Translations under genes and position numbers: made by a program | Notes under the pieces: generated by a model | What the model saw: only the letters and a program-made list of their open reading frames with translations | What the model was told of the DNA's origin: nothing | Databases searched by the model: none | Origin: Oligoflexia bacterium | GTDB taxonomy: Bacteria > Bdellovibrionota > Bdellovibrionia > JABDDW01 | Direction: 5' to 3' | Length of the DNA stretch: 64,000 nucleotides | Assembly: GCA_034439615.1 (NCBI GenBank) | Contig: JAWXAT010000008.1 | Coordinates: forward strand, 1-64,000 | In this document: piece after piece, positions 1 to 64,000 of the stretch | Numbering within the stretch: the stretch's first letter is position 1 | Layout of the letters: the number at the start of each line of letters is the position of its first letter

Positions 1-120
1 GGTTGGGTTGGGTATTGGAATTTGGATGGATACCAAAATCAAAGTAGTCCGCTAGCGGACTCAATTCAAGTTGCGTATCGCCGTCATTGTGTAAGCGCGC
101 TTATTGCTGGCCTGTCATAA
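1..120 (+). CDS. C-terminal end of a truncated unknown protein
   Basis: An open frame enters from the left edge and stops at TAA 118-120, giving 39 residues rich in Gly, Trp, Tyr and Asn at first. Residues 16-21 read SPLADS and come from a 16-bp palindrome (46-61). The same palindrome encodes the same residues, in the same frame, in the HNH protein downstream. The start and family lie outside the window, so no function can be given. It is possible that this frame is not coding, but the shared frame of the palindrome argues mildly that it is. Confidence 0.4.
   Translation, partial: GWVGYWNLDGYQNQSSPLADSIQVAYRRHCVSALIAGLS
46..61. repeat. 16-bp perfect palindrome, copy 1
   Basis: AGTCCGCTAGCGGACT is its own reverse complement. 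An identical copy lies at 1248-1263. Both copies are followed by C and sit in an open frame that reads Ser-Pro-Leu-Ala-Asp-Ser. The centre is CTAG, a tetranucleotide that is rare in many proteobacterial genomes. No further copies were seen in the window. Confidence 0.85.
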
Positions 121-527
121 AAAGCTAACATTAAAGTTGTCATCAACATCAGTCATCACAATCATAAAAGTCAATATAATCAAATCTCGTATTAAAACCA
201 GTAATCAATCATGCAATCAATCCTGACTTCAAAAATTATCTTCAATCCTGACTTCAAAAATTAATCGCAATTTAAGAAGTTTTCATTTGCCGATGGTTTT
301 TAAGAGCTATGCGTAAGTTGTTTGTATTTTAAAAATCACAAATAAACACATTTTGTAGATCGTCATAACCCCTGTAGTAAATGTTTTTAACAATTATAGG
401 GGGCGTATGAAATTAATTTTCTTCATTAAGTGATGAACGTTTAATCGAGAAAAATTCGATTTAAAAATCCATGGTAATGTTCTTTTACGTAAGTTGCGTG
501 CAAAACTTATCGAGATGAGAGAGCTAA
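121..527. other. Intergenic region, 407 bp, A+T-rich
   Basis: No gene was found here. It holds a two-copy 25-bp tandem repeat (217-263) and a 9-bp repeat CGTAAGTTG at 312-320 and 488-496. There is also a small inverted repeat, TAAGTT (490-495) with AACTTA (504-509), about 20 bp in front of the HNH gene. The last could be an operator or a weak mRNA hairpin. No convincing promoter was identified. Confidence 0.5.
217..263. repeat. Two-copy tandem repeat, 25-bp period
   Basis: A 22-bp sequence beginning TCAATCCTGACTTC occurs at 217-238 and again, identical, at 242-263, separated by TCT. Two copies only, in non-coding DNA. It looks like a local duplication; no spacer-repeat pattern suggests CRISPR. 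Confidence 0.8.
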
Positions 528-1544
528 ATGTTCCAAGAATCTGAAATTAGAAATCTTAAGAAAATGACAAATCACGATTTACTCCTTGAGGCAAAATCTT
601 CTGTGAAAGGAGAAACCAAGAAAACTCTGTGGGTGCTTCATGTTTTGCGTGAAATTGATAGGCGTAGGGCTTATTGCGAAGGTGCCTATCCGAGTTTATT
701 TGAATTTTGCGTAAGTGAATTAAATTACTCCAGAGGTGCTGCATACCGAAGAATTAATGCTATGAGATTATTGCGAGATCTACCAGAGCTCGAGGCAAAG
801 TTTGAAGAAGGGGTTTTTGAACTCACCACACTAGCAAATGCACAAAGTTACTTTCAAGCAGTGGCTAATATTAATACGCAACATTCTAACACACTCGAGC
901 AAAGTGCGACCTATAAAATTCAACGTTTTGATTTGAATATGAAAAGAGAAGTTTTGAAAACACTAGAATCAAAATCAACACAGGAGGGTCAAGAGTATCT
1001 CGCAAGTATTTCTCCTCAAGTATTATCGAAAAAAAGTAAAAAGAAGGGGCAAGTTGATATTGAAAACCATTTACCTTTGGAGGTCAGGGAAAAACTCAAG
1101 AAATTCAAAGGCCTTATAGCTTATAAAAATAATAATCTCAAAAACATCGACGTCCTTGAAGAAGCTCTGGATTTGGCCATCAAGCAAATGGAAAAACAAG
1201 GTAAACAAAAGCAAAGAAATCCGCAGCAATTAAGGCAAAATCCAAGCAGTCCGCTAGCGGACTCCACTCAAAACATTAAACCCACCACTACTTCTAAGGT
1301 TTCTAGAACCTTGAGAAGAGTGATTTGGCAAAGAGATCAAAATCAGTGCACATTTATTGATCCACTCACAAAAAATCGATGTCCTTCGCAGCACAGGCTT
1401 GAAATTGATCACATCACACCTAAAGCATTGGGCGGCGACAATGCTTTTGAAAATCTCAGACTTCTTTGTCGCAGCCACAACACTTTTCATGCAATTCAAG
1501 TTTTTGGACAAAACCGTATGGATCATTTTCTTGGTCATTCATAG
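528..1544 (+). CDS. HNH endonuclease-domain protein
   Basis: 338 residues. The N-terminal half (about 25-110) is a helical region of the type found in front of many HNH proteins, followed by a Lys/Gln-rich linker. The C-terminal HNH nuclease domain (about 262-325) has zinc cysteines C274, C285 and C314, the catalytic D294-H295 pair, N309 and H317. The start follows a GAGAG ribosome site. The linker contains SPLADS (241-246), encoded by a 16-bp palindrome also present upstream. HNH proteins of this build are often multicopy orphan nucleases or parts of mobile DNA; nothing nearby shows a restriction or defence partner. The nuclease fold is clear, the role is not. Confidence 0.8.
   Translation: MFQESEIRNLKKMTNHDLLLEAKSSVKGETKKTLWVLHVLREIDRRRAYCEGAYPSLFEFCVSELNYSRGAAYRRINAMRLLRDLPELEAKFEEGVFELTTLANAQSYFQAVANINTQHSNTLEQSATYKIQRFDLNMKREVLKTLESKSTQEGQEYLASISPQVLSKKSKKKGQVDIENHLPLEVREKLKKFKGLIAYKNNNLKNIDVLEEALDLAIKQMEKQGKQKQRNPQQLRQNPSSPLADSTQNIKPTTTSKVSRTLRRVIWQRDQNQCTFIDPLTKNRCPSQHRLEIDHITPKALGGDNAFENLRLLCRSHNTFHAIQVFGQNRMDHFLGHS
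1248..1263. repeat. 16-bp perfect palindrome, copy 2 (inside HNH gene)
   Basis: Identical to 46-61 and in the same reading frame (SPLADS). It lies in the linker between the helical N-terminal region and the HNH domain, where a short insertion would be tolerated. Confidence 0.85.
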
Positions 1545-1644
1545 TTTAAGCTGGGTGTTGGAATAACAAATTTCTGGAAAGATAAATTCTGGAATCTGTC
1601 GTCCCGCATAGCTATCCGGTTTCAACAGCTCAGGTTAATATTAC

Positions 1645-2523
1645 CTACAGCTCTTCTTCGCCCTCAAAATCAAACTTAAAATCATCACCCTCTTGGCTGC
1701 CTTCCTCTGAAACCTCTGACCCAGCTGGCGAAGCGGCGCCATCTGCAAGTACTGGCGCTTCTCCACCTTGCCACGGAAAGTACGGGACGCGCGCTAGGGC
1801 AACATTGTACTCTTCTTCAGAAATTTTATGGCCATGGAGCATTTTGCGTAAAATAGTCTTGATGGTTTTTCGTGCAAAAGGAGTGAGTTCGTTTTTACGA
1901 AAACTCTGTGAGTATTTTTTAGGATTCGGTAGTAAAAAAGCTAAAAAAGCAGCTTGTTCTGGTCTCACTTGTGAAGGTGGTACTTTAAAATAATATTGTG
2001 CCCCTTCTTTTATTCCATAAATTTCAGGGCCAAATTCCACCACATTTAAATATATTTCTAAGATTTTAGGTTTGGTAAATATTTTTTCGATTTGAAATGC
2101 GAGATAAATTTCTTTGGCTTTTCTCAGCAAACTTTTTTCACCATTTGTGAAAACATTTTTTGCTAACTGTTGTGTAATGGTTGAAGCCCCGCGAGCAAAA
2201 CGCCCCTCATTTATATCTTTAATTACACTTTCCTTCATTTCGTCGTAATCAACGCCTTCGTGTGAATAAAACGCTGCGTCTTCTGACATAATAATAGCCC
2301 CGATAATATTTGGGCTAATTTCACTCAATTTTACATATTTAGGGCCTGACTCACAAAGCTGAACCTTATTCATTTCGGTTGTCATGCATTTTTTCAAACC
2401 GCTCGCATCGGGCAGCGATAAAAAAACAGCAGCAAGGGTAATGATCATTAGACCGCCAATACAAACGGCGGCGACTCCAATGGCGGCAAATGATCTAATC
2501 ACAGCATTCTTAGTTAAATTCAT
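1645..2523 (-). CDS. mtgA: Monofunctional peptidoglycan transglycosylase
   Basis: 292 residues from the ATG at 2523. It polymerises lipid II into glycan strands at the inner membrane. A single membrane anchor (about 10-36) precedes a GT51 domain with the SED motif at 80-82 (catalytic Glu81 and its Phe neighbour), RGASTITQQL at 111-120 and the EIYLNVVEFG region. No transpeptidase domain follows; the acidic Gly/Glu tail ends the protein. A longer frame starting at 2604 is possible, but it would cross the ribosome site and start of the divergent lipoprotein gene, and its extra 27 residues do not resemble a GT51 leader. Confidence 0.9.
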   Translation of the reverse strand: MNLTKNAVIRSFAAIGVAAVCIGGLMIITLAAVFLSLPDASGLKKCMTTEMNKVQLCESGPKYVKLSEISPNIIGAIIMSEDAAFYSHEGVDYDEMKESVIKDINEGRFARGASTITQQLAKNVFTNGEKSLLRKAKEIYLAFQIEKIFTKPKILEIYLNVVEFGPEIYGIKEGAQYYFKVPPSQVRPEQAAFLAFLLPNPKKYSQSFRKNELTPFARKTIKTILRKMLHGHKISEEEYNVALARVPYFPWQGGEAPVLADGAASPAGSEVSEEGSQEGDDFKFDFEGEEEL

Positions 2524-2578
2524 ATGACATTTTAACCTAATCCATTGAAATAAGACATCAACAATGCCATTTTGGGGC

Positions 2579-2593
2579 CACCTTTTGGAGGTG
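2579..2593 (+). promoter_or_regulatory. Small hairpin covering the ribosome site of the BMP gene
   Basis: CACCT (2579-2583) pairs with AGGTG (2589-2593) around a TTTGG loop. The 3' arm is part of the GGAGG ribosome site for the ATG at 2596. Five base pairs is weak, so any effect on translation is a guess. Confidence 0.25.
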
Positions 2594-2595
2594 TT

Positions 2596-3684
2596 ATGGC
2601 TCAAATATTTAAGTGTGTTTTAAGTATAATATTATGTGTGGCCGTTACGCCAGCATGCACCAAGAAAAAAGAAGAAAGCGTTTCAAAAAGCGGAATCAAA
2701 ATCGGACTAGTTTTAGACAAAGGTGGAAAAGACGATAAGAGTTTTAACGCTGCTGCTTATAAAGGAGCAACGCAAGCGGTAAAAGATTTCGGAATCGAAG
2801 TAAAGACCATCGAAAGTCCTGATGACACAGCCTATGAGCCAGCCATTCGTACACTTGCAGAACGTGGATATAATTTGATTATAACTGTTGGCTTCTCGCA
2901 GGCCGATGCACTCAAAAAAATCTCACCACTATTTCCTAAAACACATTTTGCAATTGTTGATTCAGTAGTTGATGTTCCAAACGTTGCAAGCCTTGTATTT
3001 GCAGAACACGAAGGCAGTTTTTTAGTGGGTTACATAGCTGGGCTACATACAAAATCAAACGTTGTTGGTTTTGTTGGCGGAATGGACGTAGATCTTATCA
3101 AGCGTTTTGAATTGGGTTTTCGTGAAGGTGTTATTTACGCTAATCCAAAAGCAAAAATTCTCGCCAATTATGTGGGTGTAACAAGTGATGCTTGGATGAA
3201 TCCGACTAAGGGTAAAGAGCTGGCACTTTCACAAATCGGTCAAAAAGCTGATGTCATCTTCACCGCTGCAGGAGCCACCAATACAGGAGTGTTTGACGCC
3301 ATTGAAGAAAAAAACAAACTCGCTATTGGTGTCGATAGCAATCAGAATTGGGTCAAGCCAGGTAAAATTCTTACAAGTATGCTCAAACGTGTCGATGTGG
3401 CCGTTTACAATATTATTATGGCAGAAAAAGAAGGTCGTTTTATGTGGGGAAACAAATATTTTGGTTTGGCTGATAAGGGAGTTGACTATGCCCTGGATCA
3501 GTATAATGAAAGTCTTATTCCCGTGGAGATGCGCACCAAGATTGAGAAGGTTAGAGGTGACATCTTAAGCGGTAAAATCACAGTGGCTGATTATTATATT
3601 ACGAGGAAGCTATGCCCGAGTTCGCCCTTCAAATGCGACAAATCTCCAAGACGTACGGAGCACTCCGGGCGAACGACTCAATAA
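2596..3684 (+). CDS. BMP-family nucleoside-binding lipoprotein of an ABC importer
   Basis: 362 residues. It is the extracytoplasmic substrate-binding component of a nucleoside-type ABC importer (BmpA/Med/NupN family). A signal peptide ends in TPAC, so Cys21 is the likely lipidated residue, although the lipobox is weak. The mature part has the family motifs DKGGKDDKSFN and YNLIITVGF, and residues to about 345 match a two-lobed binding protein. The ATG at 2596 is preferred over an upstream ATG at 2572 because GGAGG lies six bases before it. The last 73 bases overlap the ATPase gene, so the ~20-residue tail is translated from sequence that also encodes the ATPase N terminus. The ligand is probably a purine or other nucleoside. 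Confidence 0.85.
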   Translation: MAQIFKCVLSIILCVAVTPACTKKKEESVSKSGIKIGLVLDKGGKDDKSFNAAAYKGATQAVKDFGIEVKTIESPDDTAYEPAIRTLAERGYNLIITVGFSQADALKKISPLFPKTHFAIVDSVVDVPNVASLVFAEHEGSFLVGYIAGLHTKSNVVGFVGGMDVDLIKRFELGFREGVIYANPKAKILANYVGVTSDAWMNPTKGKELALSQIGQKADVIFTAAGATNTGVFDAIEEKNKLAIGVDSNQNWVKPGKILTSMLKRVDVAVYNIIMAEKEGRFMWGNKYFGLADKGVDYALDQYNESLIPVEMRTKIEKVRGDILSGKITVADYYITRKLCPSSPFKCDKSPRRTEHSGRTTQ

Positions 3685-5120
3685 ATTTTAGCGTTAGACC
3701 CGGTACTATTCATGCTATCGCCGGAGAAAACGGTGCTGGCAAATCTACTTTAATGAAAATTCTTTTCGGGCTCATTGAGCCTGATGATTCTTCTTCTGAA
3801 ATATTCATCAACGATAAAAAAATGAAGTTTTTTTCACCCCTTGATGCGATTGCCGCTGATATCGGAATGGTTCAGCAGCATTTTGCTTTGGCTGGCCCAC
3901 TTTCAGCTCTCGATAATATCATATTGGGTGATGAGCCTACAAATGGTGGGTTCATAGACCGCGCACAAGCACAGCTTATTCTTGAAGCCCTTGCGGGTGA
4001 GCAGCTCTCAGTACCTTGGCATAAACCTGCAGAGGATTTATCAGTTGGCTTGCAACAGCGTCTTGAAATTTTAAAACTTCTATTTAGAAAAGCTTCGATT
4101 TTAATTCTTGATGAACCCACCGCTGTTTTAACTCCACAAGAAGTTGAAACATTTTTCTCACTTTTACGACGTCTTAAGAGTGAGGGAAAAACGATTATTA
4201 TCATAACCCACAAACTTCATGAAATTCTCACGCTTTGTGATGATGTGACGGTGCTGAGGCATGGGCGAGTCACCGGAAGTTTTTCAGTTAAAGGTTTAAC
4301 AAAAGAAAAACTCATTCAAGCAATGATTGGTCGAGAGATTTCTTTGCTGCAAAAAAAACGAACTCAACTGGGTGCACACTTAGTTGAAATTAAAGGTATC
4401 TCGCTTCATGAAAAAACAGTGGGCTCACTTAATGATCTTAGTCTCACGTTAAGTCATGGCGAAATTGTAGGTATCGCGGGTGTAGAGGGCAATGGCCAAC
4501 AAGCTTTGGTGGCGAGTCTTTTGGGTTTGGGATCTTATGAGGGAACAATATTTTACAAACAAAAACCTTTGCCAAAAGTCACCGCAGAGATTCGAAACAA
4601 ACTTAATTTTGGTTTAATCTCAGAAGATCGGCAAACCCAATCACTGTGGCTCGATGCCTCAGTTTCAGATAATTGTTCTATTGGTTTTACTAATAAATTT
4701 TCACGATATGGTTTATTAAATGGCAAAGGCATGAAAACCCACGCTGAAGAAGCCCTCTCTCATTACGAAGTGAAAATGAGTGGTGTTGGTCAAAAAGTAA
4801 AATCACTTAGTGGTGGTAATCAACAAAAAATCGTTGTCGCCAGAGAAGTAAATGCTCGAAAACCAGAATTCCTCATTGCCAGTCAACCCACAAGAGGTGT
4901 TGATGTTGGGGCGATTGAATTTATTCATCAGCAACTTTTAAAACTTCAAGAATCAGGCGCAGCGATATTACTTATCTCATCAGAGCTAGAAGAGCTTTGT
5001 GCATTGAGTGATCGCATTGTTGTATTTTTTGAAGGCCGTAACGTCGCAGAATTTTCTGGCCCAAAATATGATCTTCAAAAAATCGGAATGGCAATGACAG
5101 GTGGTGTGAATCATGCGTAA
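3612..5120 (+). CDS. nupO: Nucleoside-type ABC importer, tandem ATPase
   Basis: 502 residues with two ABC domains. The first has Walker A GENGAGKST (38-46), a signature variant LSVGLQQR and Walker B ILILDEP. The second (about 255-500) has a degenerate Walker A (GVEGNGQQ), a perfect signature LSGGNQQ and no classical DE pair after FLIASQP. This asymmetry is normal for the NupO/RbsA/MglA type. The start at 3612 has GAGGA five bases upstream and is needed to complete the first beta strand, so the 73-base overlap with the lipoprotein gene looks real and implies translational coupling. The ATPase energises the two permeases encoded next. Confidence 0.9.
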   Translation: MPEFALQMRQISKTYGALRANDSINFSVRPGTIHAIAGENGAGKSTLMKILFGLIEPDDSSSEIFINDKKMKFFSPLDAIAADIGMVQQHFALAGPLSALDNIILGDEPTNGGFIDRAQAQLILEALAGEQLSVPWHKPAEDLSVGLQQRLEILKLLFRKASILILDEPTAVLTPQEVETFFSLLRRLKSEGKTIIIITHKLHEILTLCDDVTVLRHGRVTGSFSVKGLTKEKLIQAMIGREISLLQKKRTQLGAHLVEIKGISLHEKTVGSLNDLSLTLSHGEIVGIAGVEGNGQQALVASLLGLGSYEGTIFYKQKPLPKVTAEIRNKLNFGLISEDRQTQSLWLDASVSDNCSIGFTNKFSRYGLLNGKGMKTHAEEALSHYEVKMSGVGQKVKSLSGGNQQKIVVAREVNARKPEFLIASQPTRGVDVGAIEFIHQQLLKLQESGAAILLISSELEELCALSDRIVVFFEGRNVAEFSGPKYDLQKIGMAMTGGVNHA

Positions 5121-6174
5121 AGCATTACCACTTGGTTTTACAAATTTCTTATTAACACTATTTAGTATCACCCTCGGGCTCATATGTTGTTTAGCCATTG
5201 TAGCACTTATAGGTGAAAACCCTCTACGCGTTCTAGAAATCTTATTCACGGGAGCTTTTGGAAGTGTAACAAACATTGGCTACACACTTTTTTATGCAAC
5301 ACCTCTCATTTTTACGGGGCTATCTGTCGCTGTGGCCTTTCACTGCGGTCTTTTTAATATCGGTGCTGAAGGCCAACTCTATATTGGAGCTTTATTACTA
5401 ACGACTGTTGGAATTTTGGTTCCTGACTATCCTGTGATTTCGCCTTTTCTTGGAATCTGCGTTGCCTTTTTAGGTGGAGCGCTTTGGGGTGGCCTTGCTG
5501 GTTGGCTTAAAGCATATCGTGGAAGTCATGAAGTAATTGTGACCATCATGCTCAACTTTATCTCCTATTCGATTTGTGGTTTTGCCATCATGAATTTATT
5601 TAAAAATACTGAAACTCAAAATCCTGAAAGTAAAGAAGTCGGAGTAAATTACCTTATTGGTGGGTTAGGCGATATTTCTCAAGTATCCCCGGTTAATTCA
5701 GCTTTTTTTCTAGCCTTACTAGTAGCTTTTGCGGTTTGGATTATTCTTTTTAAAACAAAGTGGGGTTTTGAATTGCGACTTTCTGGTTCTGCCCCTGAAA
5801 CCGCAATGCGTGCAGGTATTAATGTGAAGCGCAGAGTATTAGAGGCCATGTTTATCAGTGGAGGCCTTGCCGGTCTTGTGGCTGTAAATGAAATCTTAGG
5901 TTTTGCACATAAATTTAAAGATCAATTCTCAATTGGTTATGGTTTTACGGGTATTGCTGTTGCACTTCTTGGTCGTAATCGTCCGTTGGGAATCGTAGCT
6001 GCAGCGCTATTATTCGGCGCAATTCAAAAAGGATCATTAGAGCTTGAAATCGACACAGAAAAAATCACTCGTGATCTTTCAGGAGTAATGCTCGCCTTTA
6101 TTATTTTATTTGTGGCAAGTGAGAGTTTTTGGCGCTCAAAAATTAAGTTTCTCCGAAAGCGAGAGCAAATATGA
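5113..6174 (+). CDS. nupP: Nucleoside-type ABC importer permease 1
   Basis: 353 residues, almost wholly hydrophobic, with about ten membrane segments. Features such as GLSVAVAFHCGLFNIGAEGQ match the BPD_transp_2 permease family (NupP/YufP, related to RbsC). It overlaps the ATPase gene by eight bases and the next permease by four (ATGA). It should form a heterodimeric channel with the product of the next gene. Confidence 0.88.
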   Translation: MRKALPLGFTNFLLTLFSITLGLICCLAIVALIGENPLRVLEILFTGAFGSVTNIGYTLFYATPLIFTGLSVAVAFHCGLFNIGAEGQLYIGALLLTTVGILVPDYPVISPFLGICVAFLGGALWGGLAGWLKAYRGSHEVIVTIMLNFISYSICGFAIMNLFKNTETQNPESKEVGVNYLIGGLGDISQVSPVNSAFFLALLVAFAVWIILFKTKWGFELRLSGSAPETAMRAGINVKRRVLEAMFISGGLAGLVAVNEILGFAHKFKDQFSIGYGFTGIAVALLGRNRPLGIVAAALLFGAIQKGSLELEIDTEKITRDLSGVMLAFIILFVASESFWRSKIKFLRKREQI

Positions 6175-7052
6175 TTTGGTTTCAAGAGTGGATCCTCTCA
6201 GGCTTAAGACTTTCTCTGCCATTAATTTTTGCAGCTTATGGCGGAATGCTCAGCGAACGTGCTGGGGTTTCAAACATTGCACTTGAGGGCTACTTACTAG
6301 CAAGTGCATTTGCAGCCGCAGCAACAATGGCTGTGACACACTCACTTCCGCTAAGTTTTGCGATGGGTGTATTTGGTGCGCTTATGGTGGGGCTTGTATT
6401 TTGCTTTTTCACAATTAAAGCACGTGCTGATCAAATAATAACGGGCATGGCTGTAAATCTCTTTGTGGCGGGGCTACTCCCGGTTCTTTCCAAAGCATTT
6501 TTTGAAGTTTCAGGGCAAACACCCTCATTACCTGTAAATGAACGCATTATTAGTGTTTGGCCATTTGCTATTGCCGCAATAATAGTTGTGATTTGTGTGG
6601 CATTTTATTTTTCAAAAACAGTTTTAGGTTTACGTGTATGGGCTGCTGGAGAAAACCCGCAAGCGCTTCGTACTCAAGGTGTAAGTGTGGACTTCACTCG
6701 CTTTAAATCAATCATGCTTGGTGCCGCAATCGCATCAATCGGCGGGATTTATTTATCAATTGGTGCGGGCAGTGGTTACACGCGAAATATGAGCGCCGGA
6801 CGAGGATACATTGCCCTTGCGGCACTAATTTTTGGAAGATGGAAGCCATGGCCAACTTTTTTGGGCTGTCTACTTTTTGGTATCGCTGATGCTTTGCAAA
6901 TTCAACTTCAAAGTGTGCCACTCTTACCAAATGATCAGCCGCTACCTACACAATTTGTGCAGGCCTTACCCTATGTAGTCACACTTTTATTTTTGGCAGG
7001 TTTTATGGGACGCGCTCGGCCCCCTGGGGCGATAAATCAGCCAACTCTTTAA
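6171..7052 (+). CDS. nupQ: Nucleoside-type ABC importer permease 2
   Basis: 293 residues with eight to nine membrane segments, BPD_transp_2 family (NupQ/YufQ type). The motif ERAGVSNIALEGYLLASAF near the N terminus is characteristic of this partner. It is the last gene of the importer operon (lipoprotein, ATPase, permease, permease). Its final 50 bases overlap, on the opposite strand, the 3' end of a secreted-protein gene, so there is no room for a separate terminator between them. Confidence 0.88.
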   Translation: MIWFQEWILSGLRLSLPLIFAAYGGMLSERAGVSNIALEGYLLASAFAAAATMAVTHSLPLSFAMGVFGALMVGLVFCFFTIKARADQIITGMAVNLFVAGLLPVLSKAFFEVSGQTPSLPVNERIISVWPFAIAAIIVVICVAFYFSKTVLGLRVWAAGENPQALRTQGVSVDFTRFKSIMLGAAIASIGGIYLSIGAGSGYTRNMSAGRGYIALAALIFGRWKPWPTFLGCLLFGIADALQIQLQSVPLLPNDQPLPTQFVQALPYVVTLLFLAGFMGRARPPGAINQPTL

Positions 7053-8172
7053 TGCGCATGATTTCTGCTTCAATTTCTTTTTTCGTTAATGGCTTAATAA
7101 TATTCTCACCAGCTAGTTTTTTAATTCGAAGACCAAGGCGTATTTTTTCTAATTTCGAAAGTTTTAATTTTTTAACAGCTGTGAGAAATGTTTCTGGGAG
7201 TCGTGTAAAGTGATGTGAATTAAAATTTTCAAGAGATGAGTATTTATCAATTACCGGTCTACCGCCTAAGCCTCGAATTACTCTGTCAAGCCTATCAATT
7301 TTTGGATTCTCCAATGTGCCATTTGATCTGCCCACGAGTGTGTCGCCAATGTCGGTGGTGATTTCATCCCAATAGGCGCTAAATGAATCGCGAGCAACTT
7401 TAAGTGATTCGGGTATATGTTTTATTACTTCGGAGTCAGCACTGAGGGCTTCTACAAATTTTGCATAGCTGACGAGCCGTTTAAAAAATTTAGGTGAAAT
7501 AAAAAATGCACCCAATAGATGTTCTTGAAAGCGGTCATGATATAAATAAAAACTTCTTGAAGCTAAAATAATGTGGCCGTTCACAAAATTTTCAAAGAAA
7601 AGATGGTTGGAGTATTTTTGATCTTCTATGGTGATTTTATCTGAAGGTAAATCTATAAAACGTGGCCCGACTAGAAATTTTTTATCGATGAGCGAATTAA
7701 TAATTTTGTTCTGAAGTGGTGCGTTGGGCATAATTATTTTTAAGTCATTTGCATAAATACCGAGTAGAGACATTAACGCCGGGTTTTTAAGTGTAAATGG
7801 CCAAATTGCATAATTCTTATTATGAGAAATAAGCCATTGCATGCTTTCTAAAGATGTTCGATTAAGCATGTCAGGAGGCGCTATGGTGAAGTCTTTTATA
7901 TCAGCTGGTACAAAATCTGGATTCCATTTAATTTCTAGAATGAAATGACCTTCACCCATCAATGAAGGTAATGCGACCCAATTAACTGTAGAATGATAGG
8001 CGTGATGCAATCTTGTTGAATTGAGAACTTCTTCACGTTGTGAAAGAAGTAAAAGCTTAAGTTCGCAATTTGCAAAACTTTGCTGTGGTGCAAACGCAAT
8101 CAACATCAATGACAAAGTGATTGCCTTAAATATGCTCGATTTAATAAATTGCACATACTTAAAAGTAATCAT
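7003..8172 (-). CDS. Secreted protein of unknown family, paralogue A
   Basis: 389 residues with a clear Sec signal peptide (hydrophobic core about 15-30, cleavage after SFA). Its mature part is clearly homologous to the upstream gene's product. Shared blocks include GPRFID, LAS, EHLLG, ISPK.F.RLV.YAKFV and FS.YWDE, and a Lys-rich helical end with ENI.KPLT. No catalytic signature of a known enzyme was recognised. The ATG overlaps the TGA of the upstream paralogue by one base (TGATG), so the two are co-translated. The 3' end overlaps the convergent permease gene by 50 bases. Likely periplasmic or exported; function unknown. Confidence 0.8.
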   Translation of the reverse strand: MITFKYVQFIKSSIFKAITLSLMLIAFAPQQSFANCELKLLLLSQREEVLNSTRLHHAYHSTVNWVALPSLMGEGHFILEIKWNPDFVPADIKDFTIAPPDMLNRTSLESMQWLISHNKNYAIWPFTLKNPALMSLLGIYANDLKIIMPNAPLQNKIINSLIDKKFLVGPRFIDLPSDKITIEDQKYSNHLFFENFVNGHIILASRSFYLYHDRFQEHLLGAFFISPKFFKRLVSYAKFVEALSADSEVIKHIPESLKVARDSFSAYWDEITTDIGDTLVGRSNGTLENPKIDRLDRVIRGLGGRPVIDKYSSLENFNSHHFTRLPETFLTAVKKLKLSKLEKIRLGLRIKKLAGENIIKPLTKKEIEAEIMRIKELADLSPQGAERVP

Positions 8173-9392
8173 CAGCTCGCCGCATCTTTCAGACGATCAA
8201 GCATTTCGTTAAATTCAATATCTGTTAATGGCTTTGGTATATTTTCGGCCGCATGTTTTTTAACTCGAGTAACTAACTGTGTTTTTTCAGACACTGATAA
8301 ATGAGTCGAACTTTCAATTTCTGCAAGCAGTGTTTGCTCTAAAAAGATAAAGCCCCAACCGCGAGTAGATGTGTTGATTTTATTTGTAACACTTGGGTCA
8401 CTTGTGGCTAAAGAATGCAGGATCTGCACAAGTCCAAATTTATGTAGTTGGCTAAACTCTGGTTTCATATGTTCGCCAATTGCAGAGCCTATGCGCATTG
8501 TTAATTCATCCCAATAGCCGCTAAACGTATCTTTCACTACAGTAATAATTTCTGAGTGGTGTTTCATCATCAAAGAATCTTGCATAAGACTATCTACAAA
8601 TTTTGCATAGCCAACAAGACGGTCAAATAATTTTGGTGAAATGTATAGACCACCTAAAAGATGTTCTTCATAGCGATCATGCTTTAGCAGTTCGGTCTTT
8701 GATGCCAGTGGGATCATGCGCTTTACAATATTTATAAAAAAGAAATCAGAGTTATACTCTTGTTCGCTCTCTTTATCGTGACTCCGTGGCATATCAATAA
8801 AACGTGGCCCCACCTGTTGATTTGGGTCTGTAACTTTATCCAATAATTTATTCATGCGTAATGCATCTGGAATAAAAAGTTTTAATGTATCAGCATAAAT
8901 TCCATATGATTTTAATCTCTCAGGTTTTCTCAGCGCAAATTTCCAAATATTATAATCACTCGACAACATTGAGAGGCGATGACGGCTATTTTTTGAATTT
9001 ATGGGTTCCTTATGTTTATTTTTTGGATTCCACTTGTTTTGCAGTAAGTAATAACCGCCTTCATCCGAAGTTCTTGGTGCTAGCCAATAAGAAACGGTTT
9101 CGTATGGGCGAAGATTTATGGGGTCATCGATTCGATAAACTTCCTGCTTAGCCGTTGATACTAAAAGTAGATTTCCATCTTTATCGAAATAACCGATATC
9201 ACCAGAGTTTGCTTTTTTTGTAGTTATCTCATGAACGGGGTCGTAATCAAAAGGATTGAAAATTCCAAGCATCCGATCAATGCAACTAGCAGAGCTTGTG
9301 ATAGAGACGGAAATTGTCAGCGTAAAGACTACTCCATTGACAAGTGAGCGCCATCGAAACCAGTTTATGAGTATTGAGACTAGTGTTTTCAT
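8172..9392 (-). CDS. Secreted protein of unknown family, paralogue B
   Basis: 406 residues, first gene of a two-gene unit with its paralogue downstream. A hydrophobic N-terminal segment (about 18-36) ending near SSAS-C suggests export, perhaps with retention as a membrane anchor. It shares with paralogue A a central block of about 120 residues (GPRFIDMP through YWDE) and a weaker N-terminal block around W.NPK. The N-terminal 60 residues after the signal are specific to this copy. Conservation is strongest in charged and aromatic residues (His-Asp-Arg, Glu-His, Tyr-Trp-Asp-Glu), which suggests a functional surface. No strong ribosome site was seen. Not recognised. Confidence 0.75.
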   Translation of the reverse strand: MKTLVSILINWFRWRSLVNGVVFTLTISVSITSSASCIDRMLGIFNPFDYDPVHEITTKKANSGDIGYFDKDGNLLLVSTAKQEVYRIDDPINLRPYETVSYWLAPRTSDEGGYYLLQNKWNPKNKHKEPINSKNSRHRLSMLSSDYNIWKFALRKPERLKSYGIYADTLKLFIPDALRMNKLLDKVTDPNQQVGPRFIDMPRSHDKESEQEYNSDFFFINIVKRMIPLASKTELLKHDRYEEHLLGGLYISPKLFDRLVGYAKFVDSLMQDSLMMKHHSEIITVVKDTFSGYWDELTMRIGSAIGEHMKPEFSQLHKFGLVQILHSLATSDPSVTNKINTSTRGWGFIFLEQTLLAEIESSTHLSVSEKTQLVTRVKKHAAENIPKPLTDIEFNEMLDRLKDAAS

Positions 9393-9532
9393 TTCACTGA
9401 TAGGAATTGCAAAATAAGAACCGAAATTAACGATGTGAACGTGCCTCGACCTTTATAACCTTCCACAAAAGTCTGTTAAATACTGAGGTAAAAAAAGCCA
9501 GTGATTTCAATCATATAAAAATACGATTGTAT

Positions 9533-9553
9533 TATAATTAGAATTATTCTAAT
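9533..9553 (+). promoter_or_regulatory. Promoter -10 and PerR/Fur-type operator
   Basis: A perfect TATAAT (9533-9538) overlaps an 8-1-8 inverted repeat, ATTAGAATTATTCTAAT (9537-9553). This closely matches the 7-1-7 PerR box pattern TTATAATNATTATAA. Transcription would begin around 9545, giving a short leader before the ATG at 9562. The position implies direct autoregulation of the perR-rubrerythrin-rubredoxin operon. No good -35 was seen, and there is no clear ribosome site. Confidence 0.7.
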
Positions 9554-9561
9554 ATTAAATA

Positions 9562-9975
9562 ATGAAAAATACTAAACAAAGAGCCCTCACTCCTCATAGG
9601 CAAACAGTTTTTGACGTTGTGAAGGCCAGTAAAGATCATCCATCAGCTAAAATGGTTTTTCAAAAAGCCATTATGAAAAGCCCGGACCTTAGTTTTGCGA
9701 CAGTCTATAATGCTCTTAATTTTTTAACGACCAAGGGTTTGCTACGTGAAATCAGTTTTGGAAATGATTCTACTCGCTATGACGCCATCTTAGAAAAACA
9801 TGATCATCTGATTTGTCGTCAATGCGAAAATGTCTCAGATTTTTTTGAAATGGAAGATCTTAAACCCGGGCTTCATTTCACTCATCCAAAGGATTTTAAA
9901 ATTGAAAAAGTAAATGTTCAAATTATTGGGGTCTGCAGTAAGTGTCAGTGGTCCCCAACTGAAGCGATAGTTTAA
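9562..9975 (+). CDS. perR: PerR-like Fur-family repressor
   Basis: 137 residues. An N-terminal winged helix (recognition helix about 43-58, FATVYNALNFL) is followed by a dimerisation domain with structural zinc cysteines C85-x2-C88 and C125-x2-C128 and histidines H80 and H82. It lies directly in front of rubrerythrin and rubredoxin and has a PerR-type box over its own promoter, which together favour a peroxide sensor over a classical Fur. The final assignment depends on the sensing site, which cannot be settled by eye. Confidence 0.8.
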   Translation: MKNTKQRALTPHRQTVFDVVKASKDHPSAKMVFQKAIMKSPDLSFATVYNALNFLTTKGLLREISFGNDSTRYDAILEKHDHLICRQCENVSDFFEMEDLKPGLHFTHPKDFKIEKVNVQIIGVCSKCQWSPTEAIV

Positions 9976-9993
9976 TCGCAAAAAGGAGGATTT

Positions 9994-10482
9994 ATGAAAA
10001 AAGGATTTAAAAACTCAAAAACATATCAAAATCTAGAGGCTGCTTTTGCCGGTGAATCAATGGCAAACAGAAAATATCTATACTTCGCAAAAATTGCTCG
10101 TGAATTGGGTGATGAAGAAGTAGCTAAGGTGTTTGAAGAAACTGCCGCACAAGAAACCATGCATGCGTTTTCACATTTGTCTTTGGTTTATCCCAAAGCT
10201 CAGATGACGGTAGAGAAGATTTTGCAAATGGCAATTGAAGGAGAACGCTACGAGCACACAACGATGTATCCGGGTTTTGAAAAAGAGGCCTTGAGCGAAG
10301 CTGAAAGTGATGCGGCAAAAGAATTTGCTGAACAAGCAAAAGAGTCAAAAGATCATGAGCAAAATTTTATTCAAACCTTAGAATTAGCGCGAAAAAAGTT
10401 TGCAGCGCTAACAAAAATTGAAAAAGTGCACGCCGATCGTTATCAAAGTTATCTTGATAAAAGAAAATCGAGGTCATCATGA
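9994..10482 (+). CDS. Rubrerythrin, diiron domain only
   Basis: 162 residues; a ferritin-like diiron peroxidase that reduces hydrogen peroxide in the cytoplasm. Ligand motifs are visible in [27 protein letters not shown] and the second-half KDHEQNF. Classical rubrerythrins are about 190 residues with a C-terminal rubredoxin; here that domain is missing and is encoded by the next gene, which overlaps by four bases (ATGA). AAAGGAGGA precedes the start. Control by the PerR-type box upstream is likely. Confidence 0.9.
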
Positions 10483-10649
10483 AAGGTAGCAGAAAGTTTC
10501 AATGCGTAGTCTGTGGTTTTATTTATGATGAGCAAAAAGGTGACCCAGATACTGGTTTAAAACCCGGTACTTTGTTTGAAGATATACCGGCTGATTGGTC
10601 TTGTCCTGATTGCGGTGCTAAAAAAGAAGATTTTGAAGAGATAAAGTAA
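10479..10649 (+). CDS. Rubredoxin (56 residues)
   Basis: A short gene starting at the ATG that overlaps the rubrerythrin stop (ATGA). The product has the two iron-binding knuckles, C9-V-V-C12-G and C42-P-D-C45-G, with the conserved GDPDTG and DIPADWSCP segments between them. It is a small electron carrier. Its position shows that it is the electron donor for the rubrerythrin, replacing the fused domain of longer rubrerythrins. All core family residues are present, so it is a functional-looking gene despite its size. Confidence 0.95.
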
Positions 10650-10667
10650 TCGTCCTAGACTGTAAAC

Positions 10668-10697
10668 TAGACCATCCCCCGTGTTACCATCTATAAA
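10668..10697 (+). promoter_or_regulatory. Possible promoter of the cyclic-nucleotide-binding gene
   Basis: TAGACC (10668-10673) and TATAAA (10692-10697), 18 bases apart, could be -35 and -10 elements. CTAGAC is also directly repeated here, six bases apart. Transcription would start only about ten bases before the ATG. A 7-bp inverted repeat, CCCCCGT (10676-10682) with ACGGGGG (10701-10707), spans the same region. Confidence 0.35.
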
Positions 10698-10712
10698 GAA
10701 ACGGGGGGTGCT

Positions 10713-11180
10713 ATGGCCTACAGTGAGATTTTAAAAAACATTTATTTATTTAAAGAATTCACCCATGAAGAGTTAGAGCCGATCCAAAAACTCTGTCGAG
10801 TTGGAAAAGCAAACAATGGTGATACCATTTTCTTTCAGGGTGATGAGGCTAAGTCTCTTTTTATTGTTCAATTTGGTTCTGTGCACGTTCAGCAAAAAGC
10901 AAAAAATGATGATAATATCGAAGTCACAATGCTCGGCACTGGCAGCCATTTTGGTGAGATGCCTTTTCTTGATGGCGAGCGCCGTTCAGCAACCGTACTT
11001 GCTGCAGAAAAAAGTGAGATAATTGAAATTGATTATGAAAATTTAAAAAAATATCTGAGTACAAACTCTACGGTGTCATCAAAGTTTTATAAAAACATTG
11101 CTGGTTTTTTATGTGGCAGGCTTCGGATGACAACTACCGACCTTAGTTTTGCGCGAGAAAAAAATCTGCATCACTTTTAA
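10713..11180 (+). CDS. Stand-alone cyclic-nucleotide-binding domain protein
   Basis: 155 residues. Residues about 10-130 form one cNMP-binding beta-roll with the phosphate-binding cassette FGEMPFLDGERRSATV, whose Arg-Arg-Ser-Ala fits cyclic nucleotide binding. No helix-turn-helix follows, so it is not a CRP-like regulator; it may be a regulatory subunit or sensor. GGGGGG precedes the start. It overlaps the convergent fur-family gene by four bases. The partner is unknown. Confidence 0.85.
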   Translation: MAYSEILKNIYLFKEFTHEELEPIQKLCRVGKANNGDTIFFQGDEAKSLFIVQFGSVHVQQKAKNDDNIEVTMLGTGSHFGEMPFLDGERRSATVLAAEKSEIIEIDYENLKKYLSTNSTVSSKFYKNIAGFLCGRLRMTTTDLSFAREKNLHHF

Positions 11181-11605
11181 TTACGACAATCCTTACAACG
11201 ACCCATGAGCTCCATCACATGATGCTCTAATATGAAGCCGTAGCGATTGGCGATTTCTCTTTGCATAATCTCAATGGTGTTGTGTTGAAATTCGATGACT
11301 TTATTGCAATAGGTGCAGATTAAGTGATCGTGGTGATCTTTGTTCCATGTCACTTCAAAGCGTGTTTGCCCTTCGGTGAGTAAACTCTGTTGAATAATTT
11401 CAGCTGATACAAGTACAGGTAATATTCGATAAATTGTAGCACGTGATATGGGCAATCGCTTGGTTTTGACATGCTTAAGTAATTCTTCAGGGCTAAAATG
11501 GCCCTTCATAGAAAGAATCAGTTGCACAAGCTTCTTTCTTTCTTCAGTAAGGCGAAGCCCTTTGCGCTTTAAATGTGAGCCTAATTCTTCCAGCGGGTCT
11601 TTCAT
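11177..11605 (-). CDS. Fur-family metal-responsive repressor
   Basis: 142 residues. Winged-helix domain (recognition helix about 53-68, SRATIYRILPVL) and a dimerisation domain with C97-x2-C100 and C137-x2-C140 structural zinc ligands plus H91, H92 and H94. It is transcribed divergently from the cytochrome c-FTR1 iron permease, with an operator-like palindrome between them, so an iron-responsive Fur role is the simplest reading. A second paralogue lies 1.2 kb away. Zur or another metal specificity cannot be excluded. Confidence 0.85.
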   Translation of the reverse strand: MKDPLEELGSHLKRKGLRLTEERKKLVQLILSMKGHFSPEELLKHVKTKRLPISRATIYRILPVLVSAEIIQQSLLTEGQTRFEVTWNKDHHDHLICTYCNKVIEFQHNTIEIMQREIANRYGFILEHHVMELMGRCKDCRN

Positions 11606-11645
11606 GCAAAAAATTCCTACCTGTTAATATTTAGTGACTTGATTA

Positions 11646-11677
11646 TTGACATTAACCTTGTTGAGATATAGTCTCAA
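11646..11677 (+). promoter_or_regulatory. Promoter with Fur-type operator for the iron permease
   Basis: TTGACA (11646-11651) and TATAGT (11667-11672) form a -35/-10 pair with a short 15-base spacer. An inverted repeat, TTGAGATATAGTCTCAA (11661-11677), covers the -10. Its arms TTGAGA and TCTCAA fit a Fur-type palindrome. Binding here would block the permease promoter and could also affect the divergent fur-family gene. Confidence 0.55.
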
Positions 11678-11711
11678 TAAGAATTTAGCAATTATTTATT
11701 GGAGTCAACAG

Positions 11712-13634
11712 TTGAAAACACAAAATGCGCTTCTCGCACTAGTCATATTTTTTTCCACTTCATTTTTATCAGCAGCTGAAAATACGCCTCGTACTATCGT
11801 ACATCTTCTGGATTATCTGGGACGTGATTACGGTGGTGCTGTTGAGAATGGAAACATCATCAGTCAAGGTGAGTATAACGAACAAGTAGAGTTTGTTAAT
11901 GTAATTGTAACTGCGGGTAATGCCATACCAGAGATTAGTTCTAATAAAAAAATTAACGGTGATATTCAAAAACTCCAAAAACTCATTATGGCTAAAGGGC
12001 AAGCTACACAAGTTGCAGCCCTCACAAACACAATTAAAAACGAAGTTATTAATATAACAAAATTAGAAGTTGCACCTACACAGTGGCCCAATTTGGCCCG
12101 TGGGCGTGAACTCTTTGCGCAAAACTGCGTTACATGTCACGGCATCACTGGTGCGGGTGATGGCCCCGCAGGTGTTGGGCTTGATCCAAAACCTTCAAAT
12201 TTTTTAGATAATGAACACATGTCTGAGATCTCCCCGTTTCAAGCATTTAATACAATTCGCTTGGGTGTTGAGGGTACGGGCATGGCGCCTTTTGCGCATT
12301 TCACTGAGCGTGATATCTGGTCTTTAGCATTTTATGTTGTTTCACTTCGTCATGAACAAAGTCATGGAACAAAAATCAGTACAGAAGAAATTCATAAAAC
12401 AAAAAATGAAGTTTTAAGTAAGATTACTTTGGCCCAAGCAGCGACATCCTCTGATAATCAATTGCGCGTTAATCTTAGTGGTTCTGAAGAAGAAAAATCT
12501 GTAAGCGTTGCTCAAGTTAGGCTTAACTCTGGTGGTGATGATGCGGGAAGTTCTCTAAATCTTGCAAAAGAGCATCTTGATAGTGCGCTTCATGATTATA
12601 AAAATGGAGATCACACAAGTGCGAAAAATAAGGCATTGTTGGCATATCTTGAAGGTGTAGAACCAATCGAGCCAAGACTTAAAGCGAGTGACCCAGCTGC
12701 AATAATTTTATTAGAAGAAAAAATGTCTGCAGTGAGAGTTGCAATAGAATCAAAAAAATCATTGGTTGAACTTCAGTTGGCTGTAGGTTCTGCTAAAGAG
12801 CAAATTCTTGTTGCAGAAACTATTATTAGTCAAAAAGCCTCATCACCAACGGTCACATTCTTAGTCGCTTCAGCAATCATTCTGCGTGAAGGTTTTGAAG
12901 CTGTACTTATTCTCATAGCACTTCTAGGTGTGGTTCGAGCCGCTGGTTCTAAAAAAGCAGCCCACTGGATACATGCTGGCTGGATTACAGCATTACTTTT
13001 GGGTGTTGTTGCTTGGATATTCTCAGGTTGGGTCATGGGGATTAGTGGAGCGCAAAGAGAGTTGCTTGAAGGTGGTATTTCTATATTAGCCGTAGTTATT
13101 TTACTCTATATGGGGTTTTGGCTACATAGTCGTACCGAGATTGGCCGATGGAAAGAATTTATCAGCGGCCGTGTAAACGCAATGCTCGAGGGTGGTAATT
13201 TATTTGGCTTAGCCGCGATTTCTTTTATTGCTGTGTTTAGAGAAGTTTTTGAAACAGTATTGTTTTTACGCGCACTTTGGCTCGAAGGTGGAGCGGGAAT
13301 AAAAACGGCCATGTTTTCAGGAGTTGCCGTATCTTTTGTTTTACTCATCATATTGTCATGGTCATTAATTAAATATTCAGCTCGTCTGCCAATTAAAAAG
13401 ATATTTACTTATTCATCAAGTCTCATGGCTGTTTTAGCTGTTATATTGGTGGGCAAAGGTGTCCATGCCTTTCAAGAGACGGGGATGATATCTATTACAT
13501 CTTCACCGATTAAAATGCGTTTTGATTTATTTGGTTTTTACCCAACGATTGAAACAACGGTTGCACAGATCTGTATTTTAACTCTGACGATATTACTATG
13601 GATGTACGGTAATCGACCCTCAACAAAACATTAA
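11712..13634 (+). CDS. Cytochrome c-FTR1 iron permease fusion
   Basis: 640 residues from the TTG at 11712, which has GGAG seven bases upstream and starts a good signal peptide; a longer frame begins inside the promoter and is rejected. Order: signal peptide, helical periplasmic region, cytochrome c domain (about 128-215) with haem motif C139-V-T-C142-H143 and Met-containing GMAPF, a linker, then an FTR1/EfeU permease from about 380 with seven or so membrane helices. Both FTR1 iron motifs are present: REGFE (392-396) and REVFE (510-514). The haem domain probably handles iron oxidation or electron transfer coupled to uptake. Such fusions are known as a subgroup of FTR1 proteins. Confidence 0.88.
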   Translation: MKTQNALLALVIFFSTSFLSAAENTPRTIVHLLDYLGRDYGGAVENGNIISQGEYNEQVEFVNVIVTAGNAIPEISSNKKINGDIQKLQKLIMAKGQATQVAALTNTIKNEVINITKLEVAPTQWPNLARGRELFAQNCVTCHGITGAGDGPAGVGLDPKPSNFLDNEHMSEISPFQAFNTIRLGVEGTGMAPFAHFTERDIWSLAFYVVSLRHEQSHGTKISTEEIHKTKNEVLSKITLAQAATSSDNQLRVNLSGSEEEKSVSVAQVRLNSGGDDAGSSLNLAKEHLDSALHDYKNGDHTSAKNKALLAYLEGVEPIEPRLKASDPAAIILLEEKMSAVRVAIESKKSLVELQLAVGSAKEQILVAETIISQKASSPTVTFLVASAIILREGFEAVLILIALLGVVRAAGSKKAAHWIHAGWITALLLGVVAWIFSGWVMGISGAQRELLEGGISILAVVILLYMGFWLHSRTEIGRWKEFISGRVNAMLEGGNLFGLAAISFIAVFREVFETVLFLRALWLEGGAGIKTAMFSGVAVSFVLLIILSWSLIKYSARLPIKKIFTYSSSLMAVLAVILVGKGVHAFQETGMISITSSPIKMRFDLFGFYPTIETTVAQICILTLTILLWMYGNRPSTKH

Positions 13635-14275
13635 TTTTTCTTTTTAATTTTTCTTTTAGGCTTAATTCTTTTTTTCTTTTCCCAATTATAAGGTGAGTAA
13701 GTAGTGGGGCGTGTTTGAAGCGCTCCTATACGATCAAAAAGATACATTAAAAGATAATATATAAGTGAACTATAGATTATTCCAAGTAGGGCGCCACCAA
13801 TAACATCAAGTGGATAATGAACCCCAACGTAAACGCGGCTGTATGAAACGATAATCGCAATGCCAGTGGCAATGCTGCCAAGCACTGGTGATGTTAATCT
13901 CAGAAAACTTGCTGCAGCAAATGTATTAGCCGCATGATTAGACGGAAAGCTCCCGCCGGTTTGTGATTGAACAAGAAGCCTTACGTTTGGTTCAGAAAAT
14001 TCAGGGCGTTTTCTGTTAAATTCAGGTTTAAGAATCTTAGCTGCTGTAAAGTCGGCTAATCCCACAGCGATACTCATTCCGATAAGCACTTTAACTGCAC
14101 TCATTCGATACTTGAGAAGTAAAATTAAAATTAAAACTAATAGATAGATTCCTGTTTTTTTGGGCTCAGTAATAAACGGCATGAATTTATCAAAAAAGGG
14201 GTAGATCCACACTTGATTTATGAGTCGAAATATTTGTGAATCGTAAGACAATAATAATTGAATATATTCGCCCAT
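13631..14275 (-). CDS. PAP2-family membrane phosphatase
   Basis: 214 residues, five or six membrane segments. All three PAP2 motifs are present: K83-x6-R90-P91, P111-S112-N113-H114 (Asn instead of Gly in PSGH) and S146-R147-x5-H153-x3-D157. The family dephosphorylates lipid phosphates such as undecaprenyl pyrophosphate or phosphatidate; which one is unknown. The C terminus is a strongly basic Lys/Arg tail. It starts one base inside the stop of the aldehyde dehydrogenase gene, so the two are co-transcribed, and overlaps the convergent permease gene by four bases. Confidence 0.88.
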   Translation of the reverse strand: MGEYIQLLLSYDSQIFRLINQVWIYPFFDKFMPFITEPKKTGIYLLVLILILLLKYRMSAVKVLIGMSIAVGLADFTAAKILKPEFNRKRPEFSEPNVRLLVQSQTGGSFPSNHAANTFAAASFLRLTSPVLGSIATGIAIIVSYSRVYVGVHYPLDVIGGALLGIIYSSLIYYLLMYLFDRIGALQTRPTTYSPYNWEKKKRIKPKRKIKKKN

Positions 14276-15819
14276 TAAATCCTTGGCCCCATTTTAAAAA
14301 TATGTTTGAGAATATTTATTAATGCTTTGAGTTTAACAAACAAACCATCGCCCGCAGTGAAATATGCGAGTGCTTTAAAAAAATCATATTGTGCTTTGTT
14401 ATAAGGGTACCACCAAAGTTGTTTCATCTGCCCGACAATATCGTACACAACCAATCGCTGTTGACATAATTCTTTAAGTCCCGCTTCGCCGTGCACGCGT
14501 CCAAAACCGCTTTCACCCACTCCGCCCCAAGGTAGAGTTGCGCAGGCGTTTGTAAAAGGAGCGTCGTTGATTACCACGGCGCCAACTTGTAAATGTTTTG
14601 CCATTTTACGAGCACGAGATGTATTGCCTGAAATAATAAGTGCTGTGAGACCATACGGAGAATCATTATTTATAGAAATAGCTTCTTCATCGGTTTTAAA
14701 AGTTTTATACGCCACAACCGGGCCAAACGTTTCGTCTTTCCAAAAGCTGCGCTTATCGTCGGCTTGAACTACGAGTGGTTTCATAAAATTTGATTTTCCA
14801 TCAAAGTTCGCATCGCCAAAAACCGTTTTTTGATTGTGACTTACATGATCTTGAGTTTGCTCAAAGTATATTTTTTTTTGTCCTTCAAAAGTAATGGCTC
14901 CTAAATCATTTTCAAAACCAGAACTTGCACCGACGCGCAATTTATTGAGTTTTTCTTTATAAGCTTTTAAAAACGGATCGACGATGTTTTCATGAATTAA
15001 AAGTCTTTCAACTGAGCAACATGTTTGCCCGGTGTTAAAAAAACCACCCACTACTGCAGCAGAAGCAGCTAGTTCGATGTTACAATCCTCAAGAACAATC
15101 ATGCAGTCTTTTCCGCCGAGTTCTAAAGTCACAGGCGTAAGATTTTGGCTGGCAGTAGACATGATTTTTCGTCCCGTAGTTGTGCTGCCTGTAAAAATCA
15201 GTCGGTCTACTTTTGCACTTGCGAGGGCCGCTCCTACATCACCTCTGCCATGCACAAGTGTTACAAGATCTTTTGGTAATTTCATGGCATCGATTATTTT
15301 TTGCATATCTTGATTTACGAGGCCCGTGATTTCACTTGGTTTTAATATGATGGCGTTTCCAGCGATGAGTCCAAGGATCACTTCTGAAAAAGGAGTAGAA
15401 AGTGGGTAGTTCCATGGGGAAATAATTCCAAGTACACCGAGGGGTTGATATGTGATGTATGCTTTTTTCGTTAATAAGCCACCACCAATATGAATGGGAG
15501 TATCGGTTAAAAGTTTTTCAGCTCGTTTCATCGCAAAACCATAGGTTTGTATAGATGCGAACACTTCTGCCGAGAGGGCTTCGACTAAAGGCTTGCCATT
15601 ATTTTTTGCCAAATTCAGAGCAAGCTCATCCATGTGAGCGAGCATGTATTGTTGACCGCGCTTTAGAAATTTTGCGCGCTCCTTAAATGAAAGTCGCCTC
15701 CATGGCTCTTGTGCAAGGCGAGCTCGCTGAACAAGATTTGTCATTTCAGTGGGGTTGAAACACTCTTGTCGAAGAATTTCTTCTCCAGTTGCTGGGTTTT
15801 TTGAAGTTATAAAATCCAT
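14275..15819 (-). CDS. Aldehyde dehydrogenase family protein
   Basis: 514 residues. NAD(P)-dependent oxidation of an aldehyde to an acid. Visible landmarks are the Rossmann motif FTGSTTTGR (209-217), general base E233 in LELGGKDC, catalytic C267 in GQTCC and the PWGGVGESGFGR region near the C terminus. A hydrophobic C-terminal extension of about 40 residues after the catalytic core might bring it to the membrane, as in fatty-aldehyde dehydrogenases; this fits its pairing with a membrane lipid phosphatase, but the substrate is inferred only. GAGGGA precedes the start. Confidence 0.88.
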   Translation of the reverse strand: MDFITSKNPATGEEILRQECFNPTEMTNLVQRARLAQEPWRRLSFKERAKFLKRGQQYMLAHMDELALNLAKNNGKPLVEALSAEVFASIQTYGFAMKRAEKLLTDTPIHIGGGLLTKKAYITYQPLGVLGIISPWNYPLSTPFSEVILGLIAGNAIILKPSEITGLVNQDMQKIIDAMKLPKDLVTLVHGRGDVGAALASAKVDRLIFTGSTTTGRKIMSTASQNLTPVTLELGGKDCMIVLEDCNIELAASAAVVGGFFNTGQTCCSVERLLIHENIVDPFLKAYKEKLNKLRVGASSGFENDLGAITFEGQKKIYFEQTQDHVSHNQKTVFGDANFDGKSNFMKPLVVQADDKRSFWKDETFGPVVAYKTFKTDEEAISINNDSPYGLTALIISGNTSRARKMAKHLQVGAVVINDAPFTNACATLPWGGVGESGFGRVHGEAGLKELCQQRLVVYDIVGQMKQLWWYPYNKAQYDFFKALAYFTAGDGLFVKLKALINILKHIFKMGPRI

Positions 15820-15837
15820 GATAATCCCTCATGTGCA

Positions 15838-15889
15838 GTACTTAAGTACCAGGTTCATTTTCTCAAATGAACTTTCATCTCATGAAAGT
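15838..15889. promoter_or_regulatory. Cluster of three palindromes between aldehyde dehydrogenase and flbD
   Basis: Three perfect symmetric elements stand almost end to end. They are GTACTTAAGTAC (15838-15849), GTTCATTT/AAATGAAC around TCTC (15853-15872), and ACTTTCAT/ATGAAAGT around CTC (15871-15889). The last two share two bases. The region lies between divergent genes, only 18 bases from the aldehyde dehydrogenase start, so it is a strong candidate operator array; in RNA it could also fold as two hairpins. Confidence 0.55.
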
Positions 15890-15981
15890 GTAGAAGAACT
15901 CAGGACTGAAGTCAGCGTAAAAAAGGTGTTGGTGGTACGCGTTAGCGTTGTTGTGAACTTGCTGATATGAGACAATAAATC

Positions 15982-16179
15982 ATGATCGATGTAGAAAGAG
16001 TTAACGGACAAAAGATGTTTATCAATCCTGACCTCATTAAATTTATTGAGATCACGCCTGATACGGTTGTTACGTTCACTGATGGAGAAAAAATTCTACT
16101 TCGAACAAAGCCGGATGAAATCATGCAAAAAATTATATTGTTTCGCCGCTTAGTAGGTTTGCCAGAATTAAAATTATAG
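15982..16179 (+). CDS. flbD: FlbD-family flagellar protein
   Basis: 65 residues. The small FlbD/swrD-type protein found next to motAB in many flagellated bacteria; SwrD in Bacillus increases flagellar power. The family pattern is visible in the N-terminal INPDLIKFIEITPDT and the central FTDGEKILL. It lies 43 bases before motA on the same strand. The ribosome site is weak. It is not the Caulobacter NtrC-like regulator of the same name. Confidence 0.85.
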   Translation: MIDVERVNGQKMFINPDLIKFIEITPDTVVTFTDGEKILLRTKPDEIMQKIILFRRLVGLPELKL

Positions 16180-16222
16180 TTTCTTAAGCAGTTAAGTACG
16201 GTCGTCAAGGAGGACGAGCATC

Positions 16223-16996
16223 ATGGATTTAGCAACAATAATTGGCATCGTGCTTGCGATGGGTGGAATTCTCGGCGGGCAAGTTCTTGAGGGTGGTCAC
16301 ATGGGCTCCATTATGCAGTTTACTGCAGCCGTCATCGTTTTCGGGGGAACATTTGGTGCCGTAATGATCGGTACTCCGATGGAAGATCTTAAAACCGGAA
16401 TGAAGCTCTTGAAGTGGGTATTCTCTAACCCGAAGGGCGATGACCCAGAAAAAGTAATCAAAGAACTTATCGAAGCTGCACAAATTGCACGAAAAGAATC
16501 AATTTTAGCTCTCGAGAAAAGATTGGGCACTTTTTCAAATCCATATATGCAAACGATTTTCCGGTTTGTTATCGACGGTGTTGACCCTAATACGATCAAA
16601 GATATTTTTGAAAGCGAAATTTATCTTGAAGAAGAACATAACACTGCAGGTGCTAAAGTTTGGGAGGCAGCAGCCGGTTATGCTCCCACAATCGGAATCA
16701 TCGGGGCAGTTTTGGGTCTTATTCACGTTATGGAAAACTTGGCTGATACTTCAAAGCTCGGATCCGGTATCGCCGTGGCGTTCGTTGCGACGATTTACGG
16801 GGTAGGTTCTGCTAATATTTTCTTCATGCCTTTTGCTAAAAAAATCATTCGTAAAATTAAACTCCAAGCTGCCATGAAAGAAATGATCCTCACCGGTGCT
16901 ATTGGTATTGTAAGCGGTATGAATCCTTTCATCATCGAAGAGAAACTCCGCGCCTATATTCACACAGATAAAAAAGGTGAGGGTGGTGCTGAGTAA
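16223..16996 (+). CDS. motA: Flagellar stator protein MotA
   Basis: 257 residues with four membrane helices (about 2-22, 30-50, 150-170, 180-200) and a large cytoplasmic loop with charged residues (KESILALEKRL) that contacts the rotor. The conserved prolines in YAPTIGIIGAVLGLI are present. AGGAGG precedes the start. It forms the ion-conducting A5B2 stator with MotB, whose gene starts on the last base of this one. Confidence 0.95.
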   Translation: MDLATIIGIVLAMGGILGGQVLEGGHMGSIMQFTAAVIVFGGTFGAVMIGTPMEDLKTGMKLLKWVFSNPKGDDPEKVIKELIEAAQIARKESILALEKRLGTFSNPYMQTIFRFVIDGVDPNTIKDIFESEIYLEEEHNTAGAKVWEAAAGYAPTIGIIGAVLGLIHVMENLADTSKLGSGIAVAFVATIYGVGSANIFFMPFAKKIIRKIKLQAAMKEMILTGAIGIVSGMNPFIIEEKLRAYIHTDKKGEGGAE

Positions 16997-17745
16997 TGGC
17001 TAAGAAAAAACACGAAGAAGAACATGAAAACCATGAGCGATGGCTTGTATCGTACGCCGATTTTATCACGCTGCTTTTTGCCTTCTTCGTTATTCTTTAC
17101 GCCACATCTCAAAAAGATATTTCTAAAGCGCAAGAGTTTCAGAGATCAGTTCAAAAAGCATTTCGCAGTTACGTAGACTTTGGCGGCCTTCAAGGTAAGT
17201 ACGTTGATACTTATGAGAACAACCAACTTCTTCCGCCGCCTATAGACGTCGTGCCTCAAGAGGGTGCGGGCCCATTAGAAATGAAAGACTACGTGGAGCG
17301 CGAAATAGAAAAAGAATTCACCGAAAGTGATATCAAAGAACTCATTGAGCTTAATACTGACGTAGCTGGTGTTAAAGTAAGTCTTGCCGCAAATTCATTT
17401 TTTGATTCAGGAAATGCACTCATTCGCGAAGAGGCCTTGCCATCATTAGAGAAAATCGCTCGAACAATTAAAAAGACAGGCAGGCGATTAATCATTCAAG
17501 GTCACACAGATAGCCTTGCAACAAAATCAGATCGGTTTCCAAGTAACTGGGAATTATCTGCCACCCGCGCCTCAACTATTGTTCGTTATCTTATTACGCA
17601 ACATCAAATTTCACCAAGACGACTTTCTGTAGTTGGATATGCTGATCAGCGACCCGTGGTTCCAAATGATACACCTGAAAATCGCGCCCGCAATCGCCGC
17701 ATTGATATTCTCATTGTCACTGATGAGAAGAAGATCGGGCTGTAA
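16996..17745 (+). CDS. motB: Flagellar stator protein MotB
   Basis: 249 residues. One membrane helix (about 17-37) carries the ion-binding Asp22 in SYADFITLLFAFF. A plug/linker region follows, and an OmpA-like peptidoglycan-binding domain (about 120-245) has the motif GHTDSLA and the NRRIDI ending. Its start overlaps the motA stop by one base. No terminator is obvious after it. Confidence 0.95.
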   Translation: MAKKKHEEEHENHERWLVSYADFITLLFAFFVILYATSQKDISKAQEFQRSVQKAFRSYVDFGGLQGKYVDTYENNQLLPPPIDVVPQEGAGPLEMKDYVEREIEKEFTESDIKELIELNTDVAGVKVSLAANSFFDSGNALIREEALPSLEKIARTIKKTGRRLIIQGHTDSLATKSDRFPSNWELSATRASTIVRYLITQHQISPRRLSVVGYADQRPVVPNDTPENRARNRRIDILIVTDEKKIGL

Positions 17746-18170
17746 GCATTAAATTAATGAGGAAAGCGCTAAGTTTATCAGCCACGGCAAGTTAGATTAA
17801 ATAGCAAAACTTGTGGTACTCATTTCACTTTGAATTGCAAAGCAAAGCCGTAAATGACGCATTGCTAACGAAAAAGGTACCCGGTACCCAAAATAACCGT
17901 ACCCAAAATAACCCAAAATACCCAAAAAACCCAAAAAGTGCCGTTTACACGCCAGATTGTTTAAGATTTATACAGCCCTGTAGTTTTCGCTCGCATCTCG
18001 AATACAAAAACAATCCAGGCTTAATCCCCTGAAATCTTTAGAAAATTTAATTTTCCACGAAATAAATAAATCTTGGCGTGCCAGCTGCACTAGTGAGTCC
18101 ACGTGAGACGACCTTTGTGTGCCCCCTTGGGATAAGGAAAATACAAATGCGTTTTAATGGGAGATATACG
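17746..18170. other. Intergenic region, 425 bp, with low-complexity tract
   Basis: No supported gene. A 73-codon frame at 17811-18032 runs through the simple repeat and has no ribosome site. The region contains a 13-bp palindrome (17747-17759) just after motB and an ACCC/AAAA tract (17877-17938). The rest shows nothing recognisable apart from GGGAGA in front of the lipoprotein start. Confidence 0.55.
17877..17938. repeat. Low-complexity ACCCAAAA-type repeat tract
   Basis: Begins with GGTACCC twice in tandem, then several imperfect units of (T/A)ACCCAAAA separated by short A runs. All C residues are on one strand, giving a strongly skewed tract. It is likely to expand and contract by slippage. 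No coding function supported. Confidence 0.7.
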
Positions 18171-18836
18171 ATGAATACTAAATTCAAATTTGTACAACTG
18201 ATGGCAGCAGTAGCAGCACTAAGTGCTTTGGCTTTTATCGGGTGTCAGAAAAAAGATGACAAAAAACATGCTCCCACATGCCCTTACGGACAAGTGCTCT
18301 CATATGAACAGAGCGGCTGGGTTTGTAGATATATAAGTTTCAACAATAATCAAAATCAATATGGTTATGGCCAACAACAACAAGTGCAACCACAAGTTGG
18401 TGGAACCTCAGTATTAACTCCACCCATTCAACCAGAACTTTGTAATAACCCTGCAAATCCAACCACCGCAAGACGCCAAGAAATGGTGAGTTGGACTAAC
18501 ATTGGTTTATGGTCATGTGTTTATACAGATGTACTCAGAGGCGGAAGTGATTCTCCAATCGCGCCATTATCACAGGGCGGAGAAACTTGTTCCATGGGTT
18601 ATGGACAACAATATGGTCAGCAATACGGTATGAACAATATGGTTTCATGCGCTACTGGCTTTATCTGTCAGCCCATTCAAAATGCCGCACAGCAACAACG
18701 GGGTTATCAACAACCTTATTATGGCGGTTCTTCTCAACTAGGAGCATGTGCCGCTGGTAATCAGCCGGTTGCTCCTATCCAACAACAAGGGTATCAACCT
18801 GGCCAAGCGGGTTATCAGAATCCTCCAGTAAATTAA
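18171..18836 (+). CDS. Gln/Tyr/Gly-rich lipoprotein
   Basis: 221 residues from the ATG at 18171 (GGGAGA six bases upstream); a longer frame from 18078 is rejected because it hides the signal peptide. The leader ends in FIGC, making it a probable lipoprotein. The mature part has eight or so cysteines in patterns such as CPYGQVL and SWVCRY-type turns, separated by low-complexity Gln/Tyr/Gly/Asn segments (about 58-78, 145-160 and the last 40 residues). The cysteines suggest disulfides outside the cytoplasm. Similar short Cys-containing units occur twice (CPYGQ..., CSMGYGQ...). Not recognised; possibly a surface or matrix protein. Confidence 0.75.
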   Translation: MNTKFKFVQLMAAVAALSALAFIGCQKKDDKKHAPTCPYGQVLSYEQSGWVCRYISFNNNQNQYGYGQQQQVQPQVGGTSVLTPPIQPELCNNPANPTTARRQEMVSWTNIGLWSCVYTDVLRGGSDSPIAPLSQGGETCSMGYGQQYGQQYGMNNMVSCATGFICQPIQNAAQQQRGYQQPYYGGSSQLGACAAGNQPVAPIQQQGYQPGQAGYQNPPVN

Positions 18837-18948
18837 GCCTTTGACATCCTATTTCAGATCCATTATTTCCTCGTCATATTCGTGAGTTCAACAACCGTGT
18901 TGCGGCCATAACAAAGCGCGCACTATTTAAGCAAATAGAGGAATGAGT

Positions 18949-21420
18949 ATGGGTAAAAATCGCTGGATCTCTCTGTCTAAATGGTTCGGAATCACAACAT
19001 TAATTACTTTGTTGGGATCAGTCGCTATGGCTAGTGAAGCTGATCTAAAAATTCCGGCCCTCAATACAATGTACAATATTTTTGGATACGATATTTCAGG
19101 CCGCGCCATCTTAGGTGCCGGTATGATCATCTCCCTGATGGGTGTAGTTTTTGGAATCATCGAGTTTTATAGAATCAAGGGCCTTCAAGCTCATCGTTCA
19201 ATGCTTGAAGTTTCAAGCCTGATCTATGAAACCTGCAAAACATACTTGCTTCAGCAAGGTAAGTTTTTAGCAATCCTTGAGCTCTTCATCGGCGGCGCGA
19301 TATTTTATTACTTCTTTGTACTTGAGCACATGGAATTAGCCCGCGTTCTACAAATCTTGATGTGGTCTATTCTGGGTATTTTGGGTTCATTTGGTGTTGC
19401 ATGGTTTGGTATTCGTATCAACACATATGCAAACAGCCGAACAGCATTTGCTTCTTTAAAAGCAAAACCCTACTCAGTAATGGATATTCCCCTGCGCGCA
19501 GGTATGTCCATCGGAGTTCTACTTATTTGCGTAGAACTTTTCATGATGATTTTTATTCTTCTCTTCGTTGATCCAGCAAATGCTGGAGCTTGTTTCATCG
19601 GTTTTGCTATCGGTGAATCACTTGGTGCTGCGGCACTCCGAATTTGCGGTGGTATCTTTACAAAGATCGCCGACATCGGTTCAGACTTAATGAAAATCAC
19701 CTTCAACATTAAAGAAGATGATGCTCGTAACCCTGGTGTAATTGCAGACTGTACGGGCGATAACGCTGGAGACTCTGTTGGTCCCACGGCTGACGGTTTT
19801 GAAACTTATGGTGTAACAGGTGTTGCGCTTATCAGCTTTATTGTTTTGGCTTGTGGTATGACCATGGGCCCTGATGGCAGACCCACACTTCTCAATGGCG
19901 GAACAGACGTTCAGGCAAAATTAATTGTTTGGATATTTGCAATGCGCGTATTGATGATCGTCACATCAATTCTTTCATACTGGATCAACGGCGCTGTATC
20001 TCGCGCACTGTATGCTCAAAAAGACCATTTTGATTTTGAAGCTCCACTGACCTCTTTGGTTTGGGTTACTTCATTAGTTTCAATCGCAGTAACTTACGTG
20101 GTCAGTTATTTATTGATTCACGATATGGGTGAAATGTGGTGGAAACTCTCAACGATTATCAGCTGCGGTACTATTGCTGCTGCTATTATTCCTGAGCTCA
20201 CCAAGGTGTTCACTTCATCTAAATCAAAACACGTTGCAGAAATCGTAGCTGCATCACGTGAAGGTGGAGCCTCACTCACCATTCTTTCAGGTCTTGTCGC
20301 TGGAAATTTCAGCGCATTCTGGAAGGGTATGGTTATGGTTGGTCTCATGTACGTTGCTTATTTGACCAGCTTAACGGGTCTTGATGCTTACATGGTTTAC
20401 CCAGCTGTATTTGCATTTGGTCTCGTAGCATTTGGTTTCTTAGGAATGGGCCCTGTAACAATTGCTGTAGATAGCTACGGCCCCGTTACAGACAATGCTC
20501 AATCTGTATTTGAATTGTCACAAATTGAAGCCATTCCAAATATCAAAAGTGAAATCAAAAGCCAATTTGGTTTTGATCCTAACTTTGAAAAAGGAAAACA
20601 TTATTTAGAAGAGAACGACTCTGCTGGTAACACCTTTAAAGCTACAGCTAAGCCAGTTTTGATCGGTACGGCTGTTATCGGTGCGACTACTATGATTTTC
20701 TCAATTATCTTGATGTTGAATTTAAAACTTGATCTTTTGAATCCTAAAGTTCTTTTAGGTTTGATCACGGGTGGAGCGGTAATTTACTGGTTTACTGGTG
20801 CATCAATGCAAGCGGTTACAACGGGTGCTTATCGTGCTGTTGAGTTCATCAAGAAAAATATTAAACTTGATAGCGGTGCTACAAAAGCTTCAGTTGAAGA
20901 TTCAAAAGCTGTTGTTAAAATTTGTACACAATACGCTCAAATGGGAATGATCAACATCTTTGGTGTTATTTTCTCATTCACTTTAGCGTTTGCATGTTTT
21001 GATCCTACATTCTTTGCAAGTTACTTAATTTCAATCGCAGTATTCGGCTTGTTCCAAGCAATGTTCATGGCTAACGCTGGTGGTGCTTGGGATAACGCGA
21101 AAAAAGTTGTTGAAGTTGATCTCAAAGAAAAAGGAACACCACTTCATGCCGCAACAGTTGTTGGCGACACAGTGGGCGATCCATACAAAGACACAAGCTC
21201 AGTTGCTTTGAATCCGATCATCAAGTTCACCACTCTCTTTGGTCTATTGGCTGTTGAGATTGCTGTGAGCGCGCCAGATGTAGCTCCAAAATTTGGTGTT
21301 GCGATGTTCTTAATCGGTTTGTTCTTCGTACACCGTTCTTTCTACGGTATGCGTATTAGCAAACAAACCATACAAGAAGCCGCTCAGTCCGCGCGCACCC
21401 AATTAGCGCACGGCAAATAA
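18949..21420 (+). CDS. hppA: Membrane-bound ion-translocating pyrophosphatase
   Basis: 823 residues, about 16 membrane helices; hydrolyses cytoplasmic pyrophosphate and pumps H+ (or Na+). The acidic substrate-binding segments are present, EDDARNP and ADCTGDNAGDSVG (about 258-275), as is a C-terminal GDTVGDPYKDTSS. The segment AGNTFKATAK has Lys where K+-independent enzymes carry it, pointing to the K+-independent class. It is longer than the usual 660-770 residues, with an N-terminal extension. The second ATG at 18949 is chosen because GAGGA is six bases before it; the ATG at 18943 would touch it. Confidence 0.92.
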   Translation: MGKNRWISLSKWFGITTLITLLGSVAMASEADLKIPALNTMYNIFGYDISGRAILGAGMIISLMGVVFGIIEFYRIKGLQAHRSMLEVSSLIYETCKTYLLQQGKFLAILELFIGGAIFYYFFVLEHMELARVLQILMWSILGILGSFGVAWFGIRINTYANSRTAFASLKAKPYSVMDIPLRAGMSIGVLLICVELFMMIFILLFVDPANAGACFIGFAIGESLGAAALRICGGIFTKIADIGSDLMKITFNIKEDDARNPGVIADCTGDNAGDSVGPTADGFETYGVTGVALISFIVLACGMTMGPDGRPTLLNGGTDVQAKLIVWIFAMRVLMIVTSILSYWINGAVSRALYAQKDHFDFEAPLTSLVWVTSLVSIAVTYVVSYLLIHDMGEMWWKLSTIISCGTIAAAIIPELTKVFTSSKSKHVAEIVAASREGGASLTILSGLVAGNFSAFWKGMVMVGLMYVAYLTSLTGLDAYMVYPAVFAFGLVAFGFLGMGPVTIAVDSYGPVTDNAQSVFELSQIEAIPNIKSEIKSQFGFDPNFEKGKHYLEENDSAGNTFKATAKPVLIGTAVIGATTMIFSIILMLNLKLDLLNPKVLLGLITGGAVIYWFTGASMQAVTTGAYRAVEFIKKNIKLDSGATKASVEDSKAVVKICTQYAQMGMINIFGVIFSFTLAFACFDPTFFASYLISIAVFGLFQAMFMANAGGAWDNAKKVVEVDLKEKGTPLHAATVVGDTVGDPYKDTSSVALNPIIKFTTLFGLLAVEIAVSAPDVAPKFGVAMFLIGLFFVHRSFYGMRISKQTIQEAAQSARTQLAHGK

Positions 21421-21454
21421 CAAAAAGGCACGGCCTTACTTTTCGTAATTGATG

Positions 21455-21488
21455 ATGCCCAAGGCTAAACACCTTGGGCATTTTTTTT
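21455..21488 (+). terminator. Rho-independent terminator after hppA
   Basis: A 10-bp perfect stem, ATGCCCAAGG (21455-21464) with CCTTGGGCAT (21472-21481), has a seven-base loop and runs into eight T residues (21481-21488). A textbook intrinsic terminator 35 bases after the stop. Confidence 0.95.
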
Positions 21489-21585
21489 CACGTCCTGCGT
21501 CAATTCTAGATCCCTAGCTTAGTGCTGTGCTTCTGCATTATACTCAGAAGGTAGTTAAGTTTCTTTTGAGATCTAGGAGAACAAA

Positions 21586-22992
21586 ATGTCCCAAACCGCA
21601 ATTATTCGCACTCGTATTCGCCAAGCATTGAGCCGTTCTACTCATTGGACAGAAATGCGCTATCACAAAAAAGCAAGTCACACGCTTGGTATTCTAAAGG
21701 GTGAAGTTTCAGAAATGTCGAGTAAACACTATGAGGGCATTGGACTTCGTTGCCTCATCGATGGCACCTGGGGTTTTGCAAGCACAGGTGATATCTCAGA
21801 ACTTGGAATCGTCAAAGCACTTGCCCAAGCAGAAAACATGGCCCGTGAGCTTTCAAGTCGTAAGAAAAAGAAAATACAAATCGCAGAGATAAAAAATCTA
21901 GCAAAGGGTGATTTTTTATTAGCAGGGTTTGATGAGCTACAAAAACTTTCATGGGAAGAAAAATTCTTACTCGTAAAACAAACTGAAGAAAAATTAAGAA
22001 AATCATCAAAGCAAGTTGAGAGCGCTTCGTGTGGTTATAATGAAGTGTTTGAAGAAAAAATAATTATGACTACAGATGGTGCCGATTCTTACATGCGTTG
22101 GGTAAGACCTGAATTTCGTTTGACAGTATTTGCAGCCGACGGTGCAAAACGCACAACGGGCCGAGAAACAACAGGTGTTACTGGTGCTTGGGATTGTCTT
22201 TTTAGAAATTCAAAAGTTGATCAAATGATTGAAGACGCTGGAAAAAGTGCAGTTGAACAATTAAAGGCCGAAGCCCCAACGGGTGGTAAAGCAAAAGTTA
22301 TTTTATCACCTGGTATGGTTGGTATTTTATGTCACGAAGCCATCGGTCATACAGTAGAAGCTGATTTTGTATTAGCTGGAAGTATCGCTGCTCAAAAACT
22401 CAATCAAAGTGTTGCTAGTGAATTAGTCACGCTTGCTGATAGCGGAACAAGTGAATTTGCCGTCGGTGCAGGCGGCACACTTCCTGTTGATGACGAAGGT
22501 GTAATTACTAAACGCGTAGACATTATTAAAAATGGTAAACTTATAAATTATCTTCACAATCGTGAAACAGCCTCACACTTTGGTGTTGAACCCGGCGGCA
22601 ATGCACGCGCTTGGGAATTTAGCGATGAACCACTTATACGAATGAGAAACACTTTCATTCAGCCGGGCAATGACAAGGTTGATGAAATGATCGCTGGTAT
22701 TAAAGAGGGCTATTACATAGATGGTCCCGAAGGTGGTCAAGCCGATGCGACAGGTGAATTTATGTTTGGCGCAAGTAAGGTCAGAAAGATTCGCGACGGA
22801 AAATTAGCAGAACCAGTTCAAAAAATCACTGTTGCGGGTCAAGCATTTGAAGTTCTAAGAACAGTTGATGCTGTAAGTAGTGATTTCAAGTGGGATCTCG
22901 GAGCAGGTCATTGCGGTAAAGGACAACCTGCCAAGGTTGACGCTGGCGGGCCTTATCTTCGATGCGAACTATTGGTCGGGGGGCAACAATGA
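21586..22992 (+). CDS. tldD: TldD metalloprotease subunit
   Basis: 468 residues. TldD is the zinc-bearing subunit of the TldD/TldE heterodimer, which cleaves unfolded peptides and, in other bacteria, leader peptides of modified peptides and CcdA. The metal site H250-E251-A-I-G-H255 is intact. AGGAGA precedes the start. The tldE gene overlaps its last four bases. Confidence 0.93.
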   Translation: MSQTAIIRTRIRQALSRSTHWTEMRYHKKASHTLGILKGEVSEMSSKHYEGIGLRCLIDGTWGFASTGDISELGIVKALAQAENMARELSSRKKKKIQIAEIKNLAKGDFLLAGFDELQKLSWEEKFLLVKQTEEKLRKSSKQVESASCGYNEVFEEKIIMTTDGADSYMRWVRPEFRLTVFAADGAKRTTGRETTGVTGAWDCLFRNSKVDQMIEDAGKSAVEQLKAEAPTGGKAKVILSPGMVGILCHEAIGHTVEADFVLAGSIAAQKLNQSVASELVTLADSGTSEFAVGAGGTLPVDDEGVITKRVDIIKNGKLINYLHNRETASHFGVEPGGNARAWEFSDEPLIRMRNTFIQPGNDKVDEMIAGIKEGYYIDGPEGGQADATGEFMFGASKVRKIRDGKLAEPVQKITVAGQAFEVLRTVDAVSSDFKWDLGAGHCGKGQPAKVDAGGPYLRCELLVGGQQ

Positions 22993-24335
22993 GTAACCTG
23001 AGTAGGCTTAGTCAAATTCTCATTGATGAAAGTAAACGTCTCGAACCTTGTGTGGCAGAAGTATGCGCTGATGAAGTGAGTGAAATAAAAGTTGTTTATG
23101 AAAACACTGATTTCAGTGTTGCTTCAAATTCACATGCTACGATTTTTGGTTTAAGAACAGTTGTGAATAACCGCATGGGTTTTATTACGACAAATTCTCT
23201 TGATGAAGCAGAACTCAAAGATAAAGCACGCGAAGCACAGATGGTGGCAAGGTTGAGCCCTGAATCGCAATTTCATTTAATGGCCGAAAAACAAAAAACT
23301 GCTGCATTTTATTCAATCTACGACGATAAACTAGCCCTTGCTCAACCCAAAGATATTTTTCGCTGGGCTCAACTTTTAGTTGATGAATCGCGCAAAGACT
23401 CAAGCGTCACACTTGATCGTGTAGAGGTGAGTGTAACGGTTAATAAAAGGCTTATTCAAAATTCTAACGGCGTATTTCAAGAGGTGAGACTCGCTTCATG
23501 TAATTGGTTTGTTATGGGCATGGCTAAAAAAGGCGATGAAGTCACAAGCTTTGACTACGAGGGAAATAGCTCAGGAACATATCCTGAAATCGAATCTAAG
23601 ATCAAAGATACAGCTAGAGAGTTTAGAGAATCGGTTGTGGAAAGTCTTGGTGCTCGTGGAGCTAAAAGTTATAAAGGCCCTGTGTTGTTTCATCCCTCAG
23701 CCGTAGGTTCACTTTTAGCTGGAGTAATTGGTTTTAACGTTAATGGCAGAGCTCAACAAGATGGTATGTCAAAGTGGAAAGACCAATTAGGTAAACAAGT
23801 TGCCCATAAAGAATTCTCACTTTTAGAATCGCCCCTTGATGAAACTAGAGTTTCAGATTGGTCACCGTTTGATCGTGAAGGTGTATTAACTGAAACACAC
23901 GAAATCGTTAAAAATGGCACTTTGCAATTCACGGCACATAATTGTTTTAGCGCAGCACGGGGAAAAACAAAACCCACGGGTAATGCCGTTGGAAGTTCAC
24001 GCTCACTTCCTAGTATTGGTCTACATGGGCTAACCGTAGCCACTGGTAAAAGTACTCTTAATGACCTTAACTCAGCTCTTAAAACAGGTTTAGTGCTAAA
24101 GAGATTTTCAGGAAACTCAGATCCTGTTTCAGGTCAGTTTAGTGGAGTGGCAAAAAACAGCTGGTGGGTTGAAAATGGTGAGCGTTCATATCCGCTCAAA
24201 GAAGTCATGCTCGCAGGTAATATGTTTGAGTTACTCAATAATATAAAACTCATTGGCTCTGAATCGTTTCGTCAAATGGGAAGTTTTGATTCGCCCTACA
24301 TATTGATTGATAATGTGAGTGTTACATCGGGGTGA
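22989..24335 (+). CDS. tldE: TldE/PmbA subunit
   Basis: 448 residues from the ATG at 22989, which overlaps the tldD stop as ATGA and follows a GGGGGG ribosome site. TldE/PmbA family: same fold as TldD but without the HExxxH metal site, as expected for the non-catalytic partner. Family blocks such as RAQQDGMSKWKDQLG and GNAVGSSRSLPSI are present. The start choice drops nine residues of a longer open frame. Confidence 0.92.
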   Translation: MSNLSRLSQILIDESKRLEPCVAEVCADEVSEIKVVYENTDFSVASNSHATIFGLRTVVNNRMGFITTNSLDEAELKDKAREAQMVARLSPESQFHLMAEKQKTAAFYSIYDDKLALAQPKDIFRWAQLLVDESRKDSSVTLDRVEVSVTVNKRLIQNSNGVFQEVRLASCNWFVMGMAKKGDEVTSFDYEGNSSGTYPEIESKIKDTAREFRESVVESLGARGAKSYKGPVLFHPSAVGSLLAGVIGFNVNGRAQQDGMSKWKDQLGKQVAHKEFSLLESPLDETRVSDWSPFDREGVLTETHEIVKNGTLQFTAHNCFSAARGKTKPTGNAVGSSRSLPSIGLHGLTVATGKSTLNDLNSALKTGLVLKRFSGNSDPVSGQFSGVAKNSWWVENGERSYPLKEVMLAGNMFELLNNIKLIGSESFRQMGSFDSPYILIDNVSVTSG

Positions 24336-24338
24336 TTC

Positions 24339-25478
24339 ATGACGCTTGAACAAAAAATCTATGAGCGCATAATTCAGTACGCTCAAACCACCAACATAGA
24401 ATTTGCAAACACGCCAAGATATTCTGGTTGGGAAGCTGTGGGTTTGCCCGATATGCGCGGGTTTACACCTCACCTGCGTAAAGTAAATGTTTATAAAGAC
24501 CTAGAAAAACCGAAATTTAATTCAAAAAAATTTACAAACCTTTGGCTTGTGCACGATATTCTCCATATAGCATTTTACGATTTTGTCTCACTTAATTTGG
24601 GTGTTGAATGTTGGAATGACCCGGCGCGATTTCTCGAGTGTCATTTGGCGAGTGAAGCGTTTGCAGTTCTAACTCTTGATTATCATTGTTTGATAAAAAC
24701 TTCGGTTAAAGGTTTGGCAGTAGATCTAGACAAAAAAGATCTTACTGATTTTCAAAGATTTAATAATGAATTGCCTGATTTTGAATCTTTTAAGTTTTGC
24801 CAAGGACTCGTTGATTTTTATCTCAGCGGGCAATGGGCATTCTCAAATCATGTTGAAATTGAACATGAGGTGAAGATGTTTGAAAAAATTAAACAAAAGT
24901 ATGAAAACTGGTTTGGTCATGAATTTCGTTATGCTGAGAAACAGCGTTACTATGCGCTTTTATGGCTTGAAGATTTACATAATAAGAGATCTACAAAACA
25001 AAAGGCGATGATTGAAGATTCTTCTGTTGCTGCACCACTTTGGGAACTAATTACGCTTTTTACAAGTAGTTCTGAAACTGAGTGGATGAAATATTTAAAA
25101 GATATTAAAAAATCTACCCAAGATGTTCCTAATTATTTTAAAGACATGCCTAAATACCATCAAGTTTATAAAAAACCTGATTACCGTCTAACAGACATGC
25201 GATCAGTTTCTAAAGGTCAGATTGCTACCGAGGTCAAACAGACAACTAAACCCTCTGCAGGGCATCTCTTTCTTTTTTGGCAAATACTAACATCTCAGCC
25301 ATCTAATAAATTTACGGCAGCACAGAAAAAAGAAATCCTAAAACTTGCAACGCAGGCACAAACCTCTCGAGTAGAATCCAAGCTCTGGAAAAGTGTTCAA
25401 GCGACTTGTTGCGAAACCATCAATTTAATAGATTGGAAAATAGACTCTCAAGGTGCCTCAACTTTCTTTTTGCCATAA
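24339..25478 (+). CDS. Unknown His/Glu/Asp-rich protein linked to tldDE
   Basis: 379 residues, soluble, mostly helical, no signal peptide. It begins three bases after tldE, so it is almost certainly co-expressed. Potential metal ligands are clustered on what look like helices: H72-D73-x2-H76, then E100-x-H102-x3-E106-x7-D114-x-H116. Later acidic and His-rich helices follow (NHVEIEHE around 175). The arrangement resembles diiron or other metal-binding helical bundles, but no family was recognised. Position suggests that it makes, modifies or delivers a TldDE substrate; this is inference. Confidence 0.65.
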   Translation: MTLEQKIYERIIQYAQTTNIEFANTPRYSGWEAVGLPDMRGFTPHLRKVNVYKDLEKPKFNSKKFTNLWLVHDILHIAFYDFVSLNLGVECWNDPARFLECHLASEAFAVLTLDYHCLIKTSVKGLAVDLDKKDLTDFQRFNNELPDFESFKFCQGLVDFYLSGQWAFSNHVEIEHEVKMFEKIKQKYENWFGHEFRYAEKQRYYALLWLEDLHNKRSTKQKAMIEDSSVAAPLWELITLFTSSSETEWMKYLKDIKKSTQDVPNYFKDMPKYHQVYKKPDYRLTDMRSVSKGQIATEVKQTTKPSAGHLFLFWQILTSQPSNKFTAAQKKEILKLATQAQTSRVESKLWKSVQATCCETINLIDWKIDSQGASTFFLP

Positions 25479-25507
25479 AAAAATCCCCACAGAAAACCGT
25501 GGGGATT
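25477..25507 (-). terminator. Rho-independent terminator, minus-strand direction
   Basis: Nine base pairs, AATCCCCAC (25482-25490) with GTGGGGATT (25499-25507), around AGAAAACC. Read on the minus strand the stem is followed by seven T residues (complement of the A run 25477-25483), so it ends transcription of the secreted-protein gene at 25538-26308. It also lies directly after the stop of the convergent gene and may act in both directions. Confidence 0.85.
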
Positions 25508-25537
25508 AAATTAGATCGCATTTTAACTACGAAACTA

Positions 25538-26308
25538 TTATTTATTGGGCAAGCTATTTGGAATAAATGGCATCGCATCAGTTGCACGCAAAAGTGCATA
25601 ATGTGCGCCTTCAAGAGTTCCGCGGATATGATTTTCAAATCTTGAGCCACTATCGTAAACACCCCATCTTTTTTCAAGTGAGCGTTGACCTAATGACCAA
25701 GCATAGTTTGAACCCTGTTTAAGTAAAAACTTACTAATTTTTACAAATTTCTTACCGCCACTCTCTCCGGCTGGAATTTTATTGATCATGCGATTTATGC
25801 CAACGATATCTTTTATGTAACGTCGACCTTGGCCGATACCAACACGTTTTACACAATCTCCTGTTGAGAGTCCGCGAGCTCTACAAACTTGAACGTTTAA
25901 TGCGCCAACAAGCGGGTAAAAAGCTGCTGCTTGAATTGGAGAGAAATTTTTCTCAATACTTTTTTTCATAGCATCTTTATAAGTAATGATAGCCCAGATT
26001 TTCCCTGGAAATGTAGATGAGAACTCTTGTGACTTGTCGTTTGCTTGATTCTCTGATTTTGTATCTTGTTCTATGATTCTTTCAGCGGCGTCCATAATGG
26101 GAGTGGCGCTGGTTTCACGAGCATCAATTTCAGCGATAGCTTTTTGTAGTTCAGGTGAATTCTCATAAGCTTCAAGTACAGCGGGGTGTACTAGAAACTC
26201 TTCTCCATCTACGGTGATTGTAAGGGCTTCTATTTCTTGTGCTTGAACTGGTGAAGCAAGGCTGAGAACTAAGGCTAGGCTCGTGGTTGCTAAATAAAAA
26301 TTCGTCAT
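25538..26308 (-). CDS. Secreted protein of unknown function
   Basis: 256 residues with a clear signal peptide (cleavage after PVQA, about residue 23). The mature N-terminal part is acidic and helical; the middle has a pair of cysteines (VCRARGLSTGDCVKR), likely a disulfide. The C-terminal part is basic and aromatic. GGGAG precedes the start. It is a single-gene unit closed by the terminator at 25477. No family recognised. Confidence 0.7.
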   Translation of the reverse strand: MTNFYLATTSLALVLSLASPVQAQEIEALTITVDGEEFLVHPAVLEAYENSPELQKAIAEIDARETSATPIMDAAERIIEQDTKSENQANDKSQEFSSTFPGKIWAIITYKDAMKKSIEKNFSPIQAAAFYPLVGALNVQVCRARGLSTGDCVKRVGIGQGRRYIKDIVGINRMINKIPAGESGGKKFVKISKFLLKQGSNYAWSLGQRSLEKRWGVYDSGSRFENHIRGTLEGAHYALLRATDAMPFIPNSLPNK

Positions 26309-26491
26309 TAATTACTCCCATGTTTGAATGACATCGATCAAGTTGGCTTTAGCAAGGGCTGTTCCAGAAAAATTTGCACCCATGTAAAGTAGAGTGACGC
26401 TTGAGTAGCAGACTCTAAACTCACCATGATAGATTTTCACATGTGTGTGAATTAATTGGACAGTGTGCGGTTTTTGTCAGAATGTAGGCCC

Positions 26492-26935
26492 ATGCAAAGC
26501 TTTGAAATGACTGCAACATATTGGTGGCTCACAACGGCGATGGTGTTGATTATCATCGAAGTAATCTCCCCTGCTTTTGGTGCCGTTTTAATTGCTGGTG
26601 CAGCACTCATCGCGGCCCTACTAGCATCATTTGGTGTCTCTGTTCTGGGGCAATTCGGAATTTTCGCTGTATCAACTATTTTATCCTTAACACTTTTACG
26701 TCCTCGACTTGTTAAAATACTTTATGATTCTCAGGGGGTACAGTCTGTTACTGATCAATTGATGGGTAAAGACTGTAAAGTAACAGAGGCAATCGACTCT
26801 GTAAGCGGTACAGGTCGCGTTTTAATTATGGGTCAAGATTGGGCTGCTGAAAGTTCAAATAAAATACCTATCGGTGCCACAGTTCGTGTTGAAGGTGTCG
26901 ATGGAATCAGATTGAAAGTTAAAGTTATTAACTAA
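26492..26935 (+). CDS. NfeD-like membrane protein (YbbJ type)
   Basis: 147 residues from the ATG at 26492; an upstream TTG frame at 26456 adds no hydrophobic sequence and has no ribosome site. Two or three membrane helices (about 10-75) and a C-terminal OB-fold domain (about 88-147, ending VEGVDGIRLKVKV). The short NfeD type without a protease domain. It stands nine bases in front of an SPFH gene, the classic NfeD-SPFH pairing involved in membrane organisation. Confidence 0.85.
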   Translation: MQSFEMTATYWWLTTAMVLIIIEVISPAFGAVLIAGAALIAALLASFGVSVLGQFGIFAVSTILSLTLLRPRLVKILYDSQGVQSVTDQLMGKDCKVTEAIDSVSGTGRVLIMGQDWAAESSNKIPIGATVRVEGVDGIRLKVKVIN

Positions 26936-26944
26936 GGAGTTTAT

Positions 26945-27892
26945 ATGTCTTATTTTTTACTTACGTTTGTAATCCTAGCCATTGTGATCTTGGCAAAAAC
27001 TATTAAAATTGTTCCTCAAAAACAAGTCATGATCATTGAGCGACTAGGGAAATATCACAAGAAGGCTGAAGCGGGACTCAATATCATTATTCCTTTTCTT
27101 GATGCCGTAAGAGCTGTTGTTGATATACGAGAGCAAATTTCACCAATTGAACCTCAGCCAGTTATTTCACGTGATAACGTTACTATGGCGGTTGATGCTG
27201 TAATTTATTATGTCATTATTGATCCTGTGCGTGCCACCTATGAAGTACAAAGTTTAAAGTGGGGTATTGAGCAACTTACACTCAGTGCTTTAAGAAACGT
27301 TATCGGTTCACTTGATCTCGATCACACGCTTACATCGCGCGATACAATTAATACGCAATTACGAGCTGTATTAGATACTGCGACCCAGCCGTGGGGCGTA
27401 AAAATCATGCGTGTTGAATTGAAAAATATCAATCCACCAGCAGAAGTTAAATTAACAATGGAAAAGCAAATGACTGCTGAGCGATCACGTCGCGCCGTAG
27501 TTACGACTGCAGAGGGCGAAAAAACTTCAGCAATTTTACGCGCTGAAGGTCAAATGCAATCCCTTGTCATTAATGCTGAGGGTAAAAAACAATCTGCAAT
27601 TCTTGCCGCTGAAGGTGAAGCTTTATCAAGACTCAAAGTTGCTGAAGCAGAAGCCCAAGCAATTACGCTAGTTACCCAATCACTGGGGAAAATTGGTGAT
27701 CCAGCTCAATATTTGATCGCTCAAAGATATTTGGAAACACTCAATCTCATTGCTAGCAATGCAGATAAAGTCGTGTTTTTACCCTTCGAAGCAGCCGGAA
27801 CATTGGGCTCTCTTGGCGCAATGAAAGAGATGTTTGATAAATTACCAGGTGACCGCAGCCAAGGTGCTCGAGGCTCAATCGCAACGCAGTGA
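26945..27892 (+). CDS. qmcA: SPFH/band-7 protein, QmcA type
   Basis: 315 residues. An N-terminal membrane anchor (1-17) is followed by an SPFH domain (about 20-190) beginning IVPQKQVMIIERLGKY. An Ala/Glu-rich coiled coil (about 185-245, repeated A.EGE.. units) drives oligomerisation. Related to stomatin and flotillin; QmcA forms cage-like membrane assemblies in Escherichia coli and interacts with FtsH. AAGGAG precedes the start. Co-transcribed with the NfeD-like gene upstream. Confidence 0.9.
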   Translation: MSYFLLTFVILAIVILAKTIKIVPQKQVMIIERLGKYHKKAEAGLNIIIPFLDAVRAVVDIREQISPIEPQPVISRDNVTMAVDAVIYYVIIDPVRATYEVQSLKWGIEQLTLSALRNVIGSLDLDHTLTSRDTINTQLRAVLDTATQPWGVKIMRVELKNINPPAEVKLTMEKQMTAERSRRAVVTTAEGEKTSAILRAEGQMQSLVINAEGKKQSAILAAEGEALSRLKVAEAEAQAITLVTQSLGKIGDPAQYLIAQRYLETLNLIASNADKVVFLPFEAAGTLGSLGAMKEMFDKLPGDRSQGARGSIATQ

Positions 27893-27896
27893 TAAA

Positions 27897-28256
27897 TTAA
27901 GAAACACTTTGCTTTGTGACTTTGTTGAATAAGTTTTTAAGACTCAGTGGCCATAATTTAAAGCTTTGTGTCTCAAATCTATTGTTGCGCCAGCGTGTTA
28001 TCTGATGCGCAATTTTTTCTCCCAATTCATCAACAGCAAGTTCAGGTGTGTCACCTTCAGTTATTGCACTGAAGTTGGCAACGCCTGAGAAGATTTCCAT
28101 GCGAGCTTTATATTTAGTATTTACATTTAATACCGTTGCTAATGATGTGGAGTCAGATGGGGCTGAATCCATGGTTCGTTTTAACAGTTCATTTGCATAA
28201 ATTATGAACTCATCACTGGGTTCAAAATTTCTAAAACAAAATTTTTCGTTTGTCAT
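27897..28256 (-). CDS. Small protein, possibly HPF/RaiA-like
   Basis: 119 residues, no signal peptide. The middle (KARMEI..., then ITEGDTPELAVDELGEKIAHQI) resembles the second strand-helix half of ribosome-hibernation factors of the HPF/RaiA (S30AE) family, including the acidic D..A.D.L..K...Q pattern. The match was made by eye and the N-terminal half is less typical. AAGGAG precedes the start. It lies 15 bases downstream of a large secreted-protein gene, so may be co-transcribed with it. An alternative is an unrelated small unknown. Confidence 0.45.
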   Translation of the reverse strand: MTNEKFCFRNFEPSDEFIIYANELLKRTMDSAPSDSTSLATVLNVNTKYKARMEIFSGVANFSAITEGDTPELAVDELGEKIAHQITRWRNNRFETQSFKLWPLSLKNLFNKVTKQSVS

Positions 28257-28271
28257 AACTCTCTCCTTAAA

Positions 28272-30863
28272 TTATTGTTCAACATTTGTTAAATTCTGGG
28301 TTAACCAGAATACCAAGTTCTTTCTATTAAAATTTCTAAACGCGCAAACCGTACGTTCTTGATAATCTTTGTCATTTCTTGAATTTAAAAGATTATCGTA
28401 TGAAGCATTGAGTACGAAGCGGGGATTTATGCTGCCGTAATTCGTGGTTAAAACAGTTCCTTTGCAGAATTCTTGAATTCGTTCCGTACCACTTTTGCCC
28501 ATGGCTAATGATAAAATGCAAAGTTGATTTCTAAACCCTCTGATGTCGTGGTGGTTACTATCGGCCTCAGGTCGGTATGTGGGAATTGTCGAAACTCGCG
28601 CTGGGTACAAATCTGGTCTGAGGGTGTTGCGCATAAAAATACGACCAATGATTCCACCGAAACTTGCTAGTAGTGAACTCATGGGGTTTTCACGTTCAGC
28701 TCTTGCGACATCATCTTCTGTCGATCGTCGAAAAGTATCTTTCCATAATCTCTTTGCTGAATCATTGGCCATTGCCCAATCACCAGTTTTTTCTTGAGCA
28801 ATGATCATGTTGTATTCACGTATAGTTGTCTCAAGTGTGTCGCTGAACACATGAAGTGCAGATAAATTATAAAGATTTGCGGTATTTGCGGTTGCTAAAT
28901 CTAATTGTTGAACGCTCGGGTTGATTGAATGCACCATTGTTAACATGCTTAAAAGATCATTCCCAGAAGTAAGGAGTAGATCTTTTTCATAAGTGCCAAG
29001 ATCCATAGAGTCAGATTTAATTCTAAAAACATAGTCGGCGTAGATGAAATTATTTAAACTATTAGTTAGATAACTGTCTCTTTGCCATAAAACATCTAGT
29101 TGGTCATAAACAGTTTTGACAACTTTTTTATAGGCTTCATCAATTATGAGTGAATCAGCATCTGTCTTGGGATCAAAATTATAAAATTGATCGAGACTTT
29201 GATAGGCATCAAGAATTACCCTCAACCTTTTCTTTGTGTCTCTGAGCCCTGGAATTATTTTTTTGAAATCAGAATCTACACTGGCTGCACCTTGTTTGGT
29301 CAGTACTGTGTCGAGGTTAGATAAATAACGATAAATAAATTTAAAACTTTTGTGAGGTGAGTAGGCTTGACTGACGAGTGATTCGATAGCTAAGTTTGGC
29401 TGATTAACAATAATTCTTTCACGATAAAAATCACTGGCTTTCTCGCGAGCTTTTTGTAAGAGCGTGTCGAGTTGAATGTTAATTGTTTTGATCAAATTGT
29501 CGGGGGTATTAAACTCCGGCATTCTTTGAAATGTTCCATCGCCCTTCATGTATTCATCCCAGGTCATCATTTGAAGACCGGGTTGATTTTGCGCTACTTC
29601 AAGTGGGATTTTACTTCTGCCAACTAAAAAGAAAGGAATTTTTCCAGCGTTTTCTGAAAGTGTGAAGAAGTTAATTCCACCCGAAGTTGCTTCTGATGGA
29701 TCTAACATTGGATTCCCACCACCAAGACTGCCGATTACGTTAGAGAGTGCGCGCATTAACGCTAATTTTTTGTCATCAAGGGATGATGCTTTATAATATA
29801 TTTTTAAATCTGAATTGAAATCACCTTTGATTTTCCAAATAGATGTTTGAAGATTTGTTACGTTAGTAAATGAATTGATTTTAAACTCTGCGTCCTCAGC
29901 CCATTGGGGTTCAACTCCGTATTGTACTTTTTGAATCCAACGGGAAATATTTGGCAAATGATGAATGAGTACATAGTAACCAGCTAAAGGATGCTGAAGT
30001 GATATATCTTCCTTTTCTGGATCAAGTTTAAATAGTGGTTTATATTCTAATATGCCACTTTTTAAAAGGTGGTGAGCATCTTGTACTGAGCAATAAGCTT
30101 CAGCTGTTGATTCCATTAAACATGCAACTGATGTGCGAAGATGATTTTGATCAAGCAAGCGAAGTGAACCTGAAAACTTCCATTTCTGAAGCATTTTTAA
30201 AATATTATTTATCGAATTACCAAGTCGAGAATGCACACCATCGCCGGCTGAGGCAAATGATGCTGTGAGATCAATAATTTTTGCAACAAGGGCTGTGCCC
30301 TGGGCGGCCTGGCCAATCAGACAACGATCTAACTGAGGAAGCGTCGTTGTAATTTGCTCAAGTATATCCGCAGCTCGAGTAAATGTTTTATTTGAACGTG
30401 AAGCAATCGCAGGCAATGCAGTAAATAATCCTTTTTGCGAAACCGCTTCAGCAGAAACCGCCGCACCTGTTAGGGTTTCTTTCATCAATGCTTTAAGTAC
30501 ACTTGGTTGAAGTTCTTTGTCTTCTCCGGTGAGTGCATAATTTTGAAGTGCAGCGATACGACTTGGAATACTCTCCATGCGAGTAGCATATGGTGCTGCC
30601 CCAGCTTCGGGTGCGATGGTACCCATTTGTTCAACAATCAAACTACTTAGTGAATCTAAGCTTTCAAGCCCTTTGCAGTGTTCAAGGCCTTTTAACTGAT
30701 TAATGGCGGTAATGATGGCATCTGATTGTGCCAGTGCTCTTTGTGTCCATGGCCCCTGAGATGCGCACGTTCTACCAAAAGAATAAGGATTCTGTTGCCC
30801 GTGTGCATTTGTACCGATGGTAAAAATAGCGAGGATAAAAATTTGAGTAAGTTTTGACATCAT
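28272..30863 (-). CDS. Large secreted protein of unknown function
   Basis: 863 residues with a signal peptide (about 22 residues, cleavage near NAHGQ). The mature protein is predicted mostly helical, with many Asn, Ser and Leu residues and no visible transmembrane segments, enzyme motif or repeats. A few cysteines are scattered (for example in the first 60 residues and near the C terminus, ...QLCILSLAMG... and EFCKG), compatible with disulfides. GGAAG lies nine bases before the start. The neighbour upstream is another exported unknown, suggesting a small export-related unit. Confidence 0.7.
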   Translation of the reverse strand: MMSKLTQIFILAIFTIGTNAHGQQNPYSFGRTCASQGPWTQRALAQSDAIITAINQLKGLEHCKGLESLDSLSSLIVEQMGTIAPEAGAAPYATRMESIPSRIAALQNYALTGEDKELQPSVLKALMKETLTGAAVSAEAVSQKGLFTALPAIASRSNKTFTRAADILEQITTTLPQLDRCLIGQAAQGTALVAKIIDLTASFASAGDGVHSRLGNSINNILKMLQKWKFSGSLRLLDQNHLRTSVACLMESTAEAYCSVQDAHHLLKSGILEYKPLFKLDPEKEDISLQHPLAGYYVLIHHLPNISRWIQKVQYGVEPQWAEDAEFKINSFTNVTNLQTSIWKIKGDFNSDLKIYYKASSLDDKKLALMRALSNVIGSLGGGNPMLDPSEATSGGINFFTLSENAGKIPFFLVGRSKIPLEVAQNQPGLQMMTWDEYMKGDGTFQRMPEFNTPDNLIKTINIQLDTLLQKAREKASDFYRERIIVNQPNLAIESLVSQAYSPHKSFKFIYRYLSNLDTVLTKQGAASVDSDFKKIIPGLRDTKKRLRVILDAYQSLDQFYNFDPKTDADSLIIDEAYKKVVKTVYDQLDVLWQRDSYLTNSLNNFIYADYVFRIKSDSMDLGTYEKDLLLTSGNDLLSMLTMVHSINPSVQQLDLATANTANLYNLSALHVFSDTLETTIREYNMIIAQEKTGDWAMANDSAKRLWKDTFRRSTEDDVARAERENPMSSLLASFGGIIGRIFMRNTLRPDLYPARVSTIPTYRPEADSNHHDIRGFRNQLCILSLAMGKSGTERIQEFCKGTVLTTNYGSINPRFVLNASYDNLLNSRNDKDYQERTVCAFRNFNRKNLVFWLTQNLTNVEQ

Positions 30864-30893
30864 TTTTAATGACTTCCTTTTTTGCTATTGCGA

Positions 30894-31817
30894 TCAATAG
30901 GCTAAAAATTTAAATACGCGCTTTAGTTGGTCAACACACGAGGTTGTACTTGATTGGGGCTCATTGAGAATATTGATACTGAGTGTTGCAGATGCTTTGC
31001 CTTCAAGAATTCGTAGTTTTTCTTTAACAATGGCGATTTTTCTTGTGTAGATTGATCGTGCTAAGACCTTGATACTGAATAATAGCGCGCTGTGTTCGAG
31101 ATGAAGCAGGATTGCATCACTATTAAGTGCAAAACCATCAGTGATTAACCCGCCTGGAAAAGCTGTGAGTATTATTGTACCGGTAATAATCGCCAGTGTT
31201 GTAAAGAGGTTGATCATTCCGTAAGTTGTTGAATAAGCAAGCGCTTGAGTCTTTCTTGCAAGTTTACCATCAAAAAGAAATTTTGAGATTTTCTCGGTTC
31301 GACTTTGAAGTATTTCATTATTATTTGTCGTATCGTTTGTCTCTTGTGTTTGTTTGACTTCACCTGAAGCAATTTGATTGGCTGGAATTGCTGGTAAACC
31401 ATCTAAAATTTTCCCTAAAATTGAATTAATTTCAGGCTCCAGAAGTTTTAAAATTTTATCTTGGATTTGTGTATTTTGATCAATTTGATTTGTGATCAAC
31501 TCTTTTGCAAGTTCTGGATTAGCTTTAAGTTTTGTTGCGATTGCCTCAACGATTGGTTCAATATCTGGGATATTTTGGCCATTAACGCGTAATGCGATGA
31601 TCTTTTCACCATCATTTATTAAACTAAAGGTAAGCGCTGAAGCCCCAGGCAGCTCTGCATTTAAGATGAGTTGTTGAACAAAAGTTGAGTCAGTATTTTC
31701 GATAGAAATTGCACTGTTACTATCTAGGCTAAAAGATCTATTGCCAGCTAAGAGAATTGCGGGCTGAACGATCAGACTTGCGCAAAGCAAAATAGAAATT
31801 ATATTTTTATTTGTCAT
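30894..31817 (-). CDS. Exported membrane protein of unknown function
   Basis: 307 residues. A signal peptide or N-terminal anchor (about 5-24) precedes an exported region of about 160 residues, then one or two hydrophobic segments (about 200-228, FTTLAIITGTIILTAFPGG). A short Lys-rich C terminus follows with the only two cysteines near the ends. A Gln/Thr/Asn-rich linker separates the halves. GGAGAG precedes the start. First gene of the run 31817 to 27897 on the minus strand, 30 bases before the 863-residue gene. Not recognised. Confidence 0.65.
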   Translation of the reverse strand: MTNKNIISILLCASLIVQPAILLAGNRSFSLDSNSAISIENTDSTFVQQLILNAELPGASALTFSLINDGEKIIALRVNGQNIPDIEPIVEAIATKLKANPELAKELITNQIDQNTQIQDKILKLLEPEINSILGKILDGLPAIPANQIASGEVKQTQETNDTTNNNEILQSRTEKISKFLFDGKLARKTQALAYSTTYGMINLFTTLAIITGTIILTAFPGGLITDGFALNSDAILLHLEHSALLFSIKVLARSIYTRKIAIVKEKLRILEGKASATLSINILNEPQSSTTSCVDQLKRVFKFLAY

Positions 31818-31898
31818 TGTGATCTCTCCGTCCCATAAATCAAAGCAAACGACGGGCCACGAAGCCCCTTAAAACATAGAAAAATTTACAAGTAGCTA

Positions 31899-31926
31899 TC
31901 GACAATCTGGGGGGTATGAATAATAC
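31899..31926 (+). promoter_or_regulatory. Candidate sigma-70-type promoter
   Basis: TCGACA (31899-31904) and TAATAC (31921-31926) are separated by 16 bases, placing a transcript start about 27 bases before the small secreted-protein gene at 31960. Confidence 0.4.
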
Positions 31927-31959
31927 TGTTTTTGGTTGAGTAACATCTAAGGAGAGTTC

Positions 31960-32232
31960 ATGAAAATCACGGTTTTAGTTTGTGGATTGATCATTACATT
32001 TTCAATTTTTGCTAATGCTCAATACGACAATGCTCCTTCACCGGTAGCTCCAGCTCAAGATGCTCCACCGCCACCACCTGCACCGGCCCCAATAGTTGAC
32101 GCCGCGCCCGCTCCAAGGGTTCCTGCACCAAAACATAATGCAATTAAAAAGCGTAAATTTGAAAAAATAGAAAAAAAAGCTGCCAGAAAAATCCATAATG
32201 TTAAAAAGAAACATAATAAGAAATCTCATTGA
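31960..32232 (+). CDS. Small secreted Pro/Ala-rich basic protein
   Basis: 90 residues. Signal peptide (cleavage after ANA, about residue 20), then a Pro/Ala-rich stretch (about 25-55) and a strongly basic C terminus with Lys, Arg and His. The layout, flexible Pro/Ala spacer plus cationic end, suggests binding to the cell wall or another polyanion outside the membrane. AAGGAG precedes the start. No family recognised. Confidence 0.7.
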   Translation: MKITVLVCGLIITFSIFANAQYDNAPSPVAPAQDAPPPPPAPAPIVDAAPAPRVPAPKHNAIKKRKFEKIEKKAARKIHNVKKKHNKKSH

Positions 32233-32250
32233 TCAAAGGAGTAGTTTTAT

Positions 32251-32337
32251 ATGTCTAAAGCTGAATTACGACGGATTCTTTTTATATGCGCGATTTTCAT
32301 CAGTGCTGCGTTCGCGCTGAAATTTATTTTAAAATGA
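32251..32337 (+). CDS. 28-residue predicted membrane peptide
   Basis: A tiny gene with a strong ribosome site (AAAGGAG, ten bases before the ATG). The peptide has a short charged start (MSKAELRR) followed by one hydrophobic helix (about 9-26) and a Lys end, so it should span the inner membrane. Its TGA overlaps the ATG of the next gene as ATGA. The overlap and the ribosome site argue that it is translated rather than chance sequence. Alternatively it is a leader whose translation feeds the downstream start. Confidence 0.6.
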   Translation: MSKAELRRILFICAIFISAAFALKFILK

Positions 32338-32582
32338 AGCGCCGCTTAGCTATTATCTTTTTAATAAGCATCATTGGGCTGCCTTTGTTCGCCCAAGAGC
32401 AGCAACAGCGCTCAAGGTCTGCTGTAAGGCGTGCTTATCCCGGAGGTCGGGATGATTCTGATTTGACTGTGCAAACACTGCGGCAAGTTTCTAAAAAAGA
32501 AGGCGAAGCTGATCACGAGAACTACGAACCTGTTGGTCTTGAGTATGATGCTTCATCTTCCGATGCAGGTTTTGGGGAGTAA
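32334..32582 (+). CDS. Small secreted protein of unknown function
   Basis: 82 residues from the ATG at 32334, which overlaps the stop of the 28-residue gene by four bases. A longer frame from 32286 would lack the signal peptide start. Signal peptide (KRRLAIIFLISIIGLPLFA, about 1-20), then a Gln/Arg-rich segment and an acidic Asp/Glu/Ser-rich C terminus. It lies five bases before the ETF-ubiquinone oxidoreductase gene and is probably part of that operon. Function unknown. Confidence 0.6.
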   Translation: MKRRLAIIFLISIIGLPLFAQEQQQRSRSAVRRAYPGGRDDSDLTVQTLRQVSKKEGEADHENYEPVGLEYDASSSDAGFGE

Positions 32583-32587
32583 TCTTC

Positions 32588-34306
32588 ATGAGTGATTCAA
32601 TTCAACGCGAAACAATGGATGTCGATGTTCTTTTTGTTGGCGGAGGTGTTGCTAGTCTTAGCGGTGCCATACATCTTACAAATCTCGTAAAAAAACATAA
32701 TGCCGAAATTGCAGCCGGTACAAAATCAGGTAGTGCACTAGCGGATCCAATGATTGCGGTTGTTGAAAAAGCAAGTGAGCTTGGCGCTCATAGTTTAAGT
32801 GGCGCAGTAATGAACCCGGTAGCACTTAAAGAGCTCATTCCTGATTACAAAGAAAAAGGTTGTCCAATTGAAGCGGTGGCAAATTACGATGCCGTTTATT
32901 TTTTGGGTAAAACTTGGAAGTTTAAATTCCCGATCCCGCCACCACCGTTTAAAAATCACGGAAATTATATTATTTCACTGGCTCGCTACAATCGTTGGCT
33001 TGGAAAAGTTGCTGAAGATCGAGGTATTAATATTTTCCCTGGGTTTGCTGCCACTGACTGTCTTTACGATGGCAATAAAGTAGTAGGCGTTCAAACAGGT
33101 GATAAAGGCATTAGTAAAACTGGCGAAAAAAAATCAAACTTTGAACCTGGTTATATTTTAAAATCAAAAGTGACTATCTTTGGAGAAGGTACACGGGGAA
33201 GTTTATTTAAGCGTGTCGCTCAAAAACTTGGTCTAAGAGAAGGCAAAGAGCCTGATGTTTTTGAAGAAGGTGTTAAAGAAATAATCCAAATGCCTCCCGG
33301 CACCGTAAAACCCGGGCAAGTTATCCACACCATGGGTTGGCCCTTAAAGAAATCTATTGGTGGAACTTTTATTTATACAATACCAAATGATCAAATTATT
33401 TTGGGCCTTGTAGCATTTCTTGATTCAAGAGATCCACTTCTTGACCCTCATCGCGAATTACAAAGACTTAAAACTCACCCGTTTATTTACGACATGATCA
33501 AGGGTGGAAAAGTAATCGCTTACGGCGGAAAAACTTTGCCTGCGGGCGGGTGGTTTTCGATACCTAAGCTTTATCATGATGGGATGCTTGTCATTGGTGA
33601 TTCTGCAGCTTTTGTAGATGTGCAAAAGCTTAAAGGAATTCACCTGGCAATGAAATCGGGCATGCTAGCTGCTGAAACAGTTTTTGAGGGTTTATTGAAA
33701 AACGATTTCAGTGCGGCAACACTTAAAAAATATGAAGAACTTATTTACGGTAGTTTTATTGGGCGACAACTTTATCGCGTGCGCCATTTTCACCAGACAT
33801 TGAGTCTTGGTTGGTTAAAATCTTTTTTCTTGTTGGCTTTTCAACAAATCACAGGTGGTGCAAGTCTTGTTGGGCGATTGATGATGCATGAAGATGCAAA
33901 AACGACGGCGACAAAGGCAGAAGTATGGGGAAACAAAAAACTAGGCGAAGATGAAGAGCTTAGTATTCCAAAGCCCGACGGAGTTTTGTTTTTTGATAAG
34001 TTATCGAGCGTGTATCTTACAGGTACGATGCATGATGAGAATTCACCGAATCATTTGCTTTTACTTGACGGAAACATTTGTCAAAGTACGTGTTATCCGA
34101 AATATGAAAGTCCTTGTGTGAGATTTTGCCCTGCAAGTGTTTATGAAATGGTACCTGATGAAACGACGGCTAATGCTAAAATGAAACTGCATATCAACTA
34201 CACAAATTGTATTCACTGTAAAACCTGCGATATCAAATGCCCTTTTACTAATATTGATTGGACTGTGCCCGAGGGTGGCGGTGGTCCTAGATACACTCAA
34301 GTTTAA
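32588..34306 (+). CDS. Electron-transfer-flavoprotein:ubiquinone oxidoreductase
   Basis: 572 residues. Passes electrons from reduced ETF (fatty-acid and amino-acid oxidation) to the quinone pool at the inner membrane. The N-terminal FAD site (LFVGGGVASLSGAIHL, about 15-30) and the GDSAAFVD second flavin motif are present. So is the C-terminal [4Fe-4S] domain with C541-x2-C544-x2-C547-x3-C551 and an upstream Cys in VRFCPA. No etfAB genes are in this window. The protein is complete and of normal family length. Confidence 0.92.
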   Translation: MSDSIQRETMDVDVLFVGGGVASLSGAIHLTNLVKKHNAEIAAGTKSGSALADPMIAVVEKASELGAHSLSGAVMNPVALKELIPDYKEKGCPIEAVANYDAVYFLGKTWKFKFPIPPPPFKNHGNYIISLARYNRWLGKVAEDRGINIFPGFAATDCLYDGNKVVGVQTGDKGISKTGEKKSNFEPGYILKSKVTIFGEGTRGSLFKRVAQKLGLREGKEPDVFEEGVKEIIQMPPGTVKPGQVIHTMGWPLKKSIGGTFIYTIPNDQIILGLVAFLDSRDPLLDPHRELQRLKTHPFIYDMIKGGKVIAYGGKTLPAGGWFSIPKLYHDGMLVIGDSAAFVDVQKLKGIHLAMKSGMLAAETVFEGLLKNDFSAATLKKYEELIYGSFIGRQLYRVRHFHQTLSLGWLKSFFLLAFQQITGGASLVGRLMMHEDAKTTATKAEVWGNKKLGEDEELSIPKPDGVLFFDKLSSVYLTGTMHDENSPNHLLLLDGNICQSTCYPKYESPCVRFCPASVYEMVPDETTANAKMKLHINYTNCIHCKTCDIKCPFTNIDWTVPEGGGGPRYTQV

Positions 34307-34319
34307 ATTTGGCTTTTGC

Positions 34320-34676
34320 TTAATTAACTTCTTTGGTGAGCCATTCTAAATAAGCGGGCATACCATCACTTATTGGAAGTGCAATCAATTCTGGTAGTTC
34401 ATGGGGATGTAGTGTTTTTATTTTGGCCTTTAATTTTTTAAAAACTTTAGCGGTAGTTTTGCCAATGGCGAGGATTTCTTGTTCGCGCTGTTCTTTTTTC
34501 TGCCAGATATAAATACTAGTTACACCTTCGATAATATTCACACATGCGGCAAGTTTTTCTTTTACAACAGTAGTTGCGAATTTCACGGCGTCTTCACGAT
34601 TAGCAAAGGTTGTTAAAAAAACAACTGGGGCTGATGATGCAGCCCCTGTCTTTAATTTCTTTTTTAGTTTACTCAA
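34320..34676 (-). CDS. cutA: CutA1 divalent-ion tolerance protein
   Basis: 118 residues; trimeric ferredoxin-like CutA1 family. Core motifs VFLTTFANREDAVKFA, KLAACVNII, SIYIWQ and the HPHELPELIALP block are all present. Translation probably begins at a TTG (34674-34676) with GAGAG six bases upstream, giving a short basic extension before the fold. It starts three bases after the cyclophilin stop, so both are in one transcript. Confidence 0.92.
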   Translation of the reverse strand: MSKLKKKLKTGAASSAPVVFLTTFANREDAVKFATTVVKEKLAACVNIIEGVTSIYIWQKKEQREQEILAIGKTTAKVFKKLKAKIKTLHPHELPELIALPISDGMPAYLEWLTKEVN

Positions 34677-34679
34677 AAT

Positions 34680-35414
34680 TTACTCTCTGATGATTGTCAG
34701 TTTATTAAGGACAACAGTTTTTAGTGGTTTGTCGTTACTCATATCACGTGGTGTTTTGCAGATTGCCTCTACAACATCCATACCTTCAACAATTTCACCA
34801 AAAATTGCATGTTTTTTATCAAGCCACGGTGTTGGCACTGTGGTGATAAAAAATTGACTACCATTTGTGTTTGGACCGGCGTTGGCCATTGAGAGCATTC
34901 CTGGTTTGTCATGTTTTAAATCTGGGGCAAATTCATCACTGAATTGATAACCTGGGCCACCAGTACCATTGCCCACAGGGTCTCCACCTTGCACCATGAA
35001 ATTAGGTATTACTCGGTGAAATGCGAGGCCATCATAAAAATTTGATTTCTTTTTTTGTTTTGTTCCAGGATCAACCCATTCTTTTTTGCCTTCTGCGAGA
35101 TCCGTGAAATTGGCAACTGTTTTTGGCGCTTGATCAAAAAACAAACGAGCTTTGAATTTACCCATCGTAGTATCAAATAATGCAAACATCTTCTTAAAAC
35201 CTTTCTTTGTGGGGGTTGTGATTTTTTTTGCTTTTGGAGTTTCTAATTTATTACTTCCTTTATTGGCAGCGTCAGCATCAGCTCTTGCTGGTTCTTTAAC
35301 TGTCTCCGCCTTTACTGCTGCTGGTGTGGCTGTCGCGGCTGCAGGTTTTGCATCTTGTGCATAACTTGTTAAACCTAAAGTTGAAATAAAAATCATGGTG
35401 ATCAATTGTTTCAT
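34680..35414 (-). CDS. Exported cyclophilin-type peptidyl-prolyl isomerase
   Basis: 244 residues. Signal peptide (about 1-19, cleavage after SYA), an Ala/Thr/Lys-rich linker (20-75) and a cyclophilin domain (about 78-244) with [39 protein letters not shown]. Catalyses proline isomerisation, here in the periplasm. It follows tolB by 63 bases on the same strand, in the place where pal usually stands. GAGGAG precedes the start. Confidence 0.92.
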
Positions 35415-35477
35415 GGTTTTTCTCCTCTGAATCAGTACGCTATCGAAGCGTCAGTTAAATTGCAACACTAGGCTTCA

Positions 35478-36866
35478 TTACTTTATATATGGCGACCACC
35501 GAGCTTTAAAATAATTGTGATTATCCACAGTAATGCGACGCTCATTTGTGCCATCAACACTTGTGATATAAATCTGGCTTTTCCCAGTGCGATTCGACGT
35601 AAAGACAATGTGCCGACCGTCAGGGCTATAGCTTGGATCTTCATTATCAGCGCCACGGCCATCAGGTTTTTTTGCCGAAGTGAGTCTTTGCATATCGGTT
35701 CCATCAATATTTACAGTAAAAATGTCAAAGTGACCTTTATCACGACCCGCAAAGGCCAGACGTTTGCCATCCGGTGAAACGCTCGGACTTGAATTGTAAT
35801 GCCCTGCAAATGTAATACGCTTTGTATTGGTTCCGTTTGTGTCCATGAGATAAATCATCGGATTACCTGTGCGATCACTGCTAAATGCGATTTTTTTACC
35901 ATCAGGAGTAACTGAAGGCTCAACATTAAGTGCTCCACGTGGACCATTGGTAACGCGGGTGATATCATCGCCATCTAAACTCATTTTATAAATATCAGGA
36001 TCTGATCCTTTACTGATGGTTAAGAAAATGGATTGTCCATCGGGGGTGAAAGTACTGCCCGAGTTAATTCCTAGACGACTACTCACAAGATATCTTTTGC
36101 CTGTAAATATATCGTATGTGAATAAATCAGGGTTTCTAATTTTTAATTTTGGGTGATAGGCAAAAGATGTGTAGCTGATGGTTTTTGCATCGGGGCTCCA
36201 TGCGGGAGATAGACTCACACTGTGATGGCTTGTCACTGCTGTGATATTGCGGCCATCCCAATCCATTACATATATTTCTCGCCAATTTTTTCCGGCGCGA
36301 TCACTACCCACTACAAATTTTGTGCGAAAAATACCCTGTTTGCCGGTGAGTGCTTTCATTAAATCATCAGCAAAGGTGTGAGCTGTTTGACGAACCTCAG
36401 AAAGTTTCGCCACATATTTTTTCCCTAAAACTAATTTTGCTTGGGGAACATAGTAGACATAGACTTCAAACTCTACGGTTGCTCCATCAATTTTAAATCC
36501 ACCACGTACCAAAAATTCAGCATTAATTTTAGTCCACAAATCAAAATGAAAACCTGTTGGGTTTCCGGGTGCTGGTGTGAGACCAACTTTTGCCACGTCT
36601 TCAAGGTAGGCGTCTTGTTTGATGATTGTGAAGAGATTGCTGATTTCAAGGTCATTTACGACTGTATTAAATAACTCAGTACCAACTTGCTTGTACGATG
36701 GAGCAAGTGATGGTGAACTTAAAAATAGAAAAGCTGGCACCGCGATGAGACTCTTTTTAACCTTGGCTTCCCCCATTTTAATATAAATGCGATCGCCATC
36801 TTCTTGTGCAAGTACTGATGTGCTCATCGATAAGATGAGTAAAAGTGTGAGTAAAATATTTTTCAT
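35478..36866 (-). CDS. tolB: TolB, periplasmic beta-propeller of the Tol system
   Basis: 462 residues. Signal peptide (cleavage after LAQ), an N-terminal domain (about 25-175) and a six-bladed propeller with repeated SPDGK-type WD/PD40 motifs (SPAWSPDAKTISY, TPDGQSIFL, SPDGKRLAF, SPDGRHIVF). It connects TolA and the peptidoglycan-associated lipoprotein. AAGGGG precedes the start. It follows the tolA-like gene by nine bases. Confidence 0.93.
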   Translation of the reverse strand: MKNILLTLLLILSMSTSVLAQEDGDRIYIKMGEAKVKKSLIAVPAFLFLSSPSLAPSYKQVGTELFNTVVNDLEISNLFTIIKQDAYLEDVAKVGLTPAPGNPTGFHFDLWTKINAEFLVRGGFKIDGATVEFEVYVYYVPQAKLVLGKKYVAKLSEVRQTAHTFADDLMKALTGKQGIFRTKFVVGSDRAGKNWREIYVMDWDGRNITAVTSHHSVSLSPAWSPDAKTISYTSFAYHPKLKIRNPDLFTYDIFTGKRYLVSSRLGINSGSTFTPDGQSIFLTISKGSDPDIYKMSLDGDDITRVTNGPRGALNVEPSVTPDGKKIAFSSDRTGNPMIYLMDTNGTNTKRITFAGHYNSSPSVSPDGKRLAFAGRDKGHFDIFTVNIDGTDMQRLTSAKKPDGRGADNEDPSYSPDGRHIVFTSNRTGKSQIYITSVDGTNERRITVDNHNYFKARWSPYIK

Positions 36867-36875
36867 AATAACCCC

Positions 36876-37667
36876 TTATTCTGGAAAGCCCACTTCAATG
36901 CCATCGACCCGTACAAGGTCGACGAACTTGGGCGGTGGTTTTGGGAATGGAGATGAATCATCAATAGCTTTGAGCGCGTAATTGTCAAAACGTTGATCTC
37001 CTGAAGATTTTTTTAAGAATCGTTTGATCACGGTACCATTATTGTCGATATAAACTGTAACAACCGCTTTGAGATTATCATTGCGAAGCCACTCGGGCAA
37101 GTTCCACTGAGGCTCAACGTGAGAGTAAATGTTTCCAAGATATTCATTAAAGTCAGCTTTGGCTAAACCATGCAATGATGAGCCGGGGCTGATCACATTG
37201 CCTTTAATAAGTGAGTTTCGCGCTTGAGATTGCCGTAGAGCACGCTCTTGTGCCTCTTGTTGTTTAACTTCTTTTTCAATCTCTGCAAGCCGATTTCGCT
37301 TTTGCTCTTCTTTGGCGAGTTTTTTTATTTTATCTAAGGCTTTTTCTTTTGTTTTTTTCGGCTTTAAAACAACCGCTTCAGGTTTTGGTGGACTCGCTTC
37401 TTGAGGTTTTGCTGCTTCAATTGGTTTTGTTGTGACCTCAGCTTGAGGTGGCGGCGGAGCCGGAAGGTTTTGTATTTTGTCGGGCAAATCAACCATATCT
37501 ACTTTGATTGCAGTATCAAGATTAAGTGCTTCAGACGGAAAAATATAAGCTTTAACTCCGAATACAAAAACTAATGTAAGATGTAAAAATAAACTGAAGA
37601 TGATCATCTTCTTGAACATCTGTGATTCTGGTATTTCAGTTGTTAAATCGAGAAATTTAAAACTCAT
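36876..37667 (-). CDS. TolA/TonB-like energy-transducing protein
   Basis: 263 residues. One N-terminal membrane helix (about 20-42), a Pro/Lys/Glu/Ala-rich stalk (about 60-150, partly coiled coil) and a C-terminal TonB-type domain (about 170-263, AVVTVYIDNNGTVIKRFLKKSSG). Between tolR and tolB, so it fills the TolA role of spanning the periplasm. It overlaps tolR by four bases. Confidence 0.88.
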   Translation of the reverse strand: MSFKFLDLTTEIPESQMFKKMIIFSLFLHLTLVFVFGVKAYIFPSEALNLDTAIKVDMVDLPDKIQNLPAPPPPQAEVTTKPIEAAKPQEASPPKPEAVVLKPKKTKEKALDKIKKLAKEEQKRNRLAEIEKEVKQQEAQERALRQSQARNSLIKGNVISPGSSLHGLAKADFNEYLGNIYSHVEPQWNLPEWLRNDNLKAVVTVYIDNNGTVIKRFLKKSSGDQRFDNYALKAIDDSSPFPKPPPKFVDLVRVDGIEVGFPE

Positions 37668-38086
37668 TTCACATTCTTTGGCAAAGTGACAAGTCCGATG
37701 CCGTTGATTCCTGCTGCTTTTATTTCACCCATGGTTGCGGCGACAAATCCGTAAGAGACATCTTTGTCTGCTTGAATGTAAACTTGCTTGTCTTCTCTGT
37801 TTTCAAAAATTGCAGTAAGTTTTGGTTTTAAGGCATCAAGCTTGAACTCTTGTGCTTCTATAAATATTTTATCACCTCTGCGAACGGTGATCACAAAGGG
37901 TTCTTCTCTCACTGTGAGACCTGTGTTTGCAGTCTCAGGAAGTTGTACATCGATGCCCTGTTGAAGCATTGGTGCTGTGATCATGAAGATAATTAATAAA
38001 ACAAGCATGACGTCAACAAGTGGTGTGACGTTAATTTCACTCATGGTGGTTCTACTTTTAATATCACTGCCTGATGACATTCCCAT
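37664..38086 (-). CDS. tolR: TolR/ExbD-family proton-channel subunit
   Basis: 140 residues. One membrane helix (about 22-42) with the conserved Asp in NVTPLVDVMLVLLIIFM and a periplasmic domain. Partner of TolQ in the proton-driven motor. Two bases separate it from tolQ and it overlaps the next gene by four bases. Confidence 0.92.
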   Translation of the reverse strand: MGMSSGSDIKSRTTMSEINVTPLVDVMLVLLIIFMITAPMLQQGIDVQLPETANTGLTVREEPFVITVRRGDKIFIEAQEFKLDALKPKLTAIFENREDKQVYIQADKDVSYGFVAATMGEIKAAGINGIGLVTLPKNVK

Positions 38087-38088
38087 GA

Positions 38089-38829
38089 TTAATCCTTAAA
38101 GAAATTGCGTTTAACGATATTTAAAAAATCAGCTGTGAAATTACTAATCTCAAGATCTTGTTTGCGAAATTTTCCCACGAAATAATTGTAGCCCATGACC
38201 GCTGGTATTGCAGCGGCGAGACCAATCGCTGTGGCAATAAGGGCTTCAGAAATTCCAGGTGCAACTACCGCAAGTGAAGCAGCTCCAGTATTACCGATAC
38301 TTTGAAATGAACCCATAATACCCCATACGGTTCCAAAGAGACCGATAAATGGAGATGTACTACCGATGGTTGCCAAGAAACCAGTGCGACCCTCCATGCG
38401 TGCGATTTCGTTGTCACTTGCTTTTCTTAATGCACGTGAAACGTTATCGAGGCCACTGAGTGCGAATGACCCTTGCCCGGGCGCTTTATCGTTGGGTTTA
38501 CTGTCGGCAATTTTTTGTAATTCTAAATAACCAGCTTTAAAAACATTGGCAAGCGGGCTTGTTTGATATTTTTGAAGTTCATTAAAAATCACATCGAGGC
38601 TTGATGATTTCCAAAAAAAATCTAAAAAACCGCTATCTGCAAAATTCATTTTTGTGAGCTGTACACGTTTTGTTAAAATGATTGCCCAACTGACAATCGA
38701 AAAAACAACAAGTATGAGTAAAACAAATTTTACAGTGATACCTGCATTCCAAATTAAATCCCAGGCATCCATTTTCATTCCGACTTTAATTGCAGATTTT
38801 GTTGTAGCGGCAACAGCTGTGCTTCCCAT
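38089..38829 (-). CDS. tolQ: TolQ/ExbB-family proton-channel subunit
   Basis: 246 residues with three membrane helices (about 30-50, 155-178, 190-215) and family motifs IGSTSPFIGLFGTVWGIM and ATAIGLAAAIPAVMGYN. Forms the pentameric motor that energises TolA. AAGGGG precedes the start. First gene of tolQ-tolR-tolA-tolB. Confidence 0.93.
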   Translation of the reverse strand: MGSTAVAATTKSAIKVGMKMDAWDLIWNAGITVKFVLLILVVFSIVSWAIILTKRVQLTKMNFADSGFLDFFWKSSSLDVIFNELQKYQTSPLANVFKAGYLELQKIADSKPNDKAPGQGSFALSGLDNVSRALRKASDNEIARMEGRTGFLATIGSTSPFIGLFGTVWGIMGSFQSIGNTGAASLAVVAPGISEALIATAIGLAAAIPAVMGYNYFVGKFRKQDLEISNFTADFLNIVKRNFFKD

Positions 38830-38869
38830 TTATTAAACCCCTTAGAGTTGTTGAAGTGATGTAGAAAGG

Positions 38870-39673
38870 CTAAATCTTTTTGAGCTCGCGAGCAACCTTC
38901 AGGAGAAGACTTGGCGCGTCAGTTATGATTCCGTCCGCACCTTCTTTGATGAGCTGCGCCATTATGGATTGATTATTAATGGTCCATACATGAACTGCTT
39001 TTTTGTTTTTATGAGCTACGTTGATCAGTTTTTGAGAAAACACCTGAATACCTTTGTGCTCAATGGGAATTTGGTAAACATCACCTTCTTGCGGAAGTAG
39101 AAAAGTGAGCCCTGTGCGATTAAAAATCAAGGTTTGTAGTATTTCTCGAGAAGAAAACCCTGAGCACATACGAGGGCTAGCTGATCTGGCTTTAGATAAA
39201 ATATTATGATGCTCTCCGGCAAGACAGACGCGATCAGTTGCCCCGGCATCTTCAACAATTTTTACCACCAAATCTTCAAAATGCGGATTAGCACGTTTTA
39301 TTTCTATGCTCATGCGTGATTGAGGATGTGTTTTTAAAACTTCGATAAGTGTAGGTACACGAACATTTTTATTTCGAAATGGATGTCCACCGTCATTAAT
39401 GAAGTGATATCCAGCATCAAATTTTTTAATTTCAACTAAATTAAGATCATGAACATTTCCATGTCCATTTGTGGTGCGATCAAGTGTGTCGTCATGAATC
39501 ACAACGACTTCACCATCGCGGGTGCGATGCACATCGATTTCAAAAATCATTTCATTATAAATTTTTGCAGCATGATCAAAGGCGGCCATGGTGTTTTCTG
39601 GTGCTTCAAGTGCTCCGCCTCGATGCGCTATGACGTGAAAGGCCCCAGCCAGATAGCGGGAGTTATTAATCAT
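38870..39673 (-). CDS. Glycerophosphodiester phosphodiesterase
   Basis: 267 residues from the ATG at 39673, which overlaps the upstream stop as ATGA; a TTG seven codons earlier is rejected. GDPD family TIM barrel: HRGGALEAPENTMAAF (general acid/base His and the ENT motif), EIDVHRTRDGEVVVIHDDTLDRTT (metal Glu and Asp, second His). Releases glycerol phosphate from glycerophosphodiesters. No signal peptide, so cytoplasmic. It starts inside a membrane protein gene and ends 40 bases before tolQ. Confidence 0.92.
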   Translation of the reverse strand: MINNSRYLAGAFHVIAHRGGALEAPENTMAAFDHAAKIYNEMIFEIDVHRTRDGEVVVIHDDTLDRTTNGHGNVHDLNLVEIKKFDAGYHFINDGGHPFRNKNVRVPTLIEVLKTHPQSRMSIEIKRANPHFEDLVVKIVEDAGATDRVCLAGEHHNILSKARSASPRMCSGFSSREILQTLIFNRTGLTFLLPQEGDVYQIPIEHKGIQVFSQKLINVAHKNKKAVHVWTINNQSIMAQLIKEGADGIITDAPSLLLKVARELKKI

Positions 39674-40248
39674 GTTTTGCGAGCACCTTTCCAAAATAAA
39701 AAATTACCTGCTAGTTGAATCAGATGAAAAAGTGCGTTGCGACTAAGGAGTCCATCGAAGTTCGTAACTTCTCTGATGACTAAACCAAAGATGGTGACGG
39801 CCATACCTGTATAAATCCAACTTCTGGCTTTTGAGGCGGGTGCTTTTGTTAATGTGAGTGCTGCAGTTATCAGGCAAAATCCACTGACGATTGAAATATA
39901 AATAAAAGGAAGTGGAGCCACAAGGCCGCCAATTAAAATCCCAATGAATCCTAATACAGGCCAAAAAATATTTAGCCAAGGTAGATTTGGTTTTGTTACT
40001 GAAATACATGCTGCTAATAGTAAAAATGCACTGGTCACAGAACTTATGCTAACTAAAATCCAAAAACTGGGAGTGTGAAATTGCACAGTGCCGTGATAGA
40101 TGGCTCCTAAGAGTGCCGCTATGCTGAGCATAATAAAAAAGGCCATCCATAAATGTTTGAATTTTCGAGGGCCCACGGTGAGACCAAGGGCGATTGTTCC
40201 AAAGCTTAAAATGACATCAGTAAGGGCTGTGGCTGTTTCATTGTCCAT
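39670..40248 (-). CDS. Multi-pass membrane protein of unknown function
   Basis: 192 residues with about six or seven hydrophobic helices and short loops. Conserved-looking residues are a His-Gly-Thr (YHGTV) in the second loop and an Arg-Glu (VIREVTNFD) near the end. It overlaps the phosphodiesterase start by four bases, so a role in lipid turnover is possible. No family recognised with confidence. Confidence 0.65.
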   Translation of the reverse strand: MDNETATALTDVILSFGTIALGLTVGPRKFKHLWMAFFIMLSIAALLGAIYHGTVQFHTPSFWILVSISSVTSAFLLLAACISVTKPNLPWLNIFWPVLGFIGILIGGLVAPLPFIYISIVSGFCLITAALTLTKAPASKARSWIYTGMAVTIFGLVIREVTNFDGLLSRNALFHLIQLAGNFLFWKGARKT

Positions 40249-40291
40249 GAGTTGACACTAGCTAGAAATCTTAGAATTTTGCAATAAGTGA

Positions 40292-40978
40292 TTATTGAAT
40301 TATGCGTGGACGTTCTATTGATTCTTGAGTTTTTTTATCAATGTCAGCATTCTTAGCATTTGTTGAATTAGATTTTTTTGCATTAACGTCATTATCATTT
40401 TTGTCTTCAACTTCTTGTTCTTTAATTTCTTTAAGACTTTCTTGTGTTTCTGGTTTTGCAAAAAGCACTTCGCCCGCCAAGGGTGTGGAGTGAATCGGGT
40501 CAAGCGCTTGTGGGTTAGTCACAAATTGTGCTGAGGCTGATAAGTTTTGTTTGGGCCCAATGCTGTAATCAAAAAATGAGAAAATTTGATGATTATTAAT
40601 ATTTGATACTTCAATTAATATGGTTAGGTTTTTTGATTCCCCTGCATTGAGCGAAACAGTTTCATTTATATTCCCACTCAAAAGTCTAACACCTTCTGGT
40701 AATTTCCATTTGAGCACTCCTGAAATAGTTGTATTTGCGTTGATGACAGCAGTCAGAGAAAAAGGCTTTTGAGGTAATGCCGGGGGTGTCATGTCACTTT
40801 CAATGCTCATTGATGCGCTCGACGGATATGATTTTCTCATGGTCTTAAAAGCTGTCTCTGGTGAAAGCGCACTGGCTAATCTTTTTTGCTTAAGGCCCTG
40901 TGGGTAATAAGTCGAAGCAGTGATAGATAAAGTTGCAATCAAGATTAATGAATGGAGTAATTTATTTTTCATGGGCAT
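40292..40978 (-). CDS. Secreted protein paired with a zincin-like lipoprotein
   Basis: 228 residues. An N-terminal signal (about 3-20) is followed by a domain (about 50-155) predicted as beta-sandwich (NANTTISGVLKWKLPEGV, SLNAGESKNLTILIEVSN). The last 60 residues are low-complexity Lys/Asn/Asp/Glu. GGAG lies seven bases before the ATG at 40978. The gene overlaps the stop of the lipoprotein gene by ten bases, so the two proteins are made together. Possibly a stabilising or inhibitory partner; unproven. Confidence 0.6.
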   Translation of the reverse strand: MPMKNKLLHSLILIATLSITASTYYPQGLKQKRLASALSPETAFKTMRKSYPSSASMSIESDMTPPALPQKPFSLTAVINANTTISGVLKWKLPEGVRLLSGNINETVSLNAGESKNLTILIEVSNINNHQIFSFFDYSIGPKQNLSASAQFVTNPQALDPIHSTPLAGEVLFAKPETQESLKEIKEQEVEDKNDNDVNAKKSNSTNAKNADIDKKTQESIERPRIIQ

Positions 40979-42924
40979 ATGAGTGCTCCATTTACATATA
41001 GTTGGTATTCAGACGTTGCAGGTTGATTGTTTTCAAAGGCGCTGATGTTGAGCATATAAATTCCGGGGTGTAATCCGCTTAAACTAATAGTTTTGCTTTT
41101 CGGATTTCCGCCCGCGCTCATCAAATTATCATTCATTACGAGTGCATCAGATGAGACGCGTTCAAAAGTATAATTTTCTTTATACAAGTAGAGATCTAGC
41201 TCTGCATTACCTGAGGTGCGTTTAATTTCAATGGTTGAAATGGTGCCATCATGATTGACGGTGTAGAAGTCATTGCTGTGAAATTGATCGCTACACCATG
41301 AATGATGGCTTCCTGCTGTGCAAATTAAAGCTCCATTAAATATTACATTTGTTTTTGGATCTTTGGGTGTGATCTGAATTGCGGGGCACTTCACTACGGC
41401 TGTTGTGGTTAAAAGTTTTCCATAGTCTCCATTGGTATTGGACATTTTTTGAAAGGTAAAAGAACTTTCAGTAGAAACATTCGCCGGCACTCGAGGTGCT
41501 GTAAGAAACAATCCCATGCTTCTAAAGTGAAGTGAAGAATCGTTTAAATCTTTAAAGGCATTCCAAAATACGCCAAGACTATTTTTATTATTATCGCTGG
41601 TATTATCATCTTTCAGCGCAGCGCCGTTTGAACCGGCGTAGCCAGTTAAGGGCACAACACCCGTGGGAGCATCTACTACGTCAATGGAGTCCCAAAGCGC
41701 GCGGGCAATCGCAAACTCACGAAAGTTTCCTTCGTTAACACTTTGCGGAATATCGTATGAAGAATTACCTTGTTTATTTAAATCAATATCATAGTTGAAA
41801 CTACAACGAGCCGTTACACTGATATTGCCAAATGTATCTCTGTAGAATTTATCAACACGAACGGCAGATGATAAAAAATTAGCCCACCCCTCACTCCATA
41901 CAAGTCGAGCATCTAGAACACGATTGCCGTCATGACTTCCACCGGGGGAGTTTGTTTTTGCAAATTTATCTTCAAGAAAATGACCGTATTCGTGAGAAAT
42001 GACTGCATCATCAAAATGGTCTGTATCAGAAGAATCAACGTCGCCGTTGATTCCACCAAGAATATATATTTTATCAGTACCAGGAATATAAAAACTGATT
42101 CCACTTTCAGGGTCACCACCAAAATAGACATAAGGATTAACGCCTTTTGCCCAATAGACTATTGAGCGAGGAGCGACGTCATCACCTGTTGCACTAAATG
42201 CAAAGCAGTTTAAATTTGTGTAGGGCTTTTGAATATCCCCACAAGTATGAAATCGGAGAGATTGATTTGCTCGTAAAATATTATTGTAAATATTAAAAGC
42301 ACCTCCGCGAAGATCAGCGGAGCTAGCTGGTGCAATGATATTTCCCGCGGGTCGTGGCTCAACGCCTGGGCCTGTATTAACTGTTACTGTGAGAGAGTAG
42401 GGTGAATTTTTGGTAGGTGTATCGAGCACACTTACCTGAACATGTTTATTTCGTGCTCGTGAGTTTATTTTAAATGTGAGACTGCGGTTGCGCGGAACAG
42501 TGAGTCCTAAATTTCCGCTTAGACTTTTAAATGCTCCAGTGCCATCGGTTTCTCCACATTGAACAATATTACCACTTTCATCTAAGACCTGAATCTCTGC
42601 ATATTGAATCGTGCGCTCGGATGCTGGATAATTTGGATGTGTGATCGCGTCTGATCCGAGTCCACATGCATTGATATCAACAAAGGGCATTGATGCGAAA
42701 AAAGCTCGCGATTGAAATTTTGCTGTGCCAGTGACAACCAAACCACCGGTGTGATCATGCTCAAGATCACAATAGGGTGGTTCTGATTCAATATTACTTA
42801 AAGCAGCTGGACTCCGAGGTGTTTGAAAGTTGGTGGGTGAACACCCAATGCCAATGTAATTGGTGATAGTGAAACATAGAGCCAAAAGTAGCCAAATTTT
42901 AAGGAGTCTGCCGCCTGATTTCAT
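40969..42924 (-). CDS. Lipoprotein with a zincin-like metallopeptidase motif
   Basis: 651 residues. The leader ends in IGIGC (lipid-modified Cys about residue 28). The central region carries HEYGH, the HExxH zinc-protease signature (about 310), followed by WSEGWANF, a likely third-ligand Glu, about 40 residues later. The C-terminal 100 residues look like a bacterial pre-peptidase C-terminal (PPC) domain (ELDLYLYKE...SLSGLHPGIYMLNISA). The N-terminal region after the lipobox resembles a carboxypeptidase-regulatory-like domain. A surface or periplasmic protease is likely. No clear ribosome site was found. Confidence 0.7.
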   Translation of the reverse strand: MKSGGRLLKIWLLLALCFTITNYIGIGCSPTNFQTPRSPAALSNIESEPPYCDLEHDHTGGLVVTGTAKFQSRAFFASMPFVDINACGLGSDAITHPNYPASERTIQYAEIQVLDESGNIVQCGETDGTGAFKSLSGNLGLTVPRNRSLTFKINSRARNKHVQVSVLDTPTKNSPYSLTVTVNTGPGVEPRPAGNIIAPASSADLRGGAFNIYNNILRANQSLRFHTCGDIQKPYTNLNCFAFSATGDDVAPRSIVYWAKGVNPYVYFGGDPESGISFYIPGTDKIYILGGINGDVDSSDTDHFDDAVISHEYGHFLEDKFAKTNSPGGSHDGNRVLDARLVWSEGWANFLSSAVRVDKFYRDTFGNISVTARCSFNYDIDLNKQGNSSYDIPQSVNEGNFREFAIARALWDSIDVVDAPTGVVPLTGYAGSNGAALKDDNTSDNNKNSLGVFWNAFKDLNDSSLHFRSMGLFLTAPRVPANVSTESSFTFQKMSNTNGDYGKLLTTTAVVKCPAIQITPKDPKTNVIFNGALICTAGSHHSWCSDQFHSNDFYTVNHDGTISTIEIKRTSGNAELDLYLYKENYTFERVSSDALVMNDNLMSAGGNPKSKTISLSGLHPGIYMLNISAFENNQPATSEYQLYVNGALICP

Positions 42925-43064
42925 TCATAATACTTATCGGCTTAAGTCTAGTTTACTTGAGGCCTATTATGCTCCGAGATAGGCTAAAGTTATGATTGAA
43001 ATTAAGGGGTTAGGTTGTATCGGTTTCTTGACTTCGTGTTCGACTTCGTAGACCATTTATAACT

Positions 43065-43343
43065 ATGCCGCACATCGAACCGGGTTTTAATAGCGATATT
43101 GTCTGCGCTGGAACAAAGTATCATGTCCAGACTGAAGACTGGGGAGAAGAAAACCCATTTGTAGTCACCCGTGTTTATCACTCAGGCACTGTGGTCTTAA
43201 GTCTTAAGACCACATATGAAAAAATCGCAGCGACAAACTTTGCAGTGGGCCGTCAAGCGGTTCGTCTAGGTATGAGAGAGCAACATCAACAAATTCTAGA
43301 CCAACTGGTTTCTGGTACTCTGATCAACGCAAGTCTAAAATAA
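43065..43343 (+). CDS. Small conserved protein upstream of ftsE
   Basis: 92 residues, no signal peptide. A compact sequence with NSDI, HVQTEDWG and ENPFVVTRVYHSG. These features recur in a short uncharacterised family I associate with Bdellovibrio and myxobacteria; no function is assigned. It lies 36 bases before ftsE on the same strand and could be co-transcribed. Start chosen as the first in-frame ATG. Confidence 0.65.
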   Translation: MPHIEPGFNSDIVCAGTKYHVQTEDWGEENPFVVTRVYHSGTVVLSLKTTYEKIAATNFAVGRQAVRLGMREQHQQILDQLVSGTLINASLK

Positions 43344-43379
43344 TAAGTATGTGCATGTACCATGGAGGGTATCGACACA

Positions 43380-44096
43380 GTGATTGAGTTAACACATGTT
43401 TATAAAATTTATGGAAATTCTATTCATGCTCTGAGTAATGTCTCACTTAAAATTGACAGAGGTGAATTCATCTATTTGACGGGTCCAAGTGGAGCCGGCA
43501 AAACAACCCTCTTTAAACTCATTACTTGTTACGATCAACCCACCTCAGGAAAAATCATTGTCGCTGGGCAAGATCTTTCATCGGTAACCGCGTCGCAAAT
43601 TCCATATGTCAGACGAAAAATTGGCGTTGTGTTTCAAGACTTCAAGTTGCTTAAAAATAGAACGGTTTATGAGAACGTCGCTTTGCCGCTAGAAATTCTC
43701 AACATGAAGCGCTCAGAAGTTGCAGCACGAGTGCATGATATGCTTGATCAAGTAGGGCTTCGCTACAAGGCCATCTATTGGCCCGAACAACTCTCTGGCG
43801 GAGAACAACAGCGTGTGGCTATTGCGCGTGCCCTTGTAGGTAAACCCGGTCTTCTTATTGCTGATGAGCCTACGGGAAATTTAGACCAAAATCTTTCTGA
43901 TGAAATTATGGAACTCTTTGCAAAAATAAATGCACAAGGTACGACGGTATTTATCGCTACACATAATCAAAGTTTTATTACGAGGGGTAATCGAAGAGTT
44001 GTGCGTTTAGAAAAAGGCCACTTCTCAGAGACACACAAGGCAGCCAGTGCGCTGGTAGATGATTATCCCTTATCCATGACAATGAGGGAGTTGTGA
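43380..44096 (+). CDS. ftsE: Cell-division ATP-binding protein FtsE
   Basis: 238 residues from the GTG at 43380, which starts the family-typical MIEL sequence and follows GGAGGG; an ATG six codons earlier has no ribosome site. Walker [10 protein letters not shown] (35-43), signature LSGGEQQR and Walker [13 protein letters not shown] are intact. With FtsX it forms the ABC-type regulator of septal amidases. Its stop overlaps the ftsX start (TGATG). Confidence 0.93.
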
Positions 44097-45019
44097 TGTC
44101 AGAATTCAGTGCAACAATTTGGCGCAGTTGGAAATCACATTTTTGGACAAACGCTGCGACAACGGCAGTTCTTACGCTAAGTTTTGCGCTCGTGTATGGG
44201 GCCATCTTATTTACTACTAATCTTGGGCGCATACTCGCTGTTTGGGGAGATGAAATCCAAATTACCATTTATCTCTCCGATGATATTACTCAAGATCAAA
44301 TTGCTAATCTTGAGAAAACTATTTCCAGTGAAAATGGAATCGATAAACTTCTCTATGTCGATAAAGTAAAAGCGAAAAGCTCTTTTGAAAAAAGCCTTAG
44401 TTCTTACGGGCCTAATTTTTTAAAATCACTTGAAAACGATAAAGATAATCCGTTTCCGGCAAGTTATATGGTGCGGTTGAGTAAAAACCACAAATCACCT
44501 GATCGCGTTGATGAGTTGGCTCAACAGTTTGGTCGTCTCCCAGGGGTCGAAGACATCAGCTATGGCCAAGAATGGATTAAAAATTACGCGATATTATTTC
44601 GCATTTTTAAAATGGTGGCTTTGGCTTGCACAATAGTAATTCTTATTGGTTGTCTTTTCACGGTGAGTAATGCCATTCGCGCCTCACTTTCATCACGACG
44701 CGAAGAAATTGAAATTCTCGAATTAGTTGGCGCGACGTCACAAACCATTCGTCGCCCTTTTTTAATTGAAGGCGCTTTTCAGGGTTTTGTGGCAGCTTTC
44801 GGTGCACTTATTTTGTTAGGACTCACTTACAATTTTGTTTACCACAATCTTGAGCATATCTTGGGCATGTCGACGGTTATTAGCTCACTTACATTTTTAT
44901 CTTGGAATACAGCGGCGTCTTCTGTTTTGCTCGGTACTCTTTTGGGGGCATTTGGAAGTTACATTTGTGTTTCACGTTTAAACACGGGTTGGGCTGCTGC
45001 TCGCGAAAGAAAAATTTGA
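44096..45019 (+). CDS. ftsX: Cell-division membrane protein FtsX
   Basis: 307 residues from the ATG at 44096 (GGGAG five bases upstream; the preceding GTG codon is less likely). One N-terminal helix (about 20-42), an extracellular domain (about 45-165) and three C-terminal helices form the standard FtsX topology. The extracellular domain contacts the EnvC-type activator encoded next. The stop overlaps the next start (TGATG). Confidence 0.92.
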   Translation: MSEFSATIWRSWKSHFWTNAATTAVLTLSFALVYGAILFTTNLGRILAVWGDEIQITIYLSDDITQDQIANLEKTISSENGIDKLLYVDKVKAKSSFEKSLSSYGPNFLKSLENDKDNPFPASYMVRLSKNHKSPDRVDELAQQFGRLPGVEDISYGQEWIKNYAILFRIFKMVALACTIVILIGCLFTVSNAIRASLSSRREEIEILELVGATSQTIRRPFLIEGAFQGFVAAFGALILLGLTYNFVYHNLEHILGMSTVISSLTFLSWNTAASSVLLGTLLGAFGSYICVSRLNTGWAAARERKI

Positions 45020-46161
45020 TGAAGGTGTATGCGTTGGTTTTAGCATCATTGCTGGTATTTTCGGCGCAAGCCGAGGTGCTCCCGACGTTTCAAACACTCA
45101 AAGATAATTTATCAAAGGAGAAAAAACTTCTAGTTGATTCGGAAGTAAAAAAGCGCGGCATATTGGGCGCGCTCTATGAAATTAATAAAAACATTACTAA
45201 ACTAAGCGGTGATATTAATAATATTGAAACGCAAATGAAGAATTCTCAAAAAACAATTGAGAGTTATGCAAAAACAATCGTTCGAATTGACGGTACTAAA
45301 AGTACACAAAAAAAATTGCTGCGCGAGAGACTTCGAGCGCTGTATAAAATGGGTTTCAAGGGTTACACTGAAGTATTACTTTCGAGTCAAACTAGTGGCG
45401 AGTTTGCGCGTAATTTAAAGTTCTTGAAAATTGTTACTCAGAGAGATGCACGTCTTATTCAAAATTATAGAGCAACTCTAGAGCAATTATCAAAAGAGCA
45501 AAATAAACTTCGATCACAGGTAAAGGTGTTTGCTCAATTTCAAACCCAACTTAATCAAGAAAAACAAAAAATTTCCTCACATAAAGATCAACAATTATTT
45601 TTATTATCGCAAATCGAAAAAGATCGTGAAAGTCATCTGCTGGCGATTAAAGAGTGGCGCGAAGCTGGGCAAAAGCTTGAAGCGCAGTTAACTAAAATCG
45701 GTGTTCATCACAATGCTTTTAGAGAAATTGCGCGTGCTAGTATTTTTGAACAAAAGGGTAATCTAAAACCACCAGTCATTAGAGAAATTGTTCAGAAGTA
45801 TGGCATTATGATCAATTCAAGATTTGACACAAAAATCTTTCATAAAGGTTTATTCTTTGCAGCTCAAGTGGGAGATAAAGTTTCTGCTACTTTTTGGGGT
45901 AAAGTCGCATTTTCCGGATGGATTAACGGCTATGGTGAAACCATTATTATCGACCACGGTGATCACTACTATTCGCTTTATGCTCACAACTCACGCTTAG
46001 ATAAAAGATCGGGTGATTCTGTAGCCACTGGTGAAGTCATCGCTCTTGCTGGTGACACAGGTAGTCTCAGGGGCCCAGGCCTCTATATGGAGATTCGTCA
46101 TTTCAGTGAGAGTCTAGATCCATTACCTTGGCTTGATTTGCGTAATCCAAGACGTCTATAA
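45019..46161 (+). CDS. EnvC-like murein hydrolase activator
   Basis: 380 residues from the ATG at 45019; a longer frame would cover the ftsX end. Signal peptide (cleavage after AQA), a long coiled coil (about 25-245) and a C-terminal LytM fold (about 270-375). The LytM metal ligands are lost: HxGxD reads H-K-G-L-F, and HLH reads G-L-Y. It therefore should activate amidases rather than cut peptidoglycan, as EnvC does under FtsEX control. Its location directly after ftsX supports that role. Confidence 0.88.
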   Translation: MKVYALVLASLLVFSAQAEVLPTFQTLKDNLSKEKKLLVDSEVKKRGILGALYEINKNITKLSGDINNIETQMKNSQKTIESYAKTIVRIDGTKSTQKKLLRERLRALYKMGFKGYTEVLLSSQTSGEFARNLKFLKIVTQRDARLIQNYRATLEQLSKEQNKLRSQVKVFAQFQTQLNQEKQKISSHKDQQLFLLSQIEKDRESHLLAIKEWREAGQKLEAQLTKIGVHHNAFREIARASIFEQKGNLKPPVIREIVQKYGIMINSRFDTKIFHKGLFFAAQVGDKVSATFWGKVAFSGWINGYGETIIIDHGDHYYSLYAHNSRLDKRSGDSVATGEVIALAGDTGSLRGPGLYMEIRHFSESLDPLPWLDLRNPRRL

Positions 46162-46204
46162 TTAATGAATACAAACGAGTGCAGCACCTTCGGGGGAGTC
46201 ACAA

Positions 46205-47785
46205 ATGAAATCACCTAATAAATTACTCACAACCCTTTTATTTGTTATGACGTTGATCATTTTGGGTGCAACATTTGGCGCGCTTACAAAATCTGCTCTC
46301 GCAATTACAAAAGATCGCTACGGAGATTTGCAACTCTTTACAAAAGTTTTAAATCTTGTTGAACAACATTATGTAGAAGAGGTAGATACCAAAAAATTAA
46401 TTTACGGTGGAATCAAAGGAATGCTTGCAAGCCTTGACCCACATACAAATTTTTTACCACCTGACATTTTTAAAGAATTTAAAGTCGAAACCACCGGTGA
46501 GTTTGGTGGTCTGGGAATAGAAATCAGCGTTCAAGATGATGTCCTCACCGTTATGAGCCCCATTGAGGACACACCTGCGTGGAAAGTTGGAGTTAAAGCG
46601 GGAGATAAAATCGTAGAGATCGATGGCAAAAGTACTAAAGGCATCAGCCTCGCAGAAGCAGTTAATAAAATGCGTGGTAAAAAAGGAAGTCCTGTTACCA
46701 TTACAGTTTGGCGTGAGGGTTTTGATAAACCTAAAAAATTCACGATGGAACGAGAAATCATCAAAGTTAAATCTATTAAATACACAGACATGGGTGATGG
46801 TTTTGGTTATGTTCGCATCACAAGTTTTATAGAGCGCACAGGCGAAGATCTTGAAAATGTAAACAACAATCATGAAAAAAAGCACGGTAAATTGAGAGGC
46901 TTAATTTTAGACTTGCGCAATAATGCTGGGGGTCTTTTAGATCAGGCAATTCGTGTGAGTAATCAATTTCTTAACGATGGTATTATTGTAAGTACCATTG
47001 GGCGTAATAAAAAAGATAAAGATGTTGTTTATGCCAAAAAAGATGGAGCGCGCATTGATTTTCCTGCAATTGTTTTAATCAATGAATACTCAGCTTCTGC
47101 CTCTGAAATTGTGGCGGGTGCACTACAAGATCACAAACGTGCTGCAATCATGGGTACACGCAGTTTCGGAAAAGGAAGTGTTCAATCCGTCGTAGAACTT
47201 GGCGATGGCGCTGGCCTTAAGCTTACGGTAGCTCGCTACTACACTCCCAAGGGGCGAAGTATTCAAGCTCTCGGTATTGAACCTGATATCCATGTTGACC
47301 CTGTTGATTCCGCTGCTTACGAAAAAGCAATTATCCATAAAAAATTCATGCGTGAATCTGATATCGAAGGCCATCTCGTGGGTGACAATGAGTCGCCCAA
47401 AAAAGATGAGAAAAAAGATGAGAAAAAAAGCGAAGATACTTTTATGTTTTGGAAGAAAAAAGATAAAGACGCCAAAAAAGATGAAGAAGATGATTCAAAG
47501 CTTTCACCGGTTGAGCGTTTGACCAAAAAAGATTTTCAAGTTTTTCAGGCATTGAATTACTTAAAGGCTTGGACTGTGTTTAAAGATATGGGAATCGCAG
47601 GAACTACAGCTCCTGCGAAGTCAGCAACACCAGCGGTAACAACTCCAGCTGCATCTTCTCCCGCAGTAACAACTCCAGTTGATAAACCTGCGAAGAAGAA
47701 AAAAGACAAACCAGCGGCAAAGTTACCTGAAAAGCCAACAGTGCCAGCCGCACCAGCGCCGGCAGCTTCGCCTTTGAAGAAATAG
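46205..47785 (+). CDS. ctpA: C-terminal processing protease, S41 family
   Basis: 526 residues. N-terminal signal or anchor (about 8-28), a PDZ domain (about 100-180, GIEISVQDDVLTV), and an S41 protease domain with the catalytic Ser in NEYSASASEIVAGA and Lys in GKGSVQ (about 300-325). The tail after about 390 is unusual. It is a Lys/Asp/Glu-rich stretch (about 395-435), then an ordered-looking segment, then 60 residues of Ala/Pro/Thr/Lys repeats. It follows the EnvC-like gene by 43 bases and may clear or mature cell-wall hydrolases. Confidence 0.92.
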   Translation: MKSPNKLLTTLLFVMTLIILGATFGALTKSALAITKDRYGDLQLFTKVLNLVEQHYVEEVDTKKLIYGGIKGMLASLDPHTNFLPPDIFKEFKVETTGEFGGLGIEISVQDDVLTVMSPIEDTPAWKVGVKAGDKIVEIDGKSTKGISLAEAVNKMRGKKGSPVTITVWREGFDKPKKFTMEREIIKVKSIKYTDMGDGFGYVRITSFIERTGEDLENVNNNHEKKHGKLRGLILDLRNNAGGLLDQAIRVSNQFLNDGIIVSTIGRNKKDKDVVYAKKDGARIDFPAIVLINEYSASASEIVAGALQDHKRAAIMGTRSFGKGSVQSVVELGDGAGLKLTVARYYTPKGRSIQALGIEPDIHVDPVDSAAYEKAIIHKKFMRESDIEGHLVGDNESPKKDEKKDEKKSEDTFMFWKKKDKDAKKDEEDDSKLSPVERLTKKDFQVFQALNYLKAWTVFKDMGIAGTTAPAKSATPAVTTPAASSPAVTTPVDKPAKKKKDKPAAKLPEKPTVPAAPAPAASPLKK

Positions 47786-47804
47786 CAGCAAAAACAGTAA
47801 TAAT

Positions 47805-49124
47805 TTATTGTTGCTCGTTATCTATTTTTTTAAGCTTCTCTTTGGGAACTTCTTTGATCTTGGCTTTTTCAGTCAAAAACACCATGACTTTTTCTTCAGT
47901 CATTTGAAAGCGCAAGCGAGAGCTATTCTCAGGTTTTGAGTAAAATGCACGAATCTTTTCTATCTCAATGCCGCTTTGCTTGGTGTATTCGGTAAGCTTA
48001 GCTTCGTATTCTTCAGCTGAAGACATGAGATTTTCTTGACGTGCGATGGTGCTGATTAAAAGACTTGAGCGAATGACGAACTCTGCAGATTTATCAAAAT
48101 CAGCGTCCCATTTTTCTTTGTACTCATTGAATTGCTCTGCAGACATGCCCTGATTTTCCATGCGGTTACGGATATCGTCGATAAGCACTGCTTTTTGCTG
48201 AGCCACCATAGATTTTGGAACTTCAAAATTATTTTTTTCAACCAGAGCATGCAAGAGTCTGTTTTTAAGATCGTCTTTAACTCGCTTTTCTTCTCGTGAC
48301 TCAACGTCTTTTTTAATTTCTTCGCGTAACTGTGCAATAGAATCATGACCAATTGTTTTTGCGAACTCTTCGTCAAGTACGGGCAAAACCTTCTTTTTGA
48401 TTTCTTTTAAAGTAACTAAAAATTCCACATTTTTGCCGGCAATTTCTTTTGCATGATAATCTTCAGGGAATTTAAGGTTCAAAGTTTTATTTTGGCCAGA
48501 GGTCATTCCAATAACACCTTCTTCGAATCCTGGAATAAATTGATTTGCACCTAACTCCAGCATGTGTTCTTGGCCTGAACCGCCTGGCAAGTCGCGTCCG
48601 TCGAGTTTGCCATGAAAATCAATAATCGCCACATCACCTAATTGAGCTGCGCGCAATTCGATTAATGGAACCATACTGGCTTTACTCTTACGAATATCTT
48701 CAATAATTTGCTCAACAACTTCAGGTTTGATTTCTAGTTTTTCTTTTTCAACATCAAGGCCTGTATATTGTTTTAATACAACATCGGGGCGCACTTCAAA
48801 GGTGGCTGAAAATTTAAGTGGCTCGCCTTCTTTAAAACCTTGAAATTCAATTTCTGGACGATTTACAGGATCTAATTCATGTTGATCTAAAGCTTTTCCG
48901 TAATGGTCTTGAATTATTTGAGAAACAACATCGTTTTCGACTTTTGATCTGTACTCAGCTTTAACTAATGACATGGGGGCTTTGCCCGGTCGAAAGCCTT
49001 TAAAAGAAGCAGCGCGCTGCACCTCTTGGTATTGTTTTTCAAATGCTTTTGTGACGACTTCTAAAGGAACTTCGACACTTAAACGACGGGAAAGGCCAGA
49101 CAACTTTTGTACTTCAGATTTCAT
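47805..49124 (-). CDS. tig: Trigger factor
   Basis: 439 residues. Ribosome-binding N-terminal domain with the signature GFRPGKAP (about 42-49), an FKBP-type PPIase domain (about 155-240) and a helical C-terminal chaperone domain. GAGGAG precedes the start. It is divergent from the ArsA-type operon and is separated from clpP-clpX-lon by about 9 kb. In many relatives of this group tig stands immediately before clpP. Confidence 0.93.
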   Translation of the reverse strand: MKSEVQKLSGLSRRLSVEVPLEVVTKAFEKQYQEVQRAASFKGFRPGKAPMSLVKAEYRSKVENDVVSQIIQDHYGKALDQHELDPVNRPEIEFQGFKEGEPLKFSATFEVRPDVVLKQYTGLDVEKEKLEIKPEVVEQIIEDIRKSKASMVPLIELRAAQLGDVAIIDFHGKLDGRDLPGGSGQEHMLELGANQFIPGFEEGVIGMTSGQNKTLNLKFPEDYHAKEIAGKNVEFLVTLKEIKKKVLPVLDEEFAKTIGHDSIAQLREEIKKDVESREEKRVKDDLKNRLLHALVEKNNFEVPKSMVAQQKAVLIDDIRNRMENQGMSAEQFNEYKEKWDADFDKSAEFVIRSSLLISTIARQENLMSSAEEYEAKLTEYTKQSGIEIEKIRAFYSKPENSSRLRFQMTEEKVMVFLTEKAKIKEVPKEKLKKIDNEQQ

Positions 49125-49235
49125 GAATACTCCTCAAAATTTAAAGGACAGAAAATAGGCTAAACCGCCGATAAAATCAAGGAATTAGCTTGTAGCACCC
49201 TCAAGGCATTGGGTACTCTCTCTCATTAGGAATAT

Positions 49236-50144
49236 ATGGACCTTTCATCGCAAAAAATTGTTTTTGTTACAGGTAAGGGCGGCGTGGGTAAGAGCGTCTG
49301 TGCTGCCTCGATTGCTTGGGCTGAAGCCCGAAAAGGCCGTCGTGTTTGTCTCGTAGAACTAGGAAGTCAGAGTTTTTACGAGTCTTTTTTCGAAACTCGC
49401 GGCATCAGTTATGAACCCAGTGAAGTAATTCCCGACGTACACATTGCCCTTTATACGCCCCAAGATTGCCTGCGGGAATATGTTCTTCATTTTCTCAAAG
49501 TTCCAAAGCTCTATGATATTTTTTTCCAAAACAAAGTGATGAAAGCATTTTTAAACGCGTCACCTGCATTGGCTGAGCTTTCAATTCTGGGCAAACTTAC
49601 AAGCGATATTCGAGGAATTTTACCTGATGATTATGACCTCTATGTTGTTGACTGTTATAGTACTGGGCATGCGATGGCTTTGTTTCGTGCGCCCGAGGGG
49701 TTAAGTGCGATATTTAAAAGCGGCCCCTTACATGATCAAGCGCGTGACATAGCACAAGTTTTAAAAAATCCAGAGCAGACACATTATGTTTTGGTAACAC
49801 TTCCAGAAGAAATGCCAATCACTGAAGCTGAAGAGTTTTATTCAATGCTTAAAACAGAGCAGAATGCGCAGATTTCAGTGATTTGTAATAAACTTATTGC
49901 TCCCCCCCTTACGCGTAGTGAGCAAGTGGAGCTTACGAAATCAGTTAAAGATCAAAACATGCATGAGTTTTTGGAATACATTCAGTTCAAAGAAAAAAAT
50001 CAAGATCAACAACTCGCACGTTTAGCAAAACTCTCGACTGAATATTATGGAGTTCCATTGATTCTAGATTCTTTAAGCAGTCAAGATTGCATTGCACATT
50101 TTGCAACCCATTTGGAGAAGCCGTGGATTTTGACGAACTCTTAA
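49236..50144 (+). CDS. ArsA/Get3-like ATPase, first of a pair
   Basis: 302 residues. The deviant Walker A G13-K-G-G-V-G-K-S20 is followed by a core with VVDCYSTGHAMALF, equivalent to the DTAPTGHTLRLL block of ArsA. The DPA switch motif found in the second protein is missing here (VELGSQSFY instead). No arsenic genes are nearby. Adjacent ArsA-like pairs that form a complex are known in actinobacteria (Rv3679-Rv3680). No ribosome site is visible immediately upstream of the ATG. Confidence 0.85.
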   Translation: MDLSSQKIVFVTGKGGVGKSVCAASIAWAEARKGRRVCLVELGSQSFYESFFETRGISYEPSEVIPDVHIALYTPQDCLREYVLHFLKVPKLYDIFFQNKVMKAFLNASPALAELSILGKLTSDIRGILPDDYDLYVVDCYSTGHAMALFRAPEGLSAIFKSGPLHDQARDIAQVLKNPEQTHYVLVTLPEEMPITEAEEFYSMLKTEQNAQISVICNKLIAPPLTRSEQVELTKSVKDQNMHEFLEYIQFKEKNQDQQLARLAKLSTEYYGVPLILDSLSSQDCIAHFATHLEKPWILTNS

Positions 50145-51235
50145 AATCAAAGAAAGTTTTGATTTGTTGTGGCTCAGGTGGAGTTGGCAAGACAACTTTG
50201 TCTGCTGCATTGGGTGTGCGTGGAGCAGAACTTGGTTTGAAAGTAATGGTCCTAACGATTGATCCGGCAAGACGTCTTGCAACTTCTTTGGGCTTAAAAA
50301 ATCTTAACGAAGAAGTTCAAGTTGCCCCGGGGCAATTTAAAGGTGAGCTGTATGGAAGTCAGCTTGATGTTAAAAAAATATTTGACGATTTCATTATAAA
50401 GTTGGCTCCGAACCCTGAGGTTTCAGAACGTGTTTTAAAAAATACGATATACAAGCAGTTATCCACAGCACTTAATGGCTCACAAGAATACACGGCCCTT
50501 GAAAAACTTTTGCAAGTAGTGAGTTCCGGAAAATACGATCTTGTTATTCTCGACACTCCACCAACAAAACACGCCATTGATTTTTTAAATGCGCCTGTGA
50601 AGATTCACACACTTTTTCAAGATTCAATTATTAAGTGGTTTTTAATGCCTTTTACAACACTTGATAAGATGAGTCTGGGCCTCATGAACCGTGGTACAAA
50701 AGCTGCCTTTAAGGTTTTTGAAAATATAGCTGGTACTGAGTTTTTGTTAAACCTTACAGAATTTTTTGCGAGCATTCGTGATTGGCAAAAACTTCTTCGC
50801 GACCGCACTGCTGAAGTTCACAGGCTTCTGACTTCGGGTACTACTGGTTTTGTTTTGGTAACTGGGTTTAATGCTGTAAAAATTGAAGAAGCACGTTTTT
50901 TTGAACGCAGTCTTAAAAAAGGCGGCTATCTTTTGTCTGCCATTGTCGTCAATCGAGCGTTCCCACTTTGGGGCCGACATGAAATCGTGCATGACGATGC
51001 GAAAAAAGAGATGATCAATACGCCACAGTATTTGAAACTTCGAGAGTACTACGAAAAACTTCATGAATTTTATCTCAGTCAACAAGAGGCGTTTAAGAAT
51101 TTTGCTGGCGAACATCGCCAAAACGTAATTTTTAGTCGCCTTCCAGATATCGACCAAGATGTTCATGATATTGAAAGTTTAAAAACTTTAGCAAAGCGTT
51201 TTGATAATGCGCATCTTGAAGAGGCTTGGCGATGA
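50123..51235 (+). CDS. ArsA/Get3-like ATPase, second of a pair
   Basis: 370 residues from the GTG at 50123 (TTGGAGAAG just upstream), overlapping the first ATPase gene by 22 bases. A longer frame from 50087 would start deep inside its neighbour. Canonical features: Walker A G-S-G-G-V-G-K-T (17-24), switch LTIDPARRLATSLG, and ILDTPPTKHAIDFL. Full-length insertion of helices as in Get3/ArsA. Probable partner of the preceding protein; function in targeting, trafficking or stress is open. Confidence 0.88.
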   Translation: MDFDELLKSKKVLICCGSGGVGKTTLSAALGVRGAELGLKVMVLTIDPARRLATSLGLKNLNEEVQVAPGQFKGELYGSQLDVKKIFDDFIIKLAPNPEVSERVLKNTIYKQLSTALNGSQEYTALEKLLQVVSSGKYDLVILDTPPTKHAIDFLNAPVKIHTLFQDSIIKWFLMPFTTLDKMSLGLMNRGTKAAFKVFENIAGTEFLLNLTEFFASIRDWQKLLRDRTAEVHRLLTSGTTGFVLVTGFNAVKIEEARFFERSLKKGGYLLSAIVVNRAFPLWGRHEIVHDDAKKEMINTPQYLKLREYYEKLHEFYLSQQEAFKNFAGEHRQNVIFSRLPDIDQDVHDIESLKTLAKRFDNAHLEEAWR

Positions 51236-52305
51236 GAAATATTTTACTGCTCTTAGTGGCAATACTTTTAAGTGCTTGTGCCGTTAAAACGATGCGAGAT
51301 GAACCCGCGGCTCCTAAAGAGAAAGCGCTTTATGAACAGGGTTTAAAAGCGCTTGTTAAAAAAGATTATTCAACCGCTACAAATAAATTTAATCAGTTGC
51401 TCAATGATTTTCCTTCAACACGTTGGCTATCGGGTGCTTATTATAATTTAGGTTTGGCCTATGAGGGGCAGACAAAGCATGCCGAAGCTGCTGAGAAATA
51501 TAAAAAAGTAATCGAATTTTACCAAGGTGTTCATACCCGTGATGAAGCAGATGCCTTGTATCGGTTATCGATTTGTTATGAATATATAGGTGATGATACA
51601 AAAATGGTATTAACACTTCTAGAACTTGATACTCATTCTGAGTTTCTCAATCGAAACACGGGAAATGTCGAGTTGCCCGCTCGTTTAGCGGCGGCTTATG
51701 CTCGTATGGGAAATTTAGCTGAAGCTAAAGTTTATTACTCGCGTGCGGAATTAGGTTTAAAAAAACTACGGCGTGTTCGCTTGACAGAAGACACGCTGGT
51801 TTGGCTTCCTAAAACTCTTTACAGCATGGGAAAACTTGCTCCTTTGAGATCTGATTTTACCGACGAAGATTTTAAAAACTATGTTGGTACAATAGAGCGT
51901 TCGCAATCTTGGCTTTTACGCGCATCAGAGCTTGGTGGCAATGAATGGTCAAAAAAAGCAGCCGCAGAATTAACCACGGGTTATAACGATGCGTGGAACT
52001 TCATCGCGAATTTTCCTGTTCCTGATGGTTCAGATAAACTTCAGGCGCTAAAGATTCAGCAGCAAAAACAAAAAAGTATGTCTGAGGCACTCGATCGCGT
52101 TCTTGATAAAATAAAGGTTGAGCGTTTGCCATCAACGCAATTAGAACCCGAGTTGCCTCAAGTAACTGAAATATTTAAAACAGTAGCTTTAGTTCAAAAA
52201 CAAGTTGATGCGACAATTCAAGCTCGCGATGTACAAGATCAAAAAACGTATGAAGCTCATAAGCGCGAAGGGCTTAAGCGCAGCATAAAGCCAATCGGAC
52301 AATGA
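51232..52305 (+). CDS. TPR-repeat lipoprotein
   Basis: 357 residues from the ATG at 51232, which overlaps the upstream stop (ATGA). Leader ends LLSAC, so it is lipidated near residue 16. The following 150 residues contain at least three tetratricopeptide-type repeats (ALYEQGLKALVKKDYSTA, SGAYYNLGLAYEGQ, ADALYRLSICYEYIG), similar to BamD-like lipoproteins but longer. The C-terminal part is helical and Gln/Lys-rich. It likely scaffolds a periplasmic complex. Confidence 0.85.
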   Translation: MRNILLLLVAILLSACAVKTMRDEPAAPKEKALYEQGLKALVKKDYSTATNKFNQLLNDFPSTRWLSGAYYNLGLAYEGQTKHAEAAEKYKKVIEFYQGVHTRDEADALYRLSICYEYIGDDTKMVLTLLELDTHSEFLNRNTGNVELPARLAAAYARMGNLAEAKVYYSRAELGLKKLRRVRLTEDTLVWLPKTLYSMGKLAPLRSDFTDEDFKNYVGTIERSQSWLLRASELGGNEWSKKAAAELTTGYNDAWNFIANFPVPDGSDKLQALKIQQQKQKSMSEALDRVLDKIKVERLPSTQLEPELPQVTEIFKTVALVQKQVDATIQARDVQDQKTYEAHKREGLKRSIKPIGQ

Positions 52306-53048
52306 TTAGTCTCAGTCGCGGGTTCACAAATTATTTTTCTGGTTTAAAATTTTGGATGAATACACGTTCGCTCTTGGGTTTGTCGTTATTTCCGATGATC
52401 ATAAATATTATTTTATTTGCTGCGGGTTTTAGTTTTGCAATTACAAAAATTCCAGAAGCTGTGGCTTATGTGGTGCAAAAGCCTGAGCTTTGGTACCAAT
52501 ATGTACTTTATTATATTGTGCTCATCTTGACAGCTTTGACGTTTTTTATTTTAACTTTGTTTGTCGTGGCAGTAGTTTCCAATTTCATTGCATTTCCATT
52601 TAACGACAAATTGGCAGAAAAAACTCTCACGCTCCATGGCGTTTTAGACTCAAAAAATGAAGGCATCAAAGGTTGGCTTTCAGGAAGTGTAAAAAACTTC
52701 ACAGCGATGTTTAAAAAACTTCTCTTCTTATTAATCGCAGGCTGCATTTTACTTTTTGCGACACTTATTCCCGGGCTTGGTCTGGTTGCCGGTTTGATTG
52801 GCGTTTCACTGATCACATTTGATATTCTCGATTATTCGTTTGATCACTTTCATATGTCATTTCAAGAGCGTATGCACTTTATGCGGGGTAATAAGCTTGA
52901 AATCATAGGGTTTACTTTTGCCATAGGGTTGACGACTGCTATTCCAGTGCTCAATATGTTGATGCTGCCTGGAAGTGTAGTTTCGGGGGCACGATTTGTA
53001 GCGCAAATAAAAAAAAGGAGCCCCTCCATTGAAAGATCTTATTCATAA
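52302..53048 (+). CDS. EI24/CysZ-family membrane protein
   Basis: 248 residues with about five hydrophobic segments. N-terminal SRGFTNYFSGLKFW and the GYSFD-like DILDYSFDHFHMSF region match the EI24 domain family, which includes the CysZ sulfate transporter. It overlaps the TPR lipoprotein gene by four bases. Since the next gene makes gamma-glutamylcysteine, a role in sulfate or cysteine supply is possible, but the family also has members without known transport. Confidence 0.75.
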   Translation: MISLSRGFTNYFSGLKFWMNTRSLLGLSLFPMIINIILFAAGFSFAITKIPEAVAYVVQKPELWYQYVLYYIVLILTALTFFILTLFVVAVVSNFIAFPFNDKLAEKTLTLHGVLDSKNEGIKGWLSGSVKNFTAMFKKLLFLLIAGCILLFATLIPGLGLVAGLIGVSLITFDILDYSFDHFHMSFQERMHFMRGNKLEIIGFTFAIGLTTAIPVLNMLMLPGSVVSGARFVAQIKKRSPSIERSYS

Positions 53049-54279
53049 ACGACTCGTCGAAAGACGCGAGCAGGTCGATCAATGGTTTATAGAAAAAAGT
53101 AAAGGTTTGGATTTCCCGATCTATAGCTCTGTAGATATTCGCGATGCAGGAGTAAAACTTGCCTCAGTCGACGCAAATATTTTTCCGGCAGGTTTCAATA
53201 ATATCTGCGATGTTGATCAAGAAAATGCCGTTAAGCTAATAAAAGATTATTTAACAAGCCATTATAAAACATCTAATTTGCAAATCTTGCTTTTAGCAGA
53301 AGAACATACGTCTAATAAATATTATTGGGAAAATGTAAATGTTTTAAGCCAGTTTTTAGTTGAGGCGGGCAGTACATGTAAGATCGCTGTGCCAAAAGTT
53401 TTCACAGGCAGTTTTGATATCACTACACCCAAGGGTGTGGTCGTTCATGTTTTTTCAGCCACACGAGACGGTGATTCAGTAAAAGTATCGGGTGATGGTG
53501 TCGCAGGTGCAAAAAGTTTTACACCAGATCTTATTGTAAGCAATAATGATTTTAGTGATCCCCATGCAGAGTGGTATGCGGGGCTTAAAGTTCCAATGAA
53601 TCCTTCTCATGAGCTTGGATGGTTTCGTCGCAAAAAGAGCAGTCATTTTACATATTATAATGAGTTGGCCACTGAATTTTCAAAAATCATTGATGTCAAT
53701 CCATGGACTTTCACCGTTGAAACAGAACTTGCCGAAGTTGATTTTACGGATCCATCAAGCCTTGATCGTCTCGCTCAAAAAACTCAAATATTTATTGATC
53801 GATTAAATGCAAATTGCAAAGCCAGCGAACATAAATGCAGTGAGCCCGCGATTTTTATAAAAAATAATCGCGGCACATATGGCATGGGAATTTTATCAGT
53901 AAGATCTGGTGAGGAGCTCATCAGCCTTTCGCAAAAAGAACGTAAAAAAATGGGCTACTCAAAAGGCGGCCAAACTGTTCATGAAGTAATTTTGCAAGAG
54001 GGTATTCCAACACAAGTCTCAGCTGATGGTGACACTGCTGAGCCCGCAATTTATATGGTGGGCAATCAATTAGCAGGTGGTTTTTTACGATCGCACAAAC
54101 AAAAAGGCCCAATGGAAAACCTAAATAGCCCGGGAGCAGTTTTCAAAAGACTTTGTATGTCAGATCTTATGGTGGACGTTGAGGGATCAAAGCTTGAAAA
54201 CGTCTACGGCTGGATCGCAAGGCTAAACGCACTAGCAATTGGCCGTGAGGGTCAAGATGTGGGTGCTCGGTACGAATAA
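53029..54279 (+). CDS. gshA: Glutamate-cysteine ligase, ferrooxidans type
   Basis: 416 residues. First step of glutathione synthesis: ATP-dependent joining of glutamate and cysteine. Sequence features (YSSVDIRDAGVKLASVDANIFPAGFNN and FIKNNRGTYGMGILSV) place it in the GshA family first described in Acidithiobacillus ferrooxidans. Translation starts at TTG 53029, eight bases after GGAG, and overlaps the membrane protein gene by 20 bases. No gshB is in the window. Confidence 0.88.
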   Translation: MKDLIHKRLVERREQVDQWFIEKSKGLDFPIYSSVDIRDAGVKLASVDANIFPAGFNNICDVDQENAVKLIKDYLTSHYKTSNLQILLLAEEHTSNKYYWENVNVLSQFLVEAGSTCKIAVPKVFTGSFDITTPKGVVVHVFSATRDGDSVKVSGDGVAGAKSFTPDLIVSNNDFSDPHAEWYAGLKVPMNPSHELGWFRRKKSSHFTYYNELATEFSKIIDVNPWTFTVETELAEVDFTDPSSLDRLAQKTQIFIDRLNANCKASEHKCSEPAIFIKNNRGTYGMGILSVRSGEELISLSQKERKKMGYSKGGQTVHEVILQEGIPTQVSADGDTAEPAIYMVGNQLAGGFLRSHKQKGPMENLNSPGAVFKRLCMSDLMVDVEGSKLENVYGWIARLNALAIGREGQDVGARYE

Positions 54280-54478
54280 TTTGCCCGCGTAAGGTTTGCG
54301 GCATGGGGAGATTTGTAAGGTGTTGTAAGCTTATGAACTGTCAACTTTTTAGACAGTGCCAAAGGAGGGGAAGCTCTCTCCGGGAAGAGTTAAGGCGCCT
54401 GCCAAGGTTACGAACTGTTGTGTGCAAATGTAGTGCAAACCCCTCAATAACCAAGCCCAGTCTGCCGATCATTAATAT
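54280..54478. other. Repeat-containing intergenic stretch, candidate RNA or leader
   Basis: Nearly 200 bases without a gene. Visible features: TTGTAAG twice in tandem (54314-54329 area); ACTGTC/GACAGT inverted repeat around 54337-54357; a 15-base imperfect direct repeat, AAGCTTATGAACTGT (54327-54341) and AAGGTTACGAACTGT (54404-54418); GTGCAAA twice near 54422 and 54434. Between the long repeats lies a G+C-rich block with several short pairing arms (GGAG/CTCC, CTCT/AGAG, GGC/GCC). It could be a small RNA, an mRNA leader or an operator region. No known RNA family was recognised. Confidence 0.4.
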
Positions 54479-55108
54479 GTGAAATCACGAGAGCTTAAAT
54501 ACTCAATTGCTGTTTTGATGTTTCTGTTAGCCTACTACTTATTTAGTGGCAAATGGGCGGGTAAGGTTTCAAGTTCGAGAAATCCGGCTTCGATTCAAAA
54601 AGTATTTGATTACAGTTATCTCGAGGGCGAGAGCCTCATCACAGCAGCTAAAGAGCGCCTCGGAAACAGTGTTGAGATTGCCTTTAGCGATGATAAATCT
54701 GAAACACTTATTACGGTAGGAAACTTCGTGCTTCCTACCGGCAATAATGAAAAAGACTTTGCCTGCGGAGTTTACGATAAGGTGACTTTGGTTTTTGAAG
54801 CCGAAGGGGTCGCTGTTGATGGATCAAAGCCAAAGTTAATTATTGAATCTAAATGTGAAGTAGCTAGCAATATAAACGCATTGGTTCCTATACGAATTCC
54901 TGTAAGTAAGATTCGCTCTGCCAAACCAGTGGAAACTGAACTGAAATTTTATGATTCTAAAGAACCCCTATCGATAAAATTGCAAAATGCTCCAGGTGCC
55001 TGGCCAAGTCATTGGTTTTTAACCAGTATCAAATTGACCCACACGCAATACACCAGCCGTATTCTTAACGTTGAGAATTTTAATCAAGCCATATCGATGA
55101 ATTGGTAG
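54479..55108 (+). CDS. Membrane-anchored protein of unknown function
   Basis: 209 residues starting at GTG 54479, without a visible ribosome site. One N-terminal membrane helix (about 7-23), then an exported domain of about 180 residues predicted mostly beta, with two cysteines (about 95 and 123) that could pair. There is a carbohydrate-binding-like flavour (PSHWFLTSIKL near the end), but no family is recognised. It stands alone between gshA and a Ppx/GppA gene. Confidence 0.65.
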   Translation: MKSRELKYSIAVLMFLLAYYLFSGKWAGKVSSSRNPASIQKVFDYSYLEGESLITAAKERLGNSVEIAFSDDKSETLITVGNFVLPTGNNEKDFACGVYDKVTLVFEAEGVAVDGSKPKLIIESKCEVASNINALVPIRIPVSKIRSAKPVETELKFYDSKEPLSIKLQNAPGAWPSHWFLTSIKLTHTQYTSRILNVENFNQAISMNW

Positions 55109-55178
55109 TGCATCTTTTTTCAAAAAGCATTGAGGTTCTTGTTGAACCATCCAACAAAATTACCTACATTTAACGACA

Positions 55179-56747
55179 ATGAACGCAGCGGCCATTGATT
55201 TAGGTACAAATAGTATCAAAATACTCATCGTCAGACATGACCCTGACGGGCACATGCGTGTGCTTTTACGTCATCGAGTAATCGTTCGCTTGGGCGAGGG
55301 AACTTTTACTGACGGCAAAAAGAAAATTCCTCGTCATGTTCAATTGCGAACACTTAAAGTATTTCAAACGTACGCGAAATTTTTAGAAGCCTACAAAGTT
55401 GATGTGGTGAGGGCAACCGGAACCAGCGCATTAAGAGACGCAAAAAATGGCCCTGATTTTATTCGTGAAGTTCGTGAGAAAACAGGAATCGCCCTTGAAA
55501 CTCTTCCAGCTGAAGAAGAAGCAAGGCTTATTGTAAAAGGTGTTGCTAGTGAAATTTCACTACCGCCGAAACCCACAATTTTTATAGATATCGGTGGGGG
55601 AAGCTGTGAAGTCTCTTTAGTTCATAAAAAGAAAATTCTAAAATTTGTAAGTCTTCCCTTGGGTGCGGTGAGAATGACAGAAATGTTTTTGCCCAGCCCT
55701 AAGCCAAAAAAGACACAGCTTAAAAAATTAGACATGCATATTAAAAAACTCATACGTGATAATTGGCGTGAACCTCCGACGATAAAGCAGGTTTATGGAA
55801 GTGCGGGCACAATTCGAGCCCTTGCTCGCGTGATCAGTAAATCTGAATTCACTGACGATGATCATGTGATTAGAAAAAAACAACTTGATCGCTTGAACAT
55901 ACAAATTTCAAAAATGTCTAAAAAACGCATTACTGCATTACCCGGTATTGATAACAAGCGCGCTGAAATTTTAACTGCGGGTACGCGGGTGTTAAAACAT
56001 GTCTTTGATTATTTTGGAATCGAACAACTCAAAGTAAGTAACAGGGGCCTTCGCGAGGGATTACTTTTAGATCTCTTAGAACATCCAAAGAAAAATCTAG
56101 GCGTTGTTCGTGAAACTGCCGAGCAAGAACGCTTAGAGTTTTTTAATACCATCGGTAGGCGATATCAATCTAACCGCAGTCATTGTCATCAAGTATGGAA
56201 CATGGCGCGCTTACTTTTTGATGAGCTAGCCCCCGTGCATGGCCTTTCTTCAAACTTAAAGCCGATATTAATGGCTGCATCTATTTTGCATGACATTGGC
56301 CGCTATATCGCAGTGAACAGTAGTCATAAACACAGTCTTTATATTTTGCAAAATACAGTGATGCCTTTTTTTAGTGATAAAGAAAGACTCCTTGTCGCTA
56401 ATCTCGCTCGCTATCATCGAAAGAGTCCGCCAAGAGTGGGGCATGAAGATTTTGATAAACTTGATGCTCCTGATAAGCAAAGTCTCTTTGGTTTAGCTTC
56501 AATTTTGCGTCTCGCAGATGCACTAGATGCCCCCCATGATCAAGGTGTGCGCTGGCTCAAATGTCAATGGGGGCCTGGCAAAGTGCATATCAGCGTCGAC
56601 CTTAAAGAAGGTTCGCGCCTTAATCAGGTTGTGATAAAAGACAAAGCAAAACTTTTTGAAGATCATTTCAAGGTTATCGTTACAGTTTCACCTTTGAGCA
56701 TGCCCAAAGAAGTGCGCTTCAGCACACAAGAAAAAGCTAAGATTTAA
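55179..56747 (+). CDS. Ppx/GppA phosphatase with HD domain
   Basis: 522 residues. The N-terminal ASKHA-fold part (about 1-310) has AAIDLGTNSIKILIV, ATGTSALRDAKN and FIDIGGGSCEVSLV, typical of exopolyphosphatase/guanosine pentaphosphate phosphatases. The C-terminal HD-type domain (about 320-485) has H-x-Q-x-W, ILHDIGRYIAVNSSHKHS and related histidines. It degrades polyphosphate and/or pppGpp; which substrate dominates cannot be read from sequence. Confidence 0.9.
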   Translation: MNAAAIDLGTNSIKILIVRHDPDGHMRVLLRHRVIVRLGEGTFTDGKKKIPRHVQLRTLKVFQTYAKFLEAYKVDVVRATGTSALRDAKNGPDFIREVREKTGIALETLPAEEEARLIVKGVASEISLPPKPTIFIDIGGGSCEVSLVHKKKILKFVSLPLGAVRMTEMFLPSPKPKKTQLKKLDMHIKKLIRDNWREPPTIKQVYGSAGTIRALARVISKSEFTDDDHVIRKKQLDRLNIQISKMSKKRITALPGIDNKRAEILTAGTRVLKHVFDYFGIEQLKVSNRGLREGLLLDLLEHPKKNLGVVRETAEQERLEFFNTIGRRYQSNRSHCHQVWNMARLLFDELAPVHGLSSNLKPILMAASILHDIGRYIAVNSSHKHSLYILQNTVMPFFSDKERLLVANLARYHRKSPPRVGHEDFDKLDAPDKQSLFGLASILRLADALDAPHDQGVRWLKCQWGPGKVHISVDLKEGSRLNQVVIKDKAKLFEDHFKVIVTVSPLSMPKEVRFSTQEKAKI

Positions 56748-56755
56748 TTGAGAAA

Positions 56756-56786
56756 CTAATTTGAGCGATTAGCTTTTGTTTTTATT
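56756..56786 (+). terminator. Weak rho-independent terminator after the Ppx/GppA gene
   Basis: CTAAT (56756-56760) pairs with ATTAG (56768-56772) around a seven-base loop, followed by CTTTTGTTTTTATTT. The stem is short, so efficiency is uncertain. It overlaps the end of the convergent pepA gene. Confidence 0.45.
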
Positions 56787-58311
56787 TAAGCGAAGCTAAA
56801 TGCGTGAACAATCTCACCACCGCACCCGACGCACCTTTGTCAGGGTTGTATGCTGCTCGTCCGCCAACATTCCACGCTGTTCCTGCAATATCAAAATGTG
56901 CCCAGACGATTCCGTCTTCGACAAATTGACTTAAAAACGCAGCACCTTGGCTTGAACCGCCACCTTTTGCATTACCCATGTTTGAAAGATCGCCATAAGT
57001 ACCTTTCATATCGTCGACATAATCATCAACGAGAGGTAATTGCCAAACACGCTCACCGCTTAAGTCTGCAGCTTTATGAATTTTTGCGAGAAATTTTTCA
57101 TCTTTACAAAACACACCACTAAACACATTGCCCAATGCTACAACGCAAGCACCTGTGAGTGTGGCTGCATCAACAATGGCTGCAGGTTTATAGTTCTTGC
57201 AGGCATATGCGAGAGCATCGGCCAAAATCAGTCGACCTTCAGCATCAGTGTTATTCACTTCAACTGTTTTTCCATTCATTGCAACAAGCACATCACCAGG
57301 TTTAATTGCAGCATCGCCAGGCATATTTTCTGTGCTCGGCACGATACAAACGATATTTACTTTTAATTTTAATCTTGCTGCTGCGATGGTTGCTGAAATC
57401 ACAGCGGCACCACCACACATATCAAATTTCATTTCTTCCATACCAGCTGAAGGCTTAATGCTGATACCGCCAGTGTCAAAAGTAAGACCTTTTCCGACGA
57501 GTACAAATGGCTTCTCTGATTTTTTACCGCCATTGTATTCCATAACGATAAAACGAGGTTCTTCTGCACTTCCGCGATTCACACCTAATAAACAACCCAT
57601 ATGTAAGGCTTCAATTTGTTTTTTATCATAGGCTTTATATTTAATGGGTAATCCCTTGCATGCGGCCTGTGTTCTTTGTGCAAGTACTATCGGAGTTAAA
57701 TAATTTCCAGGAGCATTCCCTAGGTCCCGTGCGAAGTTTGTGGCTTCAGCTAAGATGGTTCCTTGTGTAAGGCCTGTTTGAAATTTTTTAATTGCTGCTT
57801 TATCAGCTAATGAAAAATTTAATTCTGTGAACTCAGTTTCTTTTTCTTTTCCTTCATCATCTTTTTTGCGAGATTTAAGTTCTGTGTATTTATATAAACC
57901 TAAAACCGCACCTTCAGCCATTGCTGAACCAGCGGCTTCCGCAGTTTTTGTAAAACGACGTGCAGTATGAAGTGCAACTGTTGCAGTTTTTGTTTTTTCA
58001 CGTACCAAAGTTTTAACAGCAACTGCAGTAGCAATGCGCAAACTTTCTTCGTTGATCTTCCCCTTTTTTCCTAAGCCGACAACTAAGAGATTTTCAAAAC
58101 CATCTGCGTCGCACGAACGAAAATAAACAGTTTCCTTTGTTGAGCCTTTGAAGCGACCATCTTTATATGCGCGCAAAATAAGTTCTTCGGCACGATCAAC
58201 ATCAACACCTTTTGTATCAAGTAGAAGTTTTTTGTCATCTTGTGCGGCAAACAAAACTAGAGTTTGTGCAGTGGCAAAACGTAGTGGACCAGCAACTGAA
58301 ATTAGTTTCAT
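56782..58311 (-). CDS. pepA: Leucyl aminopeptidase, M17 family
   Basis: 509 residues. The N-terminal macro-like domain is followed by the M17 catalytic domain. The family signature NTDAEGRLILADAL is present, as are the metal-binding LVGKGLTFDTGGISIKP and KFDMCGGAAV blocks. Removes N-terminal residues from peptides using two metal ions in a hexamer. GAGGAG precedes the start. A Lys/Glu-rich insertion (about 150-165, SRKKDDEGKEKE) sits between the domains. Confidence 0.93.
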   Translation of the reverse strand: MKLISVAGPLRFATAQTLVLFAAQDDKKLLLDTKGVDVDRAEELILRAYKDGRFKGSTKETVYFRSCDADGFENLLVVGLGKKGKINEESLRIATAVAVKTLVREKTKTATVALHTARRFTKTAEAAGSAMAEGAVLGLYKYTELKSRKKDDEGKEKETEFTELNFSLADKAAIKKFQTGLTQGTILAEATNFARDLGNAPGNYLTPIVLAQRTQAACKGLPIKYKAYDKKQIEALHMGCLLGVNRGSAEEPRFIVMEYNGGKKSEKPFVLVGKGLTFDTGGISIKPSAGMEEMKFDMCGGAAVISATIAAARLKLKVNIVCIVPSTENMPGDAAIKPGDVLVAMNGKTVEVNNTDAEGRLILADALAYACKNYKPAAIVDAATLTGACVVALGNVFSGVFCKDEKFLAKIHKAADLSGERVWQLPLVDDYVDDMKGTYGDLSNMGNAKGGGSSQGAAFLSQFVEDGIVWAHFDIAGTAWNVGGRAAYNPDKGASGAVVRLFTHLASLK

Positions 58312-58527
58312 GAAAAAACTCCTCTATGTCAAAAAAATGTCTTTTAAAAGAATGGGCAAATAACGACGCGAAAAATGTGTGTCGCAGTGTGCCTAGTCAG
58401 CAACGTCGTGATTATAAATAGGAAATGTAAGGAGTCAAAGAAATTTAATAAATTTTAAGGCACGTCAAAACTTTGTAACTATTTCAAATCATTTAACAAA
58501 CTGGACTAAACATGTTTCGATTTTATA

Positions 58528-58555
58528 TTGCCACGCTTAAGTTGAATGCTACAAT
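58528..58555 (+). promoter_or_regulatory. Sigma-70-type promoter of clpP
   Basis: TTGCCA (58528-58533) and TACAAT (58550-58555) with a 16-base spacer. The start would be near 58562, giving a leader of about 17 bases that contains the GGAGGGG ribosome site of clpP. No heat-shock-specific consensus was noted. Confidence 0.55.
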
Positions 58556-58578
58556 TTATGTGTGGAGCGGAGGGGTTC

Positions 58579-59193
58579 ATGGGTTTAATACCAATCGTCG
58601 TCGAACAAACAGCTAGAGGTGAACGCAGTTACGATATTTATTCTCGTCTTTTAAAAGACAGAATTATTTTTTTAGGAATGCCCATCAGTGACGATGTTGC
58701 TAACGTAATCATCGCTCAACTTTTGTTTCTCGAGATGGAAAGCCCCGAAAAAGATATTCATCTATATATCAATTCACCAGGTGGAAGTGTCACCGCTGGT
58801 CTAGGTATTTACGACATTATGCAATTTGTAAAATGCGATGTTAGAACCTACTGCACTGGACTTGCGGCTAGTATGGGATCACTTCTCTTAACAGCTGGTG
58901 CAAAAGGCAAACGCTATGTTTTGCCTCACGCGCGCATTATGATTCATCAACCCCTAATTCAGGGCGGTTTGGGTGGTTCAGCGAGTGATATTGAAATTCA
59001 TGCCCGCGAACTCATTGACATGAAGCACAGACTTACCAAGATATATGAGAAGCATACCGGTCAGACTCATGAACAACTCATGAAAGATATGGACCGCGAT
59101 AATTTTATGTCTGCTGATACAGCTGTAAAATACGGCATTGCAGATCAAATTGTTGAGCAACGTAAAGCCAATTTGGGAATACCAGGCAAATAA
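58579..59193 (+). CDS. clpP: ATP-dependent Clp protease, proteolytic subunit
   Basis: 204 residues from the ATG at 58579 after GGAGGGG; an earlier ATG at 58546 lies within the promoter and is rejected. Catalytic triad: S98 (GLAASMGS), H123 (MIHQP) and the Asp of MDRDNF near 172-174. Forms the tetradecameric chamber that works with ClpX, whose gene starts ten bases after this one. Confidence 0.94.
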
Positions 59194-59203
59194 GGGGAGT
59201 CAA

Positions 59204-60496
59204 ATGACCAAGAAAAGTGATGTATACGGCTCTTTAGTTTGCAGCTTCTGCGGAAAGACCCAAAAAGAAGTAAAGAAGCTAATTGCTGGTCCGAGCGTTT
59301 ACATTTGTGATGAATGTATTGATCTTTGTAATGACATTATCATTGAAGAAAAAGAGCGTGAAGAAGTTCGCAGCGGTTCTCATAAAGTTCCAAAGCCCGT
59401 GGATATCAAATCTTTTCTTGATGATTACGTTATAGGACAAGAGCGAGCTAAAAAATCTTTGGCCGTTGCAGTTCATAATCATTACAAGCGTATCAACGCA
59501 CTTGCTCATAAAACCAAAAACGATGTTGAGCTTCAAAAAAGTAATATTTTACTTATTGGGCCAACAGGTTCTGGAAAAACATTACTCGCGCAAACAATTG
59601 CTAAAATTTTAAACGTTCCTTTTGCAATGGCCGATGCCACTTGCCTCACAGAAGCGGGTTATGTTGGAGAAGACGTTGAAAACGTAGTTCTCAATTTACT
59701 TCAGGCCGCAGATTATGATGTTGAGCGTGCACAACGCGGCGTCATTTATATTGATGAAATTGATAAAATATCGAGAAAATCTGAAAATCCTTCAATTACC
59801 CGTGATGTTAGCGGCGAAGGTGTTCAACAGGCATTATTAAAAATCATCGAGGGTACGGTTGCGAATCTCCCACCAAAAGGTGGGCGTAAGCATCCTCAAC
59901 AAGAATTTATCCAGGTCGATACCACTAATATTTTATTTATTTGCGGCGGTGCATTCGGCGGCCTTGAAAAAATCGTGGAAGGCCGCGTTGAGAATAAGAG
60001 TCTAGGTATAGGAGCTGATATTAAAACAGCACAAGAAAAGAGTTACTCTAAAGTTCTCGAGCACTTGCAGCCCGACGATCTCATTAAGTTTGGTTTAATA
60101 CCTGAATTTATTGGCCGTCTGCCAATCGTTGCAGTCCTTGAGGAACTCACAGAAGAAGCTCTCATTGAGATTCTTGTTAAACCAAAAAATGCTCTTACCA
60201 AACAATACATGCGTTTATTTGAATACGAACAGGTAAGTTTGCAGTTTACTGAAGAGGCGCTAAAAGAAGTGGCAAATCAAGCCATCAAGCGCAAAACTGG
60301 AGCGCGGGGATTGCGAGCAATTTTAGAACAATCAATGCTCGATATCATGTACGAAATTCCTTCTAAAGCGCATGTAAAAGAATGTATTATTGATAAGGAA
60401 GTAATCGCTAACAAAAAGTTGCCACAATTGATCTATCGCACGGAAGAAGAGATCAAGGCATCTGAAGAGGCGAAAACAGAGGCGGAATCGGCTTAA
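59204..60496 (+). CDS. clpX: ATP-dependent Clp protease, ATPase subunit ClpX
   Basis: 430 residues from the ATG at 59204 (AAGGGGAG upstream). N-terminal zinc domain with C13, C16, C35 and C38, then the AAA+ module with Walker A GPTGSGKT, Walker [10 protein letters not shown] and the pore loop GYVGEDVE. Unfolds substrates into ClpP. Confidence 0.95.
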
Positions 60497-60545
60497 AGCG
60501 CATCACCGGTTCGGCTTCCACCCAATAAACCTACAAGGAGGCAAG

Positions 60546-62960
60546 ATGAGCCAGGGATCCAAAAAAGAAACACTCACACTTCCACTATTGCCCTTACGTG
60601 ACGTGATAGTGTTCCCACACATGATGATGCCGTTGTTTGTAGGTCGTGAAAAGAGCATCAATGCTCTTGAAGATGCTATGAGCAAAAAAACCGACATCGT
60701 CTTGGCCGCACAAAAAGAGGCAAAAACAAATAATCCTGAACCCGCTGACATTTATCAGGTGGGTACATTAGGCAGCATCATCCAGCTTCTTCGTTTGCCT
60801 GACGGAACCGTAAAAGTTTTGATCGAGGGAAAACGTCGTTTAAAAATAAAACAATTCGTTTCAAATGATAATTTTTTCGTCGTTGAATGTGACGAAATGC
60901 CAGAAAAAGTTGATAACAAAATTGAATCAGAAGCTTTGATCAGATCAGTAAAAGCAACTTTTGAAACATATGTAAAACTCAATAAACGTATTCCACCTGA
61001 AATGCTCATGTCAGTTGCGAGTATTGATAGCCCGGGGCGTTTGGCAGACACTATTGTTGCCCAACTTAATCTCAAACTTGAAGACAAACAAAAAGCTCTT
61101 GAGATTAGTGATCCAGGTAAACGTCTTGAAGAACTTTTAAGTCTCATGAGTGGTGAGATTGAAATTTTGCAAGTTGAGAAAAAGATTCGCTCCCGTGTTA
61201 AAAAGCAAATGGAGAAATCTCAAAAAGAATATTATCTCAACGAGCAAATGCAAGCCATTCAGAAAGAACTTGGCGAGAAAGATGATTTCCAACAAGAGAT
61301 TATTGAACTTGAAAAAGCTTTCAAGAATAAGCCTTTGAGCAAAGAAGCATCTGAGAAAGTAAAAAAAGAAATCAAAAAACTCAAGATGATGTCGCCCATG
61401 TCTGCAGAAGCAACAGTTGTTAGAAATTACATCGACTGGGTTTTGTGTTTGCCATGGCAAAAATATTCTAAAGATAAAACAGATATCGTGGCAGCAGAGA
61501 AAATTTTAGAATCAGATCACTACGGTCTTGAAAAAGTTAAAGAGCGAATTCTTGAGTACCTCGCTGTTCAAAGTTTGGTTGAATCTCAAAAGGGTCCAAT
61601 CTTGTGTCTCGTTGGCCCTCCCGGGGTTGGTAAGACTTCATTGGCAAAATCTATTTCTAAATCTATGAATCGTAACTTCGTACGCATCAGCCTTGGTGGA
61701 GTGCGTGATGAAGCTGAGGTTCGTGGACATCGACGTACATACATCGGTGCAATGCCTGGCAAGATTATTCAAGCCATGAAAAAAGCAGATACAGGAAACC
61801 CTGTTTTCTTGCTCGATGAAATCGATAAGATGAGTACCGATTTTAGAGGCGATCCCTCAAGTGCTTTACTAGAGGTTTTAGATCCCGAGCAAAATATTAA
61901 TTTCGGCGATCACTACCTTGAAGTTGATTATGACTTAAGTAAGGTGACTTTTATCACAACGGCGAACTCACTTCATTCTATCCCAAGACCACTCCTTGAT
62001 CGTATGGAGATCATCGGTCTTGAAGGGTATACAGAAGAAGAGAAGTTTCAAATTGCAAAAAGATATTTGGTTCCGAAGGTTATCGAAGCAAATGGTTTGA
62101 AACCTTTTAAAGTTACAATTAATGACAGTGCAATTAAAGCGACCATCCGTGGTTATACAAAAGAAGCGGGTGTTAGAAGTTTGGAGCGTGAGCTTTCAAA
62201 TATCTGTCGTAAAGTAGCTCGCAAGCTTTTGGTTACCAAGAAAAAAGGCTTCGTAGTCAATGCTAAGAATCTCAAAGATCTCTTGGGATCTGCGAAGTAC
62301 AAGTTTGGTAAAATCGAAGATAAAAACGAAATCGGTCTTACAAACGGAATGGCTTGGACAGAAGTTGGCGGCGATCTCTTGGTTGTTGAGGTAAGCGTTG
62401 TTCCAGGTAAAGGAAAGTTCATGGTCACGGGGCAACTCGGCGATGTCATGAAAGAATCAGCTTCAGCGGCGATGAGTTATATTCGAAGTCGTGCAGTGCT
62501 TTTTGGTCTTGATAAAGAATTTGTACAAAACATTGATATTCACATTCACGTTCCTGAAGGAGCAATTCCTAAAGATGGTCCTTCAGCGGGTATCACGATG
62601 GCAACATCCATTGTCTCTGCTCTCACAAAAATTCCTGTGAAAAAGACAGTGGCAATGACTGGTGAGATCACATTACGTGGACGTGTACTTCCCATTGGTG
62701 GCTTGAAAGAGAAAATTTTAGCTGCTCATAGAGGAGGCATCAAAACAATCATCTGTCCTAAAGAAAATGAGAAAGACCTAAAAGATATTCCTAAAAAGGT
62801 CATTCAACAGATGAAGATCATTCTTGTTGATCACGTTGATCAAGTAATTGTGAATGCTCTTGATATTAGAAAGCCTGAGGAAATCTTTAAAACACGCACC
62901 CATAGCGATGCTGAGGGTATTAAAGCTAATTATTCAGGTCAAACAACACACGCACACTAA
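60546..62960 (+). CDS. lon: ATP-dependent protease Lon
   Basis: 804 residues. LonN domain (about 12-210), coiled coil, AAA+ module with Walker A GPPGVGKT and Walker [10 protein letters not shown], and the protease domain with the Ser-Lys dyad S680 (PKDGPSAG) and K723 (GGLKEK). Degrades damaged and short-lived regulatory proteins. AAGGAGG precedes the start. Last gene of clpP-clpX-lon, followed by a terminator. Confidence 0.95.
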
Positions 62961-62990
62961 GTGTATTTAAATATGTAATTTTTATAAACG

Positions 62991-63014
62991 GCCCTCGCAA
63001 GAGGGCCTTTTTTA
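62991..63014 (+). terminator. Rho-independent terminator after lon
   Basis: GGCCCTC (62991-62997) with GAGGGCC (63002-63008) around a GCAA tetraloop, followed by six T residues. A strong intrinsic terminator 31 bases after the lon stop. Confidence 0.95.
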
Positions 63015-63066
63015 TTGCCTAGTTATTAGACAGCTCATTTCATAAATTCCTTGCCACAATTCACTT

Positions 63067-63108
63067 AATGTAAGAAATTACGAACACAAATGTAAGGGTA
63101 TTACATTT
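63067..63108. promoter_or_regulatory. Operator-like repeats before the TPR gene
   Basis: AATGTAAG occurs at 63067-63074 and 63089-63096, 22 bases apart. The second copy is part of an inverted repeat, AAATGTAA (63088-63095) with TTACATTT (63101-63108), separated by GGGTA. The spacing of about two helical turns suits a dimeric regulator. It lies just before the ribosome site of the TPR gene. Confidence 0.45.
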
Positions 63109-63122
63109 TGAGGGGGGTTCAA

Positions 63123-64000
63123 ATGAGTTTACCATTGGCCCAAGAATATAATTATGAAATGGGTCGTCTCTATTATGATCGAGCGGAGTATTCAAAAGCT
63201 CTAGAACGATTCGAAAAAGCCTGTGCACTATTTATTGAAAACAAACAATATGATCGTTATGTCGATGCACTTAATTATGTGTTGCGCATTCTTGTTGAAC
63301 GCGAAGAATTACAAAAAATCCAAAATGCAAAAGAATCGCTTCAAGATTTAGTTGTACGCGAAGGATACGAATTAAGTTCGCGCACCCATTACATTCTTGG
63401 TTTGTGTTCTTACTACCGCGATGGTCAAGAATCAGTCTCGATGGACTATTTTCAAAAAGCACTCAAGATTGCTCTCGATAAAGATAATAAAGTGGATATG
63501 TGTTACGCGATCTATGGAATTGCAAACAGCTACTACTCCACAGGCAAGCTGGAAGAGGCTTTGAAGGAACTTTATAATTTGGAAGTTTTTTTTGGTGCCT
63601 TACAAGTTCCAGATCTCCAAGTAAGTTCTCGTCTCCTTAACGGCCTCATTCACCGTAATCGGGGAGAGTATGACCGTGCGATTGAATGTTTTTGGCAAGC
63701 CTATGAAATGTTAAAAACCAATAGCAATATGCTTCTTTACTATAATGCTTTGTACGGTTTGGGTTCGACATTTCAACGCTCTGGTGATGTGCAGCTCGCA
63801 CGACTTTATTTGCAACTTGCACTCAGAAGCGTCAATGAAACGGAACTACCTCGCATGACAAGACTCTTAAAAGGAGCCTTGGCAGAACTTGGACATCAAA
63901 CAGAAAACCGTGATTTTGATTTAGTGTTTGAGCCAGAAAGTAATTCAGTTGTAGAGAGAAGTTTAGGTAGGGTTAATTTTAAGAATCAATTTATCTTAAT
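63123..64000 (+). CDS. TPR-repeat protein, cut by the window edge
   Basis: At least 292 residues, no stop before the right edge. AGGGGGG precedes the ATG at 63123. The visible part is a chain of tetratricopeptide repeats (EYNYEMGRLYYDRAEYSKAL, MCYAIYGIANSYYSTGKLEEAL, ALYGLGSTFQRSGDVQLA) with no signal peptide, so a cytoplasmic adaptor or sensor. The last visible residues leave the repeat pattern (SLGRVNFKNQFI), so a further domain probably begins beyond the window. Function unknown. Confidence 0.8.
   Translation, partial: MSLPLAQEYNYEMGRLYYDRAEYSKALERFEKACALFIENKQYDRYVDALNYVLRILVEREELQKIQNAKESLQDLVVREGYELSSRTHYILGLCSYYRDGQESVSMDYFQKALKIALDKDNKVDMCYAIYGIANSYYSTGKLEEALKELYNLEVFFGALQVPDLQVSSRLLNGLIHRNRGEYDRAIECFWQAYEMLKTNSNMLLYYNALYGLGSTFQRSGDVQLARLYLQLALRSVNETELPRMTRLLKGALAELGHQTENRDFDLVFEPESNSVVERSLGRVNFKNQFIL

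Follow-up and report, generated by a model that had tools for sequence, protein, structure and literature searches.

Palindromes upstream of and within DUF222-like/HNH endonuclease genes suggest a little-known kind of mobile gene labeled by a DNA site of its own

The window analyzed here is a 64,000-nucleotide stretch of an Oligoflexia bacterium genome (G000) that starts at base 1 of contig C8 (JAWXAT010000008.1). Close to its start, we identified an HNH endonuclease gene and two copies of a 16-bp palindrome, AGTCCGCTAGCGGACT. The features discussed are the following:

34 to 69, plus strand: 36-bp direct repeat that surrounds the palindrome, upstream copy, 32 of 36 bases identical to 1236 to 1271
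46 to 61, no strand assigned: upstream palindrome AGTCCGCTAGCGGACT (P_up), from an exact sequence match
528 to 1544, plus strand: gene for a DUF222-like/HNH endonuclease of 338 amino acids, a member of a multicopy family (open reading frame; HNH, Pfam accession PF01844, E 2.4e-6; 26 protein matches in the genome, partial ones included)
1236 to 1271, plus strand: linker copy of the 36-bp direct repeat, from alignment with 34 to 69
1248 to 1263, no strand assigned: palindrome inside the gene (P_link), located in the linker that precedes the HNH domain and centered between codon positions 2 and 3 (sequence match and reading frame)
1305 to 1487, plus strand: HNH nuclease domain region, about residues 260 to 320 (domain matches)

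The two palindromes are exact copies, and both translate to Ser-Pro-Leu-Ala-Asp-Ser (SPLADS) in an open frame of identical phase, as the original prediction had stated. Its placement of the second copy in the linker of an HNH protein is likewise borne out by the Pfam match. The open frame across 46 to 61 is a candidate frame only, with just 39 codons and a start beyond the contig edge. This upstream copy lies 482 bp 5' of the HNH gene start and 45 bp from the beginning of the contig. The direct repeat that surrounds the copies exceeds the palindrome in length. No further copies of AGTCCGCTAGCGGACT were found in the window with up to 3 mismatches allowed. A single 16-bp palindrome is unremarkable here (four in the window versus a shuffle mean of 1.5); two identical ones are remarkable, and two AGTCCGCTAGCGGACT matches arose in 0 of 100 dinucleotide shuffles of the window.

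The window protein matches PF01844 above the cut-off and matches HNH families only. All 24 aligned family members match HNH (Pfam, E up to 1), and 10 of the 24 match DUF222 (Pfam accession PF02720, E up to 1, best E 1.4e-7), the window protein giving no DUF222 match. Judged by these domain matches, the family appears to belong with or near the DUF222-HNH genes. Homologs were identified in 57 of the 98 class-level genomes searched and, by an alignment-based search of the phylum, in 132 of 290 genomes (E up to 1e-30). Neither of the two actinobacterial genomes examined contained a DUF222 gene, and the plasmids searched gave no match to the HNH protein. Viral contigs have only the HNH part in common with the window protein, and a phage origin was therefore rejected. 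Among the better hits to solved structures, HNH domains alone were matched; a single-sequence structure model (mean pLDDT 44) was set aside. Many HNH copies in this genome are found no more than about 1 kb from a contig end (C1, C8, C15, C34, C42, C44, C46, C49, C53 and C70), as expected if the copies are repeats that break the assembly.

Exact copies of AGTCCGCTAGCGGACT occur three times in the 3.0-Mb genome (C8:46, C8:1248 and C46:20271), with another four copies at up to 3 mismatches. The palindrome is thus not confined to two copies; such confinement was an outcome that the original prediction had named as counting against it. A near copy at C15:1166 is an 18-bp palindrome in the linker of the closest paralog (57% identical), with outer bases altered on both sides. 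The exact 16-mer was absent from all 97 other relatives. The whole genome_contigs collection contains it in 19 stretches, of which a single Acidobacteria MAG accounts for six, and none of the 19 has an HNH relative nearby; a search of 10 such genomes for HNH relatives gave a weak match in one. An element limited to the exact 16-mer was therefore rejected. In the Acidobacteria MAG (336R_metabat_83), the six copies (L039, L044, L045, L048, L052 and L053) sit next to a second hairpin (GGCAGGCG..CGCCTGCC), and this repeat is REP-like and unrelated.

We also identified a ~200-bp dispersed repeat in G000 that carries the palindrome and a 41-bp hairpin (CCTATRGAGTTAGGC...GCCTAAC..CATAGG), with about 15 full or partial copies aligned (C32:1384-1582, L083, and about 14 other places). 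The palindrome copies at C46, C32 and C62 and the imperfect ones at C31 (two) and C17 are members of this repeat. The repeat is modular, with the palindrome as breakpoint: copy C31a ends there, and C46 and C17 begin there. Copy C14a is missing the palindrome, and a short direct repeat marks the junction. The start of copy C62 follows an HNH stop codon at a distance of about 20 bp. The idea of inserting palindromic elements thus finds a counterpart in this palindrome-bearing repeat but not in the exact 16-mer, which is not high-copy.

Different long perfect palindromes are found in the linkers of homologs, including ACTCCGACGTCGGAGT (G008), CTTCCGGCGCCGGAAG (G071) and CCCGCGCCGGCGCGGG (G081 and G001). 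We compiled a first set of 99 loci, drawn from the best matches listed (29 + 60 loci) plus 10 of the 26 own-genome matches, with partial own copies omitted. Four loci with ORFs under 250 codons (broken or cut) were dropped, leaving 95, of which 87 have at least 400 bp of upstream sequence. A hold-out set comprised 40 loci of other classes from genomes not used earlier; two short ones were dropped (38 genes of 13 genomes remaining) and one more was lost for short upstream sequence (37 remaining).

Perfect palindromes of at least 14 bp occur in the linker window of 14 of 95 first-set genes, versus 1 of 190 N-terminal and 2 of 95 C-terminal windows. The hold-out gave 12 of 38 genes, versus 2 of 76 N-terminal and 1 of 38 C-terminal windows. 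Codon-order shuffles yielded a mean of 1.1 (maximum 5 of 300) for the first set and 0.54 (maximum 4) for the hold-out, and shuffles within blocks of 8 or 17 codons likewise gave 10 to 20 times fewer palindromes than observed. Chance and codon usage do not account for the linker palindromes. A clear perfect linker palindrome is missing in most genes (81 of 95 and 26 of 38, respectively), so the palindrome is either not indispensable or subject to decay. Elsewhere in first-set ORFs, perfect palindromes of at least 14 bp are present in L019, L065 and L161.

The linker palindromes are locked to one codon phase. The center falls between codon positions 2 and 3 in 33 of 36 linker palindromes of at least 12 bp (both sets), the three exceptions lying more than 130 residues from the C-terminus, and palindromes with a TCCG arm have the same codon phase in 22 of 22 cases. 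Phase 2 is somewhat favored in hold-out codon shuffles. Because runs of NCG codons favor the observed phase to some degree, our co-variation test used sites picked only by an in-frame NCG.NCG.NCG pattern, with variable bases ignored. The +/-2 pair beside the center is complementary in 22 of 32 first-set sites (expected fraction 0.33) and in 13 of 13 hold-out sites (expected 0.38); as the sequences are related by descent and paralogs are not independent, p-values are too small (optimistic).

The residues encoded by the palindrome vary (SPLADS, TPTSEL, LPAPEV and SPAPARV), and a protein motif is therefore not what is kept. Conservation of SPLADS as protein, a further outcome that would have spoken against the DNA-level reading, did not occur; homologs keep a palindrome of changing sequence. 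The orthologs L206 and L207 retain 20 of 21 linker-palindrome bases, with the unpaired center alone changed, in a linker that is otherwise about 73% identical and is the fastest-changing stretch of the gene. Their upstream copy is unchanged across 18 bases. The residues encoded by this palindrome are also unchanged, so DNA and protein constraint are not separable from this one pair. Palindrome similarity is marginally correlated with N-terminal similarity (Mantel r 0.29, p about 0.05); the value for the HNH part is r 0.23 (p about 0.10). In G071, at least 9 of 19 perfect TCCGNCGNCGGA-type palindromes lie in or within 1.3 kb of HNH genes, and the TCCGNCGNCGGA-type pattern has 30 matches versus 0 for a reversed-pattern control.

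For 22 of 87 first-set genes, contributed by 12 of 30 genomes, the linker unit is found again in the 650 bp that precede the same gene. In controls, the gene's own N-terminal window recurred in 0 of 87 cases, and the linker unit was found upstream of a different gene in 9 of 436 pairs within a genome and in 2 of 1044 pairs between genomes. The window of this local-match test was picked after the first set had been seen, and the hold-out was drawn for this reason. It gave 3 of 37 for cognate pairs, 10 of 132 within the same genome and 1 of 1200 for other genomes. Pairing in the hold-out is thus above that with other genomes, yet no more gene-specific than within-genome chance: the hold-out confirmed the palindromes and their phase, not gene-specific pairing. 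An earlier, weak cognate test based on odd-length palindromic 15-mers (at least 13; 10 of 87 cognate, 12 of 436 same genome, 88 of 7046 other) is superseded by the local-match test.

Among 23 units chosen by the upstream match alone, 15 have an arm of at least 5 bp (control mean 4.4, maximum 11 of 401); L123 and L170 are not palindromic. Within the stretches of at most 11 kb that were read for 20 genes, the unit mostly has just two copies, 0.74 to 1.3 kb apart. The usual layout is one copy upstream and one in the gene; a downstream copy is present in a minority, and a few genes have extra copies. In 4 of the 20, there is a linker copy only or the upstream copy is absent (L195, L208, L211 and L198, whose upstream copy is 1.5 kb away). 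At L122 (G090 C54), a 50-bp direct repeat with 48 identical bases is shared by the upstream region and the linker, far exceeding the imperfect palindrome.

Some same-genome paralogs share duplicated blocks. L204 and L205, located at different places in G033, match at 90% identity over a span that begins with the upstream palindrome and ends with the stop codon; their flanks are unrelated. In the G093 pair L162/L171, the palindrome has two upstream copies, and it is precisely at the palindrome that similarity sets in. Other same-genome paralog pairs have common blocks from about 200 to 370 bp upstream to near the stop codon, and the right edges of some blocks lie 40 to 90 bp beyond it. Some edges are away from palindrome or stop codon (+43 to +88 bp in G001, +62 in G069), and similarity between L140 and L145 continues about 50 bp past the palindrome. 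In L204/L205 and other same-genome pairs, one and the same unit thus recurs at separate places and is sharply bounded. Neither a target-site duplication nor an empty site was noticed. The duplicated HNH blocks have, from sequence comparison, the look of a mobile unit. By analogy with L204/L205 and L162/L171, in which the duplicated block starts at the upstream palindrome, P_up at 46 to 61 is probably the left terminus of the window's HNH unit.

These genes share a repeated anatomy, a codon-phase lock, co-varying palindrome arms and, in two paralog pairs, duplication of a unit with the palindrome at its left edge. Our leading explanation, which we hold tentatively, is that AGTCCGCTAGCGGACT is the DNA site of the nuclease whose gene holds it and that this gene, together with its upstream region, constitutes a small mobile unit. 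We infer that the protein binds and cuts the palindrome. Recognition by the encoded protein is the simplest account of a gene-linked site that keeps its symmetry while its sequence varies and that lies at the edge of duplicated blocks. The unit would consist of the palindrome at the left end, the 5' region, the DUF222-like N-terminal part, the palindrome-bearing linker and the HNH domain, with the right end at or close to the stop codon. The protein would bind and cut the palindrome as a dimer. Cut-and-copy repair between palindrome copies could then spread the unit and its dispersed derivatives and could also keep the upstream and linker copies alike. Such repair may sometimes drag flanking bases along, as in the 36 bp of the window gene and the 50 bp of L122. 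The suggestion that the palindrome might be a target or by-product of the HNH enzyme is strengthened by the other genomes with other palindromes, by gene specificity in the first set and by the left boundary of duplicates in two pairs, but gene specificity did not recur in the hold-out.

The main rival is autoregulation, which we consider unlikely. The N-terminal part of the protein would bind operators upstream and in the linker, form a loop and repress its own gene; the linker would serve for this because the protein sequence it encodes can vary freely. Two copies about 0.74 to 1.3 kb apart, one near the 5' region and the other in the gene, suit such looping, as do the gene-specific sequences of the first set and the dyad symmetry with loops of 0 to 2 bases. 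Autoregulation alone leaves unexplained why the palindrome is the start of a duplicated block, as well as the dispersed copies far from HNH genes and the copied flanks of up to 50 bp. Autoregulation and mobility based on a self-encoded site are compatible and can coexist.

Passive insertion is an improbable alternative. Here, each genome's own palindromic repeats, similar to REPs or MITEs, would land in intergenic DNA and in a permissive linker, with the HNH protein uninvolved. The linker is tolerant of change, and dispersed palindromic repeats are present in G000, G008 and G071. However, passive insertion does not account for the phase lock (33 of 36), as other phases are often stop-free, for the co-variation of the arms or for the concentration of G071 palindromes at or near HNH genes.

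A role of the linker palindrome in attachment or crossover, either for another recombinase or for in-frame swaps of the HNH domain, is very improbable. The phase lock would keep swaps in frame, and phage phiRv1 integrates in the REP13E12 (DUF222-HNH) genes of mycobacteria. Against this, N-terminal and HNH identities of same-genome paralogs are mostly concordant, with few discordant pairs (L162/L175, 90% versus 63%), and no prophage junction at palindrome sites was seen in the loci read. Because both halves' identities mostly agree, domain swapping at the linker was rejected.

An mRNA hairpin that acts in pausing, attenuation or mRNA protection is less probable still. Any palindrome is able to fold, and the arms are kept in orthologs, but an RNA would not need a paired center and the center is usually complementary (loop of 0 to 2). 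Six 5'-region alignments were without clear conserved structure. A search for omega RNA or other conserved RNA identified no Rfam family besides one tRNA, and a conserved RNA in the 5' region was rejected on this result and on the lack of a convincing consensus structure. A promoter search of 21 loci with a strict TTGAC..TA pattern gave nothing.

Least probable by far is a codon-use by-product, whereby runs of NCG codons (Ser, Pro, Thr, Ala), which are two-thirds self-complementary and favor the observed phase, would generate the palindromes: half-sites are mostly NCG codons and the hold-out shuffles lean toward phase 2, but codon shuffles, including block-wise ones, fall far short of the observed number, complementary variable first bases are far more frequent than expected and the window's own core contains a CTA codon.

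Among known systems, RAYT (TnpA-REP) is the nearest parallel to the nuclease unit with its own site. According to the available text of PMC2817692, RAYT is a nuclease gene tied to its own palindrome, which is dispersed in the genome and kept palindromic through sequence change. The HNH units likewise combine a nuclease gene with its own, also dispersed palindrome, whose symmetry outlasts its sequence. RAYTs are HUH tyrosine enzymes with inverted REPs on both sides, a GTRG head and high copy number. By contrast, the window protein matches HNH families only and not the HUH tyrosine transposase (Transposase_17), one palindrome lies inside the ORF, and inverted palindromes on both sides of the gene are not the usual layout. 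Copies are few here (three exact; tens at most for TCCGNCGNCGGA in 98 genomes) versus more than 100 per genome, and a GTRG head was not noticed in the HNH-unit palindromes. Since the HUH enzyme, two-sided palindromes and high copy number are lacking, the HNH units may work like RAYT/REP but are not members of that system.

Rickettsia palindromic elements (RPE) are, in the available text of PMC2229807, palindromic DNA read in frame inside genes. RPEs measure 105 to 146 bp and are found in many unrelated genes. The present palindromes are also read in frame inside genes, but they are 14 to 22 bp long (with a 36-bp repeat in the window), occur in one gene family and are phase-locked. The original prediction's analogy to such insertion elements does not hold for the exact 16-mer, which is too rare, and the use of one codon phase in 33 of 36 cases makes random in-frame insertion unlikely. 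A resemblance to IscB (IS200-IS605) is limited to the HNH part (NCBIfam guided_IscB, E 1.1e-6, residues 260 to 319 of the window protein; 28 bits versus a cut-off of 175), rather than a full-length match with RuvC parts.

DUF222-HNH genes are named as a repetitive category in mycobacteria in the available text of PMC10589994. Those genes (REP13E12, for example) are similar to the window gene in domain make-up and in being multicopy. Our literature searches, mostly of open papers, found no report of linker palindromes in DUF222-HNH genes among the papers listed. It is possible, if rather doubtful, that these genes represent a new kind of selfish gene: DUF222-like/HNH units, each with two copies of its own recognition palindrome (one at the left end, one phase-locked in the coding linker), with co-evolution of enzyme and palindrome, similarity of the two copies maintained by cut-and-copy repair, and dispersed repeats seeded by loose palindromes, in parallel to REP and RAYT but with an unrelated nuclease. 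Across the phylum, related genes hold different palindromes in the same place and frame, a pattern that suggests, at the level of sequence, mobile genes of a little-known kind in which each gene is labeled by a DNA site of its own.

Many bacteria have repeated DUF222-HNH genes, to which, to our knowledge, no function has been assigned. A coding-linker palindrome of varying sequence and constant symmetry and phase gives a concrete DNA-site prediction for each enzyme, and the substrate thus becomes directly testable. If the enzyme cuts the palindrome, bacterial genomes would have a second way, unrelated to the first, of acquiring REP-like dispersed palindromes.

Further repeats lie beside some HNH loci. 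In the same-family genome G001, a hairpin-like repeat (GGCGGCGGCCGT...CGGCCAGCCGCC) is found just upstream of the HNH units at L155, L137, L130, L142 and L127. In G071 (L179, L187 and L192:6004), a second palindrome, GGAACAcnnnGTTCC, precedes the first at a distance of five bases and forms a REP-like pair with it.
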